Source: Entamoeba invadens IP1
Lineage: Eukaryota > Evosea > Mastigamoebida > Endamoebidae
Length of the DNA: 64,000 nucleotides
Reading direction: 5' to 3'
NCBI RefSeq assembly: GCF_000330505.1
Contig: NW_004191750.1
Location: 280,162-344,161, forward strand
Positions 1 to 64,000 of this stretch are shown piece after piece. The position numbers and the translations under genes are program-made. Under the pieces are notes generated by a model that saw only the letters and a list, made by a program, of their open reading frames with translations, did no database searches and was not told the DNA's origin. Each line of letters begins with the position of its first letter. Positions within the stretch are counted from its first letter, which is position 1.

Positions 1-358
1 TTTGATATTGGAACTTTTTAAGCAACGACTGGAGGGGAGCGTCCTTCAGCCCTTGTTTGAAGGACTCAAAAAACCTTTGAATTCGACTCTCTACATATCG
101 AGCCAAATAGTCGCACTCTCCATACGCATTAACGCTGTCCGTTTCCATGAAAAAGTCTGCGATCATTGCGTTGTACGTCGCCGAATCCATCAAGTTAAAA
201 CTCTCTCTCCTTTCAAGTTTTGTAAAAAAGTTGTTAATGTTTTCTATTGTTCGTGTCATGACTTCTTGAAAAGGTCCTTCGTACTCCGCTGGTGTTGTTT
301 GGACTTGTGAAGGTGCCAAACTCGTGTTCCCTTGTGTGCTTTTTTTCTTTGGTGGCAT
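1..358 (-). CDS. Partial protein, possible cullin N-terminus
   Basis: This is the 5' part of a minus-strand gene that runs off the left edge of the window. It starts at the ATG at 356-358 and stays open for 119 codons. The first 25 residues are low-complexity (PPKKKS, then Thr/Pro/Gln-rich). They are followed by an amphipathic helical region including FTKLERRESFNL and YLARYVESRIQRFFESFK. The helical pattern and the run LQSLLKKF resemble the first cullin repeat, where a helix precedes an 'LLKFYTQQW'-type motif. That would make it a scaffold of a ubiquitin ligase, but this is inference from a fragment. The opposite-strand ORF is a shadow. The gene is divergent from the tandem kinase to its right, leaving a 285-bp shared promoter region. 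Confidence 0.6.
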   Translation of the reverse strand, partial: MPPKKKSTQGNTSLAPSQVQTTPAEYEGPFQEVMTRTIENINNFFTKLERRESFNLMDSATYNAMIADFFMETDSVNAYGECDYLARYVESRIQRFFESFKQGLKDAPLQSLLKKFQYQ

Positions 359-643
359 CTCCTCACCTTTCAAGCTGGTTTTATTAGTTAAGTTATAATT
401 ATAATTACTATATTATACTATTTATTTCTTTTTGTATTCTTGAGGAACAAGGGAAAATTAAAATAGTAAAAATTAATAGTATAATTCTAATACCTGTTCT
501 TTTCAAATTGGAAATATCGACTTCTTTGTAACTAGAACCGAATAATAAAAGAAACTAGATAAGAACCAATAAAGAATTCATTCTAAGGCTCCAAACAACG
601 ACAAGGGAAAGGAACTCAAAAAAAGTTTGGTGTGAAAAAAAGA

Positions 644-2407
644 ATGTCGCGGATTAACATCACGCTAGCACCGGAGAGTGAAGTGTCACGATTTACTCTC
701 CAAGAGATTATAAGTAAGACGAATACATCAATCATCCAGGCTGCTATAGAGAAATCGATTCAAGGAGCGCGATCTGTAGTAATTAAACGGCATTTACTTG
801 ATATGAATAACAAAGAGGTAGTGATGGAGTATTCCCAAGCGCTGAAGTTGTTACAGTTATGTGAGCATGTCAACATCGTTCGGATCTACAACTGTTTTTT
901 CTGTTACTTTGGAGGAAGTTTACAATTTTGGATCATCATGGAGTCGTGTACGCAGCGCGACCTCTCGAAGTTCATGTCGACCACAAACTCCTTTGGTAAC
1001 AATGAACAGATGCAATTCTTCATGTGTGACATATCATATGCATTTGAATATCTCACAAAGAATTGTTCACTTTTTCAATACTCATTAACTCCAGAAAACT
1101 TATTATTAACACGGGACCCGAGTAGTCCTATTCCTTTACTTAAACTTTCTAATATCTTTTCGTTGACTACGGACTTGGAGGAACTGTTTTATAAAAACTG
1201 TTACTTTAACCCTCCGGAATATAAAGTGAAGAAGGTGTACGACAACTCCGTTGTGTGGTCGATTGGTGTGATCTATTACATGTTGATCTTTGGAAAGCAT
1301 CCTTTAGACGATGGGCGGAGTGACTTAATGAAGAGTGTTATTAATAACAAACCAATTTTATTTAAGACTACCAGTGACTCCCTCTTCGACGACTTAATTC
1401 GGAAGATGTTGGTCTACGATCCTAACAAAAGAATCTCTTTGGACGAATTCTTCCTTCATCCCTTTGTCGAGAAGTGTCGTAAAATCAAGTGGGGGAAAGA
1501 GTCCGACCCATCGATCTATAGTCCTATTCGTGTAGTAGGGAAGGGGAACTATGGGACTGTCATGTATGGTCTTCGTGTTATTGGGGGTGATAAGACGCCG
1601 GTAGCAATCAAAGAGATTCCATTTGTTGGGCGCGATTCTATTATACGAGAAGCACGTGTGATGCGGATGTGTAAGCACCCCAATTTGGTTGATTATTTCG
1701 ATTACTTTGAGCTTCCGTATTCAATCTCACAAGGGGGAAAAAGTGGGAAATACAGTTATCTTGTGATGGAATACTGTGACAGAGGGACTCTTGAAACATA
1801 TTTAAAAGCAAAGAAGAGACCATTAAATGACGTCGAGATCAAACACTTCTTTGCCGACATCTGTGGCGGGTTGTGGTATTTACACTTCAATAAACACGTT
1901 TTACACCGCGACTTGAAGCTTGAAAATTTCCTCTTAAAAACACCGACACAAACAAATCAACGACTTCCTCGTGTGAAAATAGCGGACTACGGCTTCTCTC
2001 GTATTTTTGGAACCGAATCCGAATTTTTTAAAAGTGGCGTTGGAACCCCAATTTTCGCTTCACCCGAAATATTGAATGAAAAGAATTATACCGTCAAGTC
2101 GGACTTATATAGCGTCGGTGTCATCTTATATGTCATGGCAACAGCACAATTTCCTTTTGGAGAAAGCGAAGAGATCTTCTGGAAAAATATGAAAGAACAA
2201 AAACCTCTAAGCTTCCCTTCAGAAGTTAAACTCGACGAATCACTGAAAGACTTGCTCCAGAGACTTATTACATATAGCGAAGTGGAAAGATGTAGTTGGG
2301 AACAATTCTTCGAACACCCCTATGTAAAAAGTGCTTTACCAATGTACTCAATGCCAACTAACAACGATATTATTCACTTCAAGCAATCCGAAATGGACTT
2401 AATGTAA
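644..2407 (+). CDS. Tandem pseudokinase-kinase protein
   Basis: A 587-aa protein with two protein-kinase domains. ATG 644 is chosen because the ORF upstream opens only with GTG at 632. Domain 1 (about residues 15-285) keeps the fold, with an SVGVIYYM-like helix F region, but the catalytic loop reads YSLTPEN and no DFG is visible, so it is probably inactive. Domain 2 (about 295-570) has a glycine loop GKGNYGTV (~298), the VAIK lysine (~323), HRDLKLEN (~421), DYG in place of DFG (~447), GTPIFASPE and SDLYSVGV. It should therefore be an active Ser/Thr kinase, since HRDLK followed by LEN is Ser/Thr-like. The pseudokinase-then-kinase order recalls JAK and GCN2 architectures, but the sequence is closer to ULK/CAMK-type kinases. 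No signal peptide or membrane segment is seen, so it is likely cytosolic. Substrates are unknown. Confidence 0.92.
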   Translation: MSRINITLAPESEVSRFTLQEIISKTNTSIIQAAIEKSIQGARSVVIKRHLLDMNNKEVVMEYSQALKLLQLCEHVNIVRIYNCFFCYFGGSLQFWIIMESCTQRDLSKFMSTTNSFGNNEQMQFFMCDISYAFEYLTKNCSLFQYSLTPENLLLTRDPSSPIPLLKLSNIFSLTTDLEELFYKNCYFNPPEYKVKKVYDNSVVWSIGVIYYMLIFGKHPLDDGRSDLMKSVINNKPILFKTTSDSLFDDLIRKMLVYDPNKRISLDEFFLHPFVEKCRKIKWGKESDPSIYSPIRVVGKGNYGTVMYGLRVIGGDKTPVAIKEIPFVGRDSIIREARVMRMCKHPNLVDYFDYFELPYSISQGGKSGKYSYLVMEYCDRGTLETYLKAKKRPLNDVEIKHFFADICGGLWYLHFNKHVLHRDLKLENFLLKTPTQTNQRLPRVKIADYGFSRIFGTESEFFKSGVGTPIFASPEILNEKNYTVKSDLYSVGVILYVMATAQFPFGESEEIFWKNMKEQKPLSFPSEVKLDESLKDLLQRLITYSEVERCSWEQFFEHPYVKSALPMYSMPTNNDIIHFKQSEMDLM

Positions 2408-2848
2408 ATCATTTTCCTGTATCATTTTTTAATTGTAAAACAATAATAAACAAGTCTACATTCAATTATTAGTAAATGTATTGCTTATTTATAATACAAT
2501 GCATAAAAAGAAAAAGAAAAAAATATATATGGAAGCATCAAGATTTTTTATTTAAAAACAAAATTAAATTTTATATTAAAAATATTTAATTTTGATATAA
2601 AAAATATATAAAGGTAACTATAGTTTTTGTTCATTTTTTCTAAACAAGATAGAATACAAAAATGAAAAAGGAATAATTCCTTGACAAAATGATAGTTCTA
2701 ATAAAAAATAATTTTATTGATTAATCTCAAAGTATATAATAAGTGAATAGATAAAAAGTAGTAAAATAAACATAACAATTTGAAAGAACACAAAACACGC
2801 AATCAGAAAAGAAGATTGAAATTATGTTGAAAAGAAGAGAATGAGATA
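2408..2848. other. AT-rich intergenic spacer
   Basis: This 441-bp stretch lies between two convergent genes. It is rich in A and T runs. No ORF, RNA gene or repeat could be supported. Confidence 0.6.
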
Positions 2849-3058
2849 CTAGAAATGATCCGAGTCAGTGAATTCTTCCGAGTTTTGAATAACACGAAAA
2901 GCCGAAGTGGTCGAAACTGCCACGTCTTTTCTTTGGAAGAGTTCTTCGTCTCTCTGATACATGTTTAAAATAGCTTGTCTGTCCTTCAGCATTTTAAATG
3001 CGTCGTCGTACTTCTGAGATTTAAGTAAGTTGTCAAAGTCGGTCTTTTGTAAATTCAT
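2849..3058 (-). CDS. Small hypothetical protein (69 aa)
   Basis: An intact ATG-to-stop ORF of 69 residues. It is charged and helical, with MNLQKTDFDNLLKSQKYDD at the start and a Ser/Thr-rich, acidic C-terminus ending SDSDHF. It has no membrane segment or recognisable family. Base composition is clearly higher in GC than the flanks, which supports a real exon. It lies head-to-tail with the membrane protein to its right, on the same strand. It could also be the last exon of a longer gene, but no splice partner was identified. Confidence 0.55.
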   Translation of the reverse strand: MNLQKTDFDNLLKSQKYDDAFKMLKDRQAILNMYQRDEELFQRKDVAVSTTSAFRVIQNSEEFTDSDHF

Positions 3059-3190
3059 ATGACTTCAGAGTTATTGAAGACCGTGATGATAATAATAATC
3101 ATCTAATTTACGACTAGTAAAATATATTATTACCAAATTATACCATGTCTAGTAAGAATTAATAATAAAAAGAGCCATAAAAAACTAGAA

Positions 3191-3691
3191 TTAGATAGGG
3201 AGGGTCGAATCGGTCGACAGTTGCTTTTGGATATATCCGCCTATAATGGGGATGGCAACAAACTTCGTTCCCTTTGTGAAAAATACGCAGACGGCTTGGA
3301 AGATATATATGATGATCAACCCGATGAAAGATGGGATCAGTAACCAGAGCATTTTCGATGTGAAAATCGACGCAATGCCGAAGATGAAAACGGTGTACAT
3401 CATGACGCCATTTAAGATGATCGATTGCATCGCGTACATCCGAAGAATCGGTTCATTCACTTTAACTAAAAAGATGAAAAAGGCCCCAGGGAGATGTCCC
3501 AGTGTGGCCAATAACCCTAAGTAGAGCGGGTCAAGGTCTAATCCTTTGTCCAACTTCAGACGAAAATTCTCCGCTTTATTACGGATGGCGGCAGTGTTCA
3601 CTATATCGCCAAAGTCTTTCTCGTTGTCTTTCGGCGCATTCAAAACTTCTTCCTCTTCGGGGGCTTGAATCTTCGGTTTGACTTCTTCCAT
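3191..3691 (-). CDS. Tic20/DUF4870-like membrane protein
   Basis: A 166-aa protein with an acidic, Glu-rich soluble head (residues 1-60) followed by about four hydrophobic segments. The first pair brackets the motif NEPILRMYAMQSIILN. This matches the 'NPFxRFHAxQS' signature of the DUF4870/Tic20-like superfamily of small integral membrane proteins. It probably sits in an endomembrane; no enzymatic residues are apparent. The ATG at 3689-3691 is the first in frame. The function of the family in non-plastid organisms is not established. Confidence 0.7.
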   Translation of the reverse strand: MEEVKPKIQAPEEEEVLNAPKDNEKDFGDIVNTAAIRNKAENFRLKLDKGLDLDPLYLGLLATLGHLPGAFFIFLVKVNEPILRMYAMQSIILNGVMMYTVFIFGIASIFTSKMLWLLIPSFIGLIIIYIFQAVCVFFTKGTKFVAIPIIGGYIQKQLSTDSTLPI

Positions 3692-3992
3692 CGTTTGTTT
3701 TATACAGTTTCATTCCTCTCTTTGTAATCTGATGAGGAATTCAAATTGTCAAAATAATTTCTATTTTTTTAATAATTTCATCTATTAAATCTACTATGGA
3801 ATAGATTTGAAATTATATCGGAATCAAAATCAATATGTATTGTGTTTATATTCGAACTAATAATGTTATAAGAACCGATATCATTTTCACGAAGATGATA
3901 CAAAAGTGATAATTAAAATAGTTTAGTTTATTTTGTGGTATTCAATAGGAAACAAATAATAATAAATAAATAGATAATTTATATTAAAGCGA
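3692..3992. other. Short AT-rich spacer
   Basis: A 301-bp stretch upstream of the Tic20-like gene and downstream of a disrupted gene. No feature is visible beyond AT-rich sequence and the likely promoter of the gene to the left. Confidence 0.5.
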
Positions 3993-4325
3993 TTAATTGA
4001 GAGGAGGCCGAACGAGAGGAGTGAGTTCCATTCTGATTGGTTGTGGAGTGGACATTTCCATTGGTACGTAGTCGTTTTGCTCCCCAAAGCTGATGTTTCG
4101 AAGTAGTCAACATATTTAAAGGGATTGATGGATCGTCTTGGTATTGGTTCTATTGTTTCCATTTCGCGTTCGTTCGTTTTGGGATTCCAAGGTCAAAAGT
4201 CAAAACTATTTCTTGAGACTTTGTTGATTTCAGAAGTAAAAAGGAGAGACACCACTAAAAACACGGTTGACGTAAATATTGGCTTGAAAGAGCGCTTTTC
4301 CAACAAATCAAATTGATTTGCTCAT
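3993..4325 (-). pseudogene. Disrupted small single-pass membrane protein gene
   Basis: Read on the minus strand, this stretch has protein-like sequence split by lesions. One frame (stop to about 4091) reads FKPIFTSTVFLVVSLLF, a likely membrane segment, then a TGA, then PWNPKTNEREMETIEPIPRR. At about 4089-4093 the sensible frame changes and finishes as SFGEQNDYVPMEM... LVRPPLN and a TAA at 3993-3995. The only upstream ATG (4323-4325) is in a third frame. No GT...AG intron repairs these steps. Either the gene is decaying or the assembly carries several indels. A shorter minus-strand ORF starting at METIEP would be only its middle part. No family is recognised. Confidence 0.4.
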
Positions 4326-4758
4326 TTATTTTAGTTTTGTTATAGTTTAAATATAGTTTGATTGTATTATTTCAGTGATGAGGTGGTCACATAATCATAA
4401 ATTTGCATTGATTTAATTATTTACAACAAATACTATAATATCTGGTTCATTAAATAATATAAATATAACAAAAAATAATTTTTAGAATAAAAAAAAATGA
4501 AAAAGGCAGATTTAATCAAGACACCAATACAATTCCAAGTATGTTGTAGTAAACTTAATAACTAAAAGTTAGTAAACAATGATTCAGACTCTCCACGTCA
4601 CATGTTTTTCCCTTTTTTTTCAAATGATTTTTTTGAAAAAAAATCCCCGAAATCATAGGGAATAAACAAGTCATCGAATCTCCAAAAGAGTAAAAGAAGT
4701 TAAAAAAAGTGTAAGAAATGTCAAGTCAGCGAACTCATATTCCAGAGAGGTTTTACTA
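4326..4758. other. Upstream region of the UBE2G1-like gene
   Basis: A 433-bp AT-rich region between two divergently arranged genes. It holds a CACGTCA motif at 4594-4600 and long A/T runs. No coding signal was found. Confidence 0.5.
4594..4600 (+). promoter_or_regulatory. CACGTCA candidate regulatory motif
   Basis: The heptamer CACGTCA lies 158 bp before the ATG of the UBE2G1-like gene. The same heptamer recurs upstream of other genes in the window. It resembles an ACGT-core bZIP or CRE-like site. Function is inferred only. Confidence 0.25.
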
Positions 4759-5435
4759 ATGGCTAACAAATCGGCATTGATTCTTTCAAAACAACTCCAA
4801 GAGTTGACAAAACATCCAGTCGATGGGTTTTCAGTAGGGTTAGTAAACGATTCTGATATATATGTATGGCAAGTGATGATTGTAGGACCCCCAGATACCT
4901 ATTAGTTTGTTTCTTTAAGTGTCCCATGGTGAGTCGCGAATGGGTTAAAATTAATGGCGCTGACATACAGTGACGGGGGAATGTTTCAGGCAACTCTCAC
5001 TTTCCCAAAAGACTACCCAAACAACCCTCCTAAGATGAAATTCATTTCTGAAATTTGGCACCCAAAGTTCGTTCGTTGTATAGTTTTATATATAGTTTTT
5101 GTATAGTTAAATAATAGTTTGTATACACCTTTCTTCAGAGTGTTGATGTATTATTACTTTTACTATAACTAACTATTAGTGTGTATAAAACGGGGGACGT
5201 TTGTATTTCAATCCTCCACCCGCCTGGAGACGACGAATTTGGATATGAGTCCGCCGCAGAAAGGTGGAATCCTATACATTCCGTTGAGTCGATTCTTCTG
5301 AGTGTCATCTCTATGTTAAGTCAACCTAATGATGAGTCACCGGCAAATGTAGACGCTGCTGTAGAGTGGAGAACAAACAAAGAAGAGTATAAGAAAAAGG
5401 TCAGAAGATGTGTCAGAAAGTCAATTGAGGGGTGA
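4759..5435 (+). CDS. Ubiquitin-conjugating enzyme E2, UBE2G1-like
   Basis: Three exons (4759-4904, 4971-5066, 5180-5435) join in frame to 165 aa. The introns are 66 nt (GTTTGT...CAG) and 113 nt (GTTCGT...TAG). The product follows human UBE2G1/yeast Ubc7 closely: GPPDTYYDGGMF, LTFPKDYPNNPP, the HPN motif completed across intron 2, and the active-site Cys89 in GDVCISILHPPGDD. The class-specific acidic insertion after the cysteine is present, then ESAAERW, MLSQPNDESPANVDAA and a RRCVRKS tail as in UBE2G1. It accepts ubiquitin from E1 and passes it on with RING E3s. G-type E2s favour K48 chains and often serve ER-associated degradation. No membrane anchor is seen. Confidence 0.93.
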
Positions 5436-6182
5436 GACTAATTTGTTGTGGGTATTGTCACGGTTCCCGTTTTTTGTTTTTGAAAATAAACTTTATTGTT
5501 ATTAATTTTGATCAGGAACATTTATTGTTATTTTTTACTAACATTGTTAAGTTTGTGTTTTCAATTTTTAAGCGACTGAAAAAGTAAGAACAAAATTTGA
5601 TCGTTATTGTTATAGTTCAATATATTATAGATAAACTATTAACAGGTGAATTATTTGAAGTATCCAATTTTACATTAGATTATTTAATTATATAATGAAC
5701 TATAATATTGTTCAACAAAAAAGAAGTGTTTTTACTATTGAAAAACGACTTTTCAAATGTTTTAGAAATATAGTTAAAAAACTACAAATATAATAACAAT
5801 TTAATACACATTAATTCTAAAAAAAAATCGACACTGAATGGTCTTCTCAAAATAAGTTGGCATTTCTTTGCAATGATTGGCTGTGTAACCAAAAATCGAA
5901 TAACAGAGGATTACAAGAATAATGGCAAACGCCATTTTTTGAAACCAATAATTGTTGTTCTCTACATGTACTAAGAAATTTAACAAAGAAATTCAAAAGT
6001 TGTTCACGTGCCAACATGATTCCACTAAAAGGCGGTATAAAAAAAATGAAATGCAGAAAGACTCTTCCGAATAAATAGATCTTATAAAGAGGGATTATTT
6101 GGCTAGTAAAACTTTAGTTAATGAATCAATATGGATAGTAGTTGACCCTTAAAAGTCCGAAACTCTGAAAACACAAACCAAG
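5436..6182. other. AT-rich spacer upstream of the Ca2+-ATPase
   Basis: A 747-bp spacer. A 61-codon minus-strand ORF at 5801-5986 has a signal-peptide-like stretch (MAFAIILVILCYS) but no family and weak composition, so it is not called as a gene. CACGTG at 6006-6011 lies about 170 bp before the ATPase ATG. Confidence 0.45.
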
Positions 6183-9100
6183 ATGGGAGGAAAACCTTCA
6201 ATCCAAGAACAACAAAAAGCTGAGTACAAGGGCCACCCCGAAGAGCAGACGTACTATCAAATTAAAGGGAGTGATCTTTCTACGATTATTACGAACAAGG
6301 ACGATGCCAAATACAAAGCATTTGGTGGCCTTCAAGGGATAACACAATTACTCGAGACTGACACTGAGAAAGGAATTTGTGACGACTCTTTTGCAAAGAG
6401 ACAAGAACAATTCGGTAAAAACAAAACGCCAGACCCCGTCATTACACCTTTCTGGAAGATCTTCTTAGAGGCGTTGAAAGATAAGACTTTGATCATTTTG
6501 ATGGTTGCCGCTCTCGTTTCTTTGATCTTAGCCGTTGCCGTCCCAAGTTCGACGAACAAGTGTATCATAGAAGACGAAAAGAAGTTTAACACCGACTGGA
6601 TCGAAGGAGTTGCTATTCTCGCCGCCGTTTTAGTTGCGTCTCTTGGGAGTTCCATCTCCGATTACTCCAAGCAGAAGAAGTTCTTAGCCTTAGCTGCCGA
6701 TGAGAAGGATGTCAAGATCAAAGTAGTTAGAAATGGTGAACAGGAGTTAATTTCGACATTCAACTTATGTGTTGGAGACTTAGTTAACTTAGATGTTGGT
6801 GATGTTCTAGCCACCGATGGTATCTATGTCTCAGGTAATGGTCTTCGTGTTGATCAGAGTGACATGACTGGTGAGTCTGATGCTATTAAGAAGACGGCGG
6901 AGAACTATTATATGATGTCTGGTACCAAAATCACTGATGGGAATGGTAAGATGATAGTCGTAGCTGTAGGACCCAATAGTATGTGGGGAGCTACAATGGA
7001 AGATGTCAACAAGAATAAAGATGAGGCGACACCTTTACAAGAGAAGCTTGATGATATTGCGATGAAAATTGGATACTTTGGAATGGGTGGAGGAGCTTTA
7101 GTCTTTGTAGCATTGACTATCTATTACATTGTCGGACAATGCACACATGAGCCAGTTATGAAACATACGGATACTAATGGGATTATAGCTGGGTGTGTCA
7201 CATGTCCTGTGAGCGAAAAAGATCCGCAATTCGGAACTTTGTGTGAGGATTATAAATTTGAATGGGACTCATTGAAGCAATTGGTCGATTACTTCATTTT
7301 GGCAGTTACAATTGTCGTTGCCGCTGTTCCTGAAGGTCTTCCATTAGCCGTGACCATTTCTTTGGCGTATTCTATGAAGCAAATGTTTAAAGATAACAAC
7401 TTGGTCAGACACTTGAAGGCGTGTGAAACGATGTCGAACTGCACGAACATCTGCTCTGATAAGACTGGGACATTAACAGAAAATCGAATGACTGTAGTCT
7501 GTGGCTATTTTGGTGGTGTAGAAATGACTAAGAGAGGGGAAGACTTCCAAATCAATGAGAATTATGAGAGAATTATTCATGAGAACACTTCTTTGAATTC
7601 ATCGCCATCAACAACTTTAGAAGAAGTGAATGGACAAATTAATGTTATTGGTAATAAGACTGAAGGTGCTTTAATGATGTTCTCTAAGAGCAGAGGTGTT
7701 GATTATAAGCAATTAAGAAAGGAGAAGGAGATCTACCAAATGTTTGGCTTCTCTTCATTAAAGAAGAGAATGAACACATTAGTCTGGGAAGAAAAACCAA
7801 CCAAAGTCCGGATGTTGACTAAAGGCGCGCCAGAAATGATCATTTTGCAGTGCACACATTATATGAAATCAACAGGAGAAATTGCCGAATTAACAGATGA
7901 CGTTAAAAATGAATTGGCTCAAAGACAAGCAGCTTGGGCTAATAAGGGGTGCAGAACACTTGCGTTGAGTTACAAAGACATTGCTCCTAAGAACTTGGAC
8001 AACTTCGACGATTTGTATGAAGAGGCTGATGAGAGCGGAAGCATCTTGTTGGCGTACTTCGGCATTGAAGATCCACTGAGAGTCGAAGTCCCCGAAGCTG
8101 TTAAGACGTGTCAAGGCGCTGGAATAAAGTAAGAATGGTGACTGGTGATAACATCGAGACTGCACGTTCAATTGCTAGACAGTGCAATATCATCTCGTCT
8201 GATGACGACTTTGCAATTGAAGGTCCAGCATTTGCAAAGATGAGTGATGAAGAGATTATTGAGAAGATCCCATCATTAAGTGTCATTGCTAGATGTTCTC
8301 CACAAGATAAGAAGAGACTTGTCTTGTTATTGAAAAAACAAGGCGAAGTCGTTGCAGTCACTGGTGATGGTACCAATGATGTGCCAGCTCTTAAGAATGC
8401 ACACATTGGACTTGCTATGGGTATTAGAGGGACTGATGTAGCAAAACAAGCGTCTGATATTGTTATTCTTGATGATAACTTCAAGTCCATTGTGAATTCC
8501 GTAATGTTTGTTTATATTATTATTATATTATTATACTAATAGTATTCTAATATTCTAATTAAAATAATTATAATTCTATTAACATAATAGGTGGGGGAGA
8601 TGTGTCTTTGATAACATTAGAAAATTCCTTCAATTCCAATTAACGGTGAATGTCTCAGCTGTTGGGTTATGTATCATTGGTTCAGTCTTTGTAGGAGAAG
8701 CGCCATTAAATGCACTTCAGATGCTTTGGGTGAATATGATTATGGATACCTTAGCAGCACTTGCTTTGGGTACTGAGAAACCTACCAAAGAGTTGTTAAA
8801 GCGAAAGCCATTTGGGAAGTACAATTCATTGTTATCACCAAAGATGATACGTAGTATCTTGTCTCAAACCTTATGGCAATATGCTTGTTGTTTGACTATT
8901 GTGTTTGCTGGGCGCTACATTCCATTCTTAGAAGCGCCATGTGGATTTGCTCGTACGATGAACCGCTCTGCTGGTGATGATTTCAGTGATGTTTGTGCGA
9001 CGTGGGAAAAGGAGACGAGTGGGAGTGGGGAGATGTTTAAGAGTTATGATAATGTCAAGACCGATACCATAACCTTACAGACGTTAGTCTTCAACACTTT

Positions 9101-9569
9101 TGTGTTCTGTCAAGTCTTCAATATGTTCAACTCTCGTAAGGTCAATGGGGAACATAACATCTTCCAAAACATCTTTGCTAATATGTATTTCGCATGTATC
9201 TTCGTTGGCATTTCAATTACACAAGTGATCATTGTAGTCTTCTTGGGTATCATTTTCGATGGTACACCATTCTCTCCATCAAATAACCAATATGGATTAA
9301 CATGGCAAGGGTGGATCTTCTCTGTTTTATGTGGGATGGTCTCCATTCTTGTCGGACAAATTGCTTTGTTCATCCCAGTCCCCGAACAAAAGGTCAAGAA
9401 GTTCAAAGAACCATCGCCTTTCGCGAAACTCAAATTCTGGAAGAAGAAAGAGGAATATGAACCATTCGGACATTCCGAAGATGTCATCGACGATGAAAAT
9501 GCTGACTCACTTTCTGTGCCACCATCACTCCCAGTAAATGAACACGCTGCTATTTTAAAGGAAAATTAA
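6183..9569 (+). CDS. Plasma-membrane-type Ca2+-transporting P-type ATPase (frameshifted)
   Basis: The gene has two exons around an 85-nt intron (8506-8590, GTTTGT...TAG). With one base restored the product would be about 1100 aa. Visible features are the TGES actuator motif (~228), PEGLP in M4 (~382), the phosphorylated Asp in [10 protein letters not shown] (~425), [16 protein letters not shown] and TM segments M1-M10. The lack of a long C-terminal autoinhibitory tail and the sequence place it with PMCA/Pmr-type pumps that export Ca2+ or load vacuoles. Frame breaks at 8126-8132: codons for AGIK run into TAA, while the next frame continues at once with VRMVTGDN. This is consistent with one A missing from a short A run. 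It may be a sequencing error or a true lesion. The intron splits the Met codon before WGR in NSVMWGR. Confidence 0.93.
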
Positions 9570-10009
9570 GTACATGTGTGGTGATTGCATTTGGTTCAAT
9601 TATTAATTTGGTATGGTTAAAGTATAGTTCATATATAGTACAAGGTGTATTTATACCTGTTACAATTCTTTGTCTTATTTTTGTTTTATAAAAACAAAGT
9701 TTATTTCATTTTTTGGTAATATAAGTTATAATATATTTTTAATAAAAAATACTTAATAGAAGTGTGAGTAAAAGGTGTCATGTTAATAAAAAGTGTTTAT
9801 ATTTGTTTTCAATCAATGAACCCAACTTTAAGGGATTTTTGTTTCATCTTTTTTTTTATACAACATTATAACTAATTTCAACACTTATTATATATAGTAT
9901 CATTTACCAAAAAACAAACTATAAAAACATCCCATAAGGTCAAATTTTTAATTCAAAATGAACATGTTATTAGAGAACTCAAAAGAATAACTAAAAAAGA
10001 AGAATATCA
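9570..10009. other. AT-rich intergenic spacer
   Basis: A 440-bp region between two tandem plus-strand genes. No ORF or repeat is supported. Long A/T tracts dominate. Confidence 0.5.
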
Positions 10010-11076
10010 ATGTCATCCCCAGCTGCTGAACAACCCACAACACTGACAGTTCCAACTACGACAGAACCTCCTGTGGAACAACAAAGCGAACAAAAAACGC
10101 AAGACGGACAACCTGTTCAACAAGTTGTGTCACCACAAGAGAAACAAAAAGCTGCTGATGAAGAGATGAAAAAGGAACTGAACGAAGCTTCACGAAAGCA
10201 AATTGAATTGTTTGAAAAGCAAAAAGCCGAGAAAGAGTACGACGCTATTTTTTATGCAGCGATCTACGTGAAATTGATAACCGTGTGCGAGGCGGTGAAG
10301 GAAGGACAACGCATTGAATCTCATCGAGAAGTAGCGAATAACATCATTGGAGCCAATTTCAAGAAGAATGATGCGGAACAACAGAAGTCTTTTGTAGGAA
10401 AGAAGTTTGCTTATTATATAGTAAGTATTTACTCAAGAAGTTAACACTCTAGAAGGACGGTATATACCCTCCAGAAGAACACAGTCATTATATTGGTCGT
10501 GTGTGGGTATTCATTTCGTTTGCTATTCTATTATATATTATATATTATTATATGATATTATATTACTACTTTGAACTTTTCGAAGAGCAAAAGAGTTGAC
10601 CAGTAGCGGCAAGTCTTTCATTGGATACTATGAAGAAGATATATAACGCTTTTTATTCGACGTTTCAGTCGGGAACAAATAACTTCAATGACAGAACAGT
10701 CGTCGATGCTCAGAACTTCTCCAGCTTTAAAAAGAGTTTGGCGTGCTTTATCAAAGACGCTAACGAAAACTCAACAGACCCAAAAAGAAAAGCTGCACTT
10801 GCCTCCGAGCAGTGTTGGATGACTACACAAGAGTCTTTTAAAGCTATTAGCAAACGAGGAAAACAAGTCGAACAACTGAACCAGGCTTCCACAGTTAACG
10901 CATACGCTGCAGTGCAACTCAACACCAAAATGGATAAACTAGAAAAGGCAGCGTGTTGTGAATTAGCTGGAAAGAAAGCGAAGTTCATTATTATATATGC
11001 TGTCCTAGGCATAGCTCTTGTTGGTATTTTAGTTGGGGTTGTCATGAAGTTTATGCCCAAGTCGTCTTCTGCTTGA
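10010..11076 (+). CDS. Longin-type R-SNARE (VAMP7-like)
   Basis: Proposed exons are 10010-10420, 10453-10498 and 10604-11076, giving 309 aa. A Gln/Pro/Thr-rich head (~1-60) precedes a longin-like domain with YDAIFYAAIYVKL, FAYYIKDGI and LDTMKKIYNAFYSTF. Next comes the R-SNARE helix with its central Arg in ISKRGKQVEQLNQAS, and then a C-terminal membrane anchor (IIIYAVLGIALVGILVGVV) with a short tail. This is the architecture of VAMP7/VAMP72 proteins that drive endosome, lysosome or phagosome fusion. Intron 1 (GTAAGT...TAG) is only 32 nt. The intron 2 donor is uncertain: GTGTGT at 10499 is used here, but GT at 10496 also keeps the frame. The long N-terminal extension before the longin domain is unusual. 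Confidence 0.8.
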
Positions 11077-11275
11077 TTCTGTGCTATTTTTGTCGTAATT
11101 TTTAGTTCATTTTATAGTTGTTTTCTTAGGAATAATTACTATAATTAGTGGAGTGTTTTAGCACTAGTAAATAAATATAGTTAAATAACCAAAAATGTAT
11201 AGTAAAATGAAAAAAAGGAAAGATGAGGTTTATTATAATTTCATACAAGTAAAAGAATAGTTTCAACCAGTTTTA

Positions 11276-12622
11276 ATGGCAGACAAGTCGACCCCAACAA
11301 AAGAAGAGCGTGGCATCGAGAAATTACAAGCGCGAGTTGGTGAGTTATCGACTCGACTCGCGGAGTCGCGCCGATTGATGTTGCAGTATTGTCCGGAGTA
11401 TTTAGACAAAGATGGGAACATCAAACCGAAGAATGAAAGGAAGAAAATTGACAAAGAGAAGAAGCCGAGACCGCCGGTGACATCAGTGAAGCGGACTAAA
11501 GCACTTGACAAAAGTGTGTTGTGCAACTTTGGAAAGACTGCGAAAGGGAGAAATGTGATCACAAGACAACTTACAAAGACAGCTCTTGAACTTGACAATT
11601 TTGAATTCAATAATCCGTTAACGACAGAGAGATATCAATTTAAGAAAGACGAATTTATAAAGTGTTATGGCTGTAATAAAATCTGTGCATCTACCCATCC
11701 CGTGTATGTGTATTCCTGTCATGACTGTGGCGAGTTGTTTCAGAAGAACAGAGAGCTTACACGAGATTTGAAGAACACTGTCAGTGTAGTTATTGGGTGT
11801 CGAACTAAATTGGGGCATCAAGTCACATTGAAACTGTTGCGAGCCGGGTCGACTGTAGTCGGGACAACACGATACCCAGAAGAGACTTTGAAGTTGTTTA
11901 GTCAATACCACGACTACGAGACTTGGAAGGACAATCTAGACATTTACTCACAAGGGTTAGACCTTGATACCGACAACCAGAGTGTCGTCTTTGCAGCGTT
12001 TGCGAAGTATTTGCAAGAGAAATATGGTCATCTCGACAACATGATCTTCTGTGCTGCGCAAACCATCCGAGTGAGAGAGAAAGAGCGCAGTCGTGTGTTA
12101 AGTGAAATAGAAGAAACGAATCGATATGGTGATGCAAAGTTTGTGAAAGAGACAAATGTCAACTCGTGGGCAATGACCATCGACAATTGGAATCAAAAGG
12201 AGATGGAAGAAGTTATTCGGGTGAACTCCGTCGCACCAGCAATGATGACACAAGCCCTCTTACCCTTACTGAAACTTTCATTAATGACCCCGTACGTCAT
12301 TTTTGTTCATGCACGGGAAGGCTTATTTAACGTTCACAAGTCGAAGTATCATACTCACACTAATATGGCAAAAGCTGCCTTAGCTATGTTAACTGCTTGT
12401 CTTTGTGCAAGTGGCTTACAAACAACAAAAGGATTGGATTTTAGTATTCATGGGTGTGACCCGGGGTGGATCTCCGTCGATGAGTATTATGAGACATCCA
12501 AACCCTGGGATATCCCCCCACTTGATGAAGTCGATGGGGCTTCACGGATCCTCTACCCACTTTTTGCACGTCTTCCAAGTGAGCCGTTGACCCGTCGGCA
12601 TTACACGCAGTTGCTTAATTGA
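11276..12622 (+). CDS. Zinc-finger plus short-chain dehydrogenase-like protein
   Basis: A single-exon 448-aa protein. Residues 1-70 are basic and coiled. A CxxC-x12-CxxC cluster (CYGCNK ... SCHDCG, ~127-150) looks like a zinc ribbon. From about 165 a Rossmann fold of the SDR superfamily begins, with VVIGCRTKLGHQV in place of the TGxxxGIG loop. FCAAQ replaces the NNAG motif, and VNSVAP follows. The usual YxxxK reads TNMAK: the Lys is kept but the Tyr is not at its expected place (a Tyr occurs four residues earlier). It may bind NAD(P) without classical reductase activity. Substrate and location are unknown; no signal peptide is present. Confidence 0.82.
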   Translation: MADKSTPTKEERGIEKLQARVGELSTRLAESRRLMLQYCPEYLDKDGNIKPKNERKKIDKEKKPRPPVTSVKRTKALDKSVLCNFGKTAKGRNVITRQLTKTALELDNFEFNNPLTTERYQFKKDEFIKCYGCNKICASTHPVYVYSCHDCGELFQKNRELTRDLKNTVSVVIGCRTKLGHQVTLKLLRAGSTVVGTTRYPEETLKLFSQYHDYETWKDNLDIYSQGLDLDTDNQSVVFAAFAKYLQEKYGHLDNMIFCAAQTIRVREKERSRVLSEIEETNRYGDAKFVKETNVNSWAMTIDNWNQKEMEEVIRVNSVAPAMMTQALLPLLKLSLMTPYVIFVHAREGLFNVHKSKYHTHTNMAKAALAMLTACLCASGLQTTKGLDFSIHGCDPGWISVDEYYETSKPWDIPPLDEVDGASRILYPLFARLPSEPLTRRHYTQLLN

Positions 12623-12732
12623 TTTTGAGTCGTATCAGTTACTTTCAGTTCAAAACTTTACTACTTAGATAGTCTTAAGACATTCTTTAAAGAATAACAA
12701 AACCCTAAAAACGTCACAATTCGAGAATTGAT

Positions 12733-13482
12733 TTACTTCTTCTTTTCCTGGACCTTCTTTGTGTAGAAGTCGAGTTCCTTTCCTTCCAAGAGGTATCCAT
12801 CGACTCTTCCAGTTTGACCCGGTCTTGAGGAGATGCAAGCCAATAATCTTCCAGCCTGGAATCCTTCCATTAAAGCGTCTTCGAATTTGACGTGCTTGAG
12901 AACCTTAAGCATAGTAGCGTATTTCTTCTTCATAGTGCTCGATGGCTTCATCAAAGCAAGTTGGGTCTCGACGATTTGGTGAGCAACGGTCTTCTCTTTA
13001 GCTTCCTCTTTGCCGGTCTGTTTAGCATCGGTCTTGACCTCTTCATCCTTGACGAGAGCAATTTTCTTGTCTGCGGTGTATCCCTCAGTCTCGAGAGACT
13101 TGATGTAGTCCTTAGAAGCGATATCCTTTCCGAATCTCTTAAGGAACCATAATCTGAATGGTGAAGCATCGACTTCAATAATAGCGTTCTTGACCAAAGT
13201 GTTTGTTCTGACGTAATCGTTGTTGGACGCGTTGTAGACGACGTTCAAGATTTTGGCGGTCTTAGTCATGGCTTGTGAAACCCAAGTGAAATATCCAACA
13301 TCAAGTCTAAGTGCTCTTCTCTTAATAATGCCAAATCGGCAACGGACGTCATGAATTCTCTTTGCGCCGAGTCTGGTGTTGGCTGGTTGACGACCCATAT
13401 TGTACTTCTTCTTCTTTTGCATCATGTTCTTCTTTCCTCCAGTCGAACGTCTCTTGTGAATTGAGTCTCGTGTAATCCCCAT
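12733..13482 (-). CDS. RPS8: 40S ribosomal protein S8 (eS8)
   Basis: A 249-aa protein starting at the ATG at 13480-13482 (MGITRDSIHKRRSTGGK), which matches the invariant eS8 N-terminus. The longer ORF upstream is not used. The eS8 core follows: KKKKYNMGRQPANTRLG, RRALRLDVGYFTW, NVVYNASNNDYVRTNTLVKN and ASPFRLWFLKRFG. The C-terminus has SSRPGQTGRVDGYLLEGKELDFY. An acidic/Lys-rich insertion (about residues 145-175, KTDAKQTGKEEAKEK) separates the two halves, as is common in protist eS8. It belongs to the small ribosomal subunit. Codon choice is biased to CTC/AAG, as expected for high expression. Confidence 0.97.
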   Translation of the reverse strand: MGITRDSIHKRRSTGGKKNMMQKKKKYNMGRQPANTRLGAKRIHDVRCRFGIIKRRALRLDVGYFTWVSQAMTKTAKILNVVYNASNNDYVRTNTLVKNAIIEVDASPFRLWFLKRFGKDIASKDYIKSLETEGYTADKKIALVKDEEVKTDAKQTGKEEAKEKTVAHQIVETQLALMKPSSTMKKKYATMLKVLKHVKFEDALMEGFQAGRLLACISSRPGQTGRVDGYLLEGKELDFYTKKVQEKKK

Positions 13483-13807
13483 TTCTCGAAGGCAATTGCT
13501 TCTCAGTTCCAAAGTGCCTAAGGGTTACGAAGGGTATTTCACTTCTTTCTTCTCGCTCTTGTTATTAATTTATTTTAATTTATTTTACTATATTTTATAG
13601 TTACATGTCACCACCAAAAGTGTTTGAATACTATTTAAATAGTTTATTATATTATATTATTAATTACTACTATTTGTTGAGAAGAGTGGAGAGTAACTAT
13701 TATTTCTAATTTACATTATTATAATCAGTAGTATATAAATATAGTACAAAATATAATAATATTATTATATTCTTTTTACTTTTAGTGTTGTGAGTAAAAC
13801 ATGAGAA
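13483..13807. other. Divergent promoter region between S8 and RFC
   Basis: A 325-bp AT-rich spacer shared by the ribosomal protein gene (leftward) and the RFC gene (rightward). It includes a TATTTAAAT-like box at about 13632-13640. No other feature is seen. Confidence 0.45.
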
Positions 13808-14794
13808 ATGAATAACTCAATAAATTCATTCAGAACTTCACACGATATGACCACACAAGCAATTCCATGGGTTGAAAAATATCGTCCAAAGGTGTTAGAG
13901 GATGTTGTAGGTAACAAAGACGTCATCGAGACGCTGAAGAGTTTTCGTTCTTCCAAACAATTTCCTCATTTATTATTATGTGGGCAGCCTGGGATAGGTA
14001 AGACGACTTCAATTCATTGTTTGGCTCGTGAGCTCTTAAAAGACAAATACAAAGAAGCCGTCTTAGAATTGAATGCGTCAGATGAAAGAGGTATAGACAC
14101 CATTCGAACGACTATTAAAGCATTCTGCGAGAAGAAAGTGATGTTGCCAGACAACATCCCCAAAGTTGTTATACTCGATGAGGCAGATTCGATGACGACA
14201 GCAGCGTTCCAGGCTTTGAGACGGACAATGGAAATCCATTCGAAGACTACACGCTTTGTGTTGGCGTGCAACACCCCAGAAAAAGTGATTGAACCGATTC
14301 AGTCAAGATGTTCTCGTCTCAACTTCCGCCCACTTTCCACTGACGAAGTCATCAACCGGATCACCAAAATAGCGCGGCTTGAGTCCATGAATATCGCGGA
14401 CGACGCGATCAAAGCAATTGAAATTATCAGTGAAGGCGATTTGCGAAAGGCAGTGAATGCGCTTCAGACGTGTGCTGTGTTAAAAGGTACAATTACAGCC
14501 GAGAATGTGTATCAAAGAAATGATCTTCCCTCAGCCGATGTCATTTTGAAAGCGTTGTCGAATTGTTTGAAGAAGAACTTTGACGAAGCCGTTGATGAAG
14601 TGAGCAAGATCTCTGTCTTAGGGTTTGATGGGAATGATGTGATAGATATGTTAGTGAAGATGATCTCTAAAGTCGATACCAGTGAAGAAATCAGAGTGAA
14701 ATTGTATGAAGCTGCCGCTCCATTCTTGATCAGACGAGTTAATTCGTATGTACAAGTCTATGGAATGTTGGCACAGTTCTGTTTGGTTAATTAA
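13808..14794 (+). CDS. Replication factor C small subunit (RFC2/Rfc4-like)
   Basis: A 328-aa AAA+ clamp-loader subunit. Motifs in order are PWVEKYRP (RFC box II), Walker A GQPGIGKTTS (~58-67), LELNASDERGID, Walker B VVILDEADSMT (~120-130), the SRC arginine finger in EPIQSRCSRL, and sensor 2 GDLRKAVNALQ. The C-terminal collar helices are present. It best fits human RFC2/yeast Rfc4, judging from WVEKYRP and the QRSSR-like stretch. RFC loads PCNA onto primer ends during replication and repair. Two in-frame starts exist, 13808 and 13847 (MTTQAIPWVEKYRP); the second is equally plausible. Confidence 0.93.
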   Translation: MNNSINSFRTSHDMTTQAIPWVEKYRPKVLEDVVGNKDVIETLKSFRSSKQFPHLLLCGQPGIGKTTSIHCLARELLKDKYKEAVLELNASDERGIDTIRTTIKAFCEKKVMLPDNIPKVVILDEADSMTTAAFQALRRTMEIHSKTTRFVLACNTPEKVIEPIQSRCSRLNFRPLSTDEVINRITKIARLESMNIADDAIKAIEIISEGDLRKAVNALQTCAVLKGTITAENVYQRNDLPSADVILKALSNCLKKNFDEAVDEVSKISVLGFDGNDVIDMLVKMISKVDTSEEIRVKLYEAAAPFLIRRVNSYVQVYGMLAQFCLVN

Positions 14795-14877
14795 TCATTC
14801 TTTTACTATTTGTGACATAAAGGAAGTCTTCTATTTATAGAAATTAGTTAGTTGAACTTGAAAAACTAAACGTCGCC

Positions 14878-15701
14878 ATGGAACATCCTCATGAAAGGTT
14901 AAAGCGTGAAGAATTTCGGAAGAGGATCATTCGAGTCAGTTTAAACATTTCGTTGATAGTGTTTATACCATCTTTTGTATTGTTTTCTATGTGCACGTTC
15001 TTGTTTTGGCGTTCTATAGTGTTTGCGATGGTACTGTCTTGTGTTGTTGTAAGCTATACAATAGTACTTTTTAGTATATGTACGGGTTTGTTTTATTCTA
15101 TGAAGAACAAATGAAGTGACAAATAAATAACAAGAGAGGGGACAAGACGTATCACGATGAACCGGGACTGTTTTACTTGACACGGAGTGGGTGGACTAAA
15201 CTTGGATTACTCTTTTTAGGGGCGAGTTTCTATGGATATTTCTCATTCAACATTTTTCGGAGTGGGTGTGGCTTTTCTACAGAAGCAAACGACGTCGACG
15301 AATTCAAATTGGTCTTTTCAATGGTCGGTGTTTTGACAGGAATTGTCAACTTTAACATTTCATTATTCCTTGACGGACTTTATATTCCTTTCTTTTCTGT
15401 TGGTGCTCTATCTGTCGAGACTTTCTATGACTCAAGTAAGAAAGTTGCCACTCAAAGTCTTATTTTGTGCGCAATCAACTCAATCATATTCCTTGTCTCT
15501 TATGCTTTAGTCAAAATGTTTGTATTAATTCTCTACGGATTTAGTAGAGATATTGCTATCCATCGGTATACTTTCAGTTTACACAACTTGGTTGCGAGCA
15601 CTTTATGCGTCGCTTTGTTCTCTTTATACACACGCATTTCGTTTAACCTTCTCGACTCGACAATGAGCGCCGAACTTCCTATAGAAAATAAACTTTGCTA
15701 A
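14878..15701 (+). CDS. Multi-pass membrane protein, unknown family
   Basis: Exons 14878-15085 and 15139-15701 join across a 53-nt intron (GTTTGT...GAG) into 256 aa. The join reads SICTGDKTYHDEPGLFYLTRSGW. A basic N-terminus (HERLKREEFRKR) precedes two hydrophobic segments, a short polar loop, and then about four more hydrophobic segments. There are no catalytic or transport motifs I recognise. The two hydrophobic ORFs separated by a consensus intron support a single gene rather than two. Location is some cellular membrane. Confidence 0.72.
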
Positions 15702-15819
15702 TTTTATTGAATTTTTTACTATTAATTTATTAGTAATTAACTAGAAATAACCACTCCAAAAAATTAAAGATAACTAATAATAAAATTATATTTTAACTAT
15801 AATGTATAATAAAATGGTG

Positions 15820-16074
15820 TTAAAGATTTTGGAGTTGGTCAAGAGTAAGTGGTGCTTTTTTCCCCTTCTTTTGTGTCTTGACTTTAGCAATCTTTTCTCC
15901 ACCCGTTTTTGTTGGTTTGGTATAATACTTTTCAAGCCGTCTTTTTTGATCCGCAAGCGTTCCAACAGTTTTCAGTCCTAATCTTCGCAACGCCTGACGA
16001 ATTTCCCAATCTTCCATTTTCTCGGTGTCAACCTTCTTCTTTTGACTTCCTTCAAAGAACGTGTTGATGTCCAT
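15820..16074 (-). CDS. Small SAP-domain-like protein
   Basis: An 84-aa ORF with a clean ATG. The segment WEIRQALRRLGLKTVGTLADQKRRLEKY (shown in two parts, ~23-50) resembles the two-helix SAP module, which binds nucleic acid. Its signature is a leucine after the first helix, then G, then two charged residues in 'LGLKTVGTLADQKRRL'. The remainder is Lys-rich. It is probably nuclear. SDE2 and similar splicing-linked proteins carry comparable C-terminal SAP motifs, but an exact family cannot be assigned. Confidence 0.6.
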   Translation of the reverse strand: MDINTFFEGSQKKKVDTEKMEDWEIRQALRRLGLKTVGTLADQKRRLEKYYTKPTKTGGEKIAKVKTQKKGKKAPLTLDQLQNL

Positions 16075-16219
16075 TTTGTATTCAATTTTCGAGGGAGAAA
16101 TGGGTTCTTCCTTTGCACCGATAAACTACATGTTATTAGTTTTTATACTTTAAACATACTATAATTCTTTTTACAATAGTTATAGTTCATTTTATATATA
16201 TTGATTGTATCTCTAACTA

Positions 16220-16351
16220 TCATATAAAACAAACTTCTTTGCTGACGCGTGGCCGTTTTTTAAGATAGTTCTGAGCTGGCGGTTCGTCGGGGTCGTACTG
16301 AATTGTTTCAACTTCAGGATTGAAGTGTACATGGAGTTCTTTTGTTGTCAT
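16220..16351 (-). CDS. Very small protein, possible PP1-binding motif
   Basis: A 43-aa protein starting at the ATG at 16349-16351. The longer ORF upstream is AT-rich and unlikely to be coding. It reads MTTKELHVHFNPEVETIQY and then an acidic/Pro segment and a basic tail (LKKRPRVSKEVCF). KELHVHF followed by acidic residues resembles the RVxF-type docking motif of protein phosphatase 1 regulators ('KxVxF...EVE'). That is only a suggestion. Composition is clearly coding-like against its flanks. Confidence 0.5.
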   Translation of the reverse strand: MTTKELHVHFNPEVETIQYDPDEPPAQNYLKKRPRVSKEVCFI

Positions 16352-16557
16352 TTTTTGTATTAACAAAATCACTTTTTTTTTTCTGAGTTTTTCAGAAACA
16401 AAAAAACTATAATATCTAATTTTTAAAACAATAAAATTACTAATCAAAGAAACAATCATTTTAATTATTAACTATTATAAAAGTATAATTAAATATAAAC
16501 CAAATAAAATACTAAACTAATTTATAACAAAGCTAAAAATAATATAACTTAAGTATT

Positions 16558-17907
16558 TCACTCTTCTTTCGCATAAAACATGAAGCAGTCGTTTTTGTAG
16601 ATATCAGACCTGATCCCTTCACACTTTTCCAAGTGTATTTCTTCAATCTTTTCTGCTATTTGAAGGCCTTCACATTTGACATTTACAAATTTTAACGAGT
16701 AAAGGCCTTTAAAATCCTTGGTGTCAATTTTGCCAACAGTGCAATCCTCGCATACCAAAACGCTCAACGAGTGGGGAGGATTAATTGTTCCCTTCATTTT
16801 AGTGATTTGCAATTTGGTGAGGGAAGTGTACATGCGGATTCCATTTGTCCCAAGTGGAGTAATGAATGAGTCGACATCACAAAATGAGTCGATTTTGAGT
16901 TCTTTAATACAACTTGGAAGTTCAACACTTCGTTTTACTGGGGATCCAAGTAACGTTAACCCGACAAGATTCATACTTTTGAAGTTGACTGTTTTTGTCT
17001 TTTTCTTTCTTTCGTCGATGACTAGATACTTCAAAGAATACATTTTCTCTATTTCTGGGCGGTACTCCCCACGTAACGTGAAACTAGTGATATCCATCGC
17101 AACACTCCCGACATACCGTGGCAGGTAAAGCTCCGCCCATTTCTCATAATTTGGTACTTTCTTGTTGTCGAGCACAAACTCTCCTGTGAAATACATCCTC
17201 TTTGGGTATTTAACAAAGAAGTTGATATTTTTCTGGTCTTCTGAAACAACAAACACATTATTGTGTGTACTCACCAAGTCGGCCACTTTACTTTCCAAAT
17301 TTTGGATGAAAAAGAAGACGTTGAGGGTTGGGTAATTTTCAAGTACTTTCATCAAGACGTGTGGGATAAAAGATGTGTATGTGGTCTTTTCAAGCATCAA
17401 ATATTTCAGATGGAACACTGACAACAAATGGTCCAATGGGTATGTTTCGTGTATTTTAATCAGCACAGAATATGGCAGACGGAGTGTTTCAAGACTTGGC
17501 GATTCTTTAAGTATCATCAACAAGTCATCTATTTTCGTTAATGATAGTGTCAAGCATTTGACGTCTTTAGCGATGTCGTGATAGAATTTGACTTTCGAGT
17601 AATCGTGTGAATTGTTAAAGGTAATTGCAAACTTCGCGTATTTCAGTGTTCGTTTTGCCCACTTTTTGACAGAGAGAGTGTGGACTATATCAGTCATACG
17701 TCCTTGTAACAATTCAGTTTGTGTGTACATTTTTAATTCCCCTTTACATAGTGGTGAAGTCCTTTCTGGGTTCATCGGTGCCAACTCGACTGATAATTTG
17801 CACTTCTTCGAAACAAATAAAAACCGGGACACCACAGGTAGTGGGCAGTAAATGGAGATATACGACATCTCAAGTTGATCCAAGACCACACAGCACCTCA
17901 CCGACAT
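16558..17907 (-). CDS. Leucine-rich repeat protein with F-box-like head (1)
   Basis: A 449-aa protein. The N-terminus (LDQLEMSYISIYCPL, then VVSRFLFVSKKCKLSVE, then NPERTSP) forms an F-box-like helical head that recurs in two other genes here (36.6 and 43.8 kb). Irregular leucine-rich repeats follow, with units such as SLETLRLP, HLKYLML, SLKYLVID, LVGLTLLGSP and SLTKLQITKM. Such Entamoeba LRR proteins form a large family. By analogy with F-box/LRR proteins they may be SCF substrate receptors, but this is inferred. No signal peptide or membrane anchor is visible, so it is likely intracellular. Confidence 0.8.
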   Translation of the reverse strand: MSVRCCVVLDQLEMSYISIYCPLPVVSRFLFVSKKCKLSVELAPMNPERTSPLCKGELKMYTQTELLQGRMTDIVHTLSVKKWAKRTLKYAKFAITFNNSHDYSKVKFYHDIAKDVKCLTLSLTKIDDLLMILKESPSLETLRLPYSVLIKIHETYPLDHLLSVFHLKYLMLEKTTYTSFIPHVLMKVLENYPTLNVFFFIQNLESKVADLVSTHNNVFVVSEDQKNINFFVKYPKRMYFTGEFVLDNKKVPNYEKWAELYLPRYVGSVAMDITSFTLRGEYRPEIEKMYSLKYLVIDERKKKTKTVNFKSMNLVGLTLLGSPVKRSVELPSCIKELKIDSFCDVDSFITPLGTNGIRMYTSLTKLQITKMKGTINPPHSLSVLVCEDCTVGKIDTKDFKGLYSLKFVNVKCEGLQIAEKIEEIHLEKCEGIRSDIYKNDCFMFYAKEE

Positions 17908-18019
17908 TTCCTCTCCAATTTCAAGTTCTTCAACAACTCCTTTTATTAGTTATTTTCAATTCAGTTTTCTGTTTCTCTTCAGTTCTAAAGCATTTGGTAA
18001 CCTAAAGAAAATGAAAAAA

Positions 18020-19832
18020 TCAAATAACGTCCTTGTCGAGTCTGTTGAGACGCGTCATCTCAAGCAATTTATATAGGGGTTCCGCTGCGTTGGTGTTCTC
18101 CCAATTTTTGTAGTCGGTGTACTCGGATTCAAAGTCTTTTAATGCCGGAGAGATGTAGATCGACAGCTTCTTCTCATCCTCGCGGTCAAACCCTTTCTCC
18201 TTCGCTTTTTTGACAGATGAAATTCGGTTGTTCACTGTTTCGACAATTTTAACGTCGGTCTTGAACATGTCAAATTCACTCGTTTTTAATTTGTCGTACA
18301 ACGGTTTTTCAATTTGAAGAAGCGCATTCGATTTGACTCGGTTCCACGACGGACACACAGTGATTTTGTACAACAACAACTCACAGAAGAATACTCTCAC
18401 GTTGTGATTCCAGTGACAGAACATTCTGTCGAAATTACGATGTGAAAGAATGAAATGCGACACAACCCTCTTTCTGCTCTCTCCAGGTAGAACGGGGATG
18501 ATTTGGTATATCGTCGATATGAGAAGACAAATGAGTGCATAGTTGTCGCTCTCCATAATTTTGGAGTGCACCGACTCAAACATGTCGTAGTCAAAATTCT
18601 TAACAATCATCTCCTTATTGCCGTAATACGTGTACATGAAGTGTTCGATCAACAAGAGTTCTCCCATCTGGTCGATGTCATAGAAGTTCGTTTTCTTCAC
18701 TTTCTTTGTCAACACTGTTTTATAGATTTCTGGGTCAAAGCAACTGAATGCCGCGTAAGCCTCTGCACACACAAATATCGGTGATACAAGTTCTTCCCCT
18801 GTCAAGTCCATAATTGAGTTAATTTCATTATAGAAAATAGAGTATCCAGGATAGTTCTTCACATCTCTATGATATTAGGCGTTGTTCCTCACATCTCAAA
18901 TATATCAAAGTAATAACAAACTTTTCATTCTTGACGATGTACTCGATCCACGCCTTGATGTATTGGATCGCAAATCTCCCACGACACTGGAAATGGACTA
19001 ACCACTTCATATCCATCGTGTCGATCGCTTGACACAATTTCTCGCAGTTCGGAGACTTCCCTGAAATGTACTTCTCGACGCTTTCCCACTTCTTGAACAT
19101 CTGGAAGTTCTCTTTCACTTCTTCAGTGAGGACAACACACCCCTTCTCCCCTATTTTCGCCCCACTCAAGTAGTTCACTGTTTCCAAGATACCTTCATAG
19201 ATATCGGGAACTCGTTGTGATATCAACACAAACGCGTGAGCGGCGTCATCGTAATAATCCGGGTTGATTGGTTTGACGGTGCTTGAAAATTGGAAAGTGG
19301 AGAGTTTCTTCTTCTTTCGTGGTGGCACAAGTGTGTTGGGCTTCTTTTCTTTCTTTTCATACTCCTCTATCTCATCTGCGTCGTTCAAAGCGAGTATAAA
19401 GTACAACGCAGTTTTGGCAAGACAGGAGTAATACAACTCAAGTAACTTTTCGACTTGTGGAGCAACCTCGTCGGGTGCGGGGAAGTCTGCTAGAGCCATC
19501 GGTTGGATTTGTTTGATTTGGATCAGCTTGCACATCAGAAAGTATATTGAAGGGGTCACGTTGTGTTGTGGCATCTTAATTAAATGTTCTATTGCGCAAT
19601 TCCAAGTGTTCAACAATTCAGTGGAGACGTCATTGGTGAATGGAATTGAGTCAAAGTATTCATCAGGCATCAATGTGGTGAATTTTGTTAAATAGTGATC
19701 AACTTTGTCAGCACCTTTAACAATCACTCCACTATGTGTGCGTTCCGCACGGGCGTCAGAAAGTGCTTTTTGCAGTTTTTTTGAATTTCTGACTAGCGCC
19801 TTCAGTTGTGCCTTCTTGTCCTTTTCAGACAT
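18020..19832 (-). CDS. Conserved-looking hypothetical protein, spliced (585 aa)
   Basis: Two exons on the minus strand (19832-18922 and 18866-18020) join across a 55-nt intron (GTTTGT...TAG) in the reading NEKDVKNYPGYSIFYNE. The ORF upstream of 19832 begins only with GTG, so ATG at 19830-19832 is the start. The N-terminus is Lys-rich and coiled (KDKKAQLKALVRNSKKLQKAL). The rest is alpha-helical with a Lys-rich linker (PPRKKKKLS, possible nuclear signal). There are no catalytic motifs. It could be an armadillo-like or scaffold protein, but no family was recognised. Confidence 0.75.
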
Positions 19833-21484
19833 GTTTGGTTTTATAAGACGTTTTTCCACTTTTTAAAAGGTTCTATTCATTGGTCGATTTTTTTATTAAG
19901 AAGTATTGTTCATAAAATTATTAATTTATTATTTATCGTAAATTCTTTTTGGTGACAAAAGGTTTGATTTCGTTTTCTTGAAAAAAATAGAGGAGTTCTT
20001 TGTGGTTATGAGATATAGTTAATTTTATTATTTTTTAGTAATATTTATGATTTTTTTTTATCCTTCAATTTTCCTCTTGAAATAATATGTCAAAATGAAT
20101 TTTTTCGATTAATTATAGTTTGTTTAGGATATAATATTTTACATGAAATAAATGAAAAAATCTTTTTAATAATCTAGATTTAGTACTTTGATCTTTAAAT
20201 AATTATTTTTATTATATTATTTAGATCAATTATTCTTATTTTAAACAAAATTTTACTTGTATTTTATTTTTATATTATTTTATTAATTAATAAAATAATA
20301 ATAATTTAAGCTTAAGTTAGTTTTTTTTCCAATAATAAAGTCATTTTAAAAACCTTATTTATTAACAAAAAAAAAATGTTTTTTGTTATTTAATTTTGTT
20401 ATTTTAATTTATTTTAAGTCCTTGTTTAAAATAAATCCAATCAAAACGAACAAAGACAAATTGACCAATTTTATTTTTTTACGTTCATACATTGAGTGTA
20501 ACAACAGAGAATGGTTCTATTGTTGTAAACAATTGTTGTGCGAATAATTTGTTGTGTAAGGCGATTGACACAATAAGAGAATTCAACAACACACAACTTG
20601 GATTTCATCAAAAAAACAAAAACAATGAGAAAAATCATAAACAAAAGAACACCACGCTTGGCAAACTCGAACATCAAATTGTAGTTTTACAGTAAAAGTT
20701 GTAAGTAAGTAATTGTCATAACTGTGTAGACGTCAGTTTGCTCTCCGAAAGGGTGTTTTAAAAAGTTGAAAAAGAAATCTTTACAACTCAAGGCAAAATT
20801 TATCAAGAAAATAATCCAAAAAACTCAATTTGTTTACAGTATTTTCCCGTTATTTTTTTAGGAAAAAACAACATTAACACTTCAAATAACATTGAACAAA
20901 ATTCAAGTGGTCTAAAAATCGGGAAATCTCGAGTTTATTAAATAAATTTCCGTTTTTTTTAGAGTTTTTATTATGTGCATAAACAATACACAATCAAAAA
21001 AAGGAAAATCGTCAAAAATTGAATTAATATCCAAATAATAACAAGTAAATAAAATAACAAGGGCGTTATTTTAAGTGTTAATCATACCATTTATTGACAA
21101 ACAAAAATTGAAATGATTGGCTAAATGACTTTAATTTCTTTTATGTTTTTGGTTGTGTTATTGGAATGTAGTTTAAATAATAGTAATATTTATTAAAAAT
21201 CCCTAATGTTTTTTTTTTTAAACAATATAATTTCTGATTTACTATAATAATTATTATTTATACTTTATTATTCATATAATAATAATAATAAAATAAACCT
21301 AATTGCAACTATTAAAAAAGTACAATCAAATATAGTTTTTTATTGTTAGTAATTATAATATTATTATTTAGTATTTATTAATTATTTTTAATAAAAAAGA
21401 ATGTTGTTTTTTCAAAAATTTTACAAGTTGGTTGTTTGTTGTTTTGATTGACTTAAAGTCCGTAGGACATAAGAAAGAATTGTT
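19833..21484. other. Long AT-rich intergenic region
   Basis: About 1.65 kb, mostly A/T. A less AT-rich island at about 20480-20760 has overlapping ORFs on both strands (20471-20677 minus, 20492-20695 plus). Neither has good support: the plus ORF lacks an ATG. No RNA gene or repeat boundary could be shown. Confidence 0.5.
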
Positions 21485-21494
21485 ATGAAAAACA

Positions 21495-22895
21495 ATGCAA
21501 TTAACCTGGAAATTTACCCCAACTACTTGTCACTTCTTCAAAAAAAGAAAAGAACTGTCAAACTTAATGGAAAAGGCAACCATGATCACTGTCGGCTTAT
21601 CCACCTTCAATTTGAATGATATTTGTCTTTACAAATATACAAATGGCGTTTTGACTGTTCAGTATCTTGTTCCAAACAAACACACAAAAGTTAGGAAGGA
21701 GATGTCTCTCAAAATATCTCAAGACGAGTTTAAAGGTTTGTTTGCATAACAGCGCTATTCACAACACTCACCACAAGAATTCAAAACCACGGTAGACGCA
21801 TCACATACGTACCCTTCTTTATTCTTTTTAATTAACCCGTTCAGTGGCACTGGAAAAGGCGTTTCCATATTTAAAGGTATTGAGGAATACCTTCAGTGTA
21901 TGGGTGTCAAATATGCGTATGAAATCACTGAACGTGAGAATCATGAGAGTGAAATAATTACAACACGAACGGATATTGACGACTTTGATACAATTGTAGT
22001 TGGCGGTGGAGATGGTTCACTCTCAAACGTAATTAATTCCTCGATGAATCGCCCAAGCAACGATTCACGAATTATTAGCCCACTTCCTTGTGGTTCAGGC
22101 AATGGAATTGCATACAGTTTGTATCACGACGACAACCCATTGACTGCAATGTGTCACATTGTTTGTGGGAAAGTGACCAGAATGGATGGACTTATTGTTG
22201 ACCATTTGGACATCAACAAACAGTATTACGGCATTTTGGAATTTGAAGTCTCGTACCTCTCAAGCATCGACTTTGCAAGCGAGTGCATCCGGTGGCTTGG
22301 GGCTTTTCGATTTATTTTGTGGACGTTGTGGTACTGTGTCAAACTGATGTGCACCAAGATGGTTGTCAAAGTGAAGAAAGTGAAGATGGAGAATTTTGGG
22401 AGTTGTGGTGCTCTTTGTAAAAAGTGTGTATCAGGGTACAACGAAAACATCACGTACGATTACACCAAGAACATAGCAACACAAATCATCAATAGACACA
22501 CAAATCCAGACGCTGCAAATGCGGAGTGTGATGGGTGGGAGACACTAGCAGATAAGTCGTTTTGCATTCTTTTCTTGAACAACTGCAATTTCGGAATGCC
22601 TGGAATTGAGTTTGCACACAACGCTCATCGGAATGATGGATTGATGGACAATTGGATCTTATCAGAGAAGAATGCAACTCGACTGCGATTCTTAGGGTTT
22701 TGGATTTGTGCGGTTCTGAACGTTTTTGTACCAAAATACGTCAGCGGCTTTGACTATTTCAGATCAAGTGCAATGGCTTTGAGACTCGAGAAAGAAGATG
22801 TTCTTGGGTTCGATGGAGAACGACTCCCACCAGGAAAGAACTTCAATATCTACGTCGCACCAAGTGTTTATCGAATAAGATTGTGCACGCTCTGA
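21495..22895 (+). CDS. Sphingosine/diacylglycerol kinase-like lipid kinase
   Basis: Exons 21495-21735 and 21796-22895 join across a 60-nt intron (GTTTGT...GGTAG) that carries the only in-frame stop, giving about 446 aa. The catalytic domain shows INPFSGTGKG (C1), VVGGGDGSLSNVI (C2, ~150) and PLPCGSGNGIA (C3). GFDGERLP in the last strand supplies the C5-type Asp-Gly. The CGSGN form of C3 points to sphingosine/ceramide kinase rather than bacterial DgkB. It should phosphorylate a long-chain base or lipid with ATP at membranes. The start is uncertain: ATG 21485 opens another frame (NYLSLLQKKKRTVKLNGKG) that looks more natural for about 30 codons, suggesting a 1-nt indel near 21570-21580. Confidence 0.82.
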
Positions 22896-23089
22896 CTTAA
22901 TTAGAATTCGGCAACCATTTTGTAGTTTTGATATTGAGAAGACAATAACTTCTATAAGACTTGTACTTGATAGAAAAAATCTTATTCAAATTACATTTCA
23001 GCTGATAATAAATTTGTGGAAGATGTTCGAAGAACACTTTGGATTGTAGGTGTTTCAAGCTAAAAATACACAAACGAACTGGAAAAGTA

Positions 23090-25303
23090 ATGTCGAAGTC
23101 GCATTCCAAGAAGAAGATATTTTTGAGTGAAAAGGAGGAGCTTGATTTCCGCCTCAATGAAGTTGACACGTTGTCTACGAAGATGGAAGGGTTTCTTGAA
23201 AACGATAACATGCAGCATGCCCTTGATATCGCTTGCCAGATCTGTGAACATCTTCGAGACGCCACTTTCTCTCCAAAAAGTTATTACGCGCTCTATTTAG
23301 AGGTTCAGACGAAGTTCGGCGTCTTAGCGTCATACCTTCGTAATAAAACCGGGAAGGTGTTGATAACTTATTACGAGAAAGTGCAATACTTTAGCCACGT
23401 TATTCCACGACTTTACTTGATGTGTACTGTTGGATCGGCCTGTATTTTCCAAAAGAAGGTCTCTGTCCCCGACTTCTTACATGACTTGACTGCTATGTGT
23501 AAGTCAGTGCAAAACCCTATTAGAGGACTCTTCTTGAGAACGTATTTACTCGACACATTGAAACCCGTCTTGCCCGATATCAACTCCAAAAAAGACGACG
23601 GGTGTTTGGAGGATTCAACGGAATTTTTGATTGAAAATTTCACAGAGACGAACAAACTGAATCACCGACTTGCCAACAAAGACAAAGAAAGTCAAACCCA
23701 GTTGTGTCAGTTAGTAGCTAAAAATTTGAGTGTCTTGGCTGGGTTAGAGGGAATCTCAATGGAAAGTTACAAGACGACAATACTCCCGCAAATACTGTTA
23801 CAGATATCAGTCGGCGGAGATGATGTTGCGCAAATGTATTTGATGGATGCCGTCATCAATGTCTTCCCTGTCAAAATGCATTTATACACATTGAAACCAA
23901 TCGTGCGGACGGCAGTTACATTGCCACAAAATGTCGATGTGTCCAAATTGTTCAAAGAGATCATCGAGAAGTTAGTCATTTACATCGACACTGTTAAGGA
24001 AGACCAAACGGAGATATACGACATTCTTGACGATGGGATGAAGGAAGTGTTTTTGCATGAGAAAAATACCAAAGAGAATGGCCTTCAGTGGATCAAAGAA
24101 TTTGTTGTTCTAATGAAAAAGTGGTATGGTGTTCAAAAGGCTTTCAATATTGACAAGAAGACAATAAAGAAAGTCGTTGAGTTTTGTCTGACGAAGAAAC
24201 AGCCCAATGACACGAAGAGTTCGACAGAGAACGTCACCGGAAAGGATGAACCTTGGAACACACATGTTGTTGCTTTCATTGAAGCCATTTGTGTCCATCA
24301 AAATATTTTAGATGTCATTCAAATGGATGGTACTTTAGATTTGATCGAAAGCATCGGGTTGAGTTCACGACATCTCCTCCAAAAACGGATAGTTGAATTG
24401 TTCATAACGAGTGGTCTCCCCGTCTCCAATTCGGAGGACTTCACTCTCTTTATTAATGCAACAAATTTGATCCATCGAGATGGCGAAACAGTGAACTTAG
24501 AAACGATTCGAGAAGACTCGAGTTTATCTGCGGCATTTATTCAACGTCTTTCAATACACAATCCTGAAGAAATGATGGCAACTTTGCGAGAGATGAAAGG
24601 AATAATATCTGTCAGTTGTGCGTTACGAAAGAAGATTGTCCTTCCTGCGCTTTGTTTCAAAATTTTGCAAATCACGCCGAAGTCAAAGAATGTGTTTGTT
24701 GGAGCGCTCGACGTTATTAAAATATTAGTCAAGCAGAACGAGAGTCTTTTGGCCCTTCGTCTTGCGTTGTGTTGCTCGATGCACCAAAACGAGAACGACG
24801 TTGATGTCTCCGCATTTTTTGAGTATGCGCTTTCGCTCTTTGAAAACAACATCACCGCTCCACAAGACAAGAAAAGTGCGTTTGAGATGATTGTGGGCAC
24901 CGTGTGTTTCCTTCGTATCGACGATAAAGAGAAGTACATCCAAATGGCAACACAAGTCACAAAATACTCACAAACGCTTGAGGACATCCCGAGTAAAGTC
25001 GCGTGTATAGCAATGAGTAGTGCAATGTGGGTGAAAAGGGAGCAAGACGTTTCTAAGTCGAATTGTGTTCAATGTCTCCAAAAGGCGTTGAAAGAAGCAA
25101 ATCTCTCTTCAGATAACGTCGCACTCTTTGTCGACATATTGAACCGCTACATTTGTTTGTTCAAATACGGACAAACCGATTTGAAAAAGTACATAGTCCA
25201 GCTCGTCGGTGTTATTAAAGAGAACATCGGAACAATTAAAGAACAAACGATCGTCAAATACTTCGAACAGACATGTCTCTACATCTGCGATTTGTTGAAT
25301 TGA
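23090..25303 (+). CDS. VPS35: Retromer subunit Vps35
   Basis: A 737-aa alpha-solenoid protein. ATG 23090 is the first in frame; the ORF extends upstream only with TTG. The N-terminal part carries the Vps35 signature HVIPRLYLMCTVG (~100-113), where PRLYL contacts Vps26. It is followed by the diagnostic NPIRGLFLRTYLLD and later helical repeats that in other organisms bind Vps29. Retromer retrieves cargo from endosomes to the Golgi or plasma membrane and, in Entamoeba, is tied to phagosome maturation and protease sorting. The gene is single-exon. Its 3' end lies 79 bp before a transposon target duplication. Confidence 0.95.
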   Translation: MSKSHSKKKIFLSEKEELDFRLNEVDTLSTKMEGFLENDNMQHALDIACQICEHLRDATFSPKSYYALYLEVQTKFGVLASYLRNKTGKVLITYYEKVQYFSHVIPRLYLMCTVGSACIFQKKVSVPDFLHDLTAMCKSVQNPIRGLFLRTYLLDTLKPVLPDINSKKDDGCLEDSTEFLIENFTETNKLNHRLANKDKESQTQLCQLVAKNLSVLAGLEGISMESYKTTILPQILLQISVGGDDVAQMYLMDAVINVFPVKMHLYTLKPIVRTAVTLPQNVDVSKLFKEIIEKLVIYIDTVKEDQTEIYDILDDGMKEVFLHEKNTKENGLQWIKEFVVLMKKWYGVQKAFNIDKKTIKKVVEFCLTKKQPNDTKSSTENVTGKDEPWNTHVVAFIEAICVHQNILDVIQMDGTLDLIESIGLSSRHLLQKRIVELFITSGLPVSNSEDFTLFINATNLIHRDGETVNLETIREDSSLSAAFIQRLSIHNPEEMMATLREMKGIISVSCALRKKIVLPALCFKILQITPKSKNVFVGALDVIKILVKQNESLLALRLALCCSMHQNENDVDVSAFFEYALSLFENNITAPQDKKSAFEMIVGTVCFLRIDDKEKYIQMATQVTKYSQTLEDIPSKVACIAMSSAMWVKREQDVSKSNCVQCLQKALKEANLSSDNVALFVDILNRYICLFKYGQTDLKKYIVQLVGVIKENIGTIKEQTIVKYFEQTCLYICDLLN

Positions 25304-25382
25304 TATTTCTAGTTTTTTTTACTATATCTTATTATTTCAAATACTTTTAGTATGATTATAGTTATGAATTACTACCACACAA

Positions 25383-25390
25383 TATTTACA
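25383..25390 (+). repeat. Left target-site duplication TATTTACA
   Basis: This 8-bp copy directly abuts the left terminal inverted repeat. It is identical to the copy at 27022-27029. Confidence 0.85.
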
Positions 25391-27021
25391 TAGGGTGCGC
25401 AACTGTTGACAAAATATTTGCTGTTTGCCCGTTTTTTAACACAAAAAAATACTTTGCTTTAATTGTTTTATTTTTACAACTAATCGTGATCTTCAAAATC
25501 TTGAGATCTGAGATTTTATTAAAAAGATCTGCCATAACAACCAAAAAATCAAAGCTAAAAAAATGAACCAAAAAATAATATTATTTTTGTAATAATGCAT
25601 TTTAGTTTTATAAATTACTTTTTTACTTTAAAAAGTTAATGACAAAATTAATTAGCCTTTTAATTAAAAATCCAATATTTGCGCTTTTTTACCACCACGA
25701 ATAAATGATATTATTTCAATGTTTTCAACAACTTCATATAATTGTTATATTCACTTTATATTATGACAACAACAATACTTTCCATTATTGTTGACATTTA
25801 AAAACAAAAGAAAACAAGCCAAAATTCAAGTAAAAACAGTATTTGGTAAAACAGTACTTGTTAAACTACAACATAATTACAATTGAGTTAAAAAGACAAT
25901 TAAATGACATTGTTTCTTACTTTTGTTTTAGAATTTTATATATAGACGTTCTGTTTGATCATTCACATGATATAAAAAGTTGTTTGACAATTATTTTGCA
26001 TTTTTCATGATTATTATTATTTTTTAATAAATGTTTTCAATGATATAAATAAACGTTTTATTGTTGAAGTGATAACCACATAAACATGTGTCATATTATC
26101 TACATTATAATATGTTATTGATAGCAAATAAACAACACCAAATTTCTTTACTTGATAATAATTATAAATATCTCTGTAACTTTCTTGTTTATTTTTTTGG
26201 TTCATTGTTAATTATATACACATTAATACCCACAAAAACAAAACATCATCAGTTTCTTGTGGCCGTAAGTTGTTGAAACATACAGAGATTGATGTAACAT
26301 TTTTATTTACATTTCAACAATCAACCATCTTTGTTTTTATTATTTATTTTTATTTACATATTCAACCTGGTTTTTTGAAATGAAAACTTATCGTCTTTGT
26401 TTTTCAATTTCTTAAATGAATAGAATGTCAAAGTCGTCTTTATATACAATAAAATACAAATCACTCGTATCATTTTATTTAAAAATCAATTGTTAATTCA
26501 TTCTTTTTTATGTCTATCATGTTTATGACAACACAGTTCATATAGCGTTATTAAACAACGTTTTAATGTTTGTAAGTACCTATTTTAATTTCATTATTAT
26601 TTTGTTGCTTGTGTTGTATTTTTTGAATTTTACAATTTATTTGGAAATGAAAAAACAACAATGTGTTGTTTATACCAAATTATAAAATTTGCTGTCAATT
26701 ATTTATCTATTAAGTTATATAACAAAAATTTCTTTTGTTATCTTATTTTTTTCAATCATACTAATTTGTCTGATAATAAATACAAAATATCAAAAAAGTT
26801 GTTTCTAATTATTATTTGTTTTTTATCAACTTTTGGGACAAATAAAAAGTTTATTTACTTTTAATCGAATACTGTTCACACGTTTCAATATTAAGACAGA
26901 TTTTACAAATTTTGCTCATTATTATGAATAAAATAATAAATTGACATATTTCACTATTTTTTACAATGACAAAAAAAGATTTCATAAAAATGAAAAATTA
27001 CTCTCGCGGTTGCGCACCCTA
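25391..27021. mobile_element. Non-autonomous hAT-like DNA transposon (1631 bp)
   Basis: The element begins TAGGGTGCGCAAC at 25391-25403 and ends GTTGCGCACCCTA at 27009-27021, perfect 13-bp terminal inverted repeats. It is flanked on both sides by the 8-bp direct repeat TATTTACA (25383-25390 and 27022-27029), the target-site duplication. An 8-bp duplication with TAGGG/CAGGG ends is the hallmark of the hAT superfamily. The interior is very AT-rich and has no ORF resembling a transposase; the small ORFs inside are chance. It is therefore a deletion derivative or MITE-like element mobilised in trans. It sits between two convergent genes without breaking either. Confidence 0.85.
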
Positions 27022-27029
27022 TATTTACA
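27022..27029 (+). repeat. Right target-site duplication TATTTACA
   Basis: This 8-bp copy directly abuts the right terminal inverted repeat. Its identity to the left copy suggests a fairly recent insertion. Confidence 0.85.
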
Positions 27030-27087
27030 GTATCAAACTATACAAAATAGCAACAAACCTATAAATTATAGTTTTGCGTTTTGAACT

Positions 27088-27570
27088 TTAGCACACAAAT
27101 TCCATGACAAAATCGTTCATATAAAATCCGTTTCCAATCTCGTTGTCTTCTTGTCTGATCACGACGAATCCCATTTTCTGATAGAACCCGATTGTTTTAT
27201 TAAATCTATTAACGTTTAAAATAATAGTTTTGCAATAGTTTTGAGTGGCCCATGACTTGACACAATTCATCATGACTTTTCCAATCCCGTTTTTGTGTTC
27301 TTTTGGGTCTAAATAGATTTTGTGGAGGTGACAGACGTCTCCTATTTTTTGAACTGAAATATAGCCAACGTCGGTGTTGTTCTTTTGAAAGAGAGTATAA
27401 ACACACCCCTCAGTTATCTGTCGTTTTAAAGAAGAGTCACTATACATCCAGTCAATCATGTACTCCATTTGCGTTGGGGACAATATCGCTTTGTAAGTGT
27501 CTCGAAAGCAAATTTGGGCAAGTCGCTGGATTTGCGAGATTTCAAAAGGATGACATGAAATCTCTTCCAT
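27088..27570 (-). CDS. GNAT-family N-acetyltransferase, bacterial type
   Basis: A 160-aa protein starting at the ATG at 27568-27570 (MEEISCHPFE). The GNAT fold is clear: VGYISVQK (strand 4), LHKIYLDPKEHKNGIGKVMM with the acetyl-CoA loop Q/RxxGxG/A read here as HKNGIGK, LNVNRFNKTIGFYQKMGF (helix 4 and strand), and the C-terminal IGNGFYMNDFVMEF. This closing motif and LSPTQMEYMIDWMYS are typical of small bacterial acetyltransferases, especially of Bacteroidetes. A past lateral transfer is therefore plausible. The substrate (amine, peptide N-terminus or small molecule) is not known. The gene ends 58 bp from the transposon duplication and is divergent from the next gene. Confidence 0.87.
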   Translation of the reverse strand: MEEISCHPFEISQIQRLAQICFRDTYKAILSPTQMEYMIDWMYSDSSLKRQITEGCVYTLFQKNNTDVGYISVQKIGDVCHLHKIYLDPKEHKNGIGKVMMNCVKSWATQNYCKTIILNVNRFNKTIGFYQKMGFVVIRQEDNEIGNGFYMNDFVMEFVC

Positions 27571-27699
27571 TGAAATTCGAATGTTATTTAAGTAATGCTT
27601 TGTTATGGCACATAGAATTCTAATATGGTTGTATTTACTATTATTACTAACATTTGTTTTATTATAAAAAATTAATTGATTCTGAAAACTCAAAATGAT

Positions 27700-28182
27700 A
27701 TGAATATAGTTTCTTTTTGTTGCGTTTTTTTCGTTTTTTTGAATTGTGCTGCTGATATGAATCAAGAGTGCATTGGAGATTCTTGTCAAATTGAACACAG
27801 AGAAGAACAATTAAACGAAATCAGATACACAATCTCATCACTCACATTTGAGAATAAAGAATTTGAGAAGCAAGAAGATGAGATTCAAGATCGTTATGCC
27901 AAAAAGAGGACATCTCCCCTTGAAAATTTGAACCGACTCATTGTTTTAGTTTCGGAACACCCAGAAAACGCGAACTATAAGGAAGAACAAGAAAAATACA
28001 ATCTCCTTCTCAGAAAAATGAAATTTGATTACTTGGACGAAATCTCAAAGGTTAAAACAAAGCGCTTTAGAAATGAAGCGCAAATAGCACAGCTGAGAGA
28101 TAAATTGGCAAAACTTGGTAATCTCGAAAATGAAAGAACTCAAAATTCACACAATGCTCACCCTCAAGCAAATCGCCGATAA
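27700..28182 (+). CDS. Coiled-coil protein with signal peptide, overlapping NAP gene
   Basis: A 160-aa ORF from ATG 27700. It begins with a hydrophobic signal-like stretch (NIVSFCCVFFVFLNCAA), then a CIGDSC pair and a long charged coiled coil (EQLNEIRYTISSL, EFEKQEDEIQDRY, QIAQLRDKLAKL). The last 16 residues (ERTQNSHNAHPQANRR) look out of frame. The helical pattern continues instead in the +1 frame, which is the start of the NAP-like gene (ATG 28130). Either this is a separate secreted protein overlapping its neighbour by 53 bp, or a 1-nt indel near 28110-28130 splits one longer gene. No family assigned. Confidence 0.55.
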   Translation: MNIVSFCCVFFVFLNCAADMNQECIGDSCQIEHREEQLNEIRYTISSLTFENKEFEKQEDEIQDRYAKKRTSPLENLNRLIVLVSEHPENANYKEEQEKYNLLLRKMKFDYLDEISKVKTKRFRNEAQIAQLRDKLAKLGNLENERTQNSHNAHPQANRR

Positions 28183-28997
28183 GCAGTCTGATATCCGCGC
28201 CGCACGGTTTGATAACGAAATGTCGAACTTCAACACGTTTCGCGACACTATGGCAAGGTTAAATGAGCTCAAAGAAGTTGTTTGTTTAAATAACATTTTG
28301 GATAACATTTTCAACACTTCCAATAATGACAACTCGAAGATTCAAGTGACACGTCGCGAGATTTTCAAATCTAATCATTTCTGATTTGTAGCAGAACGAG
28401 CAAATTAAAAAGCTTCCATATTTCTGGTATTATGTCGTTGTCAACAGCAGTTGGGCTGAAAGACTCCTTTCCAATAACACGGACAGGGAGGTCCTACAGT
28501 ACTTACGTGATATCACAATCACTCATGTGAAGTCAGAAAAGGTGAAACACACAATACTCGAACATGAAGACACATTACTTGTCGGCTTTGTAGTGACGTT
28601 TCAGTTTAATCCAAATCCATATATGAACAAAACTACTTTGACTAAGGAAGTTAAGTACAATTTGAACCCAACGAATAACCCCATCACATGTGTTGCCAAG
28701 TTTGCTTTGTTGTTTTACAAATGTAATAAGACATGAATTCTTAACAACAGTTCTGGGATTGAAATGACAGACTTATACTATGAAAGACTCGGGAAGAACG
28801 ACAGCTTTTTCGACTTCTTTGATATATTTGATGATGAGGCAATGGAAGAAATTGAAAAAATAGATATCGACATCTGCAAAAAGATCGCCAAAGAGTCGTT
28901 GCCATTTGCTCTTGAGTATTTCTTGGCTATTGAATCCTCACAATACGAAAAAGAGGAAGAAGAACAATATGATGACTATGAGGAATACTATGATTGA
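28130..28997 (+). CDS. NAP/SET-family histone chaperone
   Basis: Exons 28130-28279, 28392-28699 and 28751-28997 join in frame to about 234 aa. The introns are 112 nt (GTTTGT...TAG) and 51 nt (GTTTGC...CAG). The dimerisation helix ends ARLNELKEV. It is followed by the family-defining NEQIKKLPYFW, then VLQYLRDI, GFVVTFQFNPNPYM and the SFFDFFD motif. The acidic tail (EKEEEEQYDDYEEYYD) is typical. NAP/SET proteins carry H2A-H2B or H3-H4 between cytoplasm and nucleus and assemble nucleosomes. The protein is shorter than Nap1 and closer in size to SET. The true start may lie upstream if the preceding ORF belongs to the same gene. Confidence 0.85.
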
Positions 28998-29177
28998 ACA
29001 AATTCTATTATATAGTTTTTTTTACTACATAAAATAATTACATTAAGTTTTTAACACAAATTTATAAATTTGAATAGAATTGTTTTTATAGTTTCATAAA
29101 TTAATAAATCTTTGAGAAGCCAAATACTGCTACTAAACTATAAAGAAATGGTAAAGGAATAGTTAATGAGATATGGA

Positions 29178-29348
29178 TTATTTAGCCGCAGCTTCTGCCT
29201 TTGCGGCTTCTTGTTTTTGCCTCATGATTTGGGCATCCCTCTCTTTGCGCTGCGTTAGAGATATTTCTTCTGTGTTTCCATGTTTCTTCTTTGCCTCTTC
29301 TTTCACTCTCTTTTCACGAGATCTGTCTCTCTGATTTCCTCTTGCCAT
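29178..29348 (-). CDS. SERF: SERF-family small EDRK-rich protein
   Basis: A 56-aa protein that is easy to miss because of its size. It starts MARGNQRDRSREKRVKEE, matching the conserved SERF/4F5 N-terminus (MxRGNQRxxxRxK). It continues as a charged helix and ends in Ala/Lys repeats (EAAKAEAAAK). SERF proteins are nucleic-acid-binding, intrinsically disordered factors that modulate amyloid aggregation and can be nucleolar. The stop is TAA at 29178-29180 and the ATG is at 29346-29348. It is intronless and clearly richer in GC than the flanks. Confidence 0.88.
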   Translation of the reverse strand: MARGNQRDRSREKRVKEEAKKKHGNTEEISLTQRKERDAQIMRQKQEAAKAEAAAK

Positions 29349-30616
29349 TGATAAATTGAGTTGAGGGAGAGGGTTTTCTTGGGGATTGTATTTTTTTGAT
29401 TTTTGAATTGTGCATTTTGTTATTTGTGGTTAAAAATGTTTTTCGTTTTTTTATATTTTTTTTTAATAAATATTTTTATTAATTGTATATATTGTAAATA
29501 TCATTTGATAAAAAATGTTTTTGTTTATGAAATAAATGGATTGATTTGTCAGAATCTTTATGAAGGTAAATGCACAAAAATCGGAAACTATGACTAAAAT
29601 TAAGTTACTCGAATTAATTTTTTGACTATTTAAAAAGATAAATAAATTTTAATTACAATTGTTAATATATATTTTAATAAAATTATGATATTTTTTTGTA
29701 ATTATCGTTTAATATTATTTTTGGTTCACAAATCAAAGCATTATTATTAATGTATTCACACGTCATTGTTTTTTTATTATATTTTATAAGATAACTTAGT
29801 TAAATTTTTAATTAATATTTTTATTGAAAAAGGTTAATAATAATAGTGCTATTGTTCATTTTACTATACTTTGGTTGATTGGTTATAAGAGATCTCTAAA
29901 AATAGAAAAAATAACTGTAAAACAATAACTATAAAATAAATAATTTTTATTTAAATGGAATACGGTTATCAAAAACATTTTTATAATACAAGTTTGATAA
30001 TTTATAGTTTAAATTTAACACTAATAATAATGCCTGAGTTTTTTGGTCTGTTATATCGGGTAATATATATACATCTTTTGATGTTTTTCATTTTATGTGC
30101 TGTGCAAATCAATTAATATTATAAACTTCTAATAATCAGGGAAATTATTTTGTAAATATTAGATTTCCTGATTTTTAGACAATCTGAATTTTGTTTGATG
30201 GAATTATCAATATTTATATAATTTCCAACTCCATGTTTTTAATTACCAAACATAAAAATTTGTTCAAATTTAATAATATTTATTATTTTTCCTAATAATT
30301 ACAAAGAATACTCTATACTATATTATTGTAATTTGTATATTATAAATTAATAATATTCTCTTTTGAATGAATAGTTTTGAGAAGTAATTGGCATTATAAT
30401 TATTTCAACTTTAATTTATTTAAAAATCCCGTTTAAATAATGATAATCGATCTTACTAACGTGTATCCACGTGTTAATCATTTTTCTTAAAAACAATAGA
30501 AAGACAATCTGTATAATGATAGTAAATATAAACTATATTTATAGGAAATGTCTCCCATGTAAGGGACACAGAAGAGGAAACGACATTTGATCGATTTAAC
30601 ACAAGGCACAAGTTGA
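29349..30616. other. AT-rich intergenic region
   Basis: About 1.27 kb without a supportable gene. A 64-codon plus-strand ORF at 29403-29597 is hydrophobic and low-complexity and is not called. At about 30456-30480 an imperfect palindrome around CACGTG (TAACGTG...CACGTGTTA) is the only structured element noticed. Confidence 0.5.
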
Positions 30617-31012
30617 TTAATTTCTGTCCCACTCCTTACTATTTGCCCTTCTAAGCCCGATTGGGTTTTCTTTTTTCTTAAGCTCGAAGTGCGTGTTTGA
30701 AGGCTGTTCCCACACGTCCGAAACGGCGATTGAAGCGATTTTAGGTTGGCTTTGGTCGATCAGTCCAGTGGTTTGGACGAGTCTGTTTTGTGTAGCTTCC
30801 CAGACAAAGACGTTTCCGCGCTCATCTGTGATTTGGTACTTGTACTCGAAAGGCACGTTTGTGATTTCGACTTCACACCTCCAATTATTGCCCGAAGTCC
30901 ATGTCATCAAAATGCCATGTTGCCACTCCCCAAGTTCCTTACATGACCCGACGACAGCCACTTTACATCCGAGAGTTGTTTTGTAGTTGATATTAAATTG
31001 AAACTTGGTCAT
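30617..31012 (-). CDS. Stand-alone CBM20 starch/glycogen-binding protein
   Basis: A 131-aa protein whose first ~95 residues form a CBM20 domain: FQFNINYKTTLGCKVAVVG, LGEWQHG, MTWTSGNNWRCEVEI, FEYKYQITDERGNVFVWE and QNRLVQ. The two Trp-containing glucan sites (W in GEW and W in NNWRCE) are kept. There is no catalytic domain. A short polar tail (RRANSKEWDRN) follows. It has no signal peptide, so it probably binds cytosolic glycogen, either targeting partners or acting as a laforin/Stbd1-like tag. ATG is at 31010-31012. Confidence 0.87.
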   Translation of the reverse strand: MTKFQFNINYKTTLGCKVAVVGSCKELGEWQHGILMTWTSGNNWRCEVEITNVPFEYKYQITDERGNVFVWEATQNRLVQTTGLIDQSQPKIASIAVSDVWEQPSNTHFELKKKENPIGLRRANSKEWDRN

Positions 31013-31335
31013 CCCTCCCCCGTTGTTCCACTTTTTCCAGTTGCTCTGTTTTCAGACATTTTCAGTTTTTCTTCATCTCTTTACTCCTCTATTGTTCCCT
31101 AACTTCCCGCTTTTTTGAACGGCAACTTCTTCGATATCTTCAAAAAGACTCGTTTGGTTTTTTTAATATTAATTGATATGGTTTGTTACTAGAACTTGTG
31201 TAAAGTCCTTTCCAGTAAAAACAAAAAGGGTTTTGTGTACTTTTACAGGAATTGTTTTATAGAAGTGACACTACCAAAATTAATTGATCCCACCAACACG
31301 CAATTGTTGAATTAAAAAGAAGAAGCGCCTCCGTC
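31013..31335. other. Spacer between two minus-strand genes
   Basis: A 323-bp spacer, the presumed promoter of the CBM20 gene. No ORF or motif stands out. Confidence 0.45.
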
Positions 31336-32592
31336 TCACCAGTCTCCAGTCATTATCGTCGTTTTGAGCTTCTCAAGAAAGCGCTCGGGGTGGACTGGTT
31401 TTACACCTAATAAATGTCTTCCCTCTTTATGTGGGACAAATGTCGCAAATCCAGCCCACTCATGTATCAAAAGAGTCCCATTGACATACTCCACATGACT
31501 CTGCTCGCCACCATAGACAGCTTCATTAACCGTAAGTGGGTCATGTGGGCATTGTCCATTCTGCCCTCTTTTCCCAAACCACATCTCCATCAACAGTCCT
31601 GTTGCTTCAATTGGTCTTTGTGGCTCTTTCTTATTGACTGTGTTCTCTGCGGCTTTATGTAAATAATCGATGCCTTCCCCACTGAACCAAAACTTTGAGG
31701 TGACTGAGTGTGTTATTACCTTGATAGGGATTTTGCTATTGAACATAATCGATGACGCCAACGTGTCGCCTGAAATGTTGTGATTTGGATATAAGAAGAC
31801 TGGCTTCCCAGCTTCGACATATTCGATGAACTCTTTTGCATCAGTTGGTAAAGGAAATGGAGGAGGACATTGCTTCTTCCCCCACACCTTTGGGTCGTAA
31901 CTCTGTTTCATGAAGAATCGTTCATTACTCTTCAGCATTTCGGAGCCACACCCCATCACAACTATTTCTGCAATTTTATCTTCTATTTCGGGGTATTTGG
32001 TTAATGCTCTGGCAATGTTAGTTGGGATGCCAATAGACACAATCACCAATTCCTCAAAGTGCTCAGCAGCGTATTTGATATAATCAGCACCTAACCATTG
32101 GTCTTGACTCTCCAATAATTGTTTCTCGGACATCTTTCGACTTTCTTCAAATGTTATGAACGGAAGACCTTCATTCCCATACAGAAACAGCTTTCGATGA
32201 GAACCAAGAGGACAACTTGCACCAGCTACTATCGGAAATTTGGGGTAGTCTGGATGAAGTTTAAAGAACGGATCGCATATCTTGTGCGCATCAATAGCTC
32301 GTATTTCAGTGGGGCCGTACGTTGTTGTGACACCTACCATATTCGCGTCTTTTAAATGAAGAGCATATAACAAAGCTAGTGCGTCATCAAAATCGGTTCC
32401 TATGTCGGTGTCAATCAGTATATTCACTTTTTTAGTCGTTGGAGGTGTCATATGAAGAGGACTTGGGCCTTGAGGAAATTTTTTTATACACTTTAACTCT
32501 GCAGGTGACACTTCGTAACACTCGGTCCGATAGGGAAGAGTCCTGTCCTCGTATTTGTATGGCATTTGGTTCTTCAATTTGGGGTTTTCCAT
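31336..32592 (-). CDS. Inosine/uridine-preferring nucleoside hydrolase family protein
   Basis: A 418-aa protein. After a ~50-aa leader the metal-binding motif ILIDTDIGTDFDDALAL gives the DxDxxxDD calcium site of nucleoside hydrolases. GVTTTYGPTEIRA and IVSIGIPTNIARAL follow, then VVMGCG. A later HDPLTVNEAVYG supplies the family's C-terminal HDP catalytic motif. Such enzymes cleave the N-glycosidic bond of ribonucleosides to free base and ribose, an essential salvage step because Entamoeba lacks purine synthesis. No clear signal peptide is seen. The protein is somewhat longer than the ~320-aa family norm, with insertions around residues 225-260. Confidence 0.9.
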   Translation of the reverse strand: MENPKLKNQMPYKYEDRTLPYRTECYEVSPAELKCIKKFPQGPSPLHMTPPTTKKVNILIDTDIGTDFDDALALLYALHLKDANMVGVTTTYGPTEIRAIDAHKICDPFFKLHPDYPKFPIVAGASCPLGSHRKLFLYGNEGLPFITFEESRKMSEKQLLESQDQWLGADYIKYAAEHFEELVIVSIGIPTNIARALTKYPEIEDKIAEIVVMGCGSEMLKSNERFFMKQSYDPKVWGKKQCPPPFPLPTDAKEFIEYVEAGKPVFLYPNHNISGDTLASSIMFNSKIPIKVITHSVTSKFWFSGEGIDYLHKAAENTVNKKEPQRPIEATGLLMEMWFGKRGQNGQCPHDPLTVNEAVYGGEQSHVEYVNGTLLIHEWAGFATFVPHKEGRHLLGVKPVHPERFLEKLKTTIMTGDW

Positions 32593-32720
32593 ATGAAACT
32601 ATAGAGTATCGAGTTACTCTCATCTTATTTTTTCAATGAGGAAATCATAGTTTTTAAATTGATACTATTAAACATGAACTTTATTTTATATTTTTATAGT
32701 TTAAAACGTCAAACTAAAAT

Positions 32721-32820
32721 NNNNNNNNNNNNNNNNNNNNNNNNNNNNNNNNNNNNNNNNNNNNNNNNNNNNNNNNNNNNNNNNNNNNNNNNNNNNNNNN
32801 NNNNNNNNNNNNNNNNNNNN
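32721..32820. other. Assembly gap (100 N)
   Basis: A run of exactly 100 N, which usually marks a gap of unknown true length. Confidence 0.99.
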
Positions 32821-33042
32821 TAATAAAAAACTATTTTAAATAGTAGTAATTTATTAATAGAATAAAGTATTACAGAACTATATTCGTTATTATAACAAAA
32901 ACTCCAAGAAAATATCTGAACAAGTTGAACAACTCAAAATTGGGCATTTTCTTTCACAAAAAAAGTCCCACAAATTTGGTCCTGTGTTGAGTCAAATAAT
33001 TTCATAATATCCAAATCAAAAGAACAGAACATCTTTTGCTCA

Positions 33043-33049
33043 CACGTCA
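33043..33049 (+). promoter_or_regulatory. CACGTCA motif near a start codon
   Basis: The heptamer ends 12 bp before the ATG at 33062. It is the same word seen upstream of the E2, coactosin and ClpB genes. Being so close to the ATG it may lie in the 5' UTR. Function is inferred. Confidence 0.2.
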
Positions 33050-33061
33050 TCAAATAATAAA

Positions 33062-34096
33062 ATGAGTTCATTGACTTTTTGTGAGAACTCTAAACAAGAT
33101 AGGATGGTTAAATTAACTAATGCCCTCTATTTGGTATTAGGAGTGTTATTTCTCCAGGCCCTCTTACGCACATCACAGACGTATGCCCCATTCATTGCAA
33201 ATGATACTCGTCGACTCACTTTTGCCAAAGAAACTGGTTTGCGCGTCATCTCAGGGTTACACTTGGACTATTTGAAGGGTAATCTTTTTACTTTGGCGTC
33301 CTCTTTAGTCGCCGTTTTCATTTCTTTGCTGCTTATGGTGACTAAACACAACTTCATCGCAACACCATTTTTGTTCGTGTCAGTCGTCATCTTGCACTTC
33401 GCGATTTTGACTATAGACAACGACTCTGTAAAACTGATAGATGATGCTGCCGCCTTTGCGTTAAAAGTATCGAGTTTTCCAGTCTCACAAATTGGGGGGT
33501 TGATATTACAGTTCTTCCACATATTGTCTGAAGCACTTCCAGTGGCAAAGGGGTATATGACAATATGGATTAACGCCTTCAGTGGCTCTAAAATTGTATT
33601 TCCAAGTGCCTTACTTTTTGTTCTAGCCTTTGGCTTGATCAACAAGAAGATGCAACTCGCAACATGTTTATTTGTACCGACACTCGTGTTCTTCTTATTT
33701 GGTTTAGATGTGACGGCAGAATTTTCTAAGACGAATGGAACATTTGTATCAATCCAACTTCTCTTGTTATCGGTATTTCTCTTAGTGTGTCTCTTCAATG
33801 GGTTTCTTCAAATCGAGGCTTTCATATTAGCCCCAATTTACATCGTCTCAATCATATTCGCTTCGCAACAACTCATGTTATTCATTTCCACATTAATTGC
33901 CATTCCAAAGTTTTCTCTTGACATTCTCTTCGTCACAATTTACATCATGTTGTTCTGTTTAATCTTCTTCAAGAAGATCGGGTCATCTCTCGTGCCAGCG
34001 TTCCTCGTGTTCTTAGCTCTTAGTGTGTTGCTCGGTACTATACCAATCGTCTATTTAGTCCCAGTGTTCTTCTTCACACACTCCTTTGCTTCGTAA
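33062..34096 (+). CDS. Multi-pass membrane protein, unknown family
   Basis: A 344-aa single-exon protein with roughly eight to ten hydrophobic segments, the first at about residues 17-38 (LTNALYLVLGVLFLQALL). Most of the remaining length is membrane-embedded. A polar loop (~40-75, containing NDTRRLTFAKETGLR) lies between the first two segments. Hydrophobic residues dominate to the C-terminus (FFFTHSFAS). No transporter signature, metal site or glycosyltransferase motif was recognised. It could be a transporter or an ER/Golgi protein. The gap in the promoter region does not reach the coding sequence. Confidence 0.75.
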   Translation: MSSLTFCENSKQDRMVKLTNALYLVLGVLFLQALLRTSQTYAPFIANDTRRLTFAKETGLRVISGLHLDYLKGNLFTLASSLVAVFISLLLMVTKHNFIATPFLFVSVVILHFAILTIDNDSVKLIDDAAAFALKVSSFPVSQIGGLILQFFHILSEALPVAKGYMTIWINAFSGSKIVFPSALLFVLAFGLINKKMQLATCLFVPTLVFFLFGLDVTAEFSKTNGTFVSIQLLLLSVFLLVCLFNGFLQIEAFILAPIYIVSIIFASQQLMLFISTLIAIPKFSLDILFVTIYIMLFCLIFFKKIGSSLVPAFLVFLALSVLLGTIPIVYLVPVFFFTHSFAS

Positions 34097-34208
34097 TACA
34101 CTTCTTTTTACTTCTTGTCGAGTAATTATTATAATACATTTTATTATAATAATATAATAAATTGGAGTTTGGTCATAAATAGTACATTGAAACTATAATT
34201 ATAGTACT

Positions 34209-34832
34209 TTAATTCATAAGAGTGGTTTTGGGTGGTTTGGTTGGTCCTCTACAGTCGCCATTTGTCTTGCCTTTATTCTTTAAGAACGCCTTCCATGATG
34301 TTACCCGTTGTTGTCGAGAATTTTCCCAGTCGTCCTCCTCTTTCTTCTTTTTCTTTGCGATTTCTTGTTGGTATTGCATTTCCTCCTTCTCGCGTTTAAG
34401 ATTTGCTTGTCGCATTTTCTCGGCGCGTTGAATCTTTTCTTCTGTGTCAATGATGATCTTCTGCGAACGCTCTGCTATCCGTTTTCTGTACTCTTCACTC
34501 TTAAAATCAATCGTCTCGCCACGCTCTTTCAGCTCTTTACTCAGTTCAATTCGCGATTGCTCGATAATGTCAGTGTATTTTCTTCTTTGGTCTTCGTCTT
34601 CCAACGCTTTCATAGCCAGCGACAAACACGAAATAGCGGTATCTGCCAGTTGGTGATGACATCTATCTGGATGGCACATGAGTGATATCTTTCTATATTT
34701 CTTTCTGATCTCTTGATTTGATTCTTCGGGGAGTACATCAATTATATCAAACGGATTTTTGTACGTCGTCACTCTTTTAAGCATTTCAAGTGTTTTTGGT
34801 GAGACGTGGTGTTCGTAATCGATTTTCGTCAT
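34209..34832 (-). CDS. J-domain protein, DNAJC8/SPF31-like
   Basis: A 207-aa protein. The J domain covers about residues 25-95 (NPFDIIDVLPEESNQEIRK, with the HPD triad at 54-56 in LMCHPDRCHH). A long Lys/Glu/Arg helical region follows (EKIQRAEKMRQANLKRE). The C-terminus has RQQRVTSWKAFLKNKGK, which resembles the 'RVxxWRxF' conserved end of DNAJC8. DNAJC8 is a nuclear, spliceosome-associated Hsp70 co-chaperone. A typical DNAJC8 is ~250 aa. ATG is at 34830-34832. Overlapping plus-strand ORFs are shadows. Confidence 0.85.
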   Translation of the reverse strand: MTKIDYEHHVSPKTLEMLKRVTTYKNPFDIIDVLPEESNQEIRKKYRKISLMCHPDRCHHQLADTAISCLSLAMKALEDEDQRRKYTDIIEQSRIELSKELKERGETIDFKSEEYRKRIAERSQKIIIDTEEKIQRAEKMRQANLKREKEEMQYQQEIAKKKKKEEDDWENSRQQRVTSWKAFLKNKGKTNGDCRGPTKPPKTTLMN

Positions 34833-34926
34833 TTCAGATTTCTAGTTTCAAATACTAAAAAATTCAATACACATTGGAAACCAAAAAAAAACTATACTTA
34901 TTAGTTACGAAACCACTGCTGATTGA

Positions 34927-36021
34927 TTACAAAACATGAGTGTCCATCTGGTTGTCGAGTGTGACTGCAAGGTGTGGGTTGTTCATGATACATTCCTCGT
35001 TCAATTTTTCATCAAGGCCCTCCATTTTCTGGTGGATCACATCAACCAATTGACTCAACTCGACATTTTCAAATTCGTTTTGAGCAATTCCCTTCGTTAA
35101 TCCGACATACACTATATCCAATTTTTTGACGTTTTCAATGTAATAATCCTTCACATAATTCTCCTTGGCAATTTCGTCTTTCTTCTCCGTGTCAACCAAA
35201 TTTGCCATTGTGGCATCATTAAATATAGGAAAGACAGCAGAGGAACAACTCTTCTCGATGACTCCAGTGTTGATCTGAACCTTAAACGGTTTGACAGTCT
35301 TACGAAAAACTTCTTTGGACCGCTCGATGACGGCTTTACACTCCGCTACACATGCCACTTCCCCTTCTTTACAGAGTCTCTCCGATATCGCGTCGATGCA
35401 ATTCGCAACATCGCTACAGGAATCACCACCACGTTCCCGCATCGGTAACCCAATGCCGTTCACCATTTGCGCGGCAACTAACCGACACCCTTTGGCAAAC
35501 ACTTCACCTTCTAGGAGTAACAGTTTATCGATATTTCGCTGAATGCAGTCACAGTTGTCGCAAAGAGTTTCTGCAGTGTCGCTCATGACGATTTGCATCA
35601 CCAAGAATGTTTGTTGAATAACATCAGAGATGGCGTTTTTAATATCTGTGAAAGTAAGGGAGTTGACTTTTGAAGTGAACTCCGCAACAATTTTCTTGAG
35701 ATCGTCGAGCTTTGATGTTGTCAACTCTTTAATGGATGGGTGGACCAAATTGTCGCACTCGGCTTCGACTATCGAACACAATTTACTAATAGGATCGTTC
35801 AACGATTTGACGTTTTCACTCACTTGCTCGACTAACTTCTGGTACTTGTCTGGTGGAAGTTGCTTTGCGTTGGTTTCTATGATCGAAGCGGAGCGCAAAC
35901 AGACCGTTCCGTACTCGCAGACATGAATCAAAATATCTTGAAATGAGCGGTGGTGATCGTTTCCCATGTCCAAGTGAAAGCCTTCAATTAATATAGTCGC
36001 TTGGGTGTTTTCCCACGACAT
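34927..36021 (-). CDS. Helical hypothetical protein (364 aa)
   Basis: A single-exon 364-aa protein, almost wholly alpha-helical by its heptad-like pattern. Several Cys-containing stretches occur in the middle (ETLCDNCDCIQRNID, CSDVANCIDAISERLCKEGEVACVAE). It has no signal peptide or membrane segment and no enzymatic motif. The repeated four-helix-like character recalls vinculin/talin-type or I/LWEQ-type bundles, but this is only an impression. Clean coding composition and a proper ATG (36019-36021) support it as a real gene. Confidence 0.72.
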   Translation of the reverse strand: MSWENTQATILIEGFHLDMGNDHHRSFQDILIHVCEYGTVCLRSASIIETNAKQLPPDKYQKLVEQVSENVKSLNDPISKLCSIVEAECDNLVHPSIKELTTSKLDDLKKIVAEFTSKVNSLTFTDIKNAISDVIQQTFLVMQIVMSDTAETLCDNCDCIQRNIDKLLLLEGEVFAKGCRLVAAQMVNGIGLPMRERGGDSCSDVANCIDAISERLCKEGEVACVAECKAVIERSKEVFRKTVKPFKVQINTGVIEKSCSSAVFPIFNDATMANLVDTEKKDEIAKENYVKDYYIENVKKLDIVYVGLTKGIAQNEFENVELSQLVDVIHQKMEGLDEKLNEECIMNNPHLAVTLDNQMDTHVL

Positions 36022-36642
36022 TTTGTGTATGTTTTAAGTTCTTTCGAGTTCAATAACTAAACTAATGGGATTTTATGTCAAGAAACAATCCATGTTATTA
36101 AATGATATATTATTTAAAAGAAAATACTATACAAGTATTGCTTTTAAAAATAGAATTAATTATTAAACTCATAGTAATCCCATGTAATTCATTGTGTGTT
36201 TTTCTGTTTTTGTCTCAAATGATTATACATTTTTTATTATTTTTGTTTTTTGATTAAAACGTGTTGTTTGTGGGTTATCATATTTAGTTTTGCCATCTGC
36301 TTTTAATAAAAACAATTGAAAAAAGAAAATGTTTTTTAAGTCGGAGAAATATGGTTTGTTTAAACTATATTTTACTATATAGTATAACGGAAATAAAATT
36401 GTATTTATAGTTAAACTTTGTTATTTATTATTCATTTTATAATTCAATAAGTTCCGTTAAAAAAATATGAATTATTCAAAAACAATGAAAAAGAAAAATG
36501 TATTATTATAATATTATTTAATTATTATAATTGTTATTTCCAACTTTATCCAATTTTATTAGATAAAAACAAATTTAATTTTACTTAAAAAATTAATTAA
36601 AATCACACACAAACAAAACCAATACTACTAATACAACAACAA
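36022..36642. other. AT-rich intergenic spacer
   Basis: About 620 bp between two minus-strand genes, with nothing recognisable beyond A/T-rich sequence. Confidence 0.5.
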
Positions 36643-38469
36643 TCAAAACTTTTTAAACTTTTTGATATTTCTTTTTGGTAAATCGAAATGTATATCATTG
36701 TCTAACTTGGTGACAGAACGCCCCAACAATTTAAAGAAAGTGGCAACATTCCTATGGTTTTGGAGATATTTAGTCTGATACCCTTCCTTTTTGTCTGTTT
36801 TTAAAAATTGAAGTGATTCTGGGATTTGTTCCAAATCGAATACCGAGCTAAGTACAACAAGTTGCTTAACTCTCGAATTAATCAAATTGGATGCTTTCAA
36901 TTCATACTCTTCAAAACAAACCACTTCACATGATTGTGGGAAAGTGATGACACTTGCATATCCACTTTGGAAACTGATTTGATACAATGTTTTATAATAT
37001 TGTAAATAGATTTCCGTTACCATATTTTGGACAATACTAAGCGACTCCAAGTTATCTGGAAAATACGTGTTCTTAGCCCTTAAATCATACACGATAAGTT
37101 CCTTTAATTTTTTATACTCTAATAAATTGGTCGAGTCGTCACACCCTCGTAATACAAGCCGAGTGATGGTGTCACTTCTTTCTGGTATAATTGTGTAAAG
37201 GCACGTCAATTGCTCTAACTTTTTGGGGAAAAAGTCTTCGGCCTTTACGTCTATGTGACACCGGTCCACATTGAGGACTTTGAGTTTTGTCAAGTTCTTT
37301 AAACTGATTGAAACAACGTCAGTTCTAAGTGTCAGTTTTGTCAACTCAGAAAACAAGTCCAAGTTGTACCGTTGCATATCGACTCGGTTCAAACAAAGCT
37401 CTTTAAGGGCATCACAGTCAATCATGCGAATTTGCTCGCGTTTTGAAATGGACAGTGAAGTCACTGTTTTTGGTAAGGTCTCGACTTTATTTGAAAACCC
37501 GAGAATGACATTCTTTAACTTGACATGTGTACTATTAACTGGTATATTTTGTGCGTCGAGTTTTTCGACTGTTTCTGGTGACAAAATTTGAAGAAATTCG
37601 TTTTTCACTTGCAAATGAGTCACTGACAATAACTGACTCAAATCGACATTAAACTCAAAATCAGTTGAACTTGGCGTTGTAACGAATGCCTTGAGGGGTA
37701 AATACTTATTAATAAGTTTATGAGAAACCTTTTCATTGGGGCATACTCTTATCTGCATCTCACCAAACTGCGTTGATATGATGACTGATGGGTTGATGCC
37801 ATAGAACCACTTATGGAATGTTACAATCCCGATGTCAAGAATGTTTGGCACTGCCATCACATTTTTGAGAACGTTAATAGTTTTAGGCTCGAGGACGACT
37901 TTCTTAAAGTGGAGGTGCTGCAAATTCTCAAAAAATCTGAGTGGAGGTGTTTTACTTAGAAACACCCTCAGAAAGTCGTAGTACCTTTGAACACCAAAAA
38001 CTTTGAATAGATTGTCTTCACAACCAGTGGTATACTCAAATGAGACTTTTCTACACTTCATGAAGTTATTTTTAAAACAGAACCGCCGGTCGTCCATGTC
38101 AACTGCAACATCTATTAATTTGTTTTGTATAGTTTTGTCTACAGAAAATACATCACATACCAAAGGAACGTCTATTTGGTCTGCGTTGTTTAAAAATGGA
38201 ACTAAATTTATTTGGCCCGCTGGGATTGAAAGTGTCTGAATGTTTGGAAATAAGAGTAATTCCTTCACAAGGGATATCTGCTCATCAATACGGTATGTCG
38301 GTTCTGATATGCCCGGATGACGCAGAATGGGTTTATACAATGGGTTTTTCTTAAGAATGTCAACACTTATCTGGGCTGACTTGGATATTTGTATAAACAT
38401 TTGGGCAGTTTTGTAAGAGTCAAGGTACATAACCACATTAGCCAAAAACACAGAGGCAAGGCGTGTCAT
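36643..38469 (-). CDS. Leucine-rich repeat protein with F-box-like head (2)
   Basis: A 608-aa protein. The N-terminal head (VFLANVVMYL, FIQISKSAQISVDILKKNP) corresponds to the VSKK...NP head of the paralogues at 16.6 and 43.8 kb. About fifteen irregular LRRs follow, e.g. NIQTLSIPAG, LKELCLNRVD, LTKLTLRTD, LKVLNVDRC, NLESLSIVQN. The C-terminus is basic (KRNIKKFKKF). It is probably intracellular and engages protein partners through the LRR surface; a ubiquitin-ligase adaptor role is inferred from the head. It is one of two LRR genes flanking the K+ channel. Confidence 0.82.
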   Translation of the reverse strand: MTRLASVFLANVVMYLDSYKTAQMFIQISKSAQISVDILKKNPLYKPILRHPGISEPTYRIDEQISLVKELLLFPNIQTLSIPAGQINLVPFLNNADQIDVPLVCDVFSVDKTIQNKLIDVAVDMDDRRFCFKNNFMKCRKVSFEYTTGCEDNLFKVFGVQRYYDFLRVFLSKTPPLRFFENLQHLHFKKVVLEPKTINVLKNVMAVPNILDIGIVTFHKWFYGINPSVIISTQFGEMQIRVCPNEKVSHKLINKYLPLKAFVTTPSSTDFEFNVDLSQLLSVTHLQVKNEFLQILSPETVEKLDAQNIPVNSTHVKLKNVILGFSNKVETLPKTVTSLSISKREQIRMIDCDALKELCLNRVDMQRYNLDLFSELTKLTLRTDVVSISLKNLTKLKVLNVDRCHIDVKAEDFFPKKLEQLTCLYTIIPERSDTITRLVLRGCDDSTNLLEYKKLKELIVYDLRAKNTYFPDNLESLSIVQNMVTEIYLQYYKTLYQISFQSGYASVITFPQSCEVVCFEEYELKASNLINSRVKQLVVLSSVFDLEQIPESLQFLKTDKKEGYQTKYLQNHRNVATFFKLLGRSVTKLDNDIHFDLPKRNIKKFKKF

Positions 38470-40930
38470 TAGTCGTTATCATTTTTTGTTCGTAACATGG
38501 TTCAGGAAATTTTTTTTTTGCTTGAAAATTATTTTGGTCTTTTTTTTTATGTATTTTAAAACTTTCATCTTCAGTTTGATCAAAACTATTGGATTATTAT
38601 ATAATTATTATTAATATTGGTAATACAATATTTTTTTGATTTTTTTATAGATTTATTATTTAGTATTTAAATGGTTTAATACTAGTTAAAATAGTATTAA
38701 ACTGTTTTAAAAATTTTTTTATTTATTTTAATAAAAGTATATATTAAAATAATTAATTATTATTCATCTATAATATATTTTATTATATTTTATTGTTTTT
38801 CTATAGTAAATATATATAATTAATATATTAATTAAATTTGTAAATCATGGAGTAAAGACAATCCAAATAAATGTTTAACTTTTTTATTTGTTTTTTACTC
38901 ACAACAAAGGTAAAACTCCTTTTTTGGACAATAACATTTCAATAACAAAAATTAAAAATAGGGTTAAATCAAAATAAAATATAACTCGTAAATCAAATGA
39001 GACGGGTTTTAAATTCAAAAAAGATCCGTTAAATGAACTATCCAAATCCATGAAAAAATACCAAATAACAATGGATAGTACAATACAAGTAAATCAACTC
39101 AAAGAAAACATCTCGATGTTATCAGTATATGACTTGAAGAAAATAATAAAATATAAAAAAGAAACAAATAAAAAAGTGAAAACTTTATTGGTGAAAATTG
39201 AAGAAGTAGAACAATACATAAAAAATAAAATAACTGTCAATTAGAAAACAGTAAATAATAATGAAATCGAAAACAATTGTTAAAATATTATTAAAACTAG
39301 GGGTTCAAGAAAAGGATCGGCAACAACAAATAAAAATGACAGACCTATTGTATTGAAACATGTTTCAAAACAAAATTGTGAAATTATCGTGAAGTTGCTA
39401 CAATTAAGAGATGAACTAAGTCATGAATTTAAAACAAATTAAACAATAAAACGAAATTGGTTTAACCAAATACAAACCTTAAGTTGATTAACCAAATGAA
39501 TATGATAGTAAATGTCACAAAACAGTTATCATGAAATCGTATTGTTTGGAAACCATATTTTAAAAATAAAAATATCGATTCTGTATCAATAAGTACACTT
39601 TAAAATATATTTAATGATATAAATCCAAAAATACAAAAGAAAAACGTATTAAGAACTATTTCAAAAATAAAATGTACAACTGAAGAATATAATTAATTAA
39701 TATTTTTGTTGGAACAATAGATAGAAACCAAATAATACAAAGGTTGTGTCAACTTAAAACATCAGATTATGATAGTTTTCTTTTATATTTATTCTAAATT
39801 GTTATATGAAATCCAAAGAAGTTGCGTTTTTTGTTTGTTAATAAAAAGCTGCATATTTCAAACAAGTAAGAAAAATTGAAAAGATTTTCAAATTAAAGAA
39901 ACAACAAAAGTTGTTTATATTACTGATAATTGTAATCTAAAGAATGAATTAAAAAATAAAATTGACTTTTCGGCGCTATATTCAACCTTTAAATATATTA
40001 AGAGTTAAACATAATTGATTCTTTTTGCTGTTGTTATTTGAACTTTATTATCATAAAGGTTGAGGATTACCAAAAAAATGTCCAAAATCTTCACAATATA
40101 TTCATCAATTATTAAAAGGATAAAATAACAATGACCTTAAATAGCTTTTTGAATAATATTTATTTTCTTGTGTTTTTGAATTTGGATTATTTAATTATTA
40201 AAATGGTTTTTTATATTAAAATTTTATTATTAAATTTTTGAAAAAGCAGAGTGTTTACACTAAACTTCTGTATTTTATTTTTTGAAAATTTTAATCCTTT
40301 TTTATTTTATTGTTTTATACTTGGCATTTTTAGACTTTTTCTAAATATTAACAATAAGTAAATTATGTTTTATTATGCTATATTTATAGACCAAGTTTTT
40401 TTATTTTTGAATATATTTAATTAGTATAATTAAATGATATTTTAATTAAATTATATAAAACATTGTTTTTATTTGATTCTTCGTTATTTTTTATTTATAA
40501 CAAACTATGAAGTAAGTTTTTAATTTAAAGTAACGACAATCCATATATTATTATTATAAAACTATAATAAACTATAAATAATAATAATACCCAATAATAT
40601 AAGCCCAACATTTTTTTTTACTTTTGAAACTGAAGAAATGTTGAAATTATTTTAGTTATATTATTTTTTATTAGTAAAAATTGATGGAATTTAGTAACGT
40701 AATATTCAAAACTACAATAAAAAACATGCTGTTTACATCTACTAATATTCAGGATAATAAACAAATATTTGTTTTTTTCAACTATTATTAGTTTAAAAAA
40801 CAATTTGAAATTTTTTTTTAATGTTTCATTGGTTTTTTTATTGAATATGAATTTTTGTAAAAGCGAAAAGGTTGTTTTCCAAATAAAGAAAAGTAATTTA
40901 TAACTACAAAACCAAAAATTATACGTACAA
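38470..40930. other. Long AT-rich intergenic region
   Basis: About 2.46 kb upstream of the K+ channel. It is mostly A/T tracts. A central part (39040-39440) has broken coding-like sequence, listed separately. Nothing else could be supported. Confidence 0.5.
39050..39441 (+). pseudogene. Decayed coding remnant, possibly Tc1/mariner-like
   Basis: A 64-codon ORF (39050-39244, SVYDLKKIIKYKKETNKK) is followed after stops, in another frame at about 39303-39441, by GSRKGSATTNKNDR, PIVLKHVSKQN and a stop. The pattern G-K-x-ATT-x-x-x-DR followed by hydrophobic residues resembles the linker before the second helix-turn-helix of Tc1/mariner transposases. No catalytic DDE/D segment, terminal repeats or TA duplication could be identified. 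The assignment is weak and the stretch may be unrelated decayed coding DNA. Confidence 0.25.
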
Positions 40931-43660
40931 ATGTCAAGCTCCACACCTCAGCAATCCGAACAACCTGATAAGGATAAAAAGGTCGGTGTCATAAGCCGGA
41001 TGAAGAAAGCTGGATTTGACCCGATTTCGAATAAGATTATGCAAAGTATGAGTGCAATAAAAGTCACAAAGCTAACCTCCACTTTGAAGTTCCATAAATC
41101 ACCCAAACACACACTGGTTAAAATTTTTCATGTTTTACAAAGTTCGTACATCGCCAGCTTTATATTATCAATCGACTTTATTCTCAGTTTGTCGTTGTGT
41201 GTGACGCATGTTATTACAACGTACTTTACCGATAAAAATGTTTTGAACAACTTCTTGTTTTACGACTTTATAGTGAATTGCTACTTTCTTGCTACCACTT
41301 TCTATCAAATGGTGCTCTTTATTTTCAAAAGACAGGCGAGTGCGTTTGTGGCAATGATTATGTGTGTCATTACATTTATACCAATTTGTTATTATCAAGT
41401 CACTGAAGAGAGTATATTCAAGAATTGGAGTGAACACTCTCATATATATTCTTTGAGTTTTGTTCGTATCATATACAGCAATGTCCTTCTTGGAACCATT
41501 ATCAACTTCTTATGGGTTGGTAAAGACCAAAAATTTTATGACATTGTATCCACAGCTGTTAAAGCGTTATTCACGATATTCACACTCTTATTTTTTTCCT
41601 CGAATTTGTTCCACTTCCTTGAAGGTTTTGATCCGGAGTCTGCGTATCACGAGTGGCACAATTGTATCTATTTTTGTGTGGTGACTGTTACAACAGTTGG
41701 TTATGGTGACATAGCTCCCAAGTCTTTACTTGGCAAGATATATTGTATATTTTATATCATTATGTTCTTCGTCATCTTTCCAGTCTATGTGACCAAACTC
41801 ACATCTTCGCTATTCTCGTGGAAAAAGAAGAAGACGTATAAATTCATGAAAAACCACTTTGTGTATACTGGTGATGTTGAGGTCCTTCCTCTATTAGTGA
41901 ATTATCTTAAAACGGATTTGGTTGCAATTCTTCCTACCTTCACATGTGATCCCGTGCAAAAACGGGCGTATAAATGGCACTTCTATGAAGGTGAGAGTTC
42001 TGACGAATTAGATCTTAAAAACATTGCAGTTGCAAGAGCGAAACGAGTCATGGTTACTTCGGATGGCGATGATATGCTGACGTATTTACGATGTGAATTA
42101 ATACGATCATACTCCAAAAGTTATATTGTGTGTTATTTGAAGAATGATTACATGAACGACCTGTTTTCCCGTCTTTCAGTGGATGTTATCAATGAATCAA
42201 ATATGTTAGTTCTAATGGTCGGTGAAATTTGTACAACACACTACATTGAGGCGTTTCAATCAATGTTTTCGATGACCAACAAACCACATGTGAACATTTT
42301 GAGAAGCATGAAAGTGCCACAACAGTCTGTTGGCAAAGAGTGTCGAGAAATTGTTAAGGCCATGTTACTCGACTTTTCAGTCCTTGTGGTGAGTATTGAA
42401 ATTGATGGCAACATGGAGTACTTTGACTCAATGAAACTGGTCACAAACGACTCGTACATGTTTGTACTCTGCACACTAAACAAGTACACAAAACTTCGGA
42501 ATCAGATGAAAGACGCCAAAGAGAAAACAAAGAAGAGCAAAAAGTCTCAAAAGGACAAGTCTATTGACAAACCCAAATCAATGAAGACACAGATGATTGC
42601 TGACAACGCTAATGATGAGAATATACAAACAACAAAGGACCAAGAAGACACAAAGGTGGAAACAATTACTAAGTTTGAAGGAGACAAACACTTTGTTATA
42701 TTTGGATATCATGAAGGTGTGTTTCTGGTCTTAGAGAAGCTCCGAGAAAGAACGAAGAGCTCCTTAGTCGTCGTTGTTGAAAATTTGGAAGCAATTCAGA
42801 AGGATTGGAAACGCATTAAACAACTTGGAAACGTCTTTGTATATATTGGGGATGTGTTATCATTAACTACGTATACTAAGGTCAAACTTGCGAAGTCAAT
42901 TGGTGTTTCTGTGATGTCTTTTGACCCGAAAATAGACTCAAAGACTATTGTGGTGACCAAACTAATTCAAGGATTTATTAATGAGAGCAGAGAGGAAGAA
43001 ACATATCAACAAAACCACTACATCCACATCACATGTGAAATTAACGACTTTTCCAATTCGAAATTTGTGAAACGGTTTGCTAGTCCGTTTTCTAAGAATT
43101 GCATATATGAGATGTTGAGTAATATGTGTTATTATAAAAAGAACAGCCATGTGTGGAACGACTTAATTGGTGTGACAGGAACATACGGTATTACCAAGGT
43201 GGATGTCCCTGATGAATTGGTTGGTGCACAGTTTAGTGAGATGTTTGGTTTGTTGTTTGAGAATGGGATAAAGTGTCTGGGTGTTTTAAAGAGTAAAGGG
43301 AATAAAGGTGTCAGAAGTCTTGTCATCAAGAAAAAGATGGTACTTGAGAAAGATGACGAAGTCTTTTGTATTGTTGGGATCAAACAGATTGAAAAGTGCA
43401 ACGAGCAGATTAAGGCAATTTCAGTTGGGAGCGAAGATGGAGAGATCGAAAGAAAACCAACAAAGATGCACACAATCAATACAGCCGTCTGTACTGAAAA
43501 GGATTCAATTTTTGATAAAGAAGCACAAACCACAAAGGACCAAATCGTTGTGAAAGTTGAAGACTCCGACGACGACAAGAGTGAAGATAGCGAACAGATG
43601 GGTACTAAGAACAGACTAAACGAAAAGTCAGTTTCTTCTGAAGAAGGATCTTGTGACTAG
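40931..43660 (+). CDS. BK/Slo-type potassium channel with RCK domains
   Basis: A 909-aa single-exon protein. Six hydrophobic segments lie between about residues 60 and 300. The pore helix carries the K+ filter TVTTVGYGD (~252-260) and S6 runs IFYIIMFFVIFPVYV. A long cytoplasmic part follows with two RCK modules: the first starts near VYTGDVEVLPLLV (~310), the second near HFVIFGYHEGVFLVLEKL (~590). A Lys-rich linker lies between them. The layout matches Slo-family channels gated by Ca2+ or other ions. The S4 region has few regular arginines (FVRIIYSNV), so voltage sensing may be weak. The C-terminus is acidic and Ser-rich. No calcium bowl of consecutive Asp is obvious. Confidence 0.9.
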   Translation: MSSSTPQQSEQPDKDKKVGVISRMKKAGFDPISNKIMQSMSAIKVTKLTSTLKFHKSPKHTLVKIFHVLQSSYIASFILSIDFILSLSLCVTHVITTYFTDKNVLNNFLFYDFIVNCYFLATTFYQMVLFIFKRQASAFVAMIMCVITFIPICYYQVTEESIFKNWSEHSHIYSLSFVRIIYSNVLLGTIINFLWVGKDQKFYDIVSTAVKALFTIFTLLFFSSNLFHFLEGFDPESAYHEWHNCIYFCVVTVTTVGYGDIAPKSLLGKIYCIFYIIMFFVIFPVYVTKLTSSLFSWKKKKTYKFMKNHFVYTGDVEVLPLLVNYLKTDLVAILPTFTCDPVQKRAYKWHFYEGESSDELDLKNIAVARAKRVMVTSDGDDMLTYLRCELIRSYSKSYIVCYLKNDYMNDLFSRLSVDVINESNMLVLMVGEICTTHYIEAFQSMFSMTNKPHVNILRSMKVPQQSVGKECREIVKAMLLDFSVLVVSIEIDGNMEYFDSMKLVTNDSYMFVLCTLNKYTKLRNQMKDAKEKTKKSKKSQKDKSIDKPKSMKTQMIADNANDENIQTTKDQEDTKVETITKFEGDKHFVIFGYHEGVFLVLEKLRERTKSSLVVVVENLEAIQKDWKRIKQLGNVFVYIGDVLSLTTYTKVKLAKSIGVSVMSFDPKIDSKTIVVTKLIQGFINESREEETYQQNHYIHITCEINDFSNSKFVKRFASPFSKNCIYEMLSNMCYYKKNSHVWNDLIGVTGTYGITKVDVPDELVGAQFSEMFGLLFENGIKCLGVLKSKGNKGVRSLVIKKKMVLEKDDEVFCIVGIKQIEKCNEQIKAISVGSEDGEIERKPTKMHTINTAVCTEKDSIFDKEAQTTKDQIVVKVEDSDDDKSEDSEQMGTKNRLNEKSVSSEEGSCD

Positions 43661-43814
43661 AAAGTCCATCTTCGCATGATTAATTATCTAGTTTCATAAA
43701 CTAATAACTGCACTTCATTTTTCTTTGTTGAAAATGATATTTATTATTATTATAATGTAGTTAGTTATAAGTTATTAATTTATAATTATAGTAATAAAAA
43801 AACTAATAAGTTCA

Positions 43815-45881
43815 ATGCCACGTAAGAGTAAGAAGGATGTCACAACCACCAACGAAGATACTCCTTCCAAAAAAAAAGAGGTGGGAAAAAAGACGACTAT
43901 AAAACAAAAGGTGAAGGTTGAAACAAAAACAGAGAATAAATTGCCAAAGGAAAAAAACACAGTGACTTACATTGGGTCGGTTTTGCTTGGGTTATCTGAG
44001 CTTCAACTTGTGGTACCGTATTTACAAAATGTGAAGTACGCCAAACGATTTTTGAGAGTATCAAAAAAAGCACAACAAGCTCTCATGTTGCTCAGAAAAA
44101 ATGTCATATACCCAACAGAACTATTGGAAGTATATCCAGTACCCCAAAAGAAGTTTTCAGTGAGTGACTTTTGTAATACCACTTTTATAGAATCACCATT
44201 TTGGCAGGCGGAGTTTGTCAAAGCATTTACTTTGATTCCAGAGGTGACGATCCTTGAAATTCCATACTCACTGTTATTTACGTTTCGAGTACCGGAATCA
44301 GTCCAAGAAATTCATGTGACAGACAGCCCCCAAAAATACACCGACAAGGTAACGAACAATTTTAAATTGTTTGCAAACAAAATCACATCATTTTGTGCAA
44401 CAAACGTGTCGGAACTCATGTGTTACAAAAATGTTGAACGGTTCTCGCATGTAAACTTTGCATATTATAAATTAATAACACCCACTAATTTCCCAAAGTT
44501 GAAGTATGTGCAATTTGATGTAAACAAATATACACTCACTGAAAAGGTCGTCCGTGCATTTACGCAAGTCATTTCGGAATTCAATTCGCTGAAAGTTGTT
44601 ATTGTGTCAAACGACCATGAGAATTATAATGGGACTTATCATCTGTTTGACAAAAGAAATGTGACGCTGTGTGTCAGAAATTTCACACTACAAATGATGA
44701 ACACAAAAGATTTGATTCTTCTCGACACAAAGAATTTTAAAGTTGAAGACTTTCATTCAAAAAACACACGGCAGCTCATATGTAACTACTTCGACAAGTA
44801 CATGCCTTTTAATATTGTGATGACAAGTGGTAGAAACGTTTACGATGCGTCTGTTCGACGTATTGATTTGTCTAAATACCCATTTTATGGGTGTTGTCAG
44901 TTGAATAACATTTATGGGTACTCGTTCGACATTCCACAGAACGTTGATGAAATAGTTATGAAGGACAGTGTCTCTTTAATGAACTTAGAAAAGAGCAACA
45001 TAAAGAAACTCACTGTTCCAGTTAATTACAACATTCCACTTGTTCTACCAAAGACTTTAAAAGGATTACAATTCCCAACTGACGTTGTCAATACAGTAGA
45101 AAACCTGGGAGAGATTCAATTTGAGGATCTTGGGATCGACGTTGTGAGGAAATTGAGTGTGTTACCCGACTCTTTAACTTCATTGAAAATAAGAATTACG
45201 TCATACTCACCATCACTGGTGGGATTGACCAATTTGAAGGAATTTCGAAGGTGTGGACAAAACAAAAGAGATCGATTTGAATTTCCTGAAAGCTTGACTG
45301 AGCTTCATATGGTCAACTTCAACGGGGATTACTCGGACGGATATGACAGTACTATCAAAAAGTTGGTTCTAATCAACTCGAAAATTCCACCAAAGAGCGA
45401 CAACATTAAAACCCTGATGGTGCGGTGGTTCTATATTATACACAATGACATCAACTTAAACCAATTTGTTCGAACAAAAGAACTTCATTTAAACCTTGTT
45501 GGTGAGGAAGTCCAAATAGCTTTTCCGTTAAATTTGCGTAAGCTGTTTCTTACAAACGCAAAAATCACAAATATAAATTTGGAGTTGTGTACTAAACTCG
45601 TAGAAATCTGTTTTGACACCGTTTTCTACGAATCACTGCACTTGCCAAAGTCTTTAAAATTCATCAAGATGACAAACGTCCCAATTTATGAAGACATGTT
45701 TGACGTGTTTTATAATTTAAAAAATCTTCAAGTGGCGTTCTTGCCAGATGTTACGGAGTTTCCAAGAGGCTGTCTTGTCCCATGTACATTGAGTGGGAGT
45801 TATCCTTCGAGGGATCCGTATCGTGCTGAAGAAGAAATATTTCGCAGAGGAATTTTTTCGATTTTTTCTTTGACGCCGTGA
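43815..45881 (+). CDS. Leucine-rich repeat protein with F-box-like head (3)
   Basis: A 688-aa protein. A Lys-rich head (RKSKKDVTTTNED, KKKEVGKKTTIKQKVKVE) could be a nuclear signal. Then comes the family head LSELQLVVPYLQNV, FLRVSKKAQQALMLLRKN. Irregular LRRs make up the rest: SLTSLKIRITSY, LKEFRRCGQ, LTELHMVNF, TKELHLNLVG, LRKLFLTNAKI. Compared with the two paralogues in this window it has the extra basic head. The C-terminal residues PYRAEEEIFRRG are polar. Likely role, as for the others: protein-interaction scaffold or SCF adaptor, by inference. Confidence 0.82.
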   Translation: MPRKSKKDVTTTNEDTPSKKKEVGKKTTIKQKVKVETKTENKLPKEKNTVTYIGSVLLGLSELQLVVPYLQNVKYAKRFLRVSKKAQQALMLLRKNVIYPTELLEVYPVPQKKFSVSDFCNTTFIESPFWQAEFVKAFTLIPEVTILEIPYSLLFTFRVPESVQEIHVTDSPQKYTDKVTNNFKLFANKITSFCATNVSELMCYKNVERFSHVNFAYYKLITPTNFPKLKYVQFDVNKYTLTEKVVRAFTQVISEFNSLKVVIVSNDHENYNGTYHLFDKRNVTLCVRNFTLQMMNTKDLILLDTKNFKVEDFHSKNTRQLICNYFDKYMPFNIVMTSGRNVYDASVRRIDLSKYPFYGCCQLNNIYGYSFDIPQNVDEIVMKDSVSLMNLEKSNIKKLTVPVNYNIPLVLPKTLKGLQFPTDVVNTVENLGEIQFEDLGIDVVRKLSVLPDSLTSLKIRITSYSPSLVGLTNLKEFRRCGQNKRDRFEFPESLTELHMVNFNGDYSDGYDSTIKKLVLINSKIPPKSDNIKTLMVRWFYIIHNDINLNQFVRTKELHLNLVGEEVQIAFPLNLRKLFLTNAKITNINLELCTKLVEICFDTVFYESLHLPKSLKFIKMTNVPIYEDMFDVFYNLKNLQVAFLPDVTEFPRGCLVPCTLSGSYPSRDPYRAEEEIFRRGIFSIFSLTP

Positions 45882-46001
45882 TAATATCATAAGATATTCT
45901 TCATATATCAACACTCTATAGGCATTCTGATCTAATGAATTATTATTATTTAGTAAAGTATTATTAAACATATAATATATAAAAAAGCTATAAAGTATAG
46001 T

Positions 46002-46606
46002 TCATTTATTACTAAATTTAGAAACCTCATCGCAAAGAGTCTGGAGCCCATCGACAGGCTTCTCTGGCATTGAAGTGAAGAACTGAGATAGGTTAAGCCC
46101 GAATTTATCTTGGTACTCCCCTGCCTGAACACACATTTCGATTTTGTCAAGTTGAGCACAAAACTTAGCCACATCCGTTTTCTTCTCTTCAAACTCCTTC
46201 CAGCAATTGACTATTTCTTCTCCCCGCTCCTTTGGAAGTAGTTTAGACATCTCCATTATTGCTTTCTACTGTGTTAATTTCTTTCAAGTTGAAATGGAAT
46301 TTGTATAACATTTTGGATAACACAAACCAGTTCTCTTTCGTGTTTGTCCTCAGGAGTGACTGGGTCGTGTGGTGTGATGTCACCAACTATCGCCTCGGCC
46401 ATGTCGTGGCACAACGAAACCATCACTGCATGGGACCGGTCGATTGTTGGTGGCGCAAGTATCATCGCCATGACAGCCATTCGATACATGTGGTCGCTTA
46501 TGCTCTCAGGATTTGGCACTTTGCAATACACCCACCCGGTTCGGGGAGTGTGTTTGAGTTTGTCTATTAAATGCAAAAATTCGATGATGTGTTGTGCGTC
46601 TTCCAT
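46002..46606 (-). CDS. HD-domain phosphohydrolase, HDDC2-like
   Basis: Exons 46606-46328 and 46265-46002 join across a 62-nt intron (GTTTGT...TAG) at ERELKAIMEMSKLLP, giving 180 aa. The HD motif is complete: ESISDHMYRMA (first His), LCHDMAEAIVGDITP (HD plus the Glu/Asp of the family), and a late Asp in FCAQLDKIEM. This order is that of HDDC2/YfbR, metal-dependent 5'-nucleotidases that act on deoxyribonucleoside monophosphates. The C-terminal helices (KERGEEIVNCWKEFEE, CVQAGEYQ) match HDDC2 as well. It is cytosolic and may balance the dNTP pool. Length is close to the family norm (~200 aa). Confidence 0.9.
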
Positions 46607-46753
46607 TGGTATTTGAATGGTTTTTAATTGAAGTTTGATTTTTCAATTAATATAGTTTTAATACTATATTAAATAGAATTTGTTTTGTTGTCATTTGTAT
46701 TATACTTTATGATAAAAATGTTAAAAAATAATAGTACAACTAAGTCACATAAA

Positions 46754-47422
46754 TTACAACAACACCTCATAGAGTTGTTTGTCTGTTGGTGAAAAGGCAC
46801 TTGGCGTGTAAAGACCCCAGTCGAAGTTGTCCTTGCAAAGTGTGGTGTTTTTTCTGTATTTCTGAATTTGGTTGATAAGTCCGACTAAAGTATCTTCATG
46901 TTGATCGGGAAAGAAAGTGTTGCCATGTGGACTGATGACTGAATCCCAAACATAAAGGTGCGTTGCACTTGTTGAGTTCTTAAAGGTAATTAAAGTCAAG
47001 TTCAGTGTGAACCCCCGTTCAATTAAAACAGAAGCTAAAAAGTTGGAAAATGCAGCTTCTCTGTTTCTACAGACTGTTATCATCGTCTTGGGCTTATTGT
47101 CATTATTTCTAACTTCGTCTTTGACACTTGATAATTTGTTAAAATTGACTGATAGCTGTGAAGCTTTTGTTTTTCGTGCCTTTTGAATTAAAATGTTCAT
47201 CTTGCGACAAAAAGTGTTTGACAAAAACTCCATGTGATCTGGACTAAACACACGGTCTTTAAGAATTGCCTCTTTACCAATTAACACCTTAAGTGCATAC
47301 GTGGATTGTTTCGACTTCTTAAAGGTGATTCTTCCTTCTTCCCATAGAAAGTGGTATATCAGCATCGCAGTGGAAATTGCGCGTTTGGAGCGAGACTGAA
47401 ATGAATGTGCTTCACGGCTCAT
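46754..47422 (-). CDS. Hypothetical protein (222 aa)
   Basis: An intact ORF from the ATG at 47420-47422 (MSREAHSFQSRSKRAIS). The extension upstream begins only with TTG. The N-terminal third is basic with hydrophobic residues (LIYHFLWEEGRITFKKSK). The middle has a helical Lys-rich part (KMNILIQKARKTKASQ), and the C-terminal half has alternating strands and helices (TMITVCRNREAAFSNFLASVL). No family or catalytic motif is recognised. Codon use is coding-like. Confidence 0.65.
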   Translation of the reverse strand: MSREAHSFQSRSKRAISTAMLIYHFLWEEGRITFKKSKQSTYALKVLIGKEAILKDRVFSPDHMEFLSNTFCRKMNILIQKARKTKASQLSVNFNKLSSVKDEVRNNDNKPKTMITVCRNREAAFSNFLASVLIERGFTLNLTLITFKNSTSATHLYVWDSVISPHGNTFFPDQHEDTLVGLINQIQKYRKNTTLCKDNFDWGLYTPSAFSPTDKQLYEVLL

Positions 47423-49401
47423 CAAATGGAGGTTCAAAGTGGTATTAATTTTGGGTTCTTATTACAAAAGGGTAATCATTGCAGTTATATTGGTGAAAAT
47501 CAAATACATTTAACCATTAAATGGGTATTCTTGTTTTTTGGTTATTATACTCTTTAAATGTCTCTTCGTTAAATTATCATTTTTATTATCGTTTCTAATC
47601 GAATAAATTAGTTAATATATCAGATAAAACACGTTTTATTGACAAGAAAATAGTGAAAAGGCAAATACTTAGAGATTGTATAAGTTTGTGACATTATTAG
47701 AAATTTGTTACAATTATCAAATGTTTATTTTATTAGCAGTTTTGAAAAATTTTTCAATTTTCTTTTTAATAAATGTAATTTAAAAAAATGGTTGAATAAA
47801 TAAAGAAATGAATTTGTTGAGCTCAAAATGTTGAATTATTTCGGGAAATTATTTCAATTTCTATTGCATTTTGCTCTAACAAAAAATGTTTATTATCTGT
47901 AAATATAGAGTAAAAAATATTATAATAATTTGTCCATTATATAAATCAAAAATCGCAAATTCCATCAAAATTGTTACGCGTATAAACCATAAATAAATCA
48001 ATATCAACCAACTTCAATCTGGACATATTTTTGTTTAATTATATTTTAGTCTAAAATTAACTTGAACTATGTTTGGTTTAATATTATTATTTATAATTAA
48101 ATTATTATATAATTGAACTAATCTGGTAAAAAGGAGTTTAAAATGAAGAAAATAAACTCGAACGAACTCTATATAAAATAATGTATTAAAATATTATTAA
48201 TAATAAACTTGTTTTAAGTCTACTATTTAGAGATATGAATCAGTAACTTTTGTAATAAATAATTGATTTTCTAAGTTAAAAATGGTACAAAAAGTTGGAA
48301 TGTGAGTTTCAAATTTTTAATTGTTATAAATTATTATAATTATAATTAAAATTGTTTTATATAAAATAAATTATATATTTACCGAGTAATCCAATGCTTA
48401 CAGCTAATATTTTTATAGTTTCGATTCAAATTAACACCAACCAACAAACTTTTAATGTCTAGAGCATAGGAATTAAATTACAAATTGGTTTGTTTTTTTT
48501 TTCAAACACACTTTTTTTTAATTTTAATTTGAAAAATTTAATGGTTTTCTCATTATATATTTTATTTACCTCGTTTTAAAAAACACCTTTTTCATTCTAT
48601 AACTTTTTAGCCAGTAACACACAAAATATGTAATAGCTTGTGGTGCTTTTAAAAACTGTCCAGAGGCATAATTCTGTCTGACAACATTAAAAGTCCCCAA
48701 TTTTCATTCTTCAGAATACTTACTCTTGTAACTATTATGAAAGAAAGTCCATTTCTCAGCTATTATTTAAAAATCCTTATGTCACTACATTCCTTGTTCA
48801 TACTGGGGGATGCGAATGTGTTCTTTTTGCTTTGGGTTTATTCAATAGTAATCCACTTAAAGTGAATATATGGATAGTTGGTGGAATAAGTGCTCAAACA
48901 GAATGTTTAGGTGCGTCTTTAATGCTCCATATTATAGGCAATAGAGCATTAAAAAATTCACTGAACTGAAGAATTTTTTGAATTTATGAACAAAACCAAA
49001 TATCTTTTCAAATTCACATTTTCTATAATTTTATTTGGATTGTTATTGGAATTAATAAAATAAAAGTTATTATATTAAAATAATAATAATAATGATTTAT
49101 TTTATTAAAATACTACGTAAATTATGAATAATTATAGTTTGACCTTTATATTATTTAGTTGTTGTGTAACTAATAAATTTAATTTAATAATAATATTCAA
49201 CGCAAAAAAATAAAAATACTTTGTGAATTTTTATTTTTTATATAAATGTTGTGCTCTTAGTATAAAAAATCGGGAATAAACCTCATAACAAATAATTCAC
49301 AAAAGAGAGATAATTTTTTTCAAAATTCAACGATTAGGTTATATGACTTCATATTAGCAAATCAAAAGGAAATAAAAGGTTTCGAACTTCAAAAAAATAA
49401 A
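47423..49401. other. Long AT-rich region
   Basis: About 2 kb of A/T-rich sequence between two genes. It contains one protein-like open stretch at 48715-48969 (listed separately). A possible short first exon (ATGGTACAAAAAGTTGG with a GTGAGT donor) lies near 48282-48303. Confidence 0.45.
48715..48969 (+). pseudogene. Fragment resembling N-terminal Asn amidohydrolase (NTAN1)
   Basis: An 84-codon open stretch without an ATG at its start, preceded by an acceptor-like TTCTTCAG at 48707-48714. It reads YVTTFLVHTGGCECVLFALG and later VNIWIVGGISAQTECLG, ending in LKNSLN and TGA. The pattern T-T-x(hydrophobic)-HTG, then a long helix, then a strand with VGG recalls the NTAN1 fold (TCHIVVLRHTG ... VHLVGGFSDD). 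The catalytic Cys of NTAN1 right after ATT is Phe here. It could be the last exon of an intron-rich gene or a decayed copy. Confidence 0.3.
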
Positions 49402-52105
49402 ATGGAGAACATAAACGACTTAATTCAGAAAGCTTTTGGAAACGCTTCCGTGAGCCCTACTGTGAAAAACCAGTCGATGGCCTACCTTACTGAATTTCTG
49501 AAGAAACCCGAAGCCTTTAATTACTTCCAACCACTCATGACAACACCTTCCACAGACCCTCTTCAGTTGATTAAAGTGAATTACGGTTCAATGATTCTTC
49601 AAAAGAAGTTGATGTACAATTTCTCACAGATTCAGCCACAAGTTCTCCAACAAATTAACGAATTTGTCTTTCAAAAAATATTTGAATTTCAAAAGAGTCA
49701 ATTGATTGTGAAACAGCTCTCCCTTGCCATTGTCGCGTTTACATTACACGACCAGAGTTGGGGGAACTTTATCGATACAATTGTGAATAAAATACCAAAC
49801 ACATCTCAAAATGCCGAATTACTCACTTCAGTCTTTTTAGAAATTGCCAGTGCAGCAGAAAAAATGGATTTGGTTGACTCTTCAATGAGAGCCAAGTTCA
49901 TTCAGATTATCGCACAAGCAACTCCATCTGTTCTTGACTTTGTTGTATCTATGAACTCACAGAATAGTATATCCTTCAGACTTGTTTGTTCCAACCCTCT
50001 TTTACTATAGTTTATAGTTATAAAAATAAATAAATAAAATAACACAGAAGGCCTCGGAGTGTTTATCGTCTTGGGTGAAAAATAGTGGTGTTGAGATCAC
50101 TTATTATAGAAACTCACAAGTTCTTCCTTTCTTGTTACGACAACTTCAAACCCAAAATGGAGAAGCTGCTTCGACTGTTCTTGATGACTTCTTGTTTAAA
50201 ATGATGCAAACGAACAAGGAATGCCAAGGACAAAAAGACGCCATTCTGAACATCACGGTACTGATTTTGCAAGAGTTTGTGAAATACGTCGATGTCATCC
50301 AAAAAATCCCGTACAGCTGCTTCTTCACTATTTCCCAGTTAATTAGTATGGACGCTTACACATACATCAAATCGCAATACTCTCAAACACTTTCTGCTTA
50401 CCTCAACTTGTTAGTTGTCGCTTCAAATGTAGTTGAGGAAAACACCATTCACGATGTCTCAGAAGCAGCCATTTCATTGTTAGAAACGCCGTCATCGAAA
50501 AGGGCACAAGAGTCGAAGGAATTGTATGAATTCTTCATGCCATTTGCGAAAGCGATGTTAGAAAAGGTTGTGACCCTTCATATGGATTGCAAAAATTTAG
50601 AGGGCGAAGATTTGGAGGACTTTCTGCATTTCAGAGAGACGTCCACTTTTTATTTGGTCAGAAAGTGTGTGGACACGATTGGAAGTACTTCTTCAGTGAA
50701 TATGTTGGTCTATTTATGGGAAAATGTGACCAACAAAGAAGTCATTTTGGCGTCTTTAGAAGCTGCGTATGAAGACTTGTCGATAGTCTCATCACAGCAA
50801 CTCATCAACTTATTTTCGTATTCCATTCAGCTAGTCAATCAAAACACGAATGTACCAAAACAATTTATAAAAACTTTAATTGTCACAATAGGTGACTACG
50901 CAAGGTACTTTGGAGAGAACTTCCCGAACGTTATAGAGAGTTGTGTGACGTTCTTGATGAAGTACGTTGGAGCGCCAGGCTTTGGTGAAAAGGCTGCAAA
51001 AGCACTTAGAAACTTAGCTGAGGAGTCTGGAGAAAAAATTGGGTCATACCAAAGCCTCCAACAAATGTTCCAAAATGTGGTTGATACCATCCTTCAAGGC
51101 AAGTTAAAAGGAAATGAAGTGCAATTTGAGGATATAATTATCGCCTTTTGTATGTCGCTTGGAGGGAACCAAGGAGCCGTGGAACAATTGTTTATAAAAG
51201 TTGTGAATGTTTTAAATGAAACGTCCAACACATTGACGGACTCTACTATTAATGCGTTGTGGATATTAGAGACCATTTTCATTGGGTTAAAGAAGTCAAA
51301 ACACCACAACGAAATTGGAATGATGATCGTCAATTTCCAGATTCCTCAATTGCTTCATAATGTCATTCAAAATGGAGTGCAGAGGAAGGCGAACAAAGTG
51401 TATGAAAAGGGGTGTGCGACGTTGGGTGTGATGTATGAAGTGACGCGGCGAAACAGTTCCCAGTTCTTTGGACAAACCACTTCATTACTTACACAGGGGT
51501 ATGTACTCACGAAGAATGGATTCTTCATCTTTTCGCTCTCGAAAATCATCGACGCACTGTTCGAGTTTGACGAATTCAAACAACCGTTGAAAGAACAGTG
51601 TCTGCCACTTATTATGGAAGCGATGAAAAACTGTACAATCGACGCGAACGATGTGATCATCGATATCACAGATTGTATCTTCGGTATTGCTAAGACAAAC
51701 GTCCCGGACAATTTTGTCGAAAGTGCGATGAATTGGTTGGTCTCGTTTTTGAAGGTTGCTGATAGAAGTGCATATCGTGGGATTTGTGACCAACTCGTTG
51801 ATTTCATTATGCAAAATCGCGTTAATAAATATATAGAGCAACCAACTGTGATATTGAGTATCATGGAGAGCGTTGTCTCGTTGTATTCGAAGGACCGAGT
51901 CGACAACGCAAGCTTTGTGTTACGACTCATTTACAACAAAAATCCGGGTGTCTTCTGTCAGAATATGCAACTGATCTTTTCGAACAAGTACCAAGTTCCA
52001 GACGGGTTCAAACAATCACTCCTCCCAACAAATCAAAAGTACACTAAAGAGCAAATCAAAAAGATTCTGAGTGACCTCTTCTTCATCCTCAAGGAAACTG
52101 CATAA
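49402..52105 (+). CDS. Importin-beta family nuclear transport receptor (transportin-3/importin-13-like)
   Basis: Exons 49402-49983 and 50048-52105 join across a 64-nt intron (GTTTGT...CAG) at SFRLKASECLSSWVKN, giving 879 aa. The protein is built of HEAT-like helical pairs throughout. The N-terminus (LIQKAFGNASVSPTVKNQSMAYLTEF) and the LKASECLSSWV motif after residue 190 match the Xpo1-like domain of TNPO3/IPO13. These receptors carry SR splicing factors and other cargo across the nuclear pore under Ran-GTP control. Length matches TNPO3 (~920 aa). No Ran-binding signature can be singled out by eye, so the exact subfamily is not sure. Confidence 0.87.
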
Positions 52106-52445
52106 CTTTCTTTTTTTATTTTTCACAAGTCAACACTTTCATTATTTTTTTATGGTAAAGTTTACGTTCTTATAGACCTTTCAATGTATACAAAATATAT
52201 TTACTTTGGTTATATTTGGGTTTTTGTATTGATTCGATGGTGTTTTAATGTGATGAATTACTTGGAAATATATTGAGAATTGTAAATTAATTTCGATGAC
52301 AATTACAAAAGGCAAACCACTTTTTAAAAATTGTTACTTCGTTTATGTTATAATTTTCAGTTCAAAATACTGGACGGCTTGGTTATAGAAATTATGATGC
52401 AATATGAAGAGAAAAAGATGTAAAAATGAAATTAAGATTTCTCAT
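52106..52445. other. AT-rich spacer
   Basis: A 340-bp spacer between convergent genes. No feature was recognised. Confidence 0.45.
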
Positions 52446-52628
52446 TTAACTCATGAAGCACTTAAAGATAGCATATATGGTTCCTCCAATGCCGAAACAG
52501 ATGAGCCACAACAACAAGCAGATGATGAAGTCCATTCCGATTTCCTTTGTCTTCCACCAGATGGCCAATGGTGGGATGAAAATACAAAAGATGATGATAA
52601 TGATTGTGTCAGTCTGGTCGTCTCCCAT
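52446..52628 (-). CDS. Pmp3/UPF0057-family small proteolipid
   Basis: A 60-aa protein with two membrane-spanning helices. It reads MGDDQTDTIIIIIFCIFIPPLAIWW, a charged loop (KTKEIGMDF), then IICLLLWLICFGIGGTIYAIF. The IPPLAxxxK...DFxIxLLLxL pattern is the Pmp3/RCI2 signature. In yeast and plants this proteolipid modulates plasma-membrane potential and salt tolerance. ATG is at 52626-52628. The plus-strand ORFs overlapping it are shadows. Confidence 0.85.
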   Translation of the reverse strand: MGDDQTDTIIIIIFCIFIPPLAIWWKTKEIGMDFIICLLLWLICFGIGGTIYAIFKCFMS

Positions 52629-54258
52629 TTTGTATAGTGATTTTAGATCGGTCCTTATGAGGCTGCGCGCACGTGGCGTTACTTATGAATTTTGGATTTG
52701 TCTTTTTTAGCACATATCCTCAATTACCCGTTTTTCTGTGTATTAACGAGGCTTTAAAGGTTGTTAATAAAGCTGTAATTTTGGATATTAATTTGCTCTT
52801 GTTGAAGTCTATTTTGAACGATATGCAGCCGTAAAAACGGGAAGGACTGCTTATACAGAATTTTTTTTGTTGGTTTTGTCTTGTCTTTGTTTTTGGAATC
52901 TAAATTTCAAAAAATGTCCCCAAAAACTTATTATAATAGAATTAAAATTTATTATTTTTTAATAACAACAACTATTGTTGAAAATTATACTTCGCTTATA
53001 ATAACATACTATAATTAACTAATTGTTTTTTTACTATCGAAAATCAATCAAAACTAACTGTTTTTAAATTAATTAAATAAACCACAATAATACCATTTAA
53101 ATATTATAAATTGTTAATGGAGAGAGTACAATTCCTTGAGAAGACCAATTTACACTATTTGTGATTATTTTTATTATTCAATTTTTCAAGTAAAATGAAT
53201 AATTCAAAATATCACAATTTATTGTTTTTTTTATCGAAAGTTCTTTGAAAACATAGAAATTATATTTTGTTGTAAAAATGGTTTTTTATTTCATTAATAA
53301 TAATTCTACTTCTTAGACAATCATCTGTAAAATAAAACTTGTTTTGCGTTAAACTTGCAATCTATAATTAATAATACAAACATTAATAATGTTATAATTA
53401 ATCAAATTACATTTATGTTATAAATTATAGTATAAGTAAAAACATGAATGAAAAATGCAACATATTAATTGTGGTATTAATAAGAAAAACAAACCAATCC
53501 CATTTTGAAAGAAAAAAAACAAATTTATACAAACATCCTGTTTTTGTGCAAATTAATGAATTTTTCTAATTATTTCGACTTTTTTAGTTTTTTTCATTGA
53601 TTATTTGATGGTGTTATGCATTTTTTAACATATGCCGCATTTTTTTTTGTGTCTTAAATGTGTTTCTTTTTTATATTTTAAATGTTATATTTTTAACCTA
53701 ATTATAGAATTATTAAAAATTTAAAATTGTTGTTTAAAAAAAATTATAAAAAAAATTCAAAAAAATAAAACTTTTTTGAAATTTTTTAAGAAAAAAATTT
53801 CTTGTTTTTTACTATGAAAAATATTATTAATATAATTATTTAGCTATTATATTTTTTTGTTTATTTATTATACAAAATTTATATAATATTGATAATTGAT
53901 ACAGTTAAAAATGATGAACAAAACATATATCGAATACAAGACAAAAGCAGAGTATAAATTGCACTAAAAAAGCTCCAACTCAAAGCACCAACCATTACTT
54001 ATACTATTTTCAATACAACACGCTTAATATTGTCCCAAATCATAACTTTTTAAACAATCCACACAAGTGCATTGAATTGCACCTTAGATTTCAAATCATC
54101 TTATTATAAAAAATTTTCGTAACGTTGTTAAAAAATTAACAATGTATGGAATTAAATAACCAATACTTTTTAATTGAATAGTAATTGTTTGTTTTAATTT
54201 TTTCACTAAAAATAACTTTATTACAGATACCCAAAAAATAGCCCGGCACAAAAAAAAA

Positions 54259-54373
54259 CAACCGGCAAACCATAAATTTATAGTGTATTATTGTTTTTTG
54301 TATTTTGCCATGTTTTTTCAAATTTTTATTGAAAAAAACATTAAATAGTTTTTGGAAACCATTTTGCCGGTTG
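54259..54373. repeat. Inverted repeat with CAACCGGCAAA arms
   Basis: CAACCGGCAAA at 54259-54269 reappears as its complement TTTGCCGGTTG at 54363-54373, with a ~93-bp AT-rich centre. GC-containing arms in such AT-rich DNA are unlikely by chance. It could be a hairpin, a small MITE or a remnant; no target duplication was identified. Confidence 0.4.
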
Positions 54374-54698
54374 GTTTTTCAAGTATCTTTGAATGTCTGA
54401 AATAATATTTATTTTACATTAGTATTGAAAATTTGTTATTTATTTTGGTATTTCTATATATATAACAATATTATGTAAAACTATATTAAAACTATTTATT
54501 TCATTAGTTCTAATGTTTCTATTATTTTATTTCCAAATAGATTCTCAAAATTACATTTTTATTAATAGTCAAACTGTTGTTATTGTTATAAATTAATTAT
54601 TAATTTAAATATATTTTGAATAGCACAGATATGGGCTCAACAAAATCAATGAGTATATCCTGAAATAGTATTAATCGTCGAACTGAATAATTAACCTC

Positions 54699-54777
54699 CA
54701 CGTCAAAAAACTAACCATATAATATAGTAAATTTAATTATAAAATAACCATTGAGATTCGTTCTGAAATCCACGTCA
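54699..54777 (+). promoter_or_regulatory. Two CACGTCA motifs upstream of coactosin
   Basis: CACGTCA occurs at 54699-54705 and again at 54771-54777, i.e. 112 and 40 bp before the ATG. The two copies are on the same strand. They are candidate ACGT-core transcription factor sites. No experimental support is visible from sequence. Confidence 0.35.
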
Positions 54778-54816
54778 TTGGACTTTTAAGATGGAAGACT
54801 AGAAACTTAAAAAATA

Positions 54817-55254
54817 ATGGAAGCTAACATAGTTAACGAAGAAGAGTTTCAAAACATTATGAAAGAAATCCGTGCGAACAAACCAGAGAAAAACTGGGTC
54901 TGTTTGACTTATGAGGCACCAAAAAGTAAAAACTTGGTTGTTGCTGGGTCTGGTGATAAGGGTGTTGACGAGATGAAAGGTATTTTCCAGGAAAACCAAA
55001 TTTACTTCGGATTTGTCAGAGAAACCGACCAAATTGATGACTCTGTTACTATTAAGTTTGCGTTCATCAACTATATCGGAGACAAATCTCCAAGACTCCA
55101 AAAGGCTGGTGTTGGAATGCACAGATCTTCGATCCAAGACAAGTTCGGTCAGTTCCATGTCTCACATATGTGCTCTGATGTCAATGATGTCTCCGATAAA
55201 ATCATCATCGAAAAGATTAGAAACGCTTCGGGATCGGCTGTTCACGTTCTCTAA
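54817..55254 (+). CDS. Coactosin-like actin-binding protein (ADF-H domain)
   Basis: A 145-aa single-domain ADF-homology protein. It shows the coactosin pattern: an N-terminal helix, NWVCLTYEAPKSKNLVVAGSG, IYFGFVRETDQID, TIKFAFINYIGDKSPRLQKAGVGMHRSSIQDKFG (given here as family hallmark, in parts) and a C-terminal helix with IIIEKIRNASGSAV. Coactosins bind actin filaments and interfere with capping and cofilin-driven disassembly, supporting the motility and phagocytosis of amoebae. Length (~140 aa) is typical. Clean start at ATG 54817, no intron, strong codon bias toward AAG/TTC/ATC. Confidence 0.93.
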   Translation: MEANIVNEEEFQNIMKEIRANKPEKNWVCLTYEAPKSKNLVVAGSGDKGVDEMKGIFQENQIYFGFVRETDQIDDSVTIKFAFINYIGDKSPRLQKAGVGMHRSSIQDKFGQFHVSHMCSDVNDVSDKIIIEKIRNASGSAVHVL

Positions 55255-55872
55255 GTCTGCTAATTCACTCAAATTTACTTTGATTTTCTTTACTATACTC
55301 TTTTGTTTTATAGAATTATTATTAATAATTGTTATTTTACAATGTATTATAATATTGTTTTATTAAAATTTAATTATATATAATAGATTAAAAATAATTA
55401 TTAATTTTTAATAAATCTGAGACTGATAATTGAACTTAATTTTTGAAATATAACTTTTTATTAAAAATAAATAATTCATCTTTTTAATCTAAAAATATAA
55501 AAGAAATAATGGTTTAATATATTAAAAAATGTTATTAGTTAGTAGTGTGAAATTATTTTGATTTACTTAATAACGATATTTTAAACAAATATTATATCAT
55601 GTGGTAACAAGGAGTGATGAATTGCCAACTACTATATTGATAATAATTTATTATATAAATTTATTAATACAATTATTTTAATGTGACACAGGTAATATCA
55701 TCTACAAAAAATACAGAAAAAATGTAAATATAAAAATTATACAATTATAGTATATTAACGATTATTTAGTAACAATAACAAAATATTTTACACGTGGCAC
55801 TTCTATTTATACGACAACAATATTTTATGGTAAATATAGTAATAGAGAATAGTTTAGATTTTGGAAAGAGAC

Positions 55873-55902
55873 CACGTCATCGGCTTACAGAGTGTTGACG
55901 TG
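55873..55902. promoter_or_regulatory. Inverted CACGTCA pair upstream of ClpB
   Basis: CACGTCA at 55873-55879 faces its reverse complement TGACGTG at 55896-55902, separated by 16 bp and lying 63-92 bp before the ATG. The symmetric layout suggests a dimeric factor or a hairpin. No classic heat-shock element (inverted GAA units) was seen nearby. Confidence 0.4.
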
Positions 55903-55926
55903 TCTGCTTTGAGGTGAGGGTACTGA

Positions 55927-55935
55927 TATATAAAG
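55927..55935 (+). promoter_or_regulatory. TATA-like box of ClpB
   Basis: TATATAAAG lies 30 bp upstream of the ATG, the usual distance for Entamoeba genes, whose 5' UTRs are very short. Confidence 0.4.
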
Positions 55936-55964
55936 GGGCAGACAACTAGGAAGTCAGAAATCAA

Positions 55965-58170
55965 ATGGATCCAAATACATGGACTGATGCAACAGTAAAA
56001 ATGTTTAAAGACGCGCAACAAATCGCTTTTCAGCGAAAGGCGCCGTATATAGTGCCGATGCACATGGTGCAAGCAATCTTGGACGACGAGCAGAACATTG
56101 TTGTCCGAGTGGTTCAGATGTGTGGAGGTGACGTGATGAGGATGAAGAATGCAGTTAATGAAGAGATTGGGAAAGTACCAGTGCAAGACCCTGCGCCTGT
56201 TGAAGTTGGTCTGCACCCATCCTCACAACAAGTCCTGCGACGAGCAATGGAAAAACAGAAGGTGATGGGTGATACGTACCTTGCACTTGACACAGTGATC
56301 TTGTCACTTGTTGAGGAGAAAGAGGTTTGAGTGCANNNNNNNNNNNNNNNNNNNNNNNNNNNNNNNNNNNNNNNNNNNNNNNNNNNNNNNNNNNNNNNNN
56401 NNNNNNNNNNNNNNNNNNNNNNNNNNNNNNNNNNNCGGAGAGGGTGCAATGGATGCGGCAAACATCCTGAAGCCAATGTTGTCGAGAGGGGAGTTGCGGT
56501 GCATTGGAGCAACAACACTTGAAGAATACAGAAAGTACGTTGAGAAAGACCCTGCCTTTGAGAGGCGATTCCAGCAGGTCTATGTGGCTGAGCCGAGCGA
56601 AGAGGACACACTGTACATCCTGAGAGGCATCAGAGAGAAGTATGAGAGCCACTACGGACTGACAATCATGGACTCAGCTCTTGTTGCAGCTGCATCGCTA
56701 TCAAAGAGATACATCAATGCAAGGTTTTTGCCAGACAAGGCAATCGATTTGGTTGATGAGGCGTGTGCAACACTCTTCACACAGAAGAACTCGCAGCCTG
56801 AGGAGATCGACAACTTGGAAAGAAAAGACACACAACTGACAGTCGAGAAGATAGCACTTGAGAGAGAGCTGAAGCAGACAACAGAGGACCAGAAGGGAAA
56901 CATAAAGAAGCGACTGGAGGAGATAGCAAAGGAACTGTCAAACAACACTGACAAGTTGACAAAGCTGAGAGCAAACTACGAGAAGGAGAAAGGTGGCAGC
57001 GAAGAGCTCAAGACGCTTGCGCAGAAAATAGAAGATATGAAACACAAGGCGGAAACAACAAGAGATCTTGAGGTTGCCGCAGACTTGAAATATTATGCAA
57101 TTCCAGAGGCAGAGAAGCGACTCACAGAATTGAAGAACCAGACAAAAGAGACATCGATGCTGTCGTTGCAAGTGACCCCACAGCTGATAGAAGATGTGGT
57201 GAGCAAATGGACAGGCATCCCAGTGAGCAGAATGACACAGAGCGAGAAGACAAGACTCCTGAAACTTGGGGACGAGCTGCACAAGAGAGTTGTTGGGCAG
57301 GACGAGGCCGTGACTGCAGTCTCTGAGGCCATTCTGAGAAGCAGAAGTGGTCTTGGATCAGACAAGCGACCGACTGGGTCATTCATGTTCCTTGGACCAA
57401 GTGGTGTTGGCAAGACGGAGCTTGCAAAGGCACTTGCAGAGCAGCTGTTTGACGACGAGAACAACATTGTCAGAATCGATATGAGTGAGTACATGGAGTC
57501 ACACAGCGTCTCACGACTGATTGGAGCGCCACCGGGATACGTTGGACACGACGAGGGTGGACAATTGACAGAGGCAGTCAGAAGAAGACCATACAGCGTT
57601 GTTCTGTTCGATGAAGTCGAAAAGGCGCACCAGCAAGTGTTTAATGTGTTGCTGCAGGTGCTTGATGACGGGCGTCTCACAGATGGAAGAGGAAGAACAG
57701 TTGACTTCAAGAACACAGTCATCATCATGACATCAAATCTCGGCAGCGACATTCTCCTCAACGGCACAACAAAGGATGGGAACCTCAAAAGTGGTGTGAA
57801 AGAAGCTGTGCTCGACAACGTCAAGAAGTTCTTCAAGCCCGAGTTCATCAACAGACTTGACGACATAGTAGTCTTCACACCATTGAGACAAGAAGAGTTG
57901 CGAAAGATCGTGAAAATGCAGATGAAAGACATTGTCGCAAGAATCAAAAAGAGCTACCCAACATGCGACGTCGAGTTGACAGAGAAGGCAGTTGATCAGA
58001 TCATCACGGTCGGCTTCTCGCCACAGTATGGAGCAAGACCAATGAGAAGATACCTCGAGAAGAAGATAGTCACAGACATCTCAGTTGCTATCATCAAGGG
58101 CGACTTGAAAGAAAACAAAAAGATTGTGGTCGGTGCAAAGGATGACGAGATCACTGTCACCATCCAATAA
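55965..58170 (+). CDS. ClpB/Hsp101 disaggregase, interrupted by assembly gap
   Basis: The gene is split by a 100-N gap (56336-56435). Before the gap lies the Clp N-domain (MDPNTWTDATVKMF, VPMHMVQAILDD, LHPSSQQVLRRAM). After it comes the second part of NBD1 (GAMDAANILKPMLSRGELRCIGATT), the coiled-coil middle domain, and NBD2 with Walker A GPSGVGKTELAK, Walker B VVLFDEVEKAH and sensor GARPMRR. NBD1's Walker A and B are missing. By comparison with E. coli ClpB about 165 residues should lie between the two parts, so the gap is larger than shown. The TGA just before the gap lies in low-quality sequence. Hsp101 rescues aggregated proteins with Hsp70. Codon use is richer in CTG/AGC/GAG than in its neighbours. 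Confidence 0.93.
56336..56435. other. Assembly gap (100 N) inside ClpB
   Basis: A run of exactly 100 N. The protein comparison implies roughly 500 bp are absent, so the number is a placeholder. Confidence 0.99.
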
Positions 58171-58440
58171 ACGTTGTCATTAACTAAAACATTGTTTGTT
58201 TAATTCTTTTAATAATTTAATTATATATTATAATTTAATTATAATAATTTAAATTCTATATATATTTGTTAATCAATTTTTTTAAAAAGGATATTAAAAG
58301 TCAAAATGGTAAATTTTAATTTGCTGAATAATAAAACTGTAGTTATAATAATCTGTCAAAGTGGAATTTGAATAATTTAAAACGTGATTAAATAATAAAA
58401 TAAAGAGGGTTTAACGGACAAACTTAGAAAAACTTTTGAC

Positions 58441-58860
58441 ATGTTTTCCATCTACCGAATTGTTTCCAAAGACCCAGTCCCCATCAACACAGAAGAAGTC
58501 GCACTTTCTGTCCGCCACATTGCTCTAAGTGGAGACTCTACAACATCACTTTTTATAAAAACAGTTGACAGCGAGGGAAAGGAGGTTCGCGCATTGGTTG
58601 CGACGCTCTCTCAAAAGCAGCCACAACAAACGATGGACTTTATGATTGCTGGAAAGTCCGTCACATTTTATGTCGAGGGAAAAAGCAAAATCCACATGAT
58701 TTTAGTACCCGCTGATGCGAACATGGAGAATTTTAATGAAGAAGACGAGAATACATCTGACGAAGACGAAACTTTAAAGGAGAATGACAAAAAACCCATC
58801 AAAAAGCCTCAAGAGGATAAAAAGCCAAAGAAGCTTACTCACAAATCCAAACAAGACTAA
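58441..58860 (+). CDS. Nucleoplasmin-like domain protein
   Basis: A 139-aa protein. The first ~95 residues form a beta-rich domain with VALSVRHIALSGDSTTSLFIK, VRALVATLSQ and a final strand VTFYVEGKSKIHMILVPA. This pattern matches the nucleoplasmin-like (NPL) fold of HD2-type histone deacetylases and of FKBP39/FKBP46 N-termini. An acidic tract (EEDENTSDEDE) and a Lys-rich tail (KKPQEDKKPKKLTHKSKQD) follow, as in histone chaperones. No FKBP domain is attached. A role in histone or ribosomal protein handling in the nucleus is inferred. ATG 58441, no intron. Confidence 0.75.
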   Translation: MFSIYRIVSKDPVPINTEEVALSVRHIALSGDSTTSLFIKTVDSEGKEVRALVATLSQKQPQQTMDFMIAGKSVTFYVEGKSKIHMILVPADANMENFNEEDENTSDEDETLKENDKKPIKKPQEDKKPKKLTHKSKQD

Positions 58861-59150
58861 ATTGACTGATTTTTTATTACCTTTTATGTTCTCTTGTTCC
58901 GTTTTTGCTTTCAAAGGAGATTTTATTCTCATTAAAGAACTAATAACTATCCTATCTCAAATTATATAATATAGTTTCTCATTTCTGCTTGTTGGAACGG
59001 AAGCAGAAAAATTTTCTTAAATTTGATATATAAGGGTGGAAATTCGAGAAAAAGCGGGAAGTGAACCAGAGTTCACCCGAAATAAAGAGATCTCTGGTCA
59101 GACCGAAAAAAGTCAAGGTGAATAACTTGTTTTGTTAAAAGTCGAAAACC

Positions 59151-59369
59151 ATGAGTACAGCGCAAGACGACAACTTCTTCAAACTACTCGAACACCCAGT
59201 CGAGAACGAAGGCCTCATCATCGAGACACTGTCACAGAGGTTCAACGAACTTCAAACAAAAGAAAACCGTGTATACACACTCACCATTTTGCAACAGGGG
59301 TCGTCCGTTCCAGTGTATATCAATGACGACGGCGTTGTGAAGCTTCAAATTCCAATCACTCGTTTATAG
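59151..59369 (+). CDS. Small hypothetical protein (72 aa)
   Basis: A clean 72-aa ORF from ATG 59151: a polar helical start (STAQDDNFFKLLEHPVENE), a helix LIIETLSQRFNELQ and a C-terminal beta-like part (VYTLTILQQGSSVPVYIND, KLQIPITRL). It has no membrane segment or known family. Composition is distinctly coding-like. The shadow ORF in another frame is not used. The 290 bp upstream contain a TATATAAGG-like box near 59026-59034. Confidence 0.65.
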   Translation: MSTAQDDNFFKLLEHPVENEGLIIETLSQRFNELQTKENRVYTLTILQQGSSVPVYINDDGVVKLQIPITRL

Positions 59370-59818
59370 GGCAAACCATTTGCGCCAATTTTGTTTCATA
59401 AGACGATTATCAAAGATATTTTGGTTTTCATTATCGAGTTGTTAACTTTAAAACCACATTTAACCTTACGATTCTTTTTTTTTCTTTTATAAAACATTTT
59501 TTGGAAAAAAAATGTTTTGTTGATGAAAACGCCAATACTGTTCGTGTTTTAATTAAAACATTTCCAAAAATTAAAGAAAAAAAGGAAAACCTATAAATTA
59601 TTGTTTGCGCGATTGGTTTGTTTACTGTTTGCATTTCAAAAAGAGCCGCCACAAGGGAAGTATTTTTGTATATCATATCAAGTTCAAAAAAAATAAAATT
59701 TGTGTTTTATTTTAAACAGTAACAGTATCGTAAGGTTAATGGTTTGACGTATCTATTTTGATAGTTTCATTAGAATTATGAAAAAACACCATGAAAATTT
59801 ATCTATTTACTAGAAAAA
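59370..59818. other. AT-rich spacer between convergent genes
   Basis: A 449-bp stretch without recognised features. A low-complexity minus-strand ORF (59431-59676) is not called. Confidence 0.45.
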
Positions 59819-62191
59819 TCAATTGCCTCTATCAGACATCCGTTCAGTGAGCCATTGGTTCCACTTCGAAAGTGGGATGGCATTTTGACAAACCTCCTCA
59901 TATAGCTCAGTAATATTAAGTTCGTTCGACGTTTTTGAAATTAAGACGAGCTTAATCGCGAGCGCAATCGAGATAAATAGACTCTTTCTTTCATCTTCGT
60001 CAACAACGCTGAACACCTCGGCTTGCTTCTTTATTTCGGCGACTTCCCTTTTTGAGTCTTCTTTAGTTTGTTCCAACAACTTGACTTGTTCTTCGTACAG
60101 CTTCTTGAAGTCCGTTGTATCTTCATTCTTCCTTTCTAATATATTGACTGCATCGGCTTTGAGTTTTTCATTGTCCGACTTTAATTTATCAATTTCTTCT
60201 TTCAATTTTTTCACCTCTTCTGCGTTTTCGTTCTGCACCCTCTCATTTTCACCTCTCAAAAACTCAAGATTTTTTTGATTTTCAAGTCTTATTTTTTCCA
60301 GTTCCTCAATGTGTTTTTTTCTCTCCTCTTCACTAATTTTAGTCAAATTGTTTTTCTCAAGCAGTTTGATTGTTTCGTTTAACTCGAAAATGGTTTTTTC
60401 TTTTTCTATTTTTTCGTTTCTCAATTGTTGATTTTCGTTTTTGTATTTTTCGTCGTTTTCTTGTTTTTCTTTTTCAATTTGTTTAACGTTTTCTTCAAGA
60501 TTATTAATTTTTTCGTCCTTCTCATTTTTTTCCTTTTCCAATTGTTCAACTTTGTCTTCTAACTCTTTGGCAATCTTTCTAGCATTTTCAATCTTTTCCT
60601 CGCTCTCTTTTCTTTCAGCTAACAATTTTTCTTTTGCGTCCCTTTCCCGATTTGTCGCTGTGATTTGACCTGTTAGTAAAATTTTTGTTTTTTCAAGTTC
60701 ATCGTCTTTTTCGTTGATTTTTTTGTCTTTTTCTTCATTTTCCTTTTTAGTTTTGACAAGTTCGTTTGCCAAAGTTTTCGAGCCTTCGTGGACTTTCTCT
60801 GTTGTTCTCATTCCGACAACTTGACTTTTCTTTTCATCGTCGAGAATTTTTTCAAAAATCTGCCACGTGTTTTCCAGTTCTTTGTTAATGTCACCCAACT
60901 CATTCTTTTTTGCCTCCAAGTCGTTTTTGAGGTTTTGAACCACGACAGCCATCTCAGAAACATTCTTTTCAAGTTCCTCCGCCTTTTTCGTTGATTCTTC
61001 CGCCAATTTTGTCTTTTCTTCAATTTGCAAATTGACACGATTCTCTTCGCTTTCTTTTTGATTCTTTAAAGTCTCGAGTTCTTCTTCAGTTGCCTTGATT
61101 TTATCATTAATAGTGTTAACCTTAGTATTCAAGTCACCAATTTCGACAACCTTCTCGTCGAACGCTTTTCTAAGTCTTTCATTATCCTCACGCGTTCTGT
61201 GGAGTTCCAATTCCGTTTCTCCCATTTGGTTATACATTTCTCTTCTTTCTCCGTACGCCTCCACCAATCCGACTTCCTCTTTTAATTCCGTGTTAGGTGT
61301 TTTCGGAGTTTTTGGCGTTTTCGACGGTGACTTTACTGCTGTCTTAGAAATCAAGTCGGCCTCCGCCTCGATCTTCTCTGATATCTTCAGCCCAATTTGT
61401 GACAAATTCATGGTCTTCGGTCGTTGTGATTTTCTCAGAGCAGCGGCTTTGATCATTGAAGGGACTTCCTTACTTTGCAGAAACAGTAAAGTGGCATCGA
61501 CTTCTTGAAGCTTTTCATCCTTTGATATACAAAAGACTAAATACATAGTGAGTACCTCATCATCCAAAGAAGCCTCCACTGTCTCTTCTGGGTCGATGAG
61601 TAAAGGGATTTTGAGTTCATTCTTTGCTTGTTCAAAGCAATACTTCATGTTTTCCTTTGAGTTGTCTGTGAATTTAGAAATGTCGATCAACCCCTTTTTG
61701 AGGTAATTAAAAAGTTTAGCCCAGAAGTCTGGGCGTGGGTATTCCATAGAGAAATCGATCTCGCGTCCAATGATCTTTTTGAACCAAACATTAAACATGG
61801 TGGAGTGTAAGTTAGTGTTCTTATATAAAAAGAATTTGACGAGTGAAGCCATTAACTGTAAGATCTGTTTCTCATTCTTGTCGATAATGTCTTGAGCAGT
61901 TATTGTTGCGTTTATGTTCTCTTTTAATAGACTTAAAAATATCTCTAAATTGTCTCTGTCGTGGATCTCACTCTTGGGCGCTTTGTTATACTTCTTTGCT
62001 GGCTTCCCAGTCTCTTTTTCTAAGAACTTGATTAAAGCTACACCACTGTGTAGGTCGGAATTTAAGTCGTCGATATGGGGATCGTCATTGTTCTCGTTAT
62101 TCAAATAAGCAGTGTAAGCGCGCTTATGTTGCTGGCCGATAATTTTCATCAGTTGAAGACTAACAGACTTCCCTAATTCCTTTCGCGACAT
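59819..62191 (-). CDS. CH-domain coiled-coil cytoskeletal protein
   Basis: A 790-aa protein starting at the ATG at 62189-62191 (MSRKELGKSVSLQ). The ORF extends upstream only with TTG. The N-terminal ~230 residues look like two calponin-homology domains: the first around LNSDLHSGVALIKFLEKETGK and the second around FNVWFKKIIGREIDFS to LDDEVLTMYLVF. This is followed by a linker and a very long Lys/Glu coiled coil (~310-730). A short globular tail ends LSKWNQWLTERM. The CH pair suggests actin binding. The whole plan recalls cortexillin/filamin-like or interaptin-like proteins. Exact family unknown. Overlapping plus-strand ORFs (Phe/Ser-rich) are shadows of the coiled coil. Confidence 0.85.
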   Translation of the reverse strand: MSRKELGKSVSLQLMKIIGQQHKRAYTAYLNNENNDDPHIDDLNSDLHSGVALIKFLEKETGKPAKKYNKAPKSEIHDRDNLEIFLSLLKENINATITAQDIIDKNEKQILQLMASLVKFFLYKNTNLHSTMFNVWFKKIIGREIDFSMEYPRPDFWAKLFNYLKKGLIDISKFTDNSKENMKYCFEQAKNELKIPLLIDPEETVEASLDDEVLTMYLVFCISKDEKLQEVDATLLFLQSKEVPSMIKAAALRKSQRPKTMNLSQIGLKISEKIEAEADLISKTAVKSPSKTPKTPKTPNTELKEEVGLVEAYGERREMYNQMGETELELHRTREDNERLRKAFDEKVVEIGDLNTKVNTINDKIKATEEELETLKNQKESEENRVNLQIEEKTKLAEESTKKAEELEKNVSEMAVVVQNLKNDLEAKKNELGDINKELENTWQIFEKILDDEKKSQVVGMRTTEKVHEGSKTLANELVKTKKENEEKDKKINEKDDELEKTKILLTGQITATNRERDAKEKLLAERKESEEKIENARKIAKELEDKVEQLEKEKNEKDEKINNLEENVKQIEKEKQENDEKYKNENQQLRNEKIEKEKTIFELNETIKLLEKNNLTKISEEERKKHIEELEKIRLENQKNLEFLRGENERVQNENAEEVKKLKEEIDKLKSDNEKLKADAVNILERKNEDTTDFKKLYEEQVKLLEQTKEDSKREVAEIKKQAEVFSVVDEDERKSLFISIALAIKLVLISKTSNELNITELYEEVCQNAIPLSKWNQWLTERMSDRGN

Positions 62192-63550
62192 AGATAATTC
62201 ACAGTTCAACTATTGTGAATCAATATTATATATTTATTATATAGTTATTATATAGAAATTATATTTCTCTTATACTTTTAATACTTTTGAGAAAAATGTC
62301 AATGTGGTGTTATTTGTGTCTGGAAAACATCCGTTATAAATTCTGTTTCAAATGAATTGAATAATTTCTTTGTTATAATAGTTTTAATAAATGTTATTGG
62401 TCATTTACTAATACACGTCAGAACGAAAACACTTTTGGGAAGAAATGGATTTGTTGAACTAAACTTTTCCTTTGGCATTTTCTCTTTGTTTTGTTTGATC
62501 GTCCATTTTGGGAATATTGTGATTGTTTCATTTAGAAATGCCCTGAGATCTTCACTTTGTTTGTTTTTTTCTACTTGCATTAATATTTATTAATGATATT
62601 TTACTGATTGTAATGGTTTAAATGTAAAAATAAAAAAAAGAAGAGTCTGTTCTTGAAAAATACTTTTCCTTTGATAATTATTTTTACAAAAAAACACAAT
62701 CTGTTATATCTAATACTATTAATTAATTATGTTCAGTTATTAATTATTTTGAATATATCATGATTAAATTAATTGTATACATTATTTTCAAAATAATACA
62801 TCAATTTTAATATAAGATTAGTTTATTATTACTATAAATAGATGATCTTTTTTATTTTTATAATTTTTTTTTAGTTAGTTTTTGCTTGAAAAAGAGTTAT
62901 AAATACATTATTAATTATACAATAATTTATTTTACTATTATTTTAAATAAAATAAATGTCTTTAAAAATTAAAACTATTATTTATGCTTTGCTAAAAATT
63001 AGTATTTAATAATTTTAAAACTATTATTTTTTATGTATAAAAAAACATAAAGTTAAATTTGTGATTTTTTAACAATTTATTATTATAAAAAAATTATACA
63101 CAGACAAATAATTTAATAATTAATATTTTTATATTATAAATAAAAACGTGTTTGTATTTTGAACTTGTTTTTGATATAAAATGAAATAATTTTTTTACTA
63201 AAGATAATAGTTAAAAGAAAAACACCTTGAAAATCCATTAATTTTTGTTTAAAGAACGGGAAAAAAACACATAAAATTGGATTTTTTTTCAATTTTGCCC
63301 AAAAGATGGAGACCAATCAATTATTTTCCTTTATAAAAAAATCTATTTTTGTCATTCAAAAAACATTATTTTGACAAATTGTTATTAAGTGAACCATTTT
63401 AATAATTTTTCGGTTACACATTTAACACATTAACAAACACCAACTTCCATACATTTCATTGAGCCAAAAGTGTCATATCGTCTAATGTTTGAATAGATTA
63501 AACCACCATTTTTTTATTTCCTGCAGATTTGGTATTTTTAAAAAGAAATT
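62192..63550. other. AT-rich divergent promoter region
   Basis: About 1.36 kb between the CH coiled-coil gene (-) and the fimbrin-like gene (+). A small minus-strand ORF at 62401-62580 is listed separately. The remainder is A/T-rich. Confidence 0.45.
62401..62580 (-). CDS. Possible very small protein (59 aa)
   Basis: A 59-codon minus-strand ORF with an ATG at 62578-62580 and TGA at 62401-62403. It reads MQVEKNKQSEDLRAFLNE, a charged helical start, then IFPKWTIKQNKEK and a polar/basic rest ending TCISK. It is polar and protein-like, in contrast to the hydrophobic plus-strand ORF over the same bases. No family is known. It might be a real small gene or a remnant. Confidence 0.35.
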   Translation of the reverse strand: MQVEKNKQSEDLRAFLNETITIFPKWTIKQNKEKMPKEKFSSTNPFLPKSVFVLTCISK

Positions 63551-64000
63551 ATGGGGGAACTTAAGCGTAAAAACGTCAAAAAGAAACTCGCGTATAACTT
63601 GAAAAAAGTGTGTGAGGAAAACCCGTAGAAACCCTTTTTAGTTTGTATGATATAATATTGCTTTTGTCTATCAAAAAGCACCAAAAACAGAAAAAAAATG
63701 CATTTGAAAACCGACAATAAAAAGAAAACAAAAAAACCAATTTCCAGATGGAGACTGATTACAAAGCAACATATCCCGAACGTTATATCGACGGGCCTTT
63801 AATCCTCGACAGAGATTCACCAGACGACTATGATAAAAAGGAGTTAGTTCGGTGGATAAATAGTCAACTCATGGATAACAAGACTATGACAGATGACTAT
63901 AAATATATTCCAATTAAAGAAGATGGGAATGATTTTTTCTATGCCCTTTCTGATGGTGTGATTATTCGACAAATTATATTAAAATATTACCCGACTTATA
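63551..64000 (+). CDS. Fimbrin/plastin-like CH-domain protein, 5' part
   Basis: The gene runs off the right edge. Proposed exon 1 is 63551-63607 (MGELKRKNVKKKLAYNLKK), then a 140-nt intron (GTGTGT...TTCCAG), then exon 2 from 63748. If the first exon is not real, ATG 63748 (METDYKATYPERYID) can start the protein. The visible part of exon 2 resembles the first CH domain of fimbrin: KKELVRWINSQLMDN, IPIKEDGNDFFYALSDGVII and KYYP. Fimbrins bundle actin filaments. The assignment rests on about 85 residues. Confidence 0.6.

Follow-up and report, generated by a model that had tools for sequence, protein, structure and literature searches.

Locus and structure of the element

The window, the 64,000-nucleotide stretch of the Entamoeba invadens IP1 genome analyzed here, carries a 1631 bp element lying between two convergent host genes (Table 1). 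Upstream is a Vps35 frame, whose two best matches among the 16 proteins listed, from E. histolytica and E. marina, each reach 44% identity, which fits the genus Entamoeba. Downstream is a GNAT acetyltransferase frame on the opposite strand. The duplications that flank the element are 79 bp from the Vps35 stop codon and 58 bp from that of GNAT, just as the preliminary description of this DNA had measured. In its position between the 3′ ends of the two genes, the insertion probably has little effect. Elsewhere in the window are two runs of 100 N (32721-32820 and 56336-56435), which are probably scaffold gaps.

Table 1. Features of the element and its flanks (window positions)
Feature	Position	Strand	Basis
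Vps35 host frame (as listed)	23039..25303	+	PF03635, E 4.8e-120
Left target-site duplication TATTTACA	25383..25390		letters read, flank comparison
Predicted non-autonomous hAT element, 1631 bp	25391..27021	+	ends, frames, genome copies, alignment
Left terminal inverted repeat TAGGGTGCGCAAC	25391..25403	+	repeat and pattern search
Left subterminal block, aligns to left end of 2.96-kb hAT element	25409..25614	+	shuffle-scored alignment
Right terminal inverted repeat, exact inverse of left	27009..27021	-	repeat and pattern search
Right target-site duplication TATTTACA	27022..27029		letters read, flank comparison
GNAT acetyltransferase host frame (as listed)	27088..27810	-	PF13673, E 2.7e-13

The preliminary description had proposed perfect inverted ends around an AT-rich, transposase-free segment, with the same 8 bp on both outer sides, and each of these points proved correct to the base. 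The terminal inverted repeats (TIRs) are 13 bp long, perfect, and separated by 1605 bp. The repeat finder reported a 14-bp pair instead, because the duplication begins with T and ends in A. The G+C content is 22.4%, compared with 34.0% for the whole window. Only four frames of at least 60 aa (ATG, GTG or TTG start) touch the element (61, 62, 62 and 67 aa), so no frame from a start codon exceeds 67 aa, and the longest stop-to-stop stretch is 91 aa. An Rfam scan of the whole window at gathering scores returned no match.

Dispersed copies and target-site duplications

We searched the genome (35 Mb, 233 contigs) with the window element and found at least 29 matching stretches of this 1.6-kb family, which fall into 24 places once five split copies (C8, C40, C175, C199 and C205a) are joined. 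A separate pattern search of the 35 Mb for the TIR gave 24 exact sites and 26 further sites with one mismatch. These 50 sites compare with 20 for a reversed-pattern control. Four of the 24 exact sites (C9:63086, C23, C30 and C73) come from other families that share this TIR.

Nine of the 24 places (the window copy, C136, C175, C9, C99, C8, C199, C205a and C32) were read at both ends, and eight of these have a flanking direct duplication. Seven duplications are of 8 bp: TATTTACA in the window, TTCATTTT at C136, ATCACTAT at C175, TTTAAGAA at both C9 and C99, TATTATAT at C8 and TGTAACAG at C199. The eighth, TTTGTTGTG at C205a, is 9 bp long. The C32 copy has both ends, and its flanks show no matching duplication. 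The count leaves out the other 15 places: in C36, C158 (21924) and C205b one end is missing from the sequence read, and the remainder are either fragments or were covered at no more than one end.

All the duplications differ between copies, except that C9 and C99 share theirs. These two (L007 and L008) represent a single duplicated locus with the same insertion, 96% identical over 4.6 kb, and could be either a segmental duplication or two haplotypes that were assembled apart. As C9 and C99 are one locus, the duplications record seven independent insertions. Thus the genome holds what the preliminary description had predicted, multiple copies whose ends agree and whose 8-bp flanks differ, and the absence of other copies, which it had named as evidence against its reading, is not what we found.

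Empty sites

We made joined flanks (110 + 110 bases, with one copy of the target) for five copies and searched the genome with three of them, C136, C175 and C9. With the C136 query, seven other places aligned across the junction, with 81-90% identity and a length of at least 214 of the 220 bases. Five more matched positions 8-220 at 73-76%, and three further places matched shorter stretches across the junction. The C175 query matched six places over all 220 bases at 95-98%. For the C9 insertion no empty site was found, as the search returned only the C9 and C99 halves and short matches to one flank. Empty sites with one target copy were thus recovered for two of the three insertions searched.

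We fetched and aligned the junctions of seven of the 13 empty sites. All four of those read for C175 carry a single ATCACTAT. The three read for C136 all carry a single TTCACTTT; the corresponding sequence flanking the inserted copy is TTCATTTT on either side. Because the aligned empty sites have one copy of the target, they fix the exact boundaries of the element and document an 8-bp duplication on insertion. Both the C136 and C175 copies sit inside other repeats, which exist uninterrupted elsewhere in the genome. The left flank of the window copy, the flank that was searched, is single-copy, and therefore no empty site for the window copy is expected in this genome.

Age of the window copy

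We aligned 11 copies or parts of copies, namely the window copy and 10 relatives. The window copy is most similar to C205b (98.5% identity), followed by C175 (96.9%), C136 (95.5%) and C158 (95.0%), and is 83-91% identical to the other six. It has seven private substitutions in 1625 comparable positions (0.43%), a value that depends on the relatives sampled, and only C205b has a lower private rate (4 in 1187). Based on these seven substitutions, the window copy looks young within the family. The preliminary description had called the insertion recent on the grounds that its duplication is intact. The private substitutions are the better evidence for recency. The reason offered is weak evidence, because the C9 copy, which is only 88% identical, also has an intact duplication.

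A 2.96-kb hAT element with nearly the same ends

Two longer elements in the genome have ends of the form TAGGGTGC(A/T)CAAT and TAG(G/T)GTGCGCAAT. The C94 element is 2961 bp long, has the ends TAGGGTGCACAAT and TAGGGTGCGCAAT, and is flanked by a 9-bp duplication. The C148 element is 2960 bp long, 94% identical to the C94 copy, and has the 8-bp duplication TATTGTAA. C72 apparently holds a further, split copy, and an 86% copy at C29 is known from the genome search alone. Pieces of the C148 element matched the Pfam families Dimer_Tnp_hAT (PF05699, E 7e-12) and zf-BED (PF02892, E 3.3e-5). The C94 piece that corresponds to the C148 BED finger reached only E 0.36, and for two other pieces (C148 and C72) a cut-off as loose as E 10 brought up no family. 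In all three copies read (C94, C72 and C148) the transposase frames appear broken, although introns are possible. The autonomous hAT copy that had been predicted is thus found in part: an element with nearly the same ends encodes pieces of a hAT transposase, but the copies read include only apparently decayed ones and no intact partner.

At best, in the right-end TIR at C94, 12 of 13 bases agree between the two families. Further in, the left end of the 2.96-kb element can be aligned with bases 19-224 of the window element, giving z scores of 8.4 for the window copy and 10.8 for the C9 copy (200 dinucleotide shuffles; six control comparisons gave values between -1.1 and 2.5). The genome search concurs, with a match to the left end at C9:48442-48618 (69%, E 6.3e-7). 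At the right end, 21 of the first 25 bases are common to the window element and its hAT relative, and likeness beyond the tip is not significant (z 1.8 and 1.0). The core of the window family has no counterpart in the 2.96-kb element that was detectable at the sensitivity used. By these alignments, the left ~220 bp of the window family is related to one end of the 2.96-kb element. The window family is not visibly derived from that element by internal deletion, as only these ~220 bp are detectably related.

The ~1.4-kb core is non-coding and is nearly full length in several dispersed copies. In our view it is very unlikely that this core was captured and serves a function of its own in the element, for example in transcription or in evasion of small RNAs, rather than being filler.

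Other elements and rejected candidates

The split C205a copy (L061, 2727 bp) was examined as a possible longer, transposase-bearing element and rejected. Because most of its extra interior recurs in sequence flanking the C136 copy (L002), and the single frame tested from it has no Pfam match, C205a reads as another repeat nested together with a deletion. Also rejected were two left-end fragments at C7 and C63 (L062 and L063), in which the family match stops after 275 and 196 bases and for which the retrieved sequence contained no right end of the family. Beyond this, L063 contains a DDE_1 frame. The sites AAGGGTGCGCAAC at C40, C86 and C102 (L045-L047) all lie inside long open frames, with no element present.

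A 139-bp MITE occurs at L042:1258-1396 and L043:6758-6896. The MITE is 83% self-complementary from end to end; its ends read TAGGGTGCGCAACCGAGAATTTTCT, and its 8-bp duplications, AATAATAT and CATTTTAT, are exact. Its 13-bp TIR is common with that of the window element, and we saw no further match between the two. Another non-autonomous family, about 1.38 kb long, is present at L048:1096-2476 and L049:1217-2599, with duplications of 8/9 and 8/8. Both of its halves are related to the ends of the 2.96-kb hAT element (80-87%), and it is apparently an internal-deletion derivative of that element.

We also identified a repeated unit of ~9.2-9.3 kb (G000 C126:3250-12523, C28:17939-27211, C173:11953-21186 and C51:12893-22967), of which the C51 copy, partly N, measures 10.1 kb. 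It has inverted ends of at least 55 bp, and the C126, C28 and C51 copies contain a frame with the hAT dimerisation domain. A length of 9.2-9.3 kb is large for a hAT element. The C175 copy of the window family is inserted in sequence that matches one end of this unit. Finally, a 712-aa open frame occurs at L045:5646-7781 (C40) and in L023 (C186), in DNA that is 99.6% identical over 3 kb. As it is open, has a hAT dimerisation domain and is present in two copies, it may be an intact transposase from a different hAT family.

Classification and mobilization

The 1.6-kb family has multiple copies with common ends and 8-bp duplications, and was inserted precisely into other repeats. Very probably, the window element is a non-autonomous hAT DNA transposon that would move by cut-and-paste, using a hAT transposase supplied in trans. 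The enzyme would recognize ends beginning TAGGGTGCGCAAY, and presumably subterminal sequence as well, and would duplicate 8 bp of the target on insertion. It would most likely be an intact form of the 2.96-kb family transposase, or a close relative of it. The hAT-like reading proposed in the preliminary description is supported by the 8-bp duplications, the two sets of empty sites, and the relative with hAT transposase and nearly the same ends. Further hAT features are the short (13-bp, perfect) TIRs, whose letters we take to resemble hAT end consensuses, and the BED finger and dimerisation domain found between like ends in C148. Points against are that no intact autonomous copy was seen among those read, that the core and the right end beyond its tip do not resemble the hAT relative, that no empty site turned up for C9 and the left flank of the window copy is single-copy, that the C32 copy has no matching flanks, and that the duplications at C205a and the C94 element are of 9 rather than 8 bp.

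The element could also be of the same non-autonomous hAT kind and yet be mobilized by a different, unseen hAT transposase, which we regard as possible but rather unlikely. The genome has 45 matches to the hAT dimerisation domain, and the 2.96-kb element shows no match to either the core or the right subterminal region. However, when 30 of the 45 hAT loci were scanned for the TIR (up to two mismatches), including as much as about 1.5 kb of flanking sequence, it was found only at L015 and L037, both of the 2.96-kb family; ends located farther out would escape this range. The left subterminal block, through its relationship to that family, also argues against an unseen enzyme.

An 8-bp target duplication is not by itself unique to hAT, and so a transposon of another superfamily with duplications of this length deserves mention. 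It is highly improbable here, being largely excluded by the relative that carries hAT: in C94 and C148 pieces of hAT transposase lie between nearly identical ends, and the left subterminal homology ties the window family to them. A chance inverted repeat combined with a chance duplication can be considered in DNA this AT-rich, where short repeats are common. In the window, 63 perfect 13-bp inverted pairs lie 100-5000 bp apart, compared with a mean of 24.9 in 100 second-order Markov sequences. Identical 8-mer flanks occur at only one of the 63 pairs, the window element itself, and the combination appeared in none of the 100 controls. Together with the dispersed copies and the empty sites, which refute it, this leaves coincidence with practically no probability.

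As a non-autonomous hAT, the window element resembles the non-autonomous hATs and hAT MITEs of other eukaryotes, which have short inverted ends, 8-bp duplications and AT-rich, non-coding sequence, and are multi-copy. It differs in size, as 1.6 kb is long for a MITE, and in that its core is no visible deletion derivative of the 2.96-kb hAT element. With that element it shares TIR bases and a related left end; the 2.96-kb element differs in having an apparently decayed transposase and an otherwise unrelated interior at the sensitivity used.

To find non-autonomous hAT elements in an Entamoeba is no surprise, and the element is of a known kind. Table 1 of PMC2657916 lists hAT (Chapka) for E. invadens, and not for E. 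histolytica or E. dispar, and the same source gives 3.8 Mb as the span of DNA transposons in the E. invadens genome. The likeness of the window element to Chapka is one of superfamily and genus, and the window element differs in having no transposase. A literature search covering titles and the starts of abstracts returned no description of the 1.6-kb family. The family overturns nothing. Because its ends are exact, its copies differ in age and empty sites exist, it can serve as a cleanly delimited marker family for comparing strains and for annotating the hAT elements of Entamoeba.
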